Positions 1 through 39,974 of a DNA stretch of 39,974 bases are shown in pieces. The stretch is from Alphaproteobacteria bacterium (GTDB taxonomy: Bacteria > Pseudomonadota > Alphaproteobacteria > UBA7985 > JAUIBT01): NCBI GenBank assembly GCA_030428565.1, contig JAUIDR010000029.1, positions 1 through 39,974 of the forward strand. Reading direction: 5' to 3'. The position numbers were made by a program, and so were the translations under genes. The notes below the pieces were generated by a model. The model was not told where the DNA came from. It did not search any database and saw nothing but the letters and a program-made list of their open reading frames with translations. The stretch's first letter is position 1. Every line of letters begins with the position of its first letter.

Positions 1-685
1 CAAATGCACCCGGAATGGCGGAAACGCTGCCTGCAACGCGCGCAAAACGCGGCAGGTTGTTTTCATCTGCCAAGGCCGTTCCGCTGGCGTTTGCTGCAGT
101 CAGAGGCCGAAACGCGCGGGTCGAGGAATAAGAAATCTGCCCTGCCTGACGGCCATCACTCGCCACCGCGACTTGCCCGCGAACGCCCGTTGCTTGCTCT
201 TGCGTCTTACGGCTCTCGGCTTGCGCCAAGGCGGTCTGCGCACGCGCCAAGGCATCGTCCCAACGCGGACGCGGGACAAAAACACTAGAAACAAGCGGCG
301 AACAGCTGGAAGCGAAGGTCAACCAGCCCAAAAAGCTGACGGTCATGCCCAACTTGGTCCAGCGGCTAAAGCGCGACACAGGGTTGGGGCGGTGCGCGGC
401 AAAGTCCTGGGCGCCATGCTCAGCAAAGGCTTGGGCGCCGTGCTCAGCAAAGGCTTGGGCGCCGTGCTCAGCAAAGGCTTGGGCGCCGTGCACGCCATAG
501 TGCCCAGCGTCAGACCAAGCCTGACCTGGCATTTCAGTGTTTGGAAGCCCTCGGCTCTGCGCGGGCGCAAACCTGCGCCCCGTCGTCCAACCGCCGTCAG
601 CGGCGCTGTTGAAGCGCGCTTGATGCCCCTGGTTTGGACGGCGGCCGTCCCCACGCCTCGCCGAATGTTCGTACCTCGAAACCAA
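1..685 (-). CDS. Unknown membrane protein with AFAEHGAQ repeats, N-terminal part (3' end outside window)
   Basis: An open minus-strand frame runs off the left edge with no stop, so only the N-terminal 228 or so residues are visible. In order it shows an Arg/Gly/Gln-rich polar N-terminus, three copies of the octapeptide AFAEHGAQ plus a degenerate fourth, one hydrophobic segment (about residues 120-145 from the TTG start; it contains FLGWLTFA), then an Ala/Gln-rich stretch that could form a short coiled coil. The likely topology is a single membrane anchor with the rest periplasmic. The start is uncertain. TTG at 685 has GGGGA eight bases upstream. The first ATG (532) has no visible Shine-Dalgarno sequence. 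It lies downstream of nfuA in the same direction. I do not recognise the family and assign no function. Confidence 0.6.
   Translation of the reverse strand, partial: MVSRYEHSARRGDGRRPNQGHQARFNSAADGGWTTGRRFAPAQSRGLPNTEMPGQAWSDAGHYGVHGAQAFAEHGAQAFAEHGAQAFAEHGAQDFAAHRPNPVSRFSRWTKLGMTVSFLGWLTFASSCSPLVSSVFVPRPRWDDALARAQTALAQAESRKTQEQATGVRGQVAVASDGRQAGQISYSSTRAFRPLTAANASGTALADENNLPRFARVAGSVSAIPGAF
397..492. repeat. 24-bp tandem repeat, 3 good copies plus one degenerate
   Basis: Copies at 421-444, 445-468 and 469-492 differ by a single terminal base. A diverged copy lies at 397-420. The period is a multiple of three and the array is read in the minus-strand frame as the octapeptide AFAEHGAQ, so copy-number changes would keep the frame. 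Confidence 0.9.
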
Positions 686-689
686 GTAC

Positions 690-719
690 TTGATCCCCAA
701 TATTGTTATTGAGGATCAA
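690..719 (-). promoter_or_regulatory. 13-bp stem hairpin upstream of the left-edge gene
   Basis: On the plus strand the arms are TTGATCCCCAATA (690-702) and TATTGAGGATCAA (707-719), separated by TTGT. The single non-complementary position becomes a G-U pair in minus-strand RNA but A-C in plus-strand RNA, so the minus transcript (nfuA toward the left-edge gene) is the one that folds well. No U-tract follows, so it is not a standard terminator. The 3' arm contains the GGGGA that would be the Shine-Dalgarno sequence of the TTG start at 685. That suggests control of translation or an RNA-processing site. A second, shorter inverted repeat lies at 725-737 (GGCAGT-T-ACTGCC). Confidence 0.6.
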
Positions 720-829
720 ACTAAGGCAGTTACTGCCGAGACGTTACTGAGTTCTTACAACCTAAACAAGCATAAGGTTGCGACTTGAGAGTTATGGGTA
801 CCAGAAGTTTATTTATAGATACCCAAGAC

Positions 830-1390
830 CTACACCGGGCGCACTTCCACTACTTCAGGTATGTAGTGCTTCAGCATGTTTTCAATGCCGATTTTCAGGG
901 TTGCTGTCGAAGAAGGACAACCTTGACATGCGCCATGCATGCTAAGGTAGACGACTCCAGATTCAAATCCCCGAAACACGATATCACCACCGTCCATCGC
1001 CACCGCCGGGCGCACGCGCGTGTCAATCAGTTCGCGGATCTGTGAGACGACTTCGCTATCCAAGCCATCGGCGTCAACCGCGCCGTCTTGAGCTTCAGAA
1101 TTTGCTTCCAACATGACAGGACGGCCTGCTGTGAAGTGCTCCATCACCGTCCCCAAAATAGAAGGCTTGAGCAAGAACCACTCCTTGCCCGCGCTCTTGG
1201 TGACCGAGATAAAGTCTTGCCCCAAAAACACACCCTGAACGCCGTCGATGGCAAACAAGGCTTGGGCGAGTGGCGAGGCCTCGGCCTCTTCGACTTTGGC
1301 GAAGTCGGCAACGCCTTGTTCCATCACCACGACACCCGGCAAAAACTTCAGCGTTGCCGGATTGGGGGTCTGTTCGGTTTGGATAAACAT
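830..1390 (-). CDS. nfuA: NfuA/NFU1-type Fe-S scaffold protein
   Basis: This cytoplasmic iron-sulfur carrier delivers clusters to apoproteins. The 186-residue product has the NFU1 layout. An N-terminal Nfu_N domain begins with FIQTEQTPNPATLKFLPG. The C-terminal NifU-like domain starts near residue 110 and carries the cluster-binding CxxC motif (CQGC, Cys155 and Cys158). Length and architecture match alphaproteobacterial and mitochondrial NFU1 rather than the degenerate A-type N-domain of E. coli NfuA. The start is supported by AAAGGA eight bases before the ATG. The gene follows the ettA-murJ-trpS-usp series on the same strand but is separated from usp by 485 bp, so it may have its own promoter. 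Confidence 0.95.
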   Translation of the reverse strand: MFIQTEQTPNPATLKFLPGVVVMEQGVADFAKVEEAEASPLAQALFAIDGVQGVFLGQDFISVTKSAGKEWFLLKPSILGTVMEHFTAGRPVMLEANSEAQDGAVDADGLDSEVVSQIRELIDTRVRPAVAMDGGDIVFRGFESGVVYLSMHGACQGCPSSTATLKIGIENMLKHYIPEVVEVRPV

Positions 1391-1875
1391 GTCGTGTGTC
1401 CTTTCACGTCGCGGCCCTTGCTAGCCGCGGGCTCTTCCGGGCTCGCTGTCGAGCCGTGGCCGAAGGTCAAGGTTTTGCATTCTGGGCGAAACCACTTGAT
1501 CTTGGGCGCTTAAACTGTCGGCACGAAAAGGGCATGCCCTCGCTGGGGCGTACCCTTGACCATGGCAAAGACATAAGCGTCGTCAAGCCTTAGAGCAAGG
1601 CCTGTTTGCTGAGATATTGGTTGCGTTTAGGCGCTCTTTGTGCCCCTCGGCAAGCTTGATCACAAGCGCGTCACCCATCTTGGTAAATTCAAGTTGGCAC
1701 CTGGCGATCAAGTTGGCACCTGGCGATCAAGTTGGCACCTGGCGATATGGCGCGCGCATCTTTCCCGCTCGCCTGCCCCTGGCGTCAAAGCCAATCGCTT
1801 GGCTTGCTGGCCAGGCTTGACCGCAAAACACGCCGGTTCGCATGCGTGGCTTGTTTGCCAAGCGACGAAGAGGCC
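1391..1875. other. 485-bp intergenic region between usp and nfuA
   Basis: I find no convincing gene on either strand; the short plus-strand frames have no family resemblance. The region holds a 19-bp tandem repeat (1691-1746). It should also contain the nfuA promoter and any usp terminator, neither of which I can place with confidence. Confidence 0.5.
1691..1746. repeat. 19-bp tandem repeat, 3 copies
   Basis: The unit AAGTTGGCACCTGGCGATC occurs at 1691-1709 and 1710-1728, with an almost complete third copy at 1729-1746. The period is not a multiple of three and the array lies outside genes. Confidence 0.9.
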
Positions 1876-2388
1876 CTAGGCGATGGCGTCGATTTGGTCG
1901 TCGGTCAGGTTGCCCGGCACCAGCGTAATCGGCACCCGACAGCTGGCAAACGAACGGCTGGAAAAGGCGGAGACCAACGGTCCCGGGCCACCAGAACCGC
2001 GGGCATCGGCAGCCAAGATCAAGGACTTCAGCTGCTCTTCTTCGCGCAGCAGGCGGTTGATCACTTCGACGGGCTCGCCTTCGCGTACATAAGTAATCGG
2101 CGGCTGGCCTGACCAGGTCTCGGCGCGCTCCGAGGCTTCGGCCAACAGGGCTTCAATCTGCTCGCGCGCTTCTTCTTTCATCAATTCACCGACGGAGACC
2201 CAGTGCGCAAAGTTGTTCGGCGTGATGATCCCCAAGAGCGCCACCCGACCGCCAACAGAGCGCGCGCGCCGAGAGGCAAAGCGCAAGGCCTTGACCATCT
2301 CCTCGCTCTTGTCCACCACCACCAAGAAACATTGTTCTTGGACCAGCGGGTCAACGGAAATCGTAAAAGGATCTATGCTCATGGTCAT
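1876..2388 (-). CDS. Universal stress protein (UspA family)
   Basis: A 170-residue single-domain Usp protein. The N-terminal strand FLVVVDKSEEMVKAL is followed by an alpha/beta layout, and the C-terminus reads SCRVPITLVPGNLTDDQ, where the family usually has a 'PVLVV' strand. The full ATP-binding Gly-x2-Gly-x9-Gly-Ser signature is only partly recognisable (ADARGSGGPGPL), so nucleotide binding is uncertain. It is cytoplasmic. The gene lies 45 bp downstream of the TIGR02186 gene, in the order trpS-tauE-TIGR02186-usp, and may be co-transcribed. An alternative start is the second Met (MSIDPF). Confidence 0.85.
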   Translation of the reverse strand: MTMSIDPFTISVDPLVQEQCFLVVVDKSEEMVKALRFASRRARSVGGRVALLGIITPNNFAHWVSVGELMKEEAREQIEALLAEASERAETWSGQPPITYVREGEPVEVINRLLREEEQLKSLILAADARGSGGPGPLVSAFSSRSFASCRVPITLVPGNLTDDQIDAIA

Positions 2389-2433
2389 CCATCAGGTCGA
2401 TTAAGCAGCAAGCGCCATGCTTGCCCACTTCGA

Positions 2434-3171
2434 TCACCGGCGCAAGAGCCGCGCGGCGCCAAAGCCCGAAATGACCGCCAGAACAACACACAACAGGCCA
2501 TAGTAAGCTGGTTTATCAACCGCCAGAGCAAAGAGATTTGCGTTCAAGCCGGCGCGTCGAATCTCCAGGTAGGTCGTCGAACTCACAATGATGCGATCAC
2601 TGCTCAACTCATGAACGCGCACTCGATAGCGTCCGGGCGTGACATTGGAGGGCAAATTGAGGCTCGCGCGGAACAAGGTCTTGGATTTCCAGTCTAAAAC
2701 CTGCGCGTCTTGCACGATCAGCTCTTTGGCCTCGGCGGTATCCAGATAGGCTTGCTGCCATTCGTCCAACTGTAGGAGATGCCGCTCACTCAACCGCGTG
2801 TCGGGCTCGATATCGGGTTGGAACATGATCGAGGTCGCCGCGATATCAATGCCCGGGGTCGCGAAAACCTGGAAATAGGAGGAGACCTGCTCCAAAACGC
2901 GCGACTCCAGGTTAAACCACAGCCCCAACAAGCGGCCCTTGCGGCGCACCATGGCGTCAACCGGCGGGCCTTCGATGGTCATCAACAGGCCAGTGGTCTC
3001 GTCGGTTGGCCGTACCGCACCGAACAACAACAGCTGGGTGCCGCCAAAGGTGATGGTCACGTCAATATCGTTGCGGTCCAGGTCCACCACCACGTTCGAG
3101 GCCCAAGTTGGCGCGACTGGTGCCAGGAGCAGAGCAAAGCAAAGCGCGGCGATGGCGATCAAACGCTGCAT
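2434..3171 (-). CDS. TIGR02186 / Alph_Pro_TM family membrane protein
   Basis: A 245-residue protein of the alphaproteobacterial family TIGR02186 (putative transmembrane protein, function not established). It has a clear N-terminal signal peptide ending near WAS (residues 23-25), a long periplasmic beta-rich domain that starts with VVVDLDRNDIDVTITFGG, and one C-terminal transmembrane helix at about 216-238 followed by Arg-Arg. The family is very often found beside a TauE/SafE exporter. Here its start lies two bases after the exporter's stop, so the two are almost certainly co-translated and may form one complex. An auxiliary role for the exporter is inference. Confidence 0.85.
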   Translation of the reverse strand: MQRLIAIAALCFALLLAPVAPTWASNVVVDLDRNDIDVTITFGGTQLLLFGAVRPTDETTGLLMTIEGPPVDAMVRRKGRLLGLWFNLESRVLEQVSSYFQVFATPGIDIAATSIMFQPDIEPDTRLSERHLLQLDEWQQAYLDTAEAKELIVQDAQVLDWKSKTLFRASLNLPSNVTPGRYRVRVHELSSDRIIVSSTTYLEIRRAGLNANLFALAVDKPAYYGLLCVVLAVISGFGAARLLRR

Positions 3172-3173
3172 GA

Positions 3174-4094
3174 TCAGCCCCCCAACTCAAGGCTATAGAG
3201 CGAGCCCGGGGTCAAGACCAACTCGAAGAAGATCTTAATCGCGACAGCCAAGACAATCATGGCCAGCAAAATACGCAACTGGTCGCCGCGCATGGCCTTG
3301 CCGACGCGCGCGCCGACCTGAGCACCCACGACGCCGCCAATAATCAGCAGCACCGACAACATGATATCAACCGACTGGTTGGCATAAGCCTGCAAAAAGG
3401 TGACGTTGGCGGTCACAAAGATAATTTGAAACAGCGAGGTGCCGACTACCACCAGCGTTGGCATGCCAAGCAAATAGATCATGGCAGGCACCATGACAAA
3501 ACCGCCGCCAACGCCCATCAAGGCGGTCAACATGCCGATGCCGCAGCCCAGGCTCAGCGGCAGCAACACTGAAATATAGCGGCCAGAGACCGGAAAGCGG
3601 ATACGAAACGGCAAGCCATGAATCCAGCCGTGGTTCTTGCGCTCGCGTTTGGGCGCTTTGACCCAACCCAGGAAGACCGCATAAGCGCGCAAGCTTTCGA
3701 TGAACATCAACAGGCCCACGATCCCCAAGAAGAAGACGTAGAAGAGTTTAATCGCAACATCGACTTGGCCCAGCGCGATCAAGACCTTCAGCACCGCCAC
3801 GCCGATGGCCGAGCCAACAAAGCCCCCCACCGTCAGCACCGCGCCCATGCGAAGGTCAACGTTGCCTTCTTTTAGGTGCGCCAGCACGCCTGAAATGGAG
3901 GCCGCCATAATCTGGTTGGCGGATGTCCCGACCGCGATCGACGGCGGAATGCCGACCATGAACAGCAAAGGCGTCAGCAAGAAGCCCCCCCCGACCCCGA
4001 ACAGACCCGACATAATCCCAATCACCACACCAAAGCCAATGATGAGGAAAGGATTGACGGACATCTGTGCAACGGGAAGGTAGAGCTCCAACAT
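3174..4094 (-). CDS. TauE/SafE family sulfite/anion exporter
   Basis: A 306-residue inner-membrane protein. It has two repeated hydrophobic halves, each opening with the family's Gly-rich signature (GLFGVGGGFLLTPLL near residue 30 and ALMGVGGGFVMVPAM near 190) and a following GTS motif. I count about eight transmembrane segments. The family exports sulfite, sulfoacetate or related organosulfur anions; the substrate cannot be read from sequence. It is immediately followed by the TIGR02186 gene and lies 16 bp after the trpS stop. A loop of about 35 residues with basic KAPKRERKNHG separates the halves. Confidence 0.9.
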   Translation of the reverse strand: MLELYLPVAQMSVNPFLIIGFGVVIGIMSGLFGVGGGFLLTPLLFMVGIPPSIAVGTSANQIMAASISGVLAHLKEGNVDLRMGAVLTVGGFVGSAIGVAVLKVLIALGQVDVAIKLFYVFFLGIVGLLMFIESLRAYAVFLGWVKAPKRERKNHGWIHGLPFRIRFPVSGRYISVLLPLSLGCGIGMLTALMGVGGGFVMVPAMIYLLGMPTLVVVGTSLFQIIFVTANVTFLQAYANQSVDIMLSVLLIIGGVVGAQVGARVGKAMRGDQLRILLAMIVLAVAIKIFFELVLTPGSLYSLELGG

Positions 4095-4110
4095 GCTTCG
4101 GCCCTCCCGC

Positions 4111-5196
4111 TTAAGGCTTCAGCAGCCCGACCCGATCATAGGCCCCGCGCAAAATGGGTTCAGCAATGGCCGCCGCGCGCTCGGCACCGTCGCGCAGCAC
4201 CGCGTCGACCTCTGCCTTGTCGTCCATCAAACGCTGCATTTCAGCGCTGATAGGACTGAAGCGCTCGACCACAACTTCTGTCAGGTCTTTCTTGAAGTCC
4301 GCAAAAGAATGGCCCTGCTTGGCTTCGATGACTTGCGCCAAGCTCTGGTCAGACATGGCGGCATAGATGGATAAGAGGTTGGCCGCTTCGGGACGCTCAG
4401 AACGCAAGGTGTCGCTCAGCCCCTGCCCGTCCTCGCTCAGCGCCTCACCGCCAGGCAGAACCTCTGGATCGGTCTTGGCCTTGCGGATCTTCAAAGCAAT
4501 GGCGTCGGCATCGTCGGTCAGATTGATGCGGCTCATGTCTGAAGGATCAGACTTGGACATCTTCTTGCTGCCATCGCGCAGGCTCATGACGCGGGTTGCC
4601 GAGCCCTGGATAATGGGCTCGGTGATCGGAAAATAGCCCGGCTGGTCTTCACCGCAGAAATCATAGTTAAACTTAGCAGCAATATCGCGGGTCAGCTCCA
4701 GGTGCTGCTTTTGATCGTCGCCGACCGGCACGTGCGTCGCCTTATAGGCCAAGATATCGGCCGCCATCAGAGCCGGATAAGCAAACAGGCCCAAAGCAAC
4801 CTTTTCGCGGTTCTTGCCAGCTTTGTCCTTGAACTGGGTCATGCGGTTCATCCAGCCCATGCGCGCGACGCAGGAGAACAGCCAGCCCAGCTCGGCGTGG
4901 GCCGAAACCATCGACTGATTGAAGATGATCGAGCGCTTGGGATCAATGCCCGAGGCCAGGTAGGCCGCGGTAATCTCGCGGGTCTGGTTGGCCAGCTCTG
5001 CAGGGTCTTGCCAGACCGTAATCGCGTGCAGATCCACTACGCAATAGATGCACTCCATTTCGTCTTGCAGACGGACAAAGTTGCGAATGGCGCCCAGGTA
5101 GTTGCCCAGCGTAATGGCACCGGACGGCTGCACGCCCGAAAAGACGCGATTGGGGAATTCAGTGTTGGCGGAAGCGGTAGTCTTGGCAGAGGACAT
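4111..5196 (-). CDS. trpS: Tryptophanyl-tRNA synthetase
   Basis: This class I aminoacyl-tRNA synthetase charges tRNA-Trp with tryptophan in the cytoplasm. At 361 residues it has the usual bacterial length with a short N-terminal tail. The HIGH-like motif is TLGN (residues 29-32, in [13 protein letters not shown]) and the KMSKS loop is exact (residues 212-216). Trp-pocket residues lie in the region CVVDLHAIT. The gene follows murJ at a distance of 184 bp on the same strand. That gap contains a short stem-loop (5337-5350, TAGCC/GGCTA) that could be a weak murJ terminator. Confidence 0.97.
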
Positions 5197-5380
5197 AATA
5201 GATCGTTATTTCAAATCGTTTGGGGCTCTAACTAACTGAAGTGTCGCGTTGGCAAGCTGACAAACAGCAGGGCAGACTGCTTTGCTTAGTCCGCTCAGCC
5301 ATACCGCGCAAGCTGCATAGCCCGAAGCTTTCAAATTAGCCCTCAGGCTAGCCCCGTCTCGCGACCGATCCAGGGCCGCT

Positions 5381-6922
5381 TTATCGCCGAAATGCGGCTT
5401 TTAGCTCAGCGAAGCTTGTCGCACGCAGTCCAAGCGCCGCCGCCGCGTAGGCCATGACACCCAAAAGAACCAACAACGCCATAGCGCCCAAAGCCTGGAG
5501 TCGCCCACCTTCAAGCAGCCAAGGCGTTAGTGCGAGCTTGGCCGCCAGCAGTACCAGCGCCATGACCAGCGCCGCCGCGGCGCAGCGCAGTACGCGCCCA
5601 AACAACCGTTGATCGGGCCGCCAATAGCCGCGGGCCAGCAGGGTCGCGGCTTGCAATGCCGCCATGACCCACATGGACGCGCTGATCGCCAAAGCCAAGC
5701 CGATGTAGCCCCAGAAAGGGAAGAGGGACAGGCCCAATGTCACGCTGACAACAACCGCGACGACGGCATGCAACATCGGCGTCTTGGTATCTTCGCGTGC
5801 AAAAAAGCAGGGCATAAAGACCTTGGTCAGGACCGACGGCGGCACCCCCAGACCCAACATGAGTAAGGCCCAGGCGGTGGCATTCGAGTCAGCGCGCGAG
5901 AAGGCGCCCCATTCAAACAAGCCCACACATAGCGCTTGCGGAATGGCGACCAGCGCGAAGGCGGCAGGCAGCGTTAACAGCAGCGCAAACTCAATGCCGC
6001 GATTGAGCGAGGCCGCCGCTTCGGCCTCTTGGCCCGCGCGCAAGGCCCGCGAGAGGCTGGGCAGCAAGACCACGCCGAAGGCCACGCCGATTAGGCCCAG
6101 CGGCAATTGATAGAGACGGTCGGCGTAATAGAGGTAGGCCAGCGCCCCATCTTGCGCCGACGCAATAATGGAGTGCGCCAGCGTGTTGATCTGCCAGACC
6201 CCTGCCGAGATAATCCCCGGCCCCATTAAGACCGCCAGTTTGGCGATGTCCCGGCTCCAGCCAAAGCGCGGACTCAAGACCTGCAGGCCCTGGCGACGTA
6301 GCCCCCAGACCACCACCGCGACCTGCAGGATGCCCGCAACCGCCACCGACCAAGACAGGAGATAGCCGGGCAGGCCCGTAAAGGGCAGCACCCCGACCAG
6401 CGCTGCAATAATCACGACGTTGAGCATAGTCGGCGCAGCGGCGGCGGCAGAAAAACGGTCGTGCGACTGCAAAACGCCCGAGAACAGCGCCAGCACCGCC
6501 ATCGCTACCAAGTAGCCAAACATGATGCGCCCAAAATCCACCGCCATGGCGACCTTGACCGCATCGTCGCTGAACCCCGGGGCCATCAAAGCGATGACCG
6601 CGGGCATACCCCAAATGATCAGCGCGCAGAGCGGCACCATGACGACCAACAAAGCGCCCAACGCCTGACGAGCGAAATTCAGAGCTTGGGGGTCGCCCTG
6701 CTCTTGACGCACCCGATTATAGACCGGCACGAAAGCGGTTGAAAACGCGCCCTCAGCAAAAATGCGCCGAAACATGTTGGGCAAGCGGAAGGCCAAGACA
6801 AAAGCGTCGGCCACCACCCCTGCCCCTACGAAGGCGGCGATCATCTGGTCACGCAGCAGCCCCAGTATGCGCGATAGGAAGGTAAAGCCCCCCACCGTGA
6901 ACAGGGATTTCATCGAGACCAT
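5381..6922 (-). CDS. murJ: Lipid II flippase MurJ
   Basis: MurJ moves lipid II across the inner membrane for peptidoglycan synthesis. The 513-residue product has about 14 hydrophobic segments and the family N-terminus (FTVGGFTFLSRILGLLRD), with the conserved Arg residues of the central cavity in that segment (SRxxGxxRD). The FAEGAFSTAFVPVY motif follows at about residues 54-67. The ATG at 6922 has GGAG six bases upstream, so I keep it rather than the internal Met at codon 4. It is 26 bp downstream of ettA and 184 bp upstream of trpS. The murJ-trpS order is usual in Rhodospirillales relatives. Confidence 0.96.
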   Translation of the reverse strand: MVSMKSLFTVGGFTFLSRILGLLRDQMIAAFVGAGVVADAFVLAFRLPNMFRRIFAEGAFSTAFVPVYNRVRQEQGDPQALNFARQALGALLVVMVPLCALIIWGMPAVIALMAPGFSDDAVKVAMAVDFGRIMFGYLVAMAVLALFSGVLQSHDRFSAAAAAPTMLNVVIIAALVGVLPFTGLPGYLLSWSVAVAGILQVAVVVWGLRRQGLQVLSPRFGWSRDIAKLAVLMGPGIISAGVWQINTLAHSIIASAQDGALAYLYYADRLYQLPLGLIGVAFGVVLLPSLSRALRAGQEAEAAASLNRGIEFALLLTLPAAFALVAIPQALCVGLFEWGAFSRADSNATAWALLMLGLGVPPSVLTKVFMPCFFAREDTKTPMLHAVVAVVVSVTLGLSLFPFWGYIGLALAISASMWVMAALQAATLLARGYWRPDQRLFGRVLRCAAAALVMALVLLAAKLALTPWLLEGGRLQALGAMALLVLLGVMAYAAAALGLRATSFAELKAAFRR

Positions 6923-6948
6923 AGCGCGCTCCGCAGTTCTGGCGCGGT

Positions 6949-8625
6949 CTAGCGCGAGATGGGCTTGTACTTGATCCGGGTCGGCTGATCGGCGTCGTCA
7001 CCCTTGCGGCGGTGCAGATCCTCGGCGTAGTCCGAATAGTTACCCTGGAAGAACACCACCTCCGAATTGCCCTCGTAGGCGATGATGTGGGTAGCGATAC
7101 GGTCCAAGAAGAAACGATCGTGCGAGATGACAAAAACACAGCCGATGAAGCGCAACAGCGCCTCTTCCAGATTGCGCAACACTTCAACGTCCAGGTCGTT
7201 GGTCGGCTCGTCGAGCAGCAGGACGTTGTTGCCCGCCTTCAGCATCTTGGCCAGGTGTACGCGATTGCGCTCACCACCCGACAGGTCGCCAACGGCCTTT
7301 TGCTGATCGCCCGACTTGAAGTTAAAGGCCCCGACATAAGCGCGCGATGCCATTTGCTTGCCGCCCAGGTCGACCATATCCAGACCGTCGGAGATTTCTT
7401 GCCAGACGGTGTTCTTGTCGTTCAGACCGTCGCGCACCTGGTCGATGTAGCCCAGTTGCACGGTGTCGCCGACTTTGATGCTGCCTGAATCGGGTTGCTC
7501 TTTGCCGGTCAGCATTTTGAACAAGGTTGTCTTACCAGCGCCGTTGGGACCAACGATGCCGACAATGGCACCTGCGGGCACTTTAAAGCTCAAATCTTCG
7601 ATCAAAAGCTCGTCTCCAAAGCCTTTGGAGACGTGATCGGCTTCGATAACCAGTGAGCCCAAGCGCTGACCGGCGGGGATGTAGATTGAGCCCGCTTGCG
7701 GCTTGGCCTGTTTGTCCTGCGCGACCAACTCCTCATAGGATTGAATACGCGCGCGTGATTTGGTCTGGCGCGCTTTGGCACCCTGGCGGATCCACTCCAA
7801 TTCGCCCTTGAGGTAGCGCTGCTGGCGGCTCTCCTCTTTTTCTTCCTGAGCCAGGCGCTTGGCGCGCGCATCCAACCAGCCCGAATAGTTGCCTTCGAAA
7901 GGCAAGCAGCGGCCGCGGTCGATTTCCAAAATCCACTCAGAGATATTGTCGAGGAAATAGCGATCGTGGGTAATACAAACCACGGTGCCCGCGTATTCTT
8001 CCAAGAAGCGCTCCAGCCAAGCCACGGACTCCGCGTCCAAGTGGTTGGTCGGTTCGTCGAGCAGCAGCATGTCGGGCTTTTCCAACAGCAAACGGCACAG
8101 CGCGACGCGGCGCTTTTCACCGCCGGAAAGGCTCTCGACCTTAGCGTCCGATGGCGGGCAGCGCAGCGCATCCATAGCGATCTCGATCTGACGATCCAGC
8201 GACCAGCCGTCTACCGCGTCGATCTTTTCCTGCAAATCGCCCATCTCAACATAGAGATCGTTCATTTCGTCATCGCTCAGCTCTTCGCCCAACTTGGCAG
8301 ACACCTCGTTGAAACGATCCATTAGGCCTTTGATGTCGGCCAGAGCTTGTTCGACGTTCTCACCAACGGTCAGATTGGGGTCAAGCTGCGGCTCCTGGGG
8401 CAGATAGCCGACCTTGGCGCCTTTGGCAGCGAAGGCCTCGCCCGAGAACTCGGTATCCACGCCCGCCATAATACGTAGCAGGGTCGATTTACCCGCACCG
8501 TTCAGACCAACGACGCCAATCTTCGCGCCCGGCAGAAAGGAGAGGTAGACGCCCTTCAGGATGTCACGTCCAGGGTAGGACTTCGACAAGTCCTTCATGG
8601 TGTAGATGTACTGGTAAGAGGCCAT
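6949..8625 (-). CDS. ettA: Energy-dependent translational throttle protein EttA (ABC-F)
   Basis: This ABC-F ATPase binds the ribosomal E site and gates entry into elongation according to ATP/ADP ratio (E. coli EttA). The 558-residue length matches (E. coli 555). Two ATPase domains are visible. Domain 1 has Walker A GLNGAGKST at about 39-47 and the signature LSGGEKRRVALC; domain 2 has Walker A GPNGAGKTT near 360 and LSGGERNRVHLAKML. Each is followed by a LLLDEPTN Walker B. The EttA-type arm and linker lie between them. There are no membrane segments. It is the first gene of the minus-strand run that continues into murJ. Confidence 0.96.
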   Translation of the reverse strand: MASYQYIYTMKDLSKSYPGRDILKGVYLSFLPGAKIGVVGLNGAGKSTLLRIMAGVDTEFSGEAFAAKGAKVGYLPQEPQLDPNLTVGENVEQALADIKGLMDRFNEVSAKLGEELSDDEMNDLYVEMGDLQEKIDAVDGWSLDRQIEIAMDALRCPPSDAKVESLSGGEKRRVALCRLLLEKPDMLLLDEPTNHLDAESVAWLERFLEEYAGTVVCITHDRYFLDNISEWILEIDRGRCLPFEGNYSGWLDARAKRLAQEEKEESRQQRYLKGELEWIRQGAKARQTKSRARIQSYEELVAQDKQAKPQAGSIYIPAGQRLGSLVIEADHVSKGFGDELLIEDLSFKVPAGAIVGIVGPNGAGKTTLFKMLTGKEQPDSGSIKVGDTVQLGYIDQVRDGLNDKNTVWQEISDGLDMVDLGGKQMASRAYVGAFNFKSGDQQKAVGDLSGGERNRVHLAKMLKAGNNVLLLDEPTNDLDVEVLRNLEEALLRFIGCVFVISHDRFFLDRIATHIIAYEGNSEVVFFQGNYSDYAEDLHRRKGDDADQPTRIKYKPISR

Positions 8626-8880
8626 GAAACTTTAAACTTTCTGCGAACTTGCTCGGAATTTGCTGAGGCCAGGCGCCGCGAGCCCTGCAGGTGAGAGCAG
8701 CAGCCTTGGGTCGTCGCCAAATGCAAGGGAATGAGAGAGCGTCGGTTTAGCTGAAGAGCTTCCGCCCGGCAAGCCCCGCGAGGCCGCTATCCAAAGTCAG
8801 CCCTGACGCGTGCCCAAAAATGGGAAAATTGCGCCAGCCAGCACGCGCTTTGCCCTTACCTCACTTCTACTGGGGCCCAT
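8626..8880. other. Intergenic region upstream of ettA, up to the repeat array
   Basis: Together with the 14-bp array this forms a gap of about 400 bp between the uvrC stop and the ettA start. I see no gene, and no promoter that I would place confidently. It probably holds the ettA promoter. Confidence 0.4.
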
Positions 8881-9034
8881 CTTCTGGGGCCCATCTTCTG
8901 GGGCCCATCTTCTGGGGCCCGTCTTCTGGGGCCCATCTTCTGGGGCCCGTCTTCTGGGGCCCGTCTTCTGGGGCCCATCTTCTGGGGCCCGTCTTCTGGG
9001 GCCCGTCTTCTGGGGCCCGTCTTCTAAGCCCCGT
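8881..9034. repeat. 14-bp tandem repeat array at the uvrC stop codon
   Basis: Ten consecutive copies of CTTCTGGGGCCCRT fill 8881-9020. They differ only at position 13 (A or G). A degenerate copy (9021-9034) overlaps the last codons and stop of uvrC, and another partial copy precedes 8881. Each unit carries the self-complementary core GGGCCC. The period is not a multiple of three. The array starts exactly where uvrC ends, so it forms the 3' untranslated part of that transcript. Confidence 0.95.
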
Positions 9035-11132
9035 GGAAATGATCATAGATAAGCTGTGCGGTCTTGGCATTGATGCCCTCGACCGCCAGCAAATCATCGA
9101 CCGAGGCCCGGCCCACCGAACGTGCCGAGCCAAAATGTGTCAACAGCGCTTTCTTGCGCGCGGGTCCGATGCCTGCGATTTCGTCCAGCGGCGACTTGAT
9201 AAGGGCCTTCGCCCGCTTGGCGCGGTGGGTGCCGATGGCGAAGCGGTGCGCTTCGTCACGCAGTCGCTGGATATAGAACAGCACCGGGTCGTTGGGCGGC
9301 AATTGAAAGGGTTCGCGATCCGGCAGATAGATATCCTCTCGCCCGGCATTTCGATCCGGTCCCTTGGCGATGCCGACCAGCGGCACGTCCTCGATGCCGA
9401 GTTCCGCCGCCACCTCCAGCGCCACGTTGAGCTGCCCGCGTCCGCCGTCGATCAACACCAGATCGGGCCACGAGCCCTGCTCGCGGTCCGGGTCTTCTTT
9501 CAAAGCGCGCGAAAAGCGGCGCGTCAGCACCTCGCGCATCATGCCAAAATCATCACCGCCGGCAATTTGCGAGCGGATGTTGAACTTGCGGTAGGCATTC
9601 TTGATGAAGCCATCGGGCCCGGCAACGATCATACCGCCGATGGCATTTGTGCCTTGGATGTGCGAGTTGTCGTAGACCTCGATACGCTGGGGCGGCTCGT
9701 CCAGCCCAAACAGATCGGCCAGCCCGCGCAAGAGTTTGCCCTGGGTCGAGCTTTCGGCTTGGCGGCGTTCCAGCGCTTGGCGGGCGTTGAGGGACGCATT
9801 CTCGACCAGCTTTTTCTTTTCTCCCCGCTGGGGCACGGCCAATTCGACTCTGCGGTCAGCCTTGGCGTTCAACGCCGCGCTCAACAGCTCAGCCTCGTCG
9901 GGGGTGTGCGAGCACAAAATCAGCGGCGGCACCGGTTTATCGTCATAGAATTGCGCCAGGAAGCTCGCCAGTACGTGTTCTAAAGTCTCGCCCTTGGTAT
10001 TGGCCGGGAAGTAGGACTTGTTGCCGTAGTTGCGCGCGCCACGGAAGAAAAAGACCTGCACACAGGTCAAGCCGCCCGCTTGGTAAGCCGCCACAACATC
10101 AGCATCTTCAAGAACGCCTAAGACATTGATATCTTGGCTCATCTGTATGGCCGACATAGCGCGAATGCGGTCGCGCAGTTTGGCCGCGCGCTCGAATTCC
10201 ATGGCTTCGGCGGCGGCCTGCATCTGCTCCGCCAAGGCCTCTTGCACGCGCCGCGAACGCCCCCACAAGAAGGCTTTGGCCTCGTCGATCAGGGCGCCGT
10301 AGTCTTCGGCGGAAATTTTGCCGACGCAAGGCGCAGAGCAGCGCTTGATTTGATATAGCAAACAAGGCCGCTCGCGCTGGTTAAAGACCGCGTCCGAGCA
10401 GGTGCGCAGCAAGAAAGCCTTCTCCAGCGCCGTCAGCGTGCGATGCACCAAGCCCGCCGAGGCGAAGGGGCCGAAATAATCACCCGCCTGTTTGTGCGCG
10501 CCGCGGTGCTTACGCATCTGAGGATAGTCGGTGTCGCCGGTAATGTGGATGTAGGGAAAGCTCTTGTCGTCGCGCAGCAGCACGTTGAAGCGCGGCATGA
10601 AGCGCTTGATCAGATTGCTCTCCAACAGCAGGGCCTCGACCTCAGTGTTGGTGACGATGATCTCCATGCTGTGGGTCTCAGAGACCATGCGCACCAGGCG
10701 ATGCGGCAGCCGATCAAGCTGGGTGTAGGAAGTGACCCGCTTTTTCAAGCTCTTGGCCTTGCCGACATAGATCGGATCGCCGCGCCGGTCGATGAATCGG
10801 TAGACACCTGGCTTGAACGGCATGGTCGCCAGATTAGCCTGCAAGACCTTCAGGCCGCGCGCAATATTGCTGTCGCGATCCAAGGATTGCAGCCCGGCAA
10901 AGGCGCCCTCTTGGCCCGCCTCTGATGCCGCCTCATCCGCGCTGGCCGAATAGGCCTCGCTTGGTTCGCGTAAGGACAGGCTCTCCTGTGCAGGCATGGC
11001 CGCGCGCTTGCCGCCACCCGAAGCATCGCGCTCGCGGCGCGCTTTGGGTTTGCGGGCGCGTTTGGCGGTAGGGCTGGCCTCTGCCTGCCCGTCCGCCTCG
11101 CCTGTCACTGATGTGTGGTCGCCGGATTGCAT
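9024..11132 (-). CDS. uvrC: Excinuclease ABC subunit C with long N-terminal extension
   Basis: UvrC makes both incisions in nucleotide excision repair after UvrA/UvrB damage loading. Domains in order: GIY-YIG nuclease (GVY at 109-111, IYVGKA at 121-126); a Cys-containing segment (CSDAVFNQRERPCLLYQIKRC...C) typical of the family; a UVR/UvrB-binding region near 290; the RNase H-like C-terminal nuclease; and helix-hairpin-helix DNA binding at the end (IAGIGPARKKALL). At 702 residues it is about 90 longer than usual. The excess is a low-complexity, Lys/Arg/Ala/Ser-rich N-terminal tail (for example AKRARKPKARRE) of unknown role; an internal start would remove part of it. It lies 80 bp downstream of the crotonase gene. 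Its stop abuts a 14-bp repeat array. Confidence 0.95.
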   Translation of the reverse strand: MQSGDHTSVTGEADGQAEASPTAKRARKPKARRERDASGGGKRAAMPAQESLSLREPSEAYSASADEAASEAGQEGAFAGLQSLDRDSNIARGLKVLQANLATMPFKPGVYRFIDRRGDPIYVGKAKSLKKRVTSYTQLDRLPHRLVRMVSETHSMEIIVTNTEVEALLLESNLIKRFMPRFNVLLRDDKSFPYIHITGDTDYPQMRKHRGAHKQAGDYFGPFASAGLVHRTLTALEKAFLLRTCSDAVFNQRERPCLLYQIKRCSAPCVGKISAEDYGALIDEAKAFLWGRSRRVQEALAEQMQAAAEAMEFERAAKLRDRIRAMSAIQMSQDINVLGVLEDADVVAAYQAGGLTCVQVFFFRGARNYGNKSYFPANTKGETLEHVLASFLAQFYDDKPVPPLILCSHTPDEAELLSAALNAKADRRVELAVPQRGEKKKLVENASLNARQALERRQAESSTQGKLLRGLADLFGLDEPPQRIEVYDNSHIQGTNAIGGMIVAGPDGFIKNAYRKFNIRSQIAGGDDFGMMREVLTRRFSRALKEDPDREQGSWPDLVLIDGGRGQLNVALEVAAELGIEDVPLVGIAKGPDRNAGREDIYLPDREPFQLPPNDPVLFYIQRLRDEAHRFAIGTHRAKRAKALIKSPLDEIAGIGPARKKALLTHFGSARSVGRASVDDLLAVEGINAKTAQLIYDHFHGA

Positions 11133-11212
11133 GCCTCAAACATAGTCAGGCCGTGCCTTGGCGCAAGCCTCACGTAACGGCGCGCTGGCGCAGTCGGTTC
11201 AGCCGCGGTCGG

Positions 11213-11998
11213 CTAGCGGTCTTGCCACTCAGGATGGCGCTTGTCGATGAAGGCCGCGATGCCTTCTTGGGCATCCAAGAAGCCCATATTCTCGACCATG
11301 ACTCGCGCCGTGTGGTCGTAGGCGTCCGCCAGGCCCATTTCGACCTGCTGATAAAAGGCCTCTTTGCCGGTCTTGAGCACCAGCCCCGACTTGCTAGCGA
11401 CGGTCTCCGCTAGCCTTTGCGTGGCAGTCTCCAGCGCTTCGCCCTCGTGGTGAGCGTTGATTAGACCTACCCGCACAGCCTCGTCAGCGTCGATCATCTC
11501 ACCGGTCAGCAGCATCTTCATGGCTTGCTTGGGATGCACAGCGCGCGACAGCGCCACCATAGGCGTTGAGCAAAACAGGCCGATATTGACGCCGGGCGTG
11601 CCAAAGCGCGCGCTGCTGTCCGACAGCGCCAGATCGCAGGTCGCGACCAGTTGGCAGCCAGCTGCCGTGGCGATGCCGTGAACCTTGGCGATAACTGGTT
11701 GCCGCAGGCCAACAACCGCTTTCATCAACCGCGAGCAGGTCGAAAAGGTCTGCTCACGGAACTCGACGCCGGGGTTGGCCTTCAGCTCTTTCAGATCATG
11801 ACCGGCGCAATAGCCACGGCCCGAGCCTTCGATGACCACGCATTTGATGGCGGTATCGCTATCAAGGCGCGCAAATTCTTCCAACAATCGCTCCATCATA
11901 GCCAGCGACAGCGCATTGTAGGCGCCCGGACGGTTGAGCGTCAGGCGGGCGACGGCGCCTTCGTCGCGACGCAACAAAATGTCGGAATTCTCGGTCAT
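11213..11998 (-). CDS. ECHDC3-like crotonase-family protein
   Basis: A 261-residue enoyl-CoA hydratase/isomerase superfamily member. The oxyanion-hole segments are present (GYCAGHDLKEL and ATAAGCQL). However, the two catalytic glutamates of true enoyl-CoA hydratases are absent: the GCQLVATCD motif has Gln where the hydratase has Glu, and FGTPGVNIG has Gly at the second position. The segment GVNIGLFCSTP matches the ECHDC3 subgroup as I know it. Standard crotonyl-CoA hydration is therefore unlikely, and the actual reaction is unknown. It is the fifth gene of a minus-strand operon (24 bp after the HAD gene, 80 bp before uvrC). Confidence 0.85.
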   Translation of the reverse strand: MTENSDILLRRDEGAVARLTLNRPGAYNALSLAMMERLLEEFARLDSDTAIKCVVIEGSGRGYCAGHDLKELKANPGVEFREQTFSTCSRLMKAVVGLRQPVIAKVHGIATAAGCQLVATCDLALSDSSARFGTPGVNIGLFCSTPMVALSRAVHPKQAMKMLLTGEMIDADEAVRVGLINAHHEGEALETATQRLAETVASKSGLVLKTGKEAFYQQVEMGLADAYDHTARVMVENMGFLDAQEGIAAFIDKRHPEWQDR

Positions 11999-12022
11999 GG
12001 GGTCTCCTGGGGCTGATGGCTG

Positions 12023-12880
12023 CTAGAGGCGGAACAGGGGCGAAACGTAGGTAGGCGTGACTTCATGCTTATCAAACTCGCCTTGCAAATCAATGTCACG
12101 CGCGCGCGCACCGGGTCCAAACCCGAAGCGGGTCGCTAGAACGCCCCCCTCAATGAGGCAGGTAGCAAAGCCCGCTTGGCTCCCGCCGCGAACGTCAGTC
12201 TCCACCAGATCGCCGATAGCCAACACGCGCGAGCTCTCTTGGCTACCCGTCTTGGCAAGCACCGACTGATAGACCGCGTCGTGTGGTTTGCCGAAATAGA
12301 TCGAACGCCCGCCAAATTCTTGCTCATAGAGTTGCGCGACCAAGCCTGCGCAGATGCGAAGCGTATTGCCCACCCGGACCCAAAGATCGGGGTTAACGCA
12401 GACCAAAGGCAGCCCCCGCTTGGCCATCGTGGCCAAGCGTTCGTGATAGCCGTCAAGGTTTGGCGTCTCCATCGGCACGCCGACGACCAGCGCGAAATCG
12501 GCTTCTTGCGGATCATTGGTCCAGGCCATGTCCAGCCCGTCGTACATTTCCTTAGCGCCGCCTGCGGGCTCGAAGACAAAGCCGCATTTCCACGAGGCTG
12601 GGTTGCGTTTGAGAAAATGCCAGCCTTCTTCGCCCGAGGTATGGACGTTTTGAGCCGGGCCCTCATCAAGCCCTCGATCCACCAACTGCCGCTTGACGAT
12701 CTGGGTTCGACGCGGCGCATTCGACAAGAACATATGCAGCTTGCCTGCGCGCTGAATGGCGTCGATCAACGCCTTAGCTTCGGGCAGAATCTGGCCGCCG
12801 TGGTGCATGACGCCCCACAGGTCAATTACGAAGGTATCATAGTCGGCCAGGATATCGCCGAGGCCATCAATTCGGTACAT
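12023..12880 (-). CDS. TIGR01459 family HAD-IIA hydrolase
   Basis: A 285-residue cytoplasmic phosphatase-like protein of the HAD superfamily, subfamily IIA. Motif I is VIDLWGVMHHG with the nucleophile Asp20; the TrpGly after it is typical of TIGR01459 in place of the usual DxDG. Motif II is MFLSNAPRR, with Ser as expected. The C-terminal HAD core includes FGKPHDAVYQ, which supplies the motif III Lys, and AIGDLVETDVRGG as the acidic motif IV. Substrate unknown. The start lies three bases beyond the pyrD stop, so it is translationally linked to pyrD. Confidence 0.88.
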   Translation of the reverse strand: MYRIDGLGDILADYDTFVIDLWGVMHHGGQILPEAKALIDAIQRAGKLHMFLSNAPRRTQIVKRQLVDRGLDEGPAQNVHTSGEEGWHFLKRNPASWKCGFVFEPAGGAKEMYDGLDMAWTNDPQEADFALVVGVPMETPNLDGYHERLATMAKRGLPLVCVNPDLWVRVGNTLRICAGLVAQLYEQEFGGRSIYFGKPHDAVYQSVLAKTGSQESSRVLAIGDLVETDVRGGSQAGFATCLIEGGVLATRFGFGPGARARDIDLQGEFDKHEVTPTYVSPLFRL

Positions 12881-12883
12881 GGG

Positions 12884-13921
12884 TTAGACCTCCTGGCCTA
12901 TGGCTTCGCTGATTTGGGTCAAGCCATCGCGCTCCATAAGCGCGAGCAAGCCGCTTAGTATCGTTGGGACAAGGCGCGGGCCCTGATAGGTCAGCGCCGT
13001 ATAAACTTGCAGCAAGCTGGCTCCAGCCTTGATCTTGACATAGGCGCTGGCCGCGTCGTGAATGCCGCCGACGCCGATCAATGGCACTTGGCCTCTGGTG
13101 AGCCGCGCCACCTGCCTCAAGACCTCGGTCGAGCGCTCGAACAGTGGCAAGCCTGACAGCCCGCCCGCTTCGGATTTCGCCGCACCACTGAGGCTAGCTG
13201 GGCGCGCCAGCGTTGTGTTGGAGACGATCAGGCCGTCCAGCCCCAAGCCTAGGGCCAAGTCGGCGACCGCTTCCAGGTCTTCAGGCTCCAGATCGGGTGC
13301 GATCTTGACCAACAGCGGCGGACGAGTGGCAAGCGCATCGCGGGCTTCCTGGCAGGCGACGATCAGCGGGCGCAAGCGGTCTTGGCGCTGTTCGGCGCGC
13401 AGACCCGGCGTATTAGGAGAGGAGACATTTGCCACCAAATAGGCAGCATGGGGGCCAAGCTCCCGGATGCCCGCGCAATAATCCGGCGCGGCTTCTTCGG
13501 TCCACTTGTTTTTGCCCAGGTTGATGCCCAAGACGCCCTGCGCTGGCTTTGCCCGCAGGCGGTCGCGTGCGCCGTCTAACCCCTTGGAATTAAAGCCATA
13601 GCGATTGATGACCGCTTGATCGGCCCGCAATCGAAAGACGCGCGGCTTGGGATTGCCGGGCTGCGGTTCGGGCGTAATTGAGCCGACTTCTACGAAGCCG
13701 AACCCCAAGCCGAACAGCGCATTATAGGCTTCGACGTGCTTATCAAAGCCCGCTGCCATGCCCAGCGGATTGGGGAAGTCCAGCCCCCAAAGCTGGCTCG
13801 ACAACCGTGGATCCACCACGGGTGCAGCAAAGCCGGTCTGCAGAGCCCGCGGCAGATGGCGCAGCGCCCATATAGCGGCCTGATGCGCCGGCTCAGGTGG
13901 CAGAAGTTGCAGCGGGTTCAC
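12884..13921 (-). CDS. pyrD: Dihydroorotate dehydrogenase (quinone), class 2
   Basis: This membrane-associated flavoenzyme oxidises dihydroorotate to orotate with ubiquinone in pyrimidine synthesis. The 345-residue length and the N-terminal helical extension before the barrel mark class 2. Visible motifs are GMAAGFDKH (FMN site), GSITPEPQPGNPKPR, the NRYGFNSKG loop, and NVSSPNTPGLR, which holds the catalytic Ser of class 2 enzymes (class 1 has Cys). The C-terminal GVGGIHDAASAYVKI phosphate-binding segment is intact. Its start overlaps the DUF952 stop by four bases. It is followed after three bases by the HAD gene. Confidence 0.96.
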   Translation of the reverse strand: MNPLQLLPPEPAHQAAIWALRHLPRALQTGFAAPVVDPRLSSQLWGLDFPNPLGMAAGFDKHVEAYNALFGLGFGFVEVGSITPEPQPGNPKPRVFRLRADQAVINRYGFNSKGLDGARDRLRAKPAQGVLGINLGKNKWTEEAAPDYCAGIRELGPHAAYLVANVSSPNTPGLRAEQRQDRLRPLIVACQEARDALATRPPLLVKIAPDLEPEDLEAVADLALGLGLDGLIVSNTTLARPASLSGAAKSEAGGLSGLPLFERSTEVLRQVARLTRGQVPLIGVGGIHDAASAYVKIKAGASLLQVYTALTYQGPRLVPTILSGLLALMERDGLTQISEAIGQEV

Positions 13922-14283
13922 GACAGCTCCGGAAAGACATGCAAGCCGTCCTCACCGAGCGGAAGCGGCCAGCTCCGCAAGACCTGTGAGACCTGTAGCG
14001 GCGCGTAAAGGTGCGGAAATGCCGGACCGTCGGGGCTGTTTTTCTCCCAGACCAGCGCGTCACCCAGCGCCGCACATGATACTTGGATCAGAATCAAATC
14101 TCGCTGACCGGCGCGGTGCTTTGCCGCCGATCCTTTGACTTGCTCGGCGCTGGAAAAATGGATGAAGCCATCGCGCTTGTCATCGGGTGAGCCGTGATAG
14201 AGGCCACCGCTGTCTGCGCTCTGGGCCGCTTGCCAATCGGCAGCGTGCGCCATGTGATAAATTCGGTCGGGAAAGCTGGTCAT
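13918..14283 (-). CDS. DUF952 family protein
   Basis: A 121-residue protein matching DUF952, a small alpha/beta family without an established function. Family features include IYHMAHAADW at the N-terminus, the DGFIHFSSAEQV segment near residue 40, and the C-terminal FPHLYAPL followed by a Trp-containing tail. There are no signal or membrane segments. The ATG is preceded by AAGGGA. It overlaps pyrD by four bases (ATGA-type coupling). DUF952 next to pyrD is recurrent in alphaproteobacteria as I recall, but no functional link is known to me. Confidence 0.9.
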   Translation of the reverse strand: MTSFPDRIYHMAHAADWQAAQSADSGGLYHGSPDDKRDGFIHFSSAEQVKGSAAKHRAGQRDLILIQVSCAALGDALVWEKNSPDGPAFPHLYAPLQVSQVLRSWPLPLGEDGLHVFPELS

Positions 14284-14292
14284 TCCCTTGCT

Positions 14293-15402
14293 CTAACGCG
14301 TACAAATGTAGGTGTCTAGGCAGTTTGTTGAGCAGCGATTTGGGTTGTGTGCTTTGGAACGAAGGCTTTGACCGCCCCCCTGGCAACGACTTAAGCAGCG
14401 TTGGCGCTGGGCGTAACAACCCGGGTCGCGATCAACCACCTCAGAGAACAAAATCGAGCGTGCCGAAAGATCTTGAACTTTGGTAGCTTGCCCCTTGGTA
14501 ACTTGACCCGTGGTCGCCTGCCCAGCTTGGGGCTGAGCTTGCAAGGCGGCCGTACCCTGTTGCGTCGGCGAGCGCGTGGAATCGGGCGCGGTGCTGGCCA
14601 CAGAATTTGTGGGGGCTCCCGAGCCCGTGTCGGCCGAAGAAGCGGCATTCGGCAAAATCGACGGCTGGCCCTGCGGACGAATAGCGAAGCGGCCCACCGT
14701 GCCATCTTTGGCAACGGGATCGCCGCTACGGCCAAAGCGTGGGGCCTGGTATGCGGGGGCCTGGTATGCGGGGGCCTGGTATGCGGGGGCCTGGTATGCG
14801 GGGGCCTGGTATGCGGGGGCCAGCGAGGGACGGCGCGGCGCAAAGGGCGTCGAACGTTGCGCCCATACAGACGGCGCGCTGCCCATGCCCAAGACACTGT
14901 CACCGCTGCGCCGAGCGAGCCGCACTTGCCCCTTTTGAAGTGCGCTGCGCAGACTGAGCCCATAGCGGCGCACCAAGCGGTTCGGGTCTCCGTCGAGCAA
15001 ACGCGCCAGACCGCTGCGCCCGCTGCGGTCAGTCACCCGCAACAATCCAGACGGCGCCCGCGCGACCTCATAGCAATAGCGCTGCCGGTCTTGCAGACAC
15101 AGACGATTGCCCAGAACCCCCCAGCGTTGATAGCTCAAATAGCCCGATGATTCTTGGTAGGCCGATCCGCTGGGCAGCAGATAGAGCTGGCGCCCCCCCT
15201 GCACAACCAGTGTTCGACGCACCAATAAGCTGGCGATCATGCGCCCGTCCAAGGGTTGCCAAGCCATGGCCGCACGCTGGCTCCACGACGGCAAGCTAGG
15301 CAGGCTCACAAGCGCGACGACGAGGCTGATGAGGCATGCGAGACTAGGAGCCCGCAGGCGCAGGCTCGGCACGTGGACCAGTTTGAAAGGTGGCAGCGAC
15401 AA
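14293..15402 (-). CDS. Secreted/anchored Cys-rich protein with APAYQ repeats
   Basis: A 369-residue protein. A hydrophobic stretch (about residues 20-40) acts as signal peptide or anchor. Next comes a small domain of about 100 residues with paired Cys around residue 105 (LCLQDRQRYCYEV), loosely reminiscent of DUF995-like secreted domains. After that come five tandem copies of the pentapeptide APAYQ, a Thr/Gln/Ala-rich low-complexity linker, and a C-terminal 45-residue segment with six Cys (including RCLSRC and CSTNC) that could form disulfides in the periplasm. The listed start is TTG without a strong Shine-Dalgarno sequence, and a GTG 11 codons later is an alternative. It is the first gene of the DUF952-pyrD operon (9-bp gap). 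I assign no function. Confidence 0.75.
   Translation of the reverse strand: MSLPPFKLVHVPSLRLRAPSLACLISLVVALVSLPSLPSWSQRAAMAWQPLDGRMIASLLVRRTLVVQGGRQLYLLPSGSAYQESSGYLSYQRWGVLGNRLCLQDRQRYCYEVARAPSGLLRVTDRSGRSGLARLLDGDPNRLVRRYGLSLRSALQKGQVRLARRSGDSVLGMGSAPSVWAQRSTPFAPRRPSLAPAYQAPAYQAPAYQAPAYQAPAYQAPRFGRSGDPVAKDGTVGRFAIRPQGQPSILPNAASSADTGSGAPTNSVASTAPDSTRSPTQQGTAALQAQPQAGQATTGQVTKGQATKVQDLSARSILFSEVVDRDPGCYAQRQRCLSRCQGGGQSLRSKAHNPNRCSTNCLDTYICTR
14745..14819. repeat. 15-bp tandem repeat, 5 identical copies
   Basis: Five perfect copies of CCTGGTATGCGGGGG lie inside the Cys-rich protein gene and encode APAYQ on the minus strand. The perfect DNA-level identity, including third codon positions, points to recent slippage rather than selection on the peptide alone. 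Confidence 0.95.
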
Positions 15403-15827
15403 GAAACGAACCCAAAACGGTTAGCACTAGAGCGTCGGGCGCTGGTGTAGCAACAGTCCATCCGCTCTAGCTGACTGATATCTAACGCAAGTCCATGCTC
15501 ACTCGTGTTGCTACTCGTTCGTGTCTTGCGCTAGGCGCAGCATGGCGCAAGCCGCCTTGAGTGCAAGCCCTTCCGCTCAAAGGTTGTAATCAAGGTCAAA
15601 CGAAAGGGGGCGATCCGTTGGAAGACCAGCCCAAAGGGGTCATAGCGGCCTTGGCGCTGAGCCGAGCCCGCGCATGACGAGTGCAGAGTTCGTCTGGGCA
15701 CGCCCCGGTGCCGCGCCCGCTATAAAATAGTCAGGCCCACAATAATCAGGTCCAAAAAACCAGAACCAGAGCCGCGCTAAGATTAAAGCATCGCGAAAAT
15801 TAATGCAGCGCTAGCACCGAGACGCCA
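15403..15827. other. 425-bp intergenic region between fabI and the Cys-rich gene
   Basis: No gene is seen. It holds copy A of the dispersed repeat (15427-15537) and an AT-richer stretch (about 15720-15800) just beyond the fabI stop, where no clean hairpin-plus-U-tract terminator is visible. The promoter of the Cys-rich/pyrD operon should lie near 15420-15550, overlapping the repeat. Confidence 0.5.
15427..15537. repeat. Dispersed repeat, copy A (about 110 bp, with interleaved inverted repeats)
   Basis: This copy aligns with 19312-19422 at about 11 mismatches over the 102-bp core by eye. It contains three inverted pairs: CTAGAGCG (15427-15434) with CGCTCTAG (15463-15470); GTAGCAAC (15447-15454) with GTTGCTAC (15507-15514); and CTAACGCAAG (15482-15491) with CTTGCGCTAG (15525-15534, one wobble). 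The last two interleave (A-B-A'-B'), an arrangement that would form either a pseudoknot or two alternative folds. No reading frame spans it. Confidence 0.85.
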
Positions 15828-16619
15828 CTAGGCTTCTTCCTCATCCGGAATTCCCAGCGCCATAGCGTGAAAGCCGCCATCGACATAGTGGGTATTGCCG
15901 GTCACACCCGAAGACAGGTCCGAACAGAAATAAAGGCCCGCGTTGCCGACTTCCATCAACTCGGGATTGCGCTTCAGCGCCGCCTTGTGCGCGCTCTCCG
16001 AGTACAAGAAGCGACTGTTTGCAATCGCCGCGCCCGAGATGGTGCGCATGGTGCCCGCCGAAATCGCGTTGATGCGAATACCCTGCGGTCCCAGATCTGA
16101 GGCGAGGTACTTCAGCGAGGCTTCCAGAGCGGCTTTGGCGACGCCCATGACGTTATAGTTCGGCATGACCCGCTGCGAACCCAAGAAGGTCAGCGTCACC
16201 AACGAACCGCCATCGCTCATCATCGGCTGAGCCGCCTTAGCGACTTCGGTCAGCGAAAAGGCCGAAATCAGCAGGGCGTTCAAGAAATTCTCGCGCGAGG
16301 TATCCAGGTATTTGCCCTTCAACTCGTTGCGGTCGGCGAAGGCCAAGGAGTGAACGATGAAATCCAGCTTGGGCCAGGTCTTGGCCAATTCGCCGAAGGT
16401 GGCAGCAATCGCGCCGTCCTGGGCCACATCGCAGTTTAAAACCGGGCCACCGCCCAAGGATTCTGCCAGGGGCCGCATGCGCTTGCCGATGGCATCGTTT
16501 TGACAGGTAAAGGCGATCTCGGCGCCTTGATCGTAGAGCGCTTTGGCCACGCCATAGCCAATCGAGTGGCTGTTTGACATGCCCATAATCAGACCACGTT
16601 TGCCCGTCATCAATGCCAT
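15828..16619 (-). CDS. fabI: Enoyl-[acyl-carrier-protein] reductase (NADH)
   Basis: FabI reduces trans-2-enoyl-ACP, the last step of each fatty-acid elongation cycle. The product is 263 residues from the ATG at 16619; a longer frame starting inside fabB is unlikely. GAGGA from the end of fabB stands eight bases before this ATG. Visible are the N-terminal NADH-binding segment (GLIMGMSNSHSIGYGVAKAL), the DFIVHSLAF core and the YxxxxxxK catalytic pair (YNVMGVAK). The C-terminus reads THYVDGGFHAMAL. The gene starts four bases after the fabB stop. It belongs to the short-chain dehydrogenase fold. Confidence 0.96.
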   Translation of the reverse strand: MALMTGKRGLIMGMSNSHSIGYGVAKALYDQGAEIAFTCQNDAIGKRMRPLAESLGGGPVLNCDVAQDGAIAATFGELAKTWPKLDFIVHSLAFADRNELKGKYLDTSRENFLNALLISAFSLTEVAKAAQPMMSDGGSLVTLTFLGSQRVMPNYNVMGVAKAALEASLKYLASDLGPQGIRINAISAGTMRTISGAAIANSRFLYSESAHKAALKRNPELMEVGNAGLYFCSDLSSGVTGNTHYVDGGFHAMALGIPDEEEA

Positions 16620-16623
16620 GTAA

Positions 16624-17844
16624 TTAGTCCTCGTAGCGTGCAAAAATCAGGCTGGCATTGGTGCCGCCAAATCCAAAAGAGTTGGATAGGACCGTCGCGA
16701 TATTATCGCGCTCCTGGGTCTCCAAAAGGATATTCATGCCCGCCAGTTCCGGATCCACGGCGTCGATATGCGCCGACTTGGTCAAGAAACCGCCCTGCAT
16801 CATCAGCAAGGAGTAGATGGCTTCATTGACCCCTGCAGCGCCCAGCGCGTGACCTGTCAGCGATTTGGTCGAAGAGATAGCGGGCATATCATCGCCGAAA
16901 ACGTTGCGTACCGCGCCCATCTCCTGGCGGTCGCCGACGGGCGTCGAAGTCCCGTGGGCGTTGATGTAGTCGATCTTGCGCCCGCCGATGGTGGCCATGG
17001 CTTGTTTCATGCAACGCTCGGCGCCTTCGCCGGACGGTGCAACCATGTCGTAGCCGTCCGATGTCGCGCCGTAACCGATCAGCTCGCCATAGATCTTGGC
17101 GCCGCGTGCTTTGGCGACTTCCAGTTCTTCCAGCACGACCAGACCGCCGCCGCCCGAGATGACAAAGCCATCGCGGTCAGCGTCGTAGGCGCGCGAGGCA
17201 ACCGATGGATTGTCGTTGAAGTTGCTCGACAGGGCCCCCATGGCGTCAAAGCTGACGGTCAGGCTCCAGTCCAGCTCTTCACCGCCGCCGGCGAAGACCC
17301 GATCTTGCTTCCCCCATTGGATCAACTCGGCAGCATTACCGATACAGTGCGCCGAGGTCGAACAGGCTGAGGTGATCGAGTAGTTGACACCTTTGACCTT
17401 GAACATCGTGGCCAAGACCGCCGAACAGGTGGAGCTCATAACTTTTGGCACCTGGGTCGGGCCAACTTTACGCGGCCCTTTTTCGCGCGCGGTGTCGGTG
17501 ACGTAGGTCTGCCATTTGGTCGATGGGCCGCCCGAGCCGACAATAATACCGGTACGTTCGTTTGAGATTTCAGCCTCGCTTAGACCCGCATCGGCCAGGG
17601 CTTCTTTCATGGCCAAGTAGTTGTAGGCCACACCATCACCCATGAAGCGCCGCTCCTTACGGTCCAGCACTTCTTCGATATCCAGCTTCAGATTGCCCGC
17701 GACGTGCGAGCGAAAGCCGTGGTCGATCTGCGGCTGATTGATGCCAATGCCAGATTTGGCATGGCGCAGGGCTTCAGAGACTTCCTGCTGATTGTTTCCG
17801 ATGGACGAGACAATGCCCAGTCCGGTCACGACTACGCGGCGCAT
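16624..17844 (-). CDS. fabB: 3-oxoacyl-[acyl-carrier-protein] synthase I
   Basis: This condensing enzyme elongates acyl-ACP with malonyl-ACP and is needed for unsaturated fatty acids together with FabA. The product is 406 residues from the ATG at 17844, which has GGAAAG seven bases upstream; a TTG five codons earlier is less likely. The Cys-His-His triad is visible: [10 protein letters not shown] (nucleophile), [11 protein letters not shown], and [11 protein letters not shown]. The C-terminus [12 protein letters not shown] is typical. It lies 51 bp after fabA and four bases before fabI, forming a single unsaturated fatty-acid operon. Confidence 0.96.
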
Positions 17845-17895
17845 AGCAACACTTTCCAAATTCGAGCCAAAACTAAAGAGTCAGCGTTTAGGTGG

Positions 17896-18411
17896 TTATT
17901 CTGCGTCAGGTTTAAACAGGCCGACCCGCATATCCTTGGCTTCGTAGATCACTTTTCCGTCCGCAAGCAACTGGCCATCGGCGATGACCATGATCAGACG
18001 GCGCATAATGACCCGCTTGGGCATAATGCGGTACTGCAGCAATTTGTTGGCGGGCGTCACCATATCGGTGAACTTGACCTCACCGACGCCCAGCGCGCGG
18101 CCCTTACCCTGGCCACCCAGCCAGCCCAGGAAGAAGCCCGACAGTTGCCACATGGCATCCAGGCCCAAACAGCCCGGCATTACGGGATCACCGTAAAAGT
18201 GGCATTCAAAGAACCAGCGATCCGGGGTGACATCGTATTCTGCAATGATCTCGCCCTTGCCGTATTCGCCGCCGTCCTCGCTAATGTGCGTAATACGGTC
18301 CATCATCAGCATGGGCGGCATTGGCAATTGCGGGTTGCCTGGGCCAAACATTTCGCCTTTGGCACAAGTTATCAAGTCATCGTAGGAAAGACTGGAAGGG
18401 CGATCGGTCAA
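17896..18411 (-). CDS. fabA: 3-hydroxydecanoyl-ACP dehydratase/isomerase
   Basis: FabA dehydrates 3-hydroxydecanoyl-ACP and isomerises the double bond, starting unsaturated fatty-acid synthesis. I choose the TTG at 18411, which has AGGAG seven bases upstream and gives 171 residues, the usual FabA length. The open frame extends 66 codons further upstream but that part has no family similarity. The hot-dog fold signature contains the active-site His and Asp in [20 protein letters not shown]. The gene heads the fabA-fabB-fabI operon, divergent from irr. Confidence 0.95.
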
Positions 18412-18738
18412 GGATGAACTCCTGCTTGTCTGCTGGTGTTGGCCGCCGTTGAGCAAGCCGCTGTATGTTCCTTGGCGCTTGGCCATTTTGGCCTGCCAAT
18501 CGGCCTCAGCTGAACGAACCCAAGGGGCTGCCAGTATGACGCCTATCAAGGCCGTTCTATGGGCCCCACCCCGACTAGGCAAGAAAAACCCGCCGCTAAA
18601 AGCGGACAAATCATCTCGCCGTGCCTGCCTGCAAACGGAAAATTGAGCGCCAATCCGCCATCACCGCTTGAGTTTTGCGGCGCGATGAGTCACATCTAAC
18701 ACGAATATGTTCGATTTTCCTACCGAAGTTTCCCGCGC
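18412..18738. other. Divergent fabA/irr promoter region
   Basis: 327 bp between the chosen fabA start and the irr start. A perfect inverted repeat CGAATATGTTCG lies at 18702-18713, 26 bp before the irr GTG, in a locally AT-rich stretch. It could be an operator or part of the irr promoter. I do not see a canonical Fur or Irr box that I would commit to. Confidence 0.4.
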
Positions 18739-19203
18739 GTGACCGTTGTTACACAACCCGAACTGGCCACCCAGACCCCTGGCGATCCGATTTCTGAGCG
18801 CCTGAAAGCTAGTGGCGTGCGCGTTACCGAGCAGCGGCTTGCCATTTCTAAATGCTTGTTCTCGGGCGGCCATCGCCACCTGACCGCCGAGCAGTTGAAA
18901 GATGAACTGACCCAACAGGGTCAAAAGGTAGCGCTGGCGACGGTCTATAATACGCTGCACCAGCTCACCCGCGCAGGGCTGATTAAGCAGATCATCATTG
19001 ATCCGCAGCGCACCTATTTTGATACCAATATCCACCAGCACCATCACTTTTTCTATGAAGACGACGGCCAGCTGGAAGACATCCCCAACGAGCGCATCGC
19101 GGTCAGCTTGGACCAAGCCGACCCCCGCCACGGGCAAGGCCCCAACGGTACCAAGATCACCAGCGTTGACGTGGTAATTCGCTTACAGCGCGATAAGGGC
19201 TAG
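18739..19203 (+). CDS. irr: Fur-family transcriptional regulator, Irr type
   Basis: Irr controls iron and haem homeostasis in alphaproteobacteria, acting mainly under iron limitation. The product is 154 residues from a GTG start. The N-terminal winged-helix domain includes RVTEQRLAISKCLF and the recognition segment VALATVYNTLHQL (about 64-76). The C-terminal domain carries the Irr-typical His cluster HQHHHFF (residues 99-105) and lacks the CxxC zinc pairs of canonical Fur; the only Cys is residue 39. There is no N-terminal haem regulatory GCP motif, so haem-triggered degradation as in Bradyrhizobium is not supported. It is divergent from fabA, a common alphaproteobacterial arrangement. Confidence 0.92.
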   Translation: MTVVTQPELATQTPGDPISERLKASGVRVTEQRLAISKCLFSGGHRHLTAEQLKDELTQQGQKVALATVYNTLHQLTRAGLIKQIIIDPQRTYFDTNIHQHHHFFYEDDGQLEDIPNERIAVSLDQADPRHGQGPNGTKITSVDVVIRLQRDKG

Positions 19204-19294
19204 GGCCCTGTTCGCTTCTTTGGGCAAACGGCCTTGATGTTTGACGCGCCTTGTCACCCTACCCGCGCGAACCTTGGCCCATGGCGATGACAAG

Positions 19295-19312
19295 GCCCGC
19301 TGTGAAGCGGGC
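19295..19312 (+). terminator. Stem-loop after irr (weak terminator candidate)
   Basis: The arms GCCCGC and GCGGGC flank the loop TGTGAA, 92 bp after the irr stop. No T-run follows, so intrinsic termination is doubtful. The dispersed repeat copy B begins at its end. Confidence 0.35.
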
Positions 19313-19422
19313 TAGATCATCGGGCGCTGGTGTAGCAACAGCCCATCCGCTCTAGCTGATTGATTTCTAACGCAAGTCCATGCGCACGCGTGTTGCCACC
19401 CGTTCGCGGCTTGCGCTCGTCG
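19312..19422. repeat. Dispersed repeat, copy B
   Basis: This copy matches 15427-15537. The first nine bases are poorer, and the 102-bp core has about 11 mismatches. GTAGCAAC (19332-19339) faces GTTGCCAC (19392-19399), and CTAACGCAAG (19367-19376) faces CTTGCGCT (19410-19417). The substitutions that break A-T pairs on the plus strand give G-U in minus-strand RNA. The similarity stops at the GTG that once began the GFA-type gene. Confidence 0.85.
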
Positions 19423-19772
19423 TGATTGAATGAAGCTGCCATTGTGGGGCTTGCCGCTTTCAACTGATCGCCCTGCCGCCGAGCCTCACCGCCTGCAATT
19501 GTTCCATCCGCCGCCGCTTAGCCCCGCTCTGGGCCTACAGCCGAGCGTCGGCCATGGCGTTAAATGCACCCCACGGCGCGATGAACGCCTACATCTGGGG
19601 CGACCGCAGCTTGGCCTTTCACCGCTGCAAAACCTGCGGCGCGACTGTATGTTGGCAGAGCCTTGAGGATGAGCAGTTCACGGTCAATGCCCGGCTTTGT
19701 CCGCCAAACGCACTGCAAGGTGTGCCCGTGCGGCGCTTCGATGGTGCGGATACCTCGCGGTATTTAGACTAG
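19422..19772 (+). pseudogene. GFA-family (S-(hydroxymethyl)glutathione-type) zinc protein, disrupted by in-frame TGA
   Basis: The plus frame from GTG (19422) reads Met-Ile-Glu, then TGA (19431-19433), then a continuous GFA-family sequence: SCHCGACRF, ACNCSI, NAYIWGDRSLAFHRC, CKTCG, and FDGADTSRYLD at the end. The family normally has Gly-Ser-Cys-His-Cys at the start, so TGA most simply replaces a GGA glycine codon. One zinc-ligand Cys is also lost: the usual CNCSIC is CNCSIR here. Both changes argue for decay rather than recoding. A shorter product could start only at the ATG at 19554, missing half of the zinc site. A dispersed repeat copy ends at the start codon. GFA proteins bind zinc, and most have unknown substrates. 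Confidence 0.75.
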
Positions 19773-19863
19773 AGGGACAGGCTCTGGCATAGCCCCAGCG
19801 CCCCGGCTCTAGCGCTTGCATAGCCGGTCGGCATAGCTAGCGTCGCCCGAGCAAGTCCCTGGC

Positions 19864-21339
19864 TTACCACCTGGCCGCAGCGGACTTATAGGGCCCAGCC
19901 GGGCGCGGCCAACACGGCCCTTGCGCATTCAAGGTCAGCGGAAAGGCAACCCGGCGCATCGCTCCCCACGGGGTTTGCTCGACACCGGGCGCAAAATCGC
20001 GCTCCTCTGCGCTGAGGGCCTCGCCTTGGCAGCTTTGCCGTCGGGTCTGCCACAACAACAGCGCCGTCCTGGCCAAGCTCAGCCGCGCCGAGACCAATCG
20101 ACCGCCCACCAATCGCGCCGCTAAGACCTCACACGCCGCCGCGGCCAGCAGGTAGCCGGTCGCGTGGTCCAGCGCCTGTACCGGCAGCATGACCGGTGGC
20201 GCCTCGCTGTCGCCCTGCCGGCCATAGTCGGCCAGGCCGCTCGTCTGCTGCACGATGGTGTCAAAGCCGCGCCGCTCGCGCCAGGGCCCTTCCCAACCAT
20301 AGGCATTGAGCGCCACATCGACCAGCCGGGGATTGAGCCGACGTCGGGCCTCTTGGCCATATCCCAAGCCCGCCAGAGCGCCGTCGCGATAGCCATGCAC
20401 CAACAGGTCCGCCTCGCCGAGCAGGACTTCGAAACGCGCCCGGTCCGCCTGTTTGGTCAAATCCAACAAGGCGCAGCGCTTACCCAAAGCCATCTCGATC
20501 GCCACCGCCTCTTCGCTCCACTGCGGCGGGTCGATGCGCAAAACCTCGGCGCCGAAACCTGCCAGCAGCCGGGTCGCTGCCGGTCCGGCCAAGACGCGCG
20601 TTAAATCCAAGACCTTCAGCCCCGCCAATGGGCGCTCGGGCGTCGCTTCAGGGGCGTCACTGTGCTGGGCAGCGGCCTCGGTTTCTCCTTGATTTTGCCA
20701 GGCCACCAAGGGCTGAGCGGCAACCGCTTGCCCGGCTGGCAGGGCCTGCCATTGCGCAAAACTAAGCAGTTTGGCCGCGCAACCCCCGGCGGCGATGACC
20801 GCTGTCTCCAGCGCCTCGCTATCCCAAGCCGCGACCCGTGAGGCCAACTCGGCTTGCTCCTGAGCCGCCCCCAAAACCGACAAAGCAGCCTGGCGATGGT
20901 GCGGGGCATTGGTGTGCAAGCGCACCCAGCCATCTTTTGCCCGATAATTGCCCGCCAACGGATCCCAGAGGCTGGGTATGCGCCAGTCCTCGGGCCGGGT
21001 CGTCAGATCAAACCAGAGCGAGGCCAAACGGCGATCAAGGGCGAGCTTGGGCGGGGTAAGTCCGCGCGCTTGTGCCAATCGCGCCAGGCTGCGACCGGCC
21101 TGCTCCAGGCTGGCGGTCGCTAGATCCGAGACCGCAAACCAAGACCGCCAGTCGGCCTCTCCACGGCCAACAACACGCGACCCGGCCCTGTCAAAAGACG
21201 GTAGCAATGGGCTAGCGAAGGCCGCAGACACGGCTTCACTAACGACCAGCTGGTGGCTGGCGCTGGCAAGCGCCGGGCTTGAGCTGGCAATCGCCTGGTT
21301 GGCAACCGTTTGGCTAGACTCTGCGCCTTGATCCGGCAT
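19864..21339 (-). CDS. CaiB/BaiF-family (class III) CoA-transferase
   Basis: Class III CoA-transferases move CoA between acids through an aspartyl-CoA intermediate. The product is 491 residues from the ATG at 21339, which shares the A of the upstream HPr stop (TGATG), with GAGG upstream. The recognisable family core starts near residue 245 (LAGLKVLDLTRVLAGP, then RIDPP). It includes the GYRDGALAGLGYG segment, and the candidate catalytic Asp in RRGFDTIVQQTSGLADYGR. The first 240 residues resemble a second, degenerate copy of the domain (DWRIPSLWDPLAGNYRAKDGWVRLH) preceded by an Ala/Ser-rich stretch. The substrate is not predictable. Co-translation with the PTS-like HPr is odd. Confidence 0.85.
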   Translation of the reverse strand: MPDQGAESSQTVANQAIASSSPALASASHQLVVSEAVSAAFASPLLPSFDRAGSRVVGRGEADWRSWFAVSDLATASLEQAGRSLARLAQARGLTPPKLALDRRLASLWFDLTTRPEDWRIPSLWDPLAGNYRAKDGWVRLHTNAPHHRQAALSVLGAAQEQAELASRVAAWDSEALETAVIAAGGCAAKLLSFAQWQALPAGQAVAAQPLVAWQNQGETEAAAQHSDAPEATPERPLAGLKVLDLTRVLAGPAATRLLAGFGAEVLRIDPPQWSEEAVAIEMALGKRCALLDLTKQADRARFEVLLGEADLLVHGYRDGALAGLGYGQEARRRLNPRLVDVALNAYGWEGPWRERRGFDTIVQQTSGLADYGRQGDSEAPPVMLPVQALDHATGYLLAAAACEVLAARLVGGRLVSARLSLARTALLLWQTRRQSCQGEALSAEERDFAPGVEQTPWGAMRRVAFPLTLNAQGPCWPRPAGPYKSAAARW

Positions 21340-21650
21340 CAACCCTCGTCCTCGGGCTCCAGGTCAAAGCGCCGTGCGATCAGCGCCTGTAGCGCATCTA
21401 AGGCCGAACCTGCTTGCGGGCCCTGGGCGCTGAACATGACCACCGCGCCTTGGGGAATGCGCAACTCGCTGACATCCAACAGCGAGTCCGCCTCGGCTTC
21501 GCGGCCATGGCGCTCCAAATGGACGCGCGCGCGAAACTGTTCCAGACAACGGACCATCTCGGTTGCGGCAGCCAGGTCGATGCCACGGCGGTTCAAGATG
21601 GTCGCGCGCATACGCGTAGGCGCCGGTTCGGGCATTCCGTTAGGCTGCAT
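21339..21650 (-). CDS. HPr-like protein lacking the phosphorylatable histidine
   Basis: A 103-residue protein (98 from the alternative ATG at 21635). It aligns along its length with alphaproteobacterial nitrogen-PTS HPr: NRRGIDLAAATEMV corresponds to the active-site NRRGLHARAAA, FRARVHL to the second strand, and the C-terminal GPQAGSALDALQALIARRF to the HPr terminal helix. The active-site His is Asp25 (codon GAC) and the following Ala-Arg is Leu-Ala. PEP-dependent phosphotransfer through His is therefore impossible. The regulatory-Ser region (DSLLDVSEL) is also altered. It overlaps rapZ by 11 bp and is followed by the CoA-transferase through TGATG. It may be a degenerate remnant or a non-phosphorylatable regulator. 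The HPr assignment rests on pattern matching by eye. Confidence 0.7.
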   Translation of the reverse strand: MQPNGMPEPAPTRMRATILNRRGIDLAAATEMVRCLEQFRARVHLERHGREAEADSLLDVSELRIPQGAVVMFSAQGPQAGSALDALQALIARRFDLEPEDEG

Positions 21651-22725
21651 GCCAAGCCCCCGACTTGCCTTTGGACGCAGGGTTGGCCGCATCACGCCCG
21701 GGCTGGTCCCCGCCCGCAACCGCGCCGGCCCCGTTATCGTCTCCTACAGGGTCCGGCAGGGGCTCGAATTTCGTAAAGTGGCCCAAGACCTGATGGCGCA
21801 GGCTGACACGGTGGCCCTTCTTGCGCGCCCAATCGGCCAAGCTTTCGGCGATAAAGACCGAGCGATGCTTGCCGCCACTACAACCCACAGCCACGGTTAA
21901 ATAGGACTTGCCCTCTTGCCCGTAACGACGCAGCGACAGGCCCAACAAATCCGTTAAGCGTTTGAAATATAGATTAAAATCCTCGTCCTGACGCACATAG
22001 CGCTGCACAGCCGGATCACGACCGGTCTGCGAGCGTAGGTCCGGGTCATAGTGTGGGTTGCGCAAAAAGCGCACGTCGAATACCAAATCGGCCGAACGCG
22101 GCAGACCATCCTTATAGGCAAAGCTGAGGAAGTGCAGCGCCAAATCGCCCTGCGAGAGCCCCACGACGCGCGAAGCCACCATGTGCCGCAAATCGGGAAT
22201 GCCGGTTCGGGAAGTATCAATCACCAAGTCGGCTTGGTCGCGCAGGTCGGCCAGGAAGTGGCGTTCTTGGCCGATACCATCGCTCAAGGGGCGGTCGGGT
22301 GCCAAAGGATGCCGACGGCGGGTTTCGTTAAAGCGGCGCTGCAAAACATCGTCATCGGCATCTAAGAACAGCAGCGTGACTTGTAGATTTGGCAGCGAGC
22401 GCATGATCGAGACCAGATCCAAAACTGCTTCGGGCGCAAAGCCGCGGGTGCGCACATCCAGCCCCAGCGCCAAAGGCTGATTTCGGGCCGCCGCCGGCTC
22501 GCCCGGGTCGGGGTTAGCCAGCGCCTGCGCCCAGAACTCCAGCGGCATGTTGTCGATGGCCTCAAAGCTGAGATCTTCCAGCGCACGCAACACCGATTGC
22601 TTCCCCGCGCCGGACATCCCTGTCACGATGATCACTTGGCGGCGGTCCGCAGCAGCGGCGCCTTCGTCCTGGGATGGTTCGGCAGGGTTGGGAGCGGTCA
22701 CAAAAACGGCCTCTAGCTGGAACAC
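21640..22725 (-). CDS. rapZ: RNase adapter RapZ (YvcJ/RapZ nucleotide-binding protein)
   Basis: The RapZ/YvcJ family binds nucleotides. In E. coli it targets small RNAs to RNase E to control amino-sugar synthesis; the alphaproteobacterial role is less clear. Length 361 with an extra N-terminal tail of about 30 residues. Visible are the Walker A motif GMSGAGKQS (residues 36-44), the LEDLSFEAIDNMP segment and the LFLDADDDVLQRRFNETRRRHPL motif. The C-terminal domain contains VAVGCSGGKHRSVFIAESLA. A GTG start is used. It usually sits between hprK and a PTS EIIA gene; neither is present here. The TATAAA at about 22786-22791, upstream on the minus strand, could be the -10 of its own promoter. Confidence 0.92.
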   Translation of the reverse strand: MFQLEAVFVTAPNPAEPSQDEGAAAADRRQVIIVTGMSGAGKQSVLRALEDLSFEAIDNMPLEFWAQALANPDPGEPAAARNQPLALGLDVRTRGFAPEAVLDLVSIMRSLPNLQVTLLFLDADDDVLQRRFNETRRRHPLAPDRPLSDGIGQERHFLADLRDQADLVIDTSRTGIPDLRHMVASRVVGLSQGDLALHFLSFAYKDGLPRSADLVFDVRFLRNPHYDPDLRSQTGRDPAVQRYVRQDEDFNLYFKRLTDLLGLSLRRYGQEGKSYLTVAVGCSGGKHRSVFIAESLADWARKKGHRVSLRHQVLGHFTKFEPLPDPVGDDNGAGAVAGGDQPGRDAANPASKGKSGAWHAA

Positions 22726-22850
22726 GCGGGCGGGCTAGGACGCTTTAGGTCGAATGAAATTCACTCAACGCGCCCTATCGATTTGATTTTATAGCAAATT
22801 CCCCAGCGCAATCGAGAACGAATGTTTGGGCTTTGCTCTAGGGTCAATCG

Positions 22851-22864
22851 GCAGGCAAGCCTGC
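22851..22864. promoter_or_regulatory. Perfect inverted repeat GCAGGC-AA-GCCTGC
   Basis: A 14-bp palindrome in the 274-bp gap between chvG and rapZ, where hprK would be expected. It may be an operator or a small stem; there is no T-run next to it. Confidence 0.35.
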
Positions 22865-22999
22865 TGCTGCACATGTTACCCAAGTCAGCGGGTAAAGAGC
22901 AAGGCCAGCGGCGCCGACCGCCGCTCTGGGCACGTCACATGGGCCTGCAAAGCCCATAGCCTAACCGCTACTTTCCTAACGCTAGGCTGTGGGGCGGTA

Positions 23000-24967
23000 T
23001 TAGGCCTCGCCTGAGTCGGTCTCCTCGTCATTGGCCCGCGCGTCTTGCAGACGCTCGCGATAGGCGGGCAGCAGGACTGAGAAACGGGCACCGCGTGGCT
23101 CACCGTTTTCGTCGCGCATGGTCTCGGCCCATATCTGCCCTTTGTGGGCTTCGATGATTTGGCGGCAGATCGAAAGCCCCAACCCCGAATGATTGCCGAA
23201 GCCTTGATGATCGGGGCGATCGGTAAAGAAGCGGCTGAAGATTTTTTCTTCCTTACCTTCGGGCAAGCCCGGCCCTTCGTCTTCGACCATAATCAGCACT
23301 TGGCGATCTTCTACGCGATCAGCGAAGATGTGGATATGCCCGTTTTCGGGTGAAAAACTGGCAGCATTAGTCACCAGGTTGCGCAGCACTTGACCCAGCC
23401 GCCCTTCCAGGCCCAGCACGTTCAGCGCGTCTTTTTTCGGAATGTCCAGCTCCAACACCGCCCCCCCGTCCTTGCGGGTCATGTTGTACGAATCGGCGTA
23501 GGTATTGAGCATCTCGACGATGGATAGGCGGCGGCCATTGGTGCGGGACATCTCCGTATCAATGCGCGAAGCGTTGGAAATGTCGGTAATGAGGCGATCC
23601 ATACGATCAACATCGTTGATGATGATATCGGCCAGAATTTTGAACTTCTCGGGGTCTTTGACCATCTTGGCCGTCTCGACCGCCGAACGCAAAGAGGTCA
23701 GCGGGTTCTTCAGCTCGTGGCTGACATCGGCCGCGAAGGATTCAATGGCGCTGAGGCGCGTCCACAGAGCGTCGGTCATTTCACGCAGAGCCACAGACAG
23801 ATCGCCGATTTCATCGCGGCGGTAGGAAAAATCTGGAATGGGAACCTGGCGCGCTTTGCCGGTTCGCACCAAATCGGTCGCCAGAGCCAAGCGGCGCACG
23901 GGGCGCGCGATGGTCCAGCCGAGGTAGACCGAAAGCACCATGGTTACGATGAGGGCCACCAAGAAGACCTGCAAGATCAACAAGCGAACCGCATTGACCT
24001 CTGCTTCGATCTCGGTTTGATCGCGCGAGAGCATGAGCGAGCCCAAAACCCGACGATAGGCGCGTACAGGTACCCCCACCGAGACGACCAGATTGCCGCC
24101 GTCATCGACCCGGACTTGCGAGGATTGTAGGCCCGACAGCGCGGCTTCGGCTTCTTCATAGCTGGCAGCGGTCTGAATGACTGGCTCGACATAGGCCGGC
24201 AAATTGGAGCGCCGTGATCCCAAATCGAACAACCAGGTCAAAAAGGGCACACCCTGGTCATCGCGGATCGGACTAATTTTGATCGGGATAGACCCGCGAT
24301 GGCTCAAGAAACTATCCGACAACAGCTCCCCATCTGGGCGGAAAATTCTCAGGCGTGCGTTGGTGTTGCGCGCCAAGATCAGCGCCAGATAATTGACCCG
24401 CTGGGGCACCAACTCTTGGCGTCCGTCCTCTTGAATGACGGCACCGCCCTCACCCAACGAGTTGGCGATCAATACCGCCTCCCGGCGCAGCGACTCGATC
24501 TCGGCTTCGATCAGCGCCTCGCGATAGCGGTCGGCCCACAGCAGGCCCATGATCGGAATAGCCAAGACAGCCAAGTTGATCAAAAAGATGCGCAGGTAAA
24601 GAAAAGACAGGCGTGATTCCTGCCATGGCAAGCGCTTAGACTTGGGTCGAAACAGATCCAAGAGGCCCAGAAACTTGGTGCCCAAAAAGCCCGCCACCAG
24701 CCTGAAGCCGCGCCAGCTGCGCAGGGCAAATTTGAGCGCCGTTTGTGCTAGTCGCCCAAGTTTTGCGGGGATATTGCGCGCCTTGCCTGTCGCGGGTTTT
24801 GCACCGCTGTCCCCGGCACCGCTGTTAACGGCATCGCTAGCATCGACCGCGCCGTCCGGGGGCACCGCAGAGCGCGACGGCCACCAGCGCGTGAGCTTCT
24901 GGCGCAAGCGATCTGACAAGGATGGCGAACTGGACAAGCGACCAAGGTTCCGTGGCAGGTTAAGCAA
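23000..24967 (-). CDS. chvG: ChvG/ExoS-like sensor histidine kinase
   Basis: Inner-membrane sensor kinase, partner of the ChvI-like regulator upstream. Length 655. Two transmembrane helices (about 122-144 and 327-349) enclose a periplasmic sensor of about 180 residues with the layout of the ChvG stimulus-sensing domain. HAMP follows, then HisKA with the phospho-acceptor His417 (SHELKNPLTSLRSAVE), then an HATPase with NLVTNAASFSPENG, the DEGPGLP and GFGNHSGLGLS boxes. A Ser/Gly/Arg-rich cytoplasmic N-terminus of about 110 residues is longer than usual. In Rhizobiales this pair responds to acid and envelope stress. The start is TTG with AGGG seven bases upstream. The gap to chvI is 310 bp. Confidence 0.9.
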   Translation of the reverse strand: MLNLPRNLGRLSSSPSLSDRLRQKLTRWWPSRSAVPPDGAVDASDAVNSGAGDSGAKPATGKARNIPAKLGRLAQTALKFALRSWRGFRLVAGFLGTKFLGLLDLFRPKSKRLPWQESRLSFLYLRIFLINLAVLAIPIMGLLWADRYREALIEAEIESLRREAVLIANSLGEGGAVIQEDGRQELVPQRVNYLALILARNTNARLRIFRPDGELLSDSFLSHRGSIPIKISPIRDDQGVPFLTWLFDLGSRRSNLPAYVEPVIQTAASYEEAEAALSGLQSSQVRVDDGGNLVVSVGVPVRAYRRVLGSLMLSRDQTEIEAEVNAVRLLILQVFLVALIVTMVLSVYLGWTIARPVRRLALATDLVRTGKARQVPIPDFSYRRDEIGDLSVALREMTDALWTRLSAIESFAADVSHELKNPLTSLRSAVETAKMVKDPEKFKILADIIINDVDRMDRLITDISNASRIDTEMSRTNGRRLSIVEMLNTYADSYNMTRKDGGAVLELDIPKKDALNVLGLEGRLGQVLRNLVTNAASFSPENGHIHIFADRVEDRQVLIMVEDEGPGLPEGKEEKIFSRFFTDRPDHQGFGNHSGLGLSICRQIIEAHKGQIWAETMRDENGEPRGARFSVLLPAYRERLQDARANDEETDSGEA

Positions 24968-25277
24968 AGTTGGGCCCTTAGTGCGTCCCTTGGCGGCGCT
25001 TCTGCCGTCCGCGCCGTGCGGCGGTCAGATCAACCAACGAATACCAACGGCAGCGAAGGAAACCAAGGCCAAGGCGAGCGCCCGACGGACCTGCCCCTAG
25101 CATGGGCTTGGTTTGCGGTCAAAGCAAGGCTCAGCGATGCAAGTCAGCAAGATCGCCCGCCCTATGCGGGAGCTAGCCCCACTTGAGACGCTCTCACGCA
25201 GGTCGCTCCGGCTCCACAAGCAGGACAAGGAGCGAATGGCAGAGCCTCAGCAGGAGCGGCGAACCCGCGAACTCCGA
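24968..25277. other. 310-bp gap between chvI and chvG
   Basis: No gene and no distinct terminator or promoter seen. In relatives the two genes are usually closer. Confidence 0.4.
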
Positions 25278-25979
25278 TTAAGCGTCGCGGTAGCGATAAC
25301 CGACGCCATAAAGGGTTTCGATCTGATTGAACTCATCGTCGGTCTGCTTGAACTTTTTGCGCAGACGCTTGATGTGCGAGTCAATCGTGCGGTCATCGAC
25401 ATAGATGTGCTCGCCATAGGCGGCATCCATCAGTTGATCGCGGGTCTTAACGTGACCCGGACGCGCCACTAAAGACTTGAGGATCAAGAACTCGGTCACG
25501 GTCAAGGTGACGGGCGTATCCTTCCACAAGCATTGATGCTTGATCGGGTCCAAGGTCAGATGGCCGCGGACCAGCGCTTCTTCGCTCTTTTCCGATGAAG
25601 CGGCTTCGCTGGCGGCCTGCTTGCGGCGCAGGATGGCGCGCACGCGCTCGATCAACAGGCGGTGGCTGAAGGGCTTGGTGATATAGTCGTCGGCGCCCAT
25701 GCGCAGCCCCAAGACCTGATCCACCTCGGTATCCGCCGAGGTCAAGAAAATCACAGGTACGTTGGACTGGCTGCGCAGCCGGTTCATGACTTCGATGCCA
25801 TCCATGCGCGGCATCTTGATATCCAGAATTACGAGATCGACGGGCTGAACCGCGAGCGTCTTAAGGGCCTCTGAACCGTCCGTAAAGCTGCGAACGACGA
25901 AGCCTTCATTTTCAAGACTGATGGCAACAGAGGTCAAAATATTGCGGTCATCATCGACCAAAGCGATGGTGTGTTGCAC
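25278..25979 (-). CDS. chvI: ChvI-like OmpR-family response regulator
   Basis: A 233-residue two-domain regulator. The receiver domain begins [12 protein letters not shown] (acidic pocket Asp9-11), with the phospho-acceptor Asp53 in [12 protein letters not shown] and the conserved Lys in DYITKPF. The C-terminal winged-helix domain is OmpR type, with the recognition region DQLMDAAYG...[17 protein letters not shown]. It ends with [14 protein letters not shown], a ChvI-like C-terminus. The start is GTG with AGGGA upstream. Pairing with ChvG rests on adjacency and family. The neighbour upstream is a divergent intergenic region and GNAT, not pckA as in Rhizobiaceae. Confidence 0.92.
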
Positions 25980-26215
25980 GGTAAATGGTCCCTATGGGTG
26001 GGCGTTAAAACGAAAATAATGGGCCTGCAGAAGCTCAAAAACCGGCTTCAGGCTTGGTCAAGCCCCCGGCAAAAGCAAGGAAATGTGGCAAGCCTTGCGC
26101 AATTTCACCGCAATTCCGGCACGCAAGCGGTCCGCGCGGCTCAAAAGCTCACACTAGAGGTTGTTACTGCGCGAAAGTCCTTCGCCTACTGCTTGGTTCG
26201 CTGAGTGGATCGGCT

Positions 26216-26662
26216 CTAAGGCAGCATGTCGTAAGTGACCCAAGTAGTGGCCAGGGCGTGCTTGTCGTAGACCTGACGCGCTGCGGTATTGTCATGAGCG
26301 GTGATCCAGCGCACCAGCGTCATTCCCTTGGCGTCAGCCAGGCGTGACAGCTCGGCCAGCAGGGCTTGCGCGATCCCTTGCGCGCGCGCTTCGGGCGCCG
26401 TGAACAGGTCGTCCAAAAACAGCCCTGTTCCACCGGCCAACGGGCGCGCAAAAGCGCGGTGGTGCGCCAGCGCGACCAACTTTTCATCGCGCACTACTAC
26501 CAAGCCGTTAACCTCGTGACCGGGATCGGTGAGCCAGGACCAAACGAGAGCCAGCTTTTCCGGCGGCATGGGGACGCGGTAGAATTCGCCATAGCCACGA
26601 TAGAGCGCCTCCCACTGCGCACGATCGGTGTCGGCCGTGATGGGATGAATTTGAAAAGACAT
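26216..26662 (-). CDS. GNAT-family N-acetyltransferase
   Basis: A 148-residue single-domain GNAT protein. The acetyl-CoA binding loop is APEARAQGIAQALLAEL (the R/Q-x-x-G-x-G/A motif, here RAQGIA). Motif B follows at the C-terminus (HDNTAARQVYDKHALATTW). The N-terminus includes WEALYRGYGEFY, a common GNAT opening. The substrate is not predictable. It is divergent from the ABC exporter, with 232 bp between them. Confidence 0.88.
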   Translation of the reverse strand: MSFQIHPITADTDRAQWEALYRGYGEFYRVPMPPEKLALVWSWLTDPGHEVNGLVVVRDEKLVALAHHRAFARPLAGGTGLFLDDLFTAPEARAQGIAQALLAELSRLADAKGMTLVRWITAHDNTAARQVYDKHALATTWVTYDMLP

Positions 26663-26894
26663 GGGTGCTCCTTACGCCTAACGATCGTTCTGGTTGTTTT
26701 GGCAATTTATTGGCATTTCCGTCGGAATTGCATCCAAACTGAACCACGACATCTTGCCAAGGCAAGGGCCATACCACACATTAACCGCTTAATAGGCAAG
26801 CACCGTGCGCTTGGCCGGTATCATGTGTGCGGCTGCCGGGCGGCTGCAAAGATGATGCTGGTAGACTTCCGAAAAATAGAACCCGTAGGACGAC
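26663..26894. promoter_or_regulatory. Divergent region between GNAT and ABC exporter, with palindromes
   Basis: AT-richer than its neighbours. It contains the perfect palindrome AACGATCGTT (26680-26689), placed just upstream of the GNAT start, and the inverted repeat CTTGCC-AA-GGCAAG (26753-26766). Either could be an operator. No regulator gene is adjacent. Confidence 0.4.
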
Positions 26895-28721
26895 ATGGCA
26901 CGCCCCTCTTCTGATTCGCATCTGGACCCCGATGGGGCAAGGACCAGCCAATGGGGCACCATCCGCGCCCTCTTTCCCTATCTTTGGCCACGTGAAAGCT
27001 GGACGCTTAGAGCCTTGGTCGCCATCGCCTTGCTGGCCTTGGTCCTATCTAAGGCTACCAATCTTTTGGTCCCGATCTTGCTGGGCTGGACCGTCGATGC
27101 GGTCGGTGCCATCGAGCGCGACCTCGCACTGGCGCTGCCGATTGGACTGATCCTAGCATACGGCCTCATGCGGGTCTTGCCTCAGGCATTGGGCGAATTT
27201 CGCGATGCTGTCTTTACGCCGGTGGCCGCTCACGCCATTCGCGCCATCGCGCTGTCCACGTTCAAGCACCTGCATGCACTATCGCTGCGCTTTCACTTGG
27301 ATCGCCAGACCGGCGGTCTTTCGCGGGTCATCGAACGCGGTACACGCGGCATCGAATTCTTGTTGAATTTCATGCTGTTCAACATCATTCCGACCATCAT
27401 TGAGATTTTGCTGGCCTGTGGCTATTTGTGGTGGAAGTTCGATTGGCGCTATGCGGCTGTTACCCTGGTGGCCCTGTCCTCCTACATCGTCTTTACCATC
27501 GTTGTGACCGAGTGGCGCTTAAAGTACCGCCGCGAAATGAACAAGCAGGACAACGAAGCCAACACCAAGGCTATCGACAGCCTGCTGAATTTTGAGACCG
27601 TCAAATATTTTAACAACGAAGGCCACGAGGCCGAGCGCTATGATCGCTCGCTGCGCTCCTATCAAAAGGCCTATATCCGCTCACGTATTTCCTTGTCCTC
27701 GCTGAATGTGGGCCAAGGCATCATCATCGCGATCGGCGCGACGCTGCTCATGCTGATGGCCGCCACCGATGTGAAAGCAGGCAGCGCAACGGCGGGCGAT
27801 TTCGTTGCCGCCAACGTCTTGTTGATCCAGCTCTACATTCCGCTGAACTTCCTGGGTTTCGTCTACCGTGAGATCAAGCAGTCTCTGGTCGATATCGAAC
27901 AAATGATGAGCCTCTTGAGCGTCAATCAAGAAGTACAAGATGCACCAAATGCGCGGCCGCTGGCGGTTGAAGGCGCTGCACTGGAATTTGATGGCGTGCG
28001 CTTTGCTTACAACAAAGAGCGCCAAATCCTGCACGATCTCAGTTTCAAAGTGCAACCGGGACAGACCTTGGCCATCGTCGGGCCGTCCGGATCGGGAAAA
28101 TCGACAATTGGGCGTCTGCTTTATCGCTTCTACGATGTGCAGGACGGCGCCATCCGCATTGATGATCAAGACTTGCGTGATGTCCAGCAAGGCACCTTGC
28201 GCGAGTCAATCGGCATCGTCCCGCAAGATACGGTTCTGTTTAACGATACCATTTTCTACAACATCGCCTACGGCAAGGTCGGGGCCAGCCGCGAAGAAGT
28301 CGAGCGCGCCGCCAAGCTGGCGCAAATCCACGACTTCATCCAGAAGCTACCCGATGGCTACGACACGACGGTTGGCGAGCGCGGGCTCAAACTGTCCGGC
28401 GGTGAGCGTCAGCGTGTGGCCATCGCCCGCACGATCCTTAAAGACCCCAAGTTGCTGTTGTTCGATGAGGCCACCTCGGCGCTCGATTCTGCGACCGAAA
28501 AGGAAATCCAGTCCGCGCTGCGGCAGGTCTCACGAGGGCGCACGACCCTGGTGATCGCCCACCGCCTATCTACCGTGGTCGATGCCGATCAAATCATTGT
28601 GCTGAAGGACGGCCACGTTGAAGAAGTGGGCACCCACGACAGCTTGCTGGCGCGCGCTGGCGTCTATGCCCACATGTGGATGCTACAGCAAGAAGCTAAG
28701 GAAAAGGCCGGCGAAGCCTAG
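26895..28721 (+). CDS. Atm1/HMT1-type ABC exporter (permease-ATPase fusion)
   Basis: A 608-residue half-transporter expected to dimerise in the inner membrane. Six transmembrane helices occupy about residues 35-330, followed by one ATPase domain: Walker A GPSGSGKST (about 396-404), signature LSGGERQRVAIARTI (about 498), Walker B LLLFDEATSALD (about 519), and the H-loop IAHRLST. The length equals that of characterised bacterial Atm1 proteins, and the FNNEGHEAERYD and NVGQ segments in the membrane domain are typical of the ATM1/HMT1 clade. That clade exports glutathione- or thiol-linked compounds and supports heavy-metal tolerance or Fe-S metabolism; the substrate here is inferred. The gene stands alone. 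Confidence 0.9.
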   Translation: MARPSSDSHLDPDGARTSQWGTIRALFPYLWPRESWTLRALVAIALLALVLSKATNLLVPILLGWTVDAVGAIERDLALALPIGLILAYGLMRVLPQALGEFRDAVFTPVAAHAIRAIALSTFKHLHALSLRFHLDRQTGGLSRVIERGTRGIEFLLNFMLFNIIPTIIEILLACGYLWWKFDWRYAAVTLVALSSYIVFTIVVTEWRLKYRREMNKQDNEANTKAIDSLLNFETVKYFNNEGHEAERYDRSLRSYQKAYIRSRISLSSLNVGQGIIIAIGATLLMLMAATDVKAGSATAGDFVAANVLLIQLYIPLNFLGFVYREIKQSLVDIEQMMSLLSVNQEVQDAPNARPLAVEGAALEFDGVRFAYNKERQILHDLSFKVQPGQTLAIVGPSGSGKSTIGRLLYRFYDVQDGAIRIDDQDLRDVQQGTLRESIGIVPQDTVLFNDTIFYNIAYGKVGASREEVERAAKLAQIHDFIQKLPDGYDTTVGERGLKLSGGERQRVAIARTILKDPKLLLFDEATSALDSATEKEIQSALRQVSRGRTTLVIAHRLSTVVDADQIIVLKDGHVEEVGTHDSLLARAGVYAHMWMLQQEAKEKAGEA

Positions 28722-29050
28722 GTTTGCGGAAAGCCCGGTGTGCCGCCCTAAGTGTTTTTTGGGCGTCTAGGGGCTCTTGGGAGCTCTTGGGCTCGCAGTT
28801 GCCTTTTCCAGTCGCCTTTTTCCAGCCCCCCTTTGCCATCAACTCCGTCGAAGCCATTCGAAACAGCCTGCCACTAGTCATGTCAGCAGGCTGTCGTTGG
28901 CGTGCGAGTCGTTTCAGTCGTGCAATTTTTGCTGCGCACCCCGTCTATTTTTTCAGAGTTAAATTTTAAAACTACCTTTCAGGGTGACGGTGCTAATAAG
29001 GCCTGTAACGCAAAAGAACAGGGCTATTGCAAGTATACGAAGGTTATCGT
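28722..29050. other. 329-bp AT-richer region upstream of the toxin-antitoxin-like pair
   Basis: No gene seen. Base composition drops from G+C-rich to AT-rich after about 28900, suggesting that the downstream pair is an insertion. Short direct repeats lie at the beginning (GCTCTTGGG at about 28777-28795). TACCTTTCAGGGT (28973-28985) agrees at 10 of 13 positions with the E. coli MqsA operator form AACCTTTTAGGTT, a weak but suggestive match. Confidence 0.45.
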
Positions 29051-29052
29051 AT
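29035..29052 (+). promoter_or_regulatory. Palindrome covering ribosome-binding site and start of the toxin-like gene
   Basis: ATACGA (29035-29040) and TCGTAT (29047-29052) are perfect inverted arms around AGGTTA. The Shine-Dalgarno GAAGG straddles arm and loop, and the ATG (29051) begins in the 3' arm. It could be an autoregulatory operator or an RNA hairpin limiting toxin translation. Confidence 0.5.
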
Positions 29053-29386
29053 GTCGAAGATAGGATTTACAGCAGCGAAGCAAAAGCTCGTCGCTGCTCT
29101 CGATAACGGAGACTACCTGCACGCAGCGAGAAGCGGAAATCTCAACAGCAAAAACCTCCTCTTGCCGGGCCAAGTCAGCGCAGAGCAAATCGCTAGCATC
29201 GTCAAGGCCTGTCAAGGACCGGACTATACCAGCGACCCTCTTCATAGCTGCCCATCGGTAGAGGTTTACATTCTGAAGGGGGATGGCTGGTATATTAAAT
29301 TTTGCTTCCTTGAGAATCCCTCCGTCATGTTCATAAGCGCGCAACAATTGGGCTACCATGACCAAATTCTACGGACCTGGCGATAA
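29051..29386 (+). CDS. MqsR-like toxin candidate
   Basis: A 111-residue basic protein from the ATG at 29051 (GAAGG seven bases upstream). Its layout resembles MqsR, a RelE-fold ribonuclease. An N-terminal helix KQKLVAALDNGDY is followed by a second helical part (SAEQIASIVKACQGPDY, compare MqsR ...IIGLSESDFY). A terminal beta-sheet follows: VEVYILKGDGWYIKF, then VMFISAQ, compare QDVY..., VYLKITV and LIVSF. Order (toxin first), size and the overlapping zinc-motif partner all match mqsRA. Similarity is at the pattern level only and catalytic residues cannot be proven. It overlaps the next gene by 29 bp. It may act as a growth-inhibiting mRNA interferase; this is inference. Confidence 0.6.
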   Translation: MSKIGFTAAKQKLVAALDNGDYLHAARSGNLNSKNLLLPGQVSAEQIASIVKACQGPDYTSDPLHSCPSVEVYILKGDGWYIKFCFLENPSVMFISAQQLGYHDQILRTWR

Positions 29387-29987
29387 AAGCCAAGCCATCT
29401 GCGATAACTGCGAAGATCTAGTTTCCACTACCTTTGCCTACCGCAGCGTGCCATTCGACGACAGTTCAGGCAGCGTGGACAATATTCTGGTTGCAGTTTG
29501 TGACCAGTGCGGCACCGTCCTGTCGGTCCCCCCTCAATCAACACCGGCTATACGGCGTGCCCGAGAGGCTGCAACGGTCTCCTTGGAGGTCAACCTACGC
29601 GCGCCCGAGATAGAAATCTTGGATACCGCGGCCTACGAAATTGATCGAGAAGCAACGCCGCGGTTCCGCAAACCCCTCATCACTTACTATCTTAATCGAT
29701 TGCAAGCTGAATCGGATCTGCTTGAGAATACGCGCCGTGACTTCCCCATATGGGCAGAACAACGCAAAGCCATCTATGCACGTGGCGATATTCCAAGGCG
29801 CAGGCTATCTTTTAAAGTAACCCCCCGAACTCAAGCACTTTTTAGCGAACTCACCATCAAGACAGGTTGGCAAAAGACGGAATTGGTACGCAGCATAGTG
29901 ATGCTCGTCGGGCAAGATTTTATTGTTCAACCAAATGACAAACCTCTCAACTATCTGCGGCAGGTTGCGTCTTTGGTGAACGCCTAG
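29358..29987 (+). CDS. Antitoxin candidate: MqsA-like zinc module plus ribbon-helix-helix-like C-terminus
   Basis: A 209-residue protein overlapping the toxin-like gene by 29 bp. The N-terminus has CxxC at Cys15/Cys18 and CxxC at Cys48/Cys51. The 29-residue spacing is nearly that of the zinc-binding toxin-neutralising domain of MqsA (30 between the pairs). MqsA continues into an XRE-type helix-turn-helix, but this protein does not. It has a middle region of about 85 residues (EVNLRAPEIEILDTAAYEI...) and then a C-terminal segment (about 146-190) with strand RRLSFKVTP, helix RTQALFSELTIKTGW and helix QKTELVRSIVMLVGQDF, which looks like a ribbon-helix-helix DNA-binding unit. The architecture is not one I know. 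Function is inferred from context. Confidence 0.6.
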   Translation: MTKFYGPGDKSQAICDNCEDLVSTTFAYRSVPFDDSSGSVDNILVAVCDQCGTVLSVPPQSTPAIRRAREAATVSLEVNLRAPEIEILDTAAYEIDREATPRFRKPLITYYLNRLQAESDLLENTRRDFPIWAEQRKAIYARGDIPRRRLSFKVTPRTQALFSELTIKTGWQKTELVRSIVMLVGQDFIVQPNDKPLNYLRQVASLVNA

Positions 29988-30222
29988 GGCGGGCAAAGGC
30001 TCGGTCTGTTGCCGCGTGCGGCCCGGCAAAACTGAACATATATCCCATATTTTGCCTCGAGCGTCGGCGCGCGGGCGAAACATGGGGCAAATCATGACAT
30101 TCTTGGGAAATCGGCCGCCGCCATATTGCGCACTTCCGCAGCTTGCCGCATAAAAGCTAAGCACGGCCAGCAGCAATTTTTGGCCCCTTTATTTTAGACA
30201 TTGATTCCCGGGGAGTAGTCCC

Positions 30223-30825
30223 ATGAAGCGCCTGTTATTTTTGGCGTCAACGGTCATCGCGGTATCCGGCCTGACAGGTTGCGGCGCGATCAAAGCCACC
30301 GACAAAATTCTGCCGACCGATTACACAACGGTCTATCGCGATAAATACGTCGCCCCGCCCAGCACGCAGTCCGCGCTCAATGTCTCGTCTGCCAACCGCA
30401 TAGTTGCTCGTATCGAGGGCGAGACGCCCGATACGCGGGCCGTAGCCGCGCCGCCTCCGACCAGCTTGGCACAAATTCCGGCCTCCAACAGCTTTGGTGG
30501 CCAAACGCCTATTTTGGTGCAGCCAATTGAAATCAACACGCTGACGGCACCAGCTCTGCCCGCCGCGCAATACACCGCCCCCCAGCAGGCGCGTGCCGCC
30601 TCCTCGCTGGATCAGCCGATCGTGTTGTCCCGTCTTAGCGCGGTCGATGTGCGCGCTATTCAGCGCGCCTTGATGGACCGCGGCTATCGCATCACCCAAA
30701 TTGACGGCATTATGGGTCCAGAGACTGGCGCTGCCGTGCGTGCCTTTAACCGTGACAACGGCCTGGTGCCCAACGCTTTGACCGGCCGCAGCTTACAGCT
30801 GCTGGGTCTTAGCGCTCTGCTCTAG
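30223..30825 (+). CDS. Peptidoglycan-binding lipoprotein
   Basis: A 200-residue protein with a lipoprotein signal (lipobox LTGC, Cys20). A Pro/Ala/Thr-rich linker of about 110 residues is followed by a C-terminal PG_binding_1 domain (VRAIQRALMDRGYRI...DGIMGPETGAAVRAFNRDNGL). It is probably attached to a membrane by lipid and bound to the cell wall through its C-terminus. The ATG is preceded by GGGGAG. Its last 33 bp overlap the end of the convergent mobA gene. Confidence 0.9.
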   Translation: MKRLLFLASTVIAVSGLTGCGAIKATDKILPTDYTTVYRDKYVAPPSTQSALNVSSANRIVARIEGETPDTRAVAAPPPTSLAQIPASNSFGGQTPILVQPIEINTLTAPALPAAQYTAPQQARAASSLDQPIVLSRLSAVDVRAIQRALMDRGYRITQIDGIMGPETGAAVRAFNRDNGLVPNALTGRSLQLLGLSALL

Positions 30826-31515
30826 AGCCTGCTGCAAACGCCGTGCTTCTGCCAAATCATCGGGCCGGTTGATGTTAAAGAAGGGGTCTAGCACGCGCGC
30901 CTGACCGTCCAACGTAACCGACACCAACGGCCATTCCACCAAGGCGACGCCCTGGGGCTCAGTGAAGGCTTCGACCTTGCGCGTACCCGCCGCCAAAGCT
31001 TGCTGCAACTTTTCCCACAAACCCACCGACCAAAGCGAAAAGACCGGATGGTGACGCCCCTGGCTGACGGCCATGGCCACCGCCGCTTGCGGCTCAGCGT
31101 CCAGCGCAGCCTTGAGCCGCTCGACCAGGTCCAAGGGAAAAAATGGGGCATCGCACGAGGCCAATGCCAGATATCGTGGGCGGGCCTTGTGCCGCCCCGC
31201 CTCTGCTGCGGCGCCGTCAGACTGGGCCAGCCAAGCGAGCCCAGCCTCAACGCCCGCCAATGGCCCAGCAAAGTCGGCCTGGCGGTCGCGCAATAGCGGC
31301 AGTTCAAAGCCCGCAAATCGCTGCAAATCTTGGTTGACGCTCAGCGCTAGCAGCCCAACCTGCGGCGCAAGGCGCATAATGGCATGACCGAGCAGGCTGT
31401 CATCGCCCAGCGCCAGCAGGCTCTTGTGGCCGCCGCCCATACGGCGCGACTGGCCACCCGCCAGGATCAACCCGGCGACCTCTGCATCGCCAGTTTGCTT
31501 TGTGTCCATGATCAT
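30793..31515 (-). CDS. mobA: Molybdenum cofactor guanylyltransferase MobA
   Basis: MobA transfers GMP from GTP to molybdopterin to make MGD for DMSO-reductase-type enzymes. The product is 240 residues, somewhat longer than E. coli MobA (194). The N-terminal nucleotide-binding signature is LILAGGQSRRMGGGHKSLL (about 16-34). The DAPFFPLDLVERL motif holds the metal-binding Asp after ALASC. A C-terminal FNINRPDDLAEARRL segment is typical. It lies 24 bp downstream of the HAD gene on the same strand. Its 3' end overlaps the convergent lipoprotein gene by 33 bp. Confidence 0.93.
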   Translation of the reverse strand: MIMDTKQTGDAEVAGLILAGGQSRRMGGGHKSLLALGDDSLLGHAIMRLAPQVGLLALSVNQDLQRFAGFELPLLRDRQADFAGPLAGVEAGLAWLAQSDGAAAEAGRHKARPRYLALASCDAPFFPLDLVERLKAALDAEPQAAVAMAVSQGRHHPVFSLWSVGLWEKLQQALAAGTRKVEAFTEPQGVALVEWPLVSVTLDGQARVLDPFFNINRPDDLAEARRLQQALEQSAKTQQL

Positions 31516-31539
31516 CTTTGCCGCCCGCTTGCGGTGCGC

Positions 31540-32226
31540 TTAGAACAGCATATCTGGCAGCGCGTCGAGGCTCGGCACCTCAACGTCGGGTGTGCCCGGC
31601 AATTCGTCCAGCTGGCCAGACTGCCCCCGGTTCAGCCAAGCCACCTGGTAGCCAAACTGCTTGGCGCCGGCGGCATCCCAGGTGTTAGACGAAACGAACA
31701 AAACCTCGTTCCGTTCCACGCCAAATTCGCTCAGCGGCAGCTCATAGACCACGGGTGCGGGCTTGAAGATTTGCAACTCATCGACCGAAATCAATTTGTC
31801 CAATTGGCTCGAAATGCCCGCGCTTTCTGCGGCGCCGCGCAGCATGTCCGGGCTGCCGTTCGACAGAATCGCGGTCCTAAAGCCCTGCTCTTTTAGCCAG
31901 GTCAGGCACGGCAGCGCGTCCGAATACGGCGCCAATCGCCAATAGACATCCAGCAAATGCTGGAACAAGGGCGTGTCCGTTGGCAGCTCGTGCGCTTTAA
32001 AGGCGTAGGCCAGCGCTTTTTCGGTCAGCGACCAGAAGTCTTGATAATCGCCGCGAAGCGCCACCAACCAGGAATACTCTAGTTGCTTTTGGCGCCAAAG
32101 ATCGGAGATGGACTGGGCATCATCGCCCAACAAATCGCGTTGGCTGTCGATGGCAGAATGCACATCCAACAGTGTTCCGTAAGCATCAAAGACCACCACA
32201 ACGATGGCGTCTTGATCCAAGCTCAT
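31540..32226 (-). CDS. Haloacid dehalogenase type II (HAD superfamily)
   Basis: A 228-residue enzyme from the ATG at 32226, which has GGAGG four bases upstream; a longer frame to 32289 is not supported. Motif I VFDAYGTLLDVHSA contains the nucleophile Asp14. Motif II is ILSNGSPDML and motif III supplies Lys in IFKPAPVVYEL. The motif IV region VSSNTWDAAGAKQFG is diagnostic for L-2-haloacid dehalogenases (EC 3.8.1.2) within the superfamily. The natural substrate may differ. It is probably co-transcribed with mobA downstream. Confidence 0.92.
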   Translation of the reverse strand: MSLDQDAIVVVVFDAYGTLLDVHSAIDSQRDLLGDDAQSISDLWRQKQLEYSWLVALRGDYQDFWSLTEKALAYAFKAHELPTDTPLFQHLLDVYWRLAPYSDALPCLTWLKEQGFRTAILSNGSPDMLRGAAESAGISSQLDKLISVDELQIFKPAPVVYELPLSEFGVERNEVLFVSSNTWDAAGAKQFGYQVAWLNRGQSGQLDELPGTPDVEVPSLDALPDMLF

Positions 32227-32528
32227 AAGGCCTCCATACAGCCGGAATTTAGAGGGCGTGGCGCCCCGATTGAACATGATCGCTTGCACAGATTACGATC
32301 CAAAAGGCCGTGCAAATCAGCGTGTTAACATCGACCCGCTCGCAGATTGAGCGATCCCCGTGGAAACACCCAGCCGCAAACTCTTCAATAGATCAACCTG
32401 TGATAGATCAATAGCAAGGTGTTGCGCACTGCAAAATGGTCCCGTCTTGGACAAATTCGCATAGTGATACGCTAGGCGCTGGAAGATAAGGGTGAAACGC
32501 CAGGCGCTGGAAGAACAGGCAACCAAGC
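32227..32528. other. 302-bp region between the HAD and DsbA-family genes
   Basis: No gene seen. It contains a direct repeat AGGCGCTGGAAGA at 32474-32486 and 32502-32514 (28 bp apart), just beyond the DsbA-family stop. It should carry the HAD-mobA promoter. Confidence 0.4.
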
Positions 32529-33161
32529 TCAGGGTGCGCTTAGCTGGCGCGCCAATGCATTTGATGAAGCGCGTTGCAGCGCCTCGTGCAAAAAGTCCAG
32601 GCGATCTTGGCCCCAGAACAGCTCGTCACCGATGCAATAGCTGGGCGCACCGAAGACGCCGCGCTCAATGGCTTCTTGCGTATTGGCGTCTAACAGGGCC
32701 GCCCCCTCTTCGCGCGATTGTGCCAAGACAGCCTCGGCGTCCAGGCCATGGTTGGTCAAGACCGCTGCGACCCGCGCGCTGTCCGACAAATCCAGGTCTT
32801 GCAGCCATACCAATTCGTGGAATTCTTGCGCCAAATCACCCGCCAGTTCGCTATCTTTTTGGCCGATCACCGCGACGACGCCGTTCGCCAAAGAATCATC
32901 GGTCGGGAAATATTTCGGCTGCAGGTTCAAGGGGCTCTCTAGACGCGTTGACCAGCGCTTGAGTTCGGCCAATCGCCACGCTTGGCGGTTGGGATGGCGT
33001 TTGGCGGGCGGCTGTCCGCCGGTGGCTTCAAAGATTTTTGCCAAGCGCACGGGCTTATAGGCCAGCTCGACGTCAAAAGACTGCAACATGGCGCGCAGCG
33101 GGCGGTGGCCCATATAGCTAAATGGCGAAATCAGAGTGAAATAGTAATCGAGTTTAATCAC
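32529..33161 (-). CDS. DsbA-family / 2-hydroxychromene-2-carboxylate isomerase-like protein
   Basis: A 210-residue protein from the GTG at 33161, which has AAGGA upstream in GGAAGGACACGGCT; a longer frame is less likely. The N-terminal strand LDYYFTLISPFSYMG carries Ser-Pro at the place where thioredoxin-fold oxidoreductases have CxxC, as in HCCA isomerase and kappa-class glutathione transferases. The cis-Pro region VFGAPSYCIGDELFWGQDRLDFL near the C-terminus is typical. It probably uses glutathione. Activity on hydroxychromene carboxylate is not implied, because no naphthalene-degradation genes are nearby. Confidence 0.9.
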   Translation of the reverse strand: MIKLDYYFTLISPFSYMGHRPLRAMLQSFDVELAYKPVRLAKIFEATGGQPPAKRHPNRQAWRLAELKRWSTRLESPLNLQPKYFPTDDSLANGVVAVIGQKDSELAGDLAQEFHELVWLQDLDLSDSARVAAVLTNHGLDAEAVLAQSREEGAALLDANTQEAIERGVFGAPSYCIGDELFWGQDRLDFLHEALQRASSNALARQLSAP

Positions 33162-33523
33162 AGCCGTGTCCTTCCTGGAGCATTGCTCACCGCCACGCCC
33201 CCGCATGCGCAGCATGGGTCACGTCAGGCAAATCTTGATCCATAATTTTGTGTCGGCCCCAACAAAGACGCCAATTCGCAGCGTCGATCAATTCACGTTT
33301 TCAAGGGCCGAGCACTCTTCCCAGATTATGAAACGCAAGGGGATTGCCCCAGCGGTCTAGAACAGATAGGTCCGCATTCTGCGCCATGTCATGCCCGGTT
33401 TACAGCCCAAATCTATCGTGAGGATAAGTTTCACAAAGCCGGGTCAAAAAAGATGTAGACAGTCCAAGAGCGCTTTCATATAAGCGGGTCTCACAGCGCG
33501 CGCAGACGCCGCGTTGGCCGGAT
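33162..33523. other. Intergenic region between the DsbA-family gene and tRNA-Phe
   Basis: No gene seen. It holds the DsbA-family promoter (not placed) and the tRNA promoter described separately. Confidence 0.5.
33456..33484 (+). promoter_or_regulatory. Sigma-70-type promoter of tRNA-Phe
   Basis: TAGACA (-35), a 17-bp spacer, and TATAAG (-10) stand about 39 bp upstream of the tRNA. Each box matches the consensus at five of six positions, giving a short leader before the tRNA 5' end. Confidence 0.65.
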
Positions 33524-33599
33524 GCCGGGATAGCTCAGTTGGTAGAGCAACGGATTGAAAATCCGTGTGTCGGCGGTTCAAGTCCGCCTCCTGGCACCA
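33524..33599 (+). tRNA. tRNA-Phe (GAA), CCA encoded
   Basis: Cloverleaf of 76 nt. The acceptor GCCGGGA pairs with TCCTGGC (one G-T). The D arm is GCTC/GAGC. The anticodon stem ACGGA/TCCGT encloses a 7-nt loop with GAA at 33557-33559. The T arm is GGCGG/CCGCC around TTCAAGT. The 3' ACCA is encoded. A run of six T residues follows directly (33600-33605) and may terminate transcription. Confidence 0.97.
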
Positions 33600-33725
33600 T
33601 TTTTTCTTCGAAAAGATGTTCTGTTTCGCAGATGCGCTTGCATAGCGTTTTTGCGCGTTTCTGCGCATTTTTTGCACGTTCTCGTGCGCTGTTCTGCCTG
33701 GCCGCCTTAATGTTGCGTTGAGGTC

Positions 33726-33753
33726 AAAGAAAAAGCCGGAGCAGAGCCCCGGC
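33726..33753 (-). terminator. Intrinsic terminator of gapA
   Basis: On the minus strand the arms GCCGG and CCGGC (33753-33735) are followed by TTTTTCTTT. This sits 36 bp after the gapA stop and faces the tRNA gene. Confidence 0.75.
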
Positions 33754-33789
33754 CTTTTGCAAACTGACATATTTGGTCGGCTCGACGCT

Positions 33790-34803
33790 TCAGAGCCCCA
33801 GCGCCTTCGCCATGGCCAGCGACGTGTCCAGCATGCGGTTGGAAAAGCCCCATTCATTGTCGTACCAGCTCACCACCCGGACGAAGCGACCATCCACGAC
33901 TTGGGTCTGCGTCGCATCGAAGGTCGAGCTTACGGCACTGTGATTGAAGTCACAGGAGACCAGCGGCAGATCATTGACCGCCAACACGCCTTTGAGCGCA
34001 CCCTCTGCGCCCGCGCGGACCAAGGCATTGATTTCCTCGACGCTGGTATCGCGGCCCGCATCAAACGTCAGGTCCACCATTGAAACGTTGGCGGTCGGCA
34101 CCCGCACCGCATTGCCGTCCAAGCGGCCGGCTAGCTCGGGCAGTACCAAGCCAATCGCTTTTGCGGCACCGGTCGACGTGGGGATCATCGACAAGGCGCC
34201 CGCGCGGGCGCGCCGGGGGTCTTTGTGGGCGGTGTCGATCAGGCGCTGATCGCCCGTATAGGCGTGAATGGTGGTCATGAAACCGCGCTCAATGCCAACA
34301 CCTTGTTGAAGCAAGTGAGCCACCGGCGCCAAGCAATTGGTGGTGCAAGAAGCGTTGGAAACGACACGATCATCAGCGCCCAAGTCGCCGTGGTTGACCC
34401 CAAAGACAATGGTCTTATCGGCTTCCTTACAGGGCGCAGAGACCAGCACCGCCTTGGCACCCGCGGCAAGGTGCGCGCTGGCGGTTTCTTTAGAGCTAAA
34501 GCGCCCGGTGCATTCCAGGACCAGATCGACGCCCAGCTTGTCCCAAGGCAACTCAGCGGGGTTCGCCACCGCCAGGCATGGAATGCTTTGACCGTCGACG
34601 ACCAAGCTGCCGTCCTTGGCTTCGATAGAATTGGCCAACGTGCCGTGGACCGAGTCGTACTTGAGCAAGTGCGCCGACATATCGGCGGGCGCCAAGTCGT
34701 TGACGGCGACGAGCTGCAGCTCGTCTCGCCCCGCTTCCAGCAAGGCCCGGTAGGTCAAGCGACCGATCCGACCAAAACCATTAATCGCGATTTTCAAGGC
34801 CAT
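33790..34803 (-). CDS. gapA: Glyceraldehyde-3-phosphate dehydrogenase, type I
   Basis: This cytoplasmic glycolytic enzyme oxidises glyceraldehyde-3-phosphate. The product is 337 residues from the ATG at 34803, preceded by AAGGAAAAAGACA; the open frame extends 65 codons upstream without similarity. It has the N-terminal NAD fold INGFGRIGRL, with NDL at 35-37 (Asp36 favours NAD over NADP). The catalytic Cys153 lies in NASCTTNCLAP. The S-loop region is HKDPRRARAGALSMIPTSTGAAKAI (quoted in parts: HKDPRRARAG, SMIPTSTGAA), and the C-terminal WYDNEWGFSNRMLD is standard. It is divergent from pykA, with about 160 bp between them. Confidence 0.96.
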   Translation of the reverse strand: MALKIAINGFGRIGRLTYRALLEAGRDELQLVAVNDLAPADMSAHLLKYDSVHGTLANSIEAKDGSLVVDGQSIPCLAVANPAELPWDKLGVDLVLECTGRFSSKETASAHLAAGAKAVLVSAPCKEADKTIVFGVNHGDLGADDRVVSNASCTTNCLAPVAHLLQQGVGIERGFMTTIHAYTGDQRLIDTAHKDPRRARAGALSMIPTSTGAAKAIGLVLPELAGRLDGNAVRVPTANVSMVDLTFDAGRDTSVEEINALVRAGAEGALKGVLAVNDLPLVSCDFNHSAVSSTFDATQTQVVDGRFVRVVSWYDNEWGFSNRMLDTSLAMAKALGL

Positions 34804-34964
34804 TGTCTTTTTCCTTACATGAACTTTTGTCATCAAATGAACCGAAAATGTTCGAAAAGCAACATTTTTCACGGGATGAGGCAATATTTCGCTTCCGAAC
34901 AGCGGGCTTGCTGTTAGACTTCGCGCATTCTCACGCCGCATCGTTTTCAGAAAGTGACTCTTGC
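34804..34964. promoter_or_regulatory. Divergent gapA/pykA promoter region
   Basis: 161 AT-richer bases separate the two start codons. The downstream DeoR-type regulator is a natural candidate to bind here, but I see no convincing repeated operator. Confidence 0.5.
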
Positions 34965-36377
34965 ATGAGCCGCAACCGCAAAGCCAAAATCCTTGCAACC
35001 CTGGGCCCCGCCTCTTCGTCCCCCAACATGATTGCGCGCCTGCATGAGGCGGGCGTCGACGCCTTTCGCCTCAATTTTAGCCACGGCCTGCAGACCGATC
35101 ACGAAAAACGCTTGAAGGCGATTCGAAATTTGGAAGCCAAAACCGGGCATCCGGTGACGGCATTGATGGATCTGCAGGGGCCCAAACTACGCGTGGGCAC
35201 TTTTGAGGGCAGCAAGCAGCCTTTGCAGCGCGGCCAGAGCTTCGAGTTGCGCCGCGAACAGGGTCAAGGTGATGCTGAGGGCGTTCACCTACCCCACCCA
35301 GAGATTTTTGAGGCCGTCGAGGTTGGGCAGACCCTGCTGGTCGACGACGGCAAGCTGCGCCTTGAAATCACCGAACTGAGTGAGGACCGCATCCGAACCA
35401 AAGTCATCGCGGGCTCGATGATTTCTGATCGCAAGGGCGTCAACCTGCCCGATACGGTGCTGAAGACCTCGCCGCTGACCCCCAAGGATCGCGATGACTT
35501 GGATTTTGGCCTGTCGATCGGCGTTGATTGGGTGGCCTTGTCTTTTGTTCAACACCCCGACGACATTCGCGAGGCCCAAGACATCATCAAAGGCCGCGCC
35601 CGTCTGATGGCCAAAATCGAAAAGCCCAGCGCCATTCAGCACATTGACGAAATTATCGCGCTCGCCGATGGCATCATGGTGGCGCGCGGGGATCTGGGCG
35701 TTGAAATGCCCCCCGAAGACGTGCCGCACCTGCAAAAGGACATCATCCGTCGCTGTCGGCGCGCTGGCAAGCCTGTGGTGGTCGCCACCCAGATGCTGGA
35801 GAGCATGATCTCCGCCCCCACCCCGACCCGAGCCGAAGCTTCGGACGTGGCAACGGCGGTCTACGAGGGCGCCGATGCGGTCATGCTGTCGGCAGAAAGC
35901 GCGGCAGGGCAGTACCCGCTTGAAGCGGTCTCAATGATGGACCGCATTATCGAGCGTACAGAGGAGAGCCGCTTCTATCAAGCCGGCCTGGATGCGCTGG
36001 AAGTGGAGCACCACAACACCGGCACAGATGCCATCTCTGACGCCGCCGCCCGGGTGGCACAGAGCGTTGATGCCAAGCTGATTGTCACCCACACCCGCTC
36101 GGGCAATACGGCGCTGCGCGCCGCACGCGAACGGCCCAGCGTTCCCATCATCTGCGTGACACCGGCTCAAGACGCCGCGCGCCAGCTCTCCTTGGTCTGG
36201 GGCCTGCACTGCGTCCACACGGATCGGATCGACGGGCTGGATCAACTGGTGGAAAAGACCAATGAAATCGTCCAGCAATCCAATCTGATGACCAAAGGCG
36301 AGCGCTATGTTTTGACCGCTGGTGTTCCATTTGGAAAGGTGGGCATGACCAATATGGTTCGCATTGTTACATTGTAG
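34965..36377 (+). CDS. pykA: Pyruvate kinase
   Basis: Pyruvate kinase makes pyruvate and ATP from PEP and ADP. The product is 470 residues from the ATG at 34965, matching the family start (RNRKAKILATLGPASS); the open frame upstream has no similarity. Visible are the FRLNFSHG active-site segment, DLQGPKLRVG, the catalytic Lys/metal region LMAKIEKPSAI, MVARGDLGVEMP, and TQMLESM. The C-terminal domain follows with VTHTRSGNTALRAARERP. It is followed by a DeoR-type regulator after 79 bp and is divergent from gapA. Confidence 0.96.
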   Translation: MSRNRKAKILATLGPASSSPNMIARLHEAGVDAFRLNFSHGLQTDHEKRLKAIRNLEAKTGHPVTALMDLQGPKLRVGTFEGSKQPLQRGQSFELRREQGQGDAEGVHLPHPEIFEAVEVGQTLLVDDGKLRLEITELSEDRIRTKVIAGSMISDRKGVNLPDTVLKTSPLTPKDRDDLDFGLSIGVDWVALSFVQHPDDIREAQDIIKGRARLMAKIEKPSAIQHIDEIIALADGIMVARGDLGVEMPPEDVPHLQKDIIRRCRRAGKPVVVATQMLESMISAPTPTRAEASDVATAVYEGADAVMLSAESAAGQYPLEAVSMMDRIIERTEESRFYQAGLDALEVEHHNTGTDAISDAAARVAQSVDAKLIVTHTRSGNTALRAARERPSVPIICVTPAQDAARQLSLVWGLHCVHTDRIDGLDQLVEKTNEIVQQSNLMTKGERYVLTAGVPFGKVGMTNMVRIVTL

Positions 36378-36456
36378 CTTGGCTTTCGCGGCATTTCGCG
36401 GCAGACCTAGATAAACGAACAGCTTTTGCCGTGCCGCCTGATCGAAAGGAAACATT

Positions 36457-37272
36457 TTGGCCGTTCAAGACCACGCTCATTTGAACCACCGGCAGACCCA
36501 GATTGTCGCCGCTCTGCGACGCTTGGGCTACGTATCGATTGAACAGCTCGCTAAGGAGCACCAGGTCACCCAGCAGACCATCCGGCGCGACATCAACCGG
36601 CTCTGCGATCTGGGGCTGATGGAGCGCTTCCACGGCGGCGCGGTGCAGTCGTCTAAGGCGCAGAACATCGGCCACGAGGCACGGCGCAAAATGCTGCCGG
36701 AAAACAAGGCAGCAGTGGCGGCCGCGTTGGTCTCTGAAGTCCCCGACAATTGCTCATTGTTCTTGGACGTGGGCACCACTATGACCGCCGTGGCCCACGC
36801 GCTGCGCAACCGCTCCAACTTGCGCATTGTCACCAACAACCTTGAAGCCGCTCAGGTCTTGGCGGACCGCGACGATTTCGAAACCATCGTCACCGGCGGT
36901 GTCGTGCGCGCGCAAGACGGTGCGGCCGTCGGCGAAGAGGCGGTGCACGCTATCAAACGCTATCTGTGTGATTATGCCATCATCGGCACCTCGGGCCTGG
37001 ACCGGTCGGGCTATATTCTTGACTTCGATATCAAGAAGGTGCGCGCTTCTGAAGCCATGATCGAAAACGCCCGCAAGGTCTTTTTGGGCACCGATCACAC
37101 CAAGTTTGACCGACGCGCCATGATTAAGTCTGCCCCCCTCTCTGAGATCGATTTGATGGTCACGGACGAGGATCTACCCGACTGGCTCGCGACCTTGGCC
37201 CAGCGCGCGGGCTGCCGCTCTTTGGTGGCGCAAGTACCACGAAGCGACAAGCTCGACGGTGGCGAACGCTGA
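36457..37272 (+). CDS. DeoR/GlpR-family transcriptional regulator
   Basis: A 271-residue sugar-metabolism regulator from the TTG at 36457 (AGGA six bases upstream). The N-terminal DeoR helix-turn-helix spans about 10-60 (RQTQIVAALRRLGYVSIEQL, then VTQQTIRRDINRLCDLGL, and the signature HGGA). The C-terminal DeoRC sensor domain binds phosphorylated sugars, with LFLDVGTTMTAVA near residue 101 and VTGGVVRAQDGAAVG, IIGTSGLD and FLGTDHTKFDRRA. It lies just downstream of pykA. Control of gapA/pykA by a glycolytic or glycerol-derived intermediate is a reasonable inference. GlpR identity is not proven because no glp genes are visible. Confidence 0.9.
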   Translation: MAVQDHAHLNHRQTQIVAALRRLGYVSIEQLAKEHQVTQQTIRRDINRLCDLGLMERFHGGAVQSSKAQNIGHEARRKMLPENKAAVAAALVSEVPDNCSLFLDVGTTMTAVAHALRNRSNLRIVTNNLEAAQVLADRDDFETIVTGGVVRAQDGAAVGEEAVHAIKRYLCDYAIIGTSGLDRSGYILDFDIKKVRASEAMIENARKVFLGTDHTKFDRRAMIKSAPLSEIDLMVTDEDLPDWLATLAQRAGCRSLVAQVPRSDKLDGGER

Positions 37273-37275
37273 GCG

Positions 37276-37332
37276 ATCTGGGTTAGCGATATCTGGGTTA
37301 GCAATATCTGGGGTAGCAATATCTGGGTTGGT
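37276..37332. repeat. 15-bp tandem repeat after the DeoR-type gene
   Basis: Three full units of RATATCTGGGKTRGY-type sequence lie at 37288-37302, 37303-37317 and 37318-37332. A partial first unit is at 37276-37287. The array begins three bases after the stop codon and lies before the terminator, so it is in the 3' untranslated region. Confidence 0.85.
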
Positions 37333-37354
37333 CAAATCTCGCCCATCAACATGG

Positions 37355-37388
37355 GAGGCGATGCCCAAACTAGGCACCGCCTCTTTTT
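37355..37388 (+). terminator. Intrinsic terminator of pykA-deoR transcript
   Basis: The stem GAGGCG (37355-37360) pairs with CGCCTC (37378-37383), and the inner TGCC pairs with GGCA. Five T residues follow (37384-37388). Confidence 0.85.
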
Positions 37389-37435
37389 GCTGAGTCCAAC
37401 TGATTAGGTCGCGTTGCGGGCGTCTTCAACGCCGC

Positions 37436-38074
37436 CTAGCTAGCATGGCGCCAGCCTCGTCCCTGGCCGCCGTGGCCTTGGCCGTAGCCCTGGCTATAAC
37501 CCGGGCCCTTGCCGCTACCTTGGCCATGCCCCTGACCTTTACCTTGGCCCTGACCTTTACCTTGGCCCCCTTGCCCCATTTGGCCGGAAGCGCAGCGTTC
37601 AAAGGCAGGCAGGTGCTTATCCTCAGAGGCATCGCGCAAGCGCTGCATGACAAAGCTCACATTGCCGTAGCCACTGACAGCCGGCAGCAGTTGTTCATCG
37701 TAAAGCGCGACGTTGGCAATTTCGGCAGAGATGCCAACCGAACAGGCTTCTTGCAAGCTGGCAGGCACCGGTTCCAGCGCCTTAGCACCCGTGGTATAGG
37801 GGTTGGCCGGAACGCTGAGGCCATAGGACTGCAACAAGTTCGCGACCATGGCGGCGTGTTGCTGTTCGGCGCGAATGATGTTTGAGAACGGCCGAGCCTC
37901 TCCGAATTTACCCATCACCGCGGCGTAGAAAGCTTGGGCGTGATATTCATCATCCAAAGCCGCATAGAGCGCGTCCTGAACGGGTTGTGGCAGGCTTTGC
38001 GCCGACGCCGAGCTGGCCGCACCAGCGACCAGGGCGGTTGAGACGATCAAAGCGGAAGCGAGCGAGGTTTTCAT
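37436..38074 (-). CDS. Periplasmic DUF2202-type ferritin-like protein
   Basis: A 212-residue exported protein. The signal peptide ends at about Ala25 (ASA-Q). A four-helix ferritin-like domain follows, with a full set of candidate di-iron ligands: Glu43, Glu70-x2-His73, Glu118 (or Glu127) and Glu151-x2-His154. Two Cys (111 and 161) bracket the second half and could form a disulfide. The last 50 residues are a Gly/Gln/Lys/His-rich low-complexity tail with GQGKGQ-type repeats (encoded by an 18-bp partial repeat at about 37540-37575). Likely role is periplasmic metal binding or oxidation; DUF2202 function is not established. It is divergent from the M20 gene. Confidence 0.85.
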   Translation of the reverse strand: MKTSLASALIVSTALVAGAASSASAQSLPQPVQDALYAALDDEYHAQAFYAAVMGKFGEARPFSNIIRAEQQHAAMVANLLQSYGLSVPANPYTTGAKALEPVPASLQEACSVGISAEIANVALYDEQLLPAVSGYGNVSFVMQRLRDASEDKHLPAFERCASGQMGQGGQGKGQGQGKGQGHGQGSGKGPGYSQGYGQGHGGQGRGWRHAS

Positions 38075-38310
38075 AGTTTTATCCTTTTGTTAGCGGGGAC
38101 TAAACCTGATTTGGGAAGGCCGTGTAACTGCTGCGCTTCGGCATTGTTTCCCTTGCGTAACGTCTGCAAAAACGGCCTGGACAGACTGTCGCGCCATGAA
38201 GCAATCGGCTTGGCCTACCACCCGACGGTATTGCCCTTGACCCCGGCCAGCGCGCGGCGCTAACTGCTGGGCACAAGAACAAACACACCGAAAAGATCAG
38301 GAAGTCCGCT

Positions 38311-39702
38311 ATGATTGAACCCGTCCTCACCCGCCTTCGTGGCGATCAACAAGCCGCCCTTGATCGCTTGTTCGACTTCCTGCGTATCCCGTCGATTTCG
38401 ACCCAATCAACCCACGCCCCGGATTGCCAGCGTGCCGCGCAATGGGCGGTCGATGACCTGGCCGGCATGGGCTTTGCGGCCGAGGTTGTGGCCACCAGCG
38501 GCCATCCCATGGTGCTGGCGCACTATGGCAGCCCCGATGATGTCAAGGCTCCGCACCTGCTGTTCTATGGCCACTACGATGTGCAGCCGGTTGATCCGCT
38601 GGACCTGTGGCACAGCGATCCTTTTGCCCCTTACATGGATACGGACCCGGCTGGACGCCAAGTGATCCGCGCGCGCGGCGCTGCCGACGATAAAGGACAG
38701 CTGATGACCTTCCTCGAGGCCTGCCGGGCTTGGATCGGCGAGACCGGCAGCCTGCCTTGCAAGATTACGATCATGTTGGAAGGCGAAGAAGAGAGCGGCT
38801 CGCCCAGCCTAGAGCCTTTCTTGAAGGACTATGCCGAGCGTTTGAAAGCCGATCTGGCCCTGGTCTGCGACACCGGTATGATCGCACCGCGCCGCCCCGC
38901 CATTACCACCAGCTTGCGCGGAATGGTGTTGGAAGAGGTCATCATCACCGCCGCCAACAAAGACCTGCACTCGGGCATGTTCGGCGGTCCGGCCATGAAT
39001 CCCATCCGTGTCTTGTCCAAGATCATCGCCGATCTGCACGACGAAACGGGGCGTATCACCCTTGATGGCTTCTATGACGATGTGCTGGAGACCACAGCTG
39101 AACAAAAAGAAAGCTGGGATGCCATCGGCGTCAATGCGGAAAACTTCTTGGGTCCGATCGGACTGTCAGAGCTGGCCGGTGAGCAAGGCCGCAGCCTGTT
39201 AGAACAGATCTGGGCGCGCCCAACCTGCGATGTCAACGGCATCATTGGCGGCTACACCGACGAAGGCTCAAAGACCGTTCTGCCGTCAAAAGCCAGCGCC
39301 AAATTCAGCTTCCGCTTGGTGGCCAACCAAGACCCGCAGAAGGTCGCCGCAGCCTTCCGCGCCCACGTTACGGCGCGCGTGCCACAGGACTGCCAAGTCG
39401 ATTTTATCAGCCACGGCCGCGACCCGGCCCTGTTGATTGACACCAGCTTGCCGCAAGTGGCTTTGGCGAGCGAGGCCCTGAGCGAAGCGTTTGAGGCCCC
39501 GGCAGTGCTCATGGGATGCGGCGGTTCGATCCCCGTCGTTGAGTCTTTCAAACGACTGCTCGGCATGGATTCTTTGCTGATCGGCTTTGGGCTGGATGAC
39601 GACCAAATCCACTCACCGAACGAAAAATACGACCTGGAGAGCTTCCAACTAGGCGCGGAGGCTTGGGCCCGCTTGCTGGGCAAATTGGGCGGCAAGGGTT
39701 AG
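38311..39702 (+). CDS. M20-family metallopeptidase (dipeptidase, ArgE/DapE/CPG2 superfamily)
   Basis: A 463-residue cytoplasmic di-zinc peptidase. Ligand motifs in order: GHYDVQP with His88 and catalytic Asp90; RGAADDKGQ with bridging Asp127; and MLEGEEESGS with the general base/ligand glutamates (159-161). A dimerisation domain follows (LHSGMFGGPAMNPI, with His at the conserved position). The C-terminal IHSPNEKYDLESF provides the last His ligand. It resembles dipeptidases that act on a range of dipeptides; exact substrate unknown. The gene stands alone, divergent from the DUF2202 gene with 236 bp between them. Confidence 0.94.
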   Translation: MIEPVLTRLRGDQQAALDRLFDFLRIPSISTQSTHAPDCQRAAQWAVDDLAGMGFAAEVVATSGHPMVLAHYGSPDDVKAPHLLFYGHYDVQPVDPLDLWHSDPFAPYMDTDPAGRQVIRARGAADDKGQLMTFLEACRAWIGETGSLPCKITIMLEGEEESGSPSLEPFLKDYAERLKADLALVCDTGMIAPRRPAITTSLRGMVLEEVIITAANKDLHSGMFGGPAMNPIRVLSKIIADLHDETGRITLDGFYDDVLETTAEQKESWDAIGVNAENFLGPIGLSELAGEQGRSLLEQIWARPTCDVNGIIGGYTDEGSKTVLPSKASAKFSFRLVANQDPQKVAAAFRAHVTARVPQDCQVDFISHGRDPALLIDTSLPQVALASEALSEAFEAPAVLMGCGGSIPVVESFKRLLGMDSLLIGFGLDDDQIHSPNEKYDLESFQLGAEAWARLLGKLGGKG

Positions 39703-39722
39703 CGCTTATAGAGCTGAGGGCA

Positions 39723-39749
39723 GATGGTGCTATCGCCATTGGCACCATC
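39723..39749 (+). terminator. Stem-loop after the M20 gene (weak terminator candidate)
   Basis: Perfect arms GATGGTGC (39723-39730) and GCACCATC (39742-39749) lie 20 bp after the stop. No T-run follows, so its strength is doubtful. Confidence 0.45.
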
Positions 39750-39789
39750 CCATGCCCAAGGCACGCGCTCTGGCGCAGAGGAACGAGCG

Positions 39790-39818
39790 TTGACACAATC
39801 GGCTGGCTATGATGTATT
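39790..39818 (+). promoter_or_regulatory. Candidate promoter for the right-edge gene
   Basis: TTGACA (39790-39795) is a perfect -35 box. TGTATT (39813-39818) stands 17 bp further as a 4-of-6 -10 box. The candidate start codon follows at 39887. Confidence 0.45.
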
Positions 39819-39886
39819 TTTTTTTATGGCTCGCTTTCTGAGTCTAGCCAGCGAATCACGGTCACACTCTCGGTTTCAAAATCCCA

Positions 39887-39974
39887 ATGGCCAAGCCATT
39901 CTTAATCTTTGCTTCGGAAGACAAAGAACTAGCCTCGTTTCTCAGCAAACAACTGCAGGGCCCGGCCTACAGCT
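39887..39974 (+). CDS. Possible TIR-like domain protein, N-terminal fragment
   Basis: An ATG at 39887 opens a frame that runs off the right edge after 29 codons. The peptide contains KPFLIFASEDKELASFL and then SKQLQ, which fits the first strand, box-1 loop and first helix of TIR or TIR-like domains (compare FISYASEDxELAxxLxxxL). Such domains are common in bacterial NADase immune effectors. With so few residues this is tentative. The upstream sequence has a good -35 box and is AT-richer than the preceding genes. Confidence 0.45.
   Translation, partial: MAKPFLIFASEDKELASFLSKQLQGPAYS

Follow-up and report, generated by a model that had tools for sequence, protein, structure and literature searches.

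A His-less HPr under purifying selection beside rapZ in an alphaproteobacterial genus without detected enzyme I or HPr kinase

The HPr locus and its ancestral gene order

The window (the whole 39,974-nucleotide stretch of alphaproteobacterial DNA that was analysed) carries on its reverse strand a run of genes leading from a chvI-type response regulator and a chvG-type sensor kinase, through rapZ and a small HPr-like gene, to a family III CoA-transferase (Table 1). The product of the small gene, referred to here as D-HPr, consists of a 13-residue N-terminal extension (MQPNG...) followed by a complete HPr domain. Its reading frame is open over 21339–21719, and the start was placed at the ATG at 21650 by comparison with two congeners, G001 and G002. 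These and the window's genome (G000) belong to one genus of uncultured Alphaproteobacteria, in family f1, and are compared below with two other families of the same order, f2 (G003, G005, G007, G008 and G010) and f3 (G004).

Table 1. Features of the HPr locus, in window coordinates
Feature	Position	Strand	Basis or remark
chvI-type response regulator	25278..25979	-	Upstream; protein identical in G002, near-identical in G001
chvG-type sensor kinase	23000..24967	-	HisKA, HATPase_c, Stimulus_sens_1 and Sensor_TM1 matches
Intergenic stretch (position of hprK in relatives)	22702..22999		MAFFT, tblastn, G004 synteny
rapZ	21640..22701	-	GTG start at 22701 by congeners; NF003828 (RapZ) 303 bits, cut-off 244
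rapZ/HPr overlap, 11 nt, ATGCAGCCTAA	21640..21650	-	Same in 3/3 species
D-HPr (His-less HPr), 103 aa	21339..21650	-	PF00381, TIGR01003, AlphaFold2 model, dN/dS
Asp codon at the His15 position (protein residue 25)	21576..21578	-	Reads GTC on the forward strand; HPr alignment
Ser46-equivalent codon (protein residue 56)	21483..21485	-	HPr alignment
Family III CoA-transferase	19864..21339	-	PF02515, 166.6 bits

An earlier note, made from the letters of the window alone, described the HPr gene as tightly coupled to both of its neighbours, and the junctions agree with this. Besides the 11-nt overlap with rapZ, the HPr stop codon overlaps the CoA-transferase start, as TGATG in the window and G001 and as GTGA in G002; each of the three species has both junctions. 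The note also described an empty gap of 274 bp in the place of hprK; the distance from the chvG stop at 23000 to the start of the longest rapZ frame at 22725 is exactly that, or 298 bp if the congener-shared rapZ start is used. An hprK pseudogene in the gap was considered and rejected: when the gaps of all three species were searched by tblastn with the HprK of G004, no remnant of the gene appeared and the matches were chance ones only (best E 0.05 over 13 residues). The gap sequence is not conserved between congeners (MAFFT), a search of it for a sigma-70 promoter found none, and it holds one weak terminator-like site, the number expected by chance.

Judging from relatives, the ancestral order is chvI-chvG-hprK-rapZ-EIIA-HPr, the one that the earlier note had given for relatives. 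G004 retains this cluster intact beside fabA-fabB-fabI, the same fab genes as in the window, and hprK and EIIA have therefore been lost from the window's own locus. Of 38 sampled alphaproteobacterial HPr loci, 37 have EIIA-man as the gene immediately upstream, the remaining locus being cut off by the end of its contig, and in 28 rapZ lies just ahead.

The CoA-transferase is apparently built in an unusual order, with the N-terminal part of CoA_transf_3 matching residues 239–433, while the roughly 230 residues before this match resemble, by eye, the C-terminal half of the family.

An HPr domain in a genome lacking its phosphorelay

D-HPr belongs to the HPr domain family and lies outside the phosphocarrier class. 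Profile searches, whose failure would by the earlier note have refuted its reading, place it in the family at 56.6–57.3 bits with PF00381 (cut-off 23) and, narrowly, at 48.5 bits with TIGR01003 (cut-off 47.9). Its AlphaFold2 model (pLDDT 89.9) has the open-faced beta-sandwich of HPr and matches the best HPr structures with Z scores of 15–17.6 and an rmsd of 0.9–1.6 over 83–89 residues, the matches including structures of the Escherichia coli His15Asp mutant (1CM3, 1CM2, 3CCD).

The active site is where D-HPr departs from its family. It reads GIDLAAAT where relatives read GLHARAAA, so that His15 is replaced by Asp, as the earlier note had seen, and Arg17 by Ala. Arg17 is part of the HPr active site together with His15. 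In an alignment of 75 HPr domains, position 15 is His in 70, Asp in the three of this genus and outside the local alignment in two; His and Arg occupy positions 15 and 17 in 70 of the 75, against Asp and Ala in D-HPr. The equivalent of Ser46 is kept, this position being Ser in 74 of the 75. In the model the Asp directly precedes helix A (residues 26–36); Asp is a good helix N-cap, and Asp15 could serve as such a cap, as a negative charge, or as both. G001 and G002 have the same Asp and the same order of genes.

The rest of the relay appears to be missing from the whole genome. G000 is 99.2% complete and holds a single HPr. Profile searches of G000, G001 and G002 found no enzyme I N-domain (PF05524), no HPr kinase (HprK) and no EIIA-man in any of the three, with G002, itself 99% complete, agreeing on all three absences. 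The PEP-utiliser C-domain (PF02896) has one match per f1 genome, in a frame of 891–965 residues (891 in G000), a length from which we infer a pyruvate phosphate dikinase; f3 has a dikinase-size PF02896 protein and a separate enzyme I. PtsN (EIIANtr) is present in all three species with its active-site His intact. G000 thus has an EIIA-type acceptor in PtsN, with no enzyme I found as donor. The earlier note's account of missing hprK and EIIA genes holds, as to hprK and EIIA-man, for the genome as well as for the locus, and the search it had asked for, of other parts of the system, yields ptsN but no ptsP or other enzyme I gene, no hprK, no EIIA-man and no second HPr; as a description of the locus it stands, though it missed the genome-wide absence of enzyme I and the retention of PtsN. 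The PtsN of G000 (C58:96839-97264, locus L116), like those of G001, G002 and f2, keeps its His without any enzyme I.

Across the Alphaproteobacteria sampled, HPr is present in 68 of 96 genomes and enzyme I in 63 of these 68, G016 being counted among the 63 on a weak sub-threshold enzyme I match only. His15 and Arg17 are kept in all 70 HPr domains of the 63 enzyme I-bearing genomes. HPr without enzyme I occurs in five of the 96, namely the three of this genus and G005 and G008 of f2, and the His is absent from all five (Fisher's test of His15 loss against enzyme I absence across genomes, p ~1e-7, with only two independent lineages). The Asp form is carried by three species only. In GTDB r220 no D-HPr genes were found beyond those of the two congeners, the MAGs Co_bin.199 and 6_bin.59, no relatives were found in viral contigs, and the best matches read outside the genus in a class-wide scan with a D-HPr profile were ordinary His-containing HPrs. 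In G016 the HPr (locus L036, 5611-5931) scores a weak 57 bits with GLHTR intact, in a genome of 1.7 Mb, and this is perhaps another phosphorelay in decay.

Selection on D-HPr and a parallel case in a second family

D-HPr is under strong purifying selection, and each of the three species has the Asp. The dN/dS values for the three species pairs are 0.045, 0.054 and 0.059 (Nei-Gojobori; bootstrap limits 0.013–0.11, at dS 0.94–1.44). These are as low as or lower than those of the neighbouring rapZ (0.056–0.142), chvG (0.075) and CoA-transferase (0.13–0.17), with chvI at 0–0.009, and few genes in the cluster are more tightly constrained than D-HPr. Positions 12–20, the altered active-site loop, and 36–63, spanning strand 3, helix B and strand 4, show one conservative difference (S/T51) among the three species, and the remodelled face is therefore the best-kept part of the protein. 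The comparison across relatives that the earlier note had called for thus shows a conserved Asp under selection that is not relaxed, in a genome with no complete PTS-Ntr and for a protein that HPr profiles do recognise; neither outcome that the note had named as refuting its reading occurred. Its overall reading was right as to HPr family membership, the loss of relay parts and the selection on a protein with Asp, while its word "remnant" undersells the constraint.

A second His-less HPr occurs in family f2. In G005 and G008 the HPr-like protein is encoded after rapZ and reads FIMQSGPVLRREVA against the canonical TIVNKRGLHARAAA, with Leu at position 15 in a gapless comparison, and its frame from MTAVAEF yields a full-length HPr domain. 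Its dN/dS is 0.18, against 0.15 for the rapZ neighbour and 0.75 for the preceding stretch of the same open frame. Neither enzyme I nor HprK was detected in any f1 or f2 genome. In three further f2 genomes, rapZ has no HPr downstream: G003 (locus L130), G010 (L132) and G007 (L134). These have lost HPr in full and form the sister branch to the f2 species with the Leu15 protein.

A tree of RapZ, ChvG and ChvI, three linked genes with long branches, groups the genus with f3, which has kept the full relay, with support of 100, and leaves f2 outside. The loss in f2 therefore looks independent, and the comparison suggests that enzyme I, HprK and EIIA-man were lost on two separate occasions. If the tree is right, it also suggests that a His-less HPr twice stayed beside rapZ after the relay had gone.

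Possible function of D-HPr

We consider that D-HPr is an HPr-fold protein that has left the phosphotransferase system and been kept as a phosphorylation-independent regulator, a reading to which we give a probability of roughly 60%. Since it lacks both a donor and an acceptor residue, binding is its most probable mode of action, and the evidence suggests that it now works solely through binding other proteins. The binding surface would be the remodelled, invariant active-site face (the loop and helix A, and strand 3 to helix B). RapZ, which in E. coli is a sensor controlling the supply of amino sugars as cell-envelope precursors, is the strongest candidate for the partner: its gene overlaps that of D-HPr, both lineages have kept the linkage, and the linkage recurs elsewhere. 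The ptsO-rapZ linkage is known in gammaproteobacteria (PMC13104625) and crh is part of the yvcJ operon in Bacillus (PMC6171935), so that HPr genes adjoin rapZ homologues in gammaproteobacteria, alphaproteobacteria and Bacillus. By analogy with the binding of unphosphorylated NPr or Crh, RapZ would be the likeliest protein to be bound by D-HPr; such binding could be constitutive, with either the ligand of RapZ or the abundance of D-HPr determining the output. There are precedents for regulatory binding by HPr-family proteins: the unphosphorylated NPr of E. coli has LpxD as a binding partner and influences envelope stress (PMC4635465), and HPr forms regulatory complexes with MtlR (PMC6763467) and, from the titles of PDB entries, with glycogen phosphorylase and Rsd.

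We propose more tentatively, and with less than even confidence, that RapZ is a phosphorylation-independent partner of HPr that outlives the phosphotransferase system, so that after each of the two losses a His-less HPr was retained or remodelled as a dedicated RapZ subunit. If true, this would expose the ancestral reason for the linkage of HPr and rapZ across phyla. RapZ in G003, G007 and G010 occurs without HPr and therefore does not need it there.

Asp15 might instead imitate phospho-His15, locking RapZ or PtsN, as the partner, into the state that phosphorylated HPr once set. The Asp is fixed in 3/3 species and sits directly before helix A, the usual site of the phosphoryl group of HPr. However, Arg17, which none of the other 70 HPr domains has lost, is replaced by Ala in D-HPr, the parallel lineage f2 has Leu at position 15, and the conservation of the Asp may be structural, as a helix N-cap, so that we judge a locked mimic unlikely. 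Somewhat more doubtful still is that D-HPr remains a phospho-protein, carrying an acyl phosphate on Asp15 or being phosphorylated on Ser46 by a kinase other than HprK. The match of the model to the E. coli mutant structures, the retention of Ser46 and the PtsN His kept in the genus and in f2 are in keeping with this, but enzyme I and HprK are undetectable in any f1 or f2 genome, and the presence of Ser46 says little because it is nearly invariant, also in genomes where HprK was not found.

It is very unlikely that D-HPr is a subunit or regulator of the adjacent CoA-transferase: although the D-HPr stop codon overlaps the CoA-transferase start codon in each of the three species, the CoA-transferase gene is missing from the corresponding place in f3, it evolves much faster than D-HPr, and the His-less HPr of f2 survives without it. 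That D-HPr is a functionless, decaying relic, as the loss of the relay and the complete disappearance of HPr from three f2 genomes might imply, is rejected on the dN/dS of about 0.05 at a dS of about 1 with the frame intact in three species; even the f2 protein is constrained to nearly the same degree as its rapZ neighbour, in contrast to the stretch preceding it in the open frame.

As a regulator acting by binding, D-HPr may work most like Crh (catabolite repression HPr) of Bacillus and relatives, in which the HPr fold is likewise combined with a replaced His15, a retained Ser46 and linkage to rapZ. Crh acts through CcpA. In Parageobacillus its active-site His is replaced by Gln (PMC9631020), and the Crh chain in 1zvv matches the D-HPr model with Z 14.9 and an rmsd of 1.3 over 84 residues. 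However, Crh accompanies a functional HPr as an additional copy, and HPr kinase controls it through Ser46, whereas D-HPr is the sole HPr of a genome without HprK or enzyme I, and it does not therefore qualify as a Crh. NPr (PtsO) shares with D-HPr the ancestral position in the cluster and the ancestral role, but NPr passes phosphate on from EI-Ntr to EIIA-Ntr via its His, which D-HPr lacks in a genome lacking enzyme I.

The E. coli H15D laboratory mutant carries the identical substitution, natural in D-HPr, and the folds match; the mutant retains Arg17, whereas D-HPr has Ala17 and no enzyme I in its genome. The mutant was reportedly studied together with enzyme I. Orphan ptsH genes in Bartonella and Ureaplasma resemble the present case in lacking an enzyme I gene (Comas et al. 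2008, PMC2405797), but in Bartonella henselae hprK and ptsM still stand next to ptsH (PMC2937029), so that phosphorylation on Ser may still take place there. In the literature searched, mostly outside subscription journals, we found no account of a bacterium whose only HPr is His-less and which has neither enzyme I nor HprK.

In this genus natural deletion has set the binding function of HPr apart from its role as a phosphocarrier: all known phosphate donors and the mannose-type acceptor are gone, while HPr persists next to rapZ under strong selection. D-HPr is a clean system for the role of HPr without phosphorylation, and a natural H15D protein for comparison with the E. coli mutant.

Some features of RapZ itself may be recorded. 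In the genus its P-loop reads GAGKQS, with Gln where Ser or Thr is usual, and alignment shows a C-terminal tail, about 45 residues long, that has no counterpart in f2 and f3; the f2 RapZ is without the DVRTRGF stretch. The GlcN6P-type motif C[ST]GGxHRSV is kept in the genus, with Ser replacing the Thr of CTGGxHRSV.
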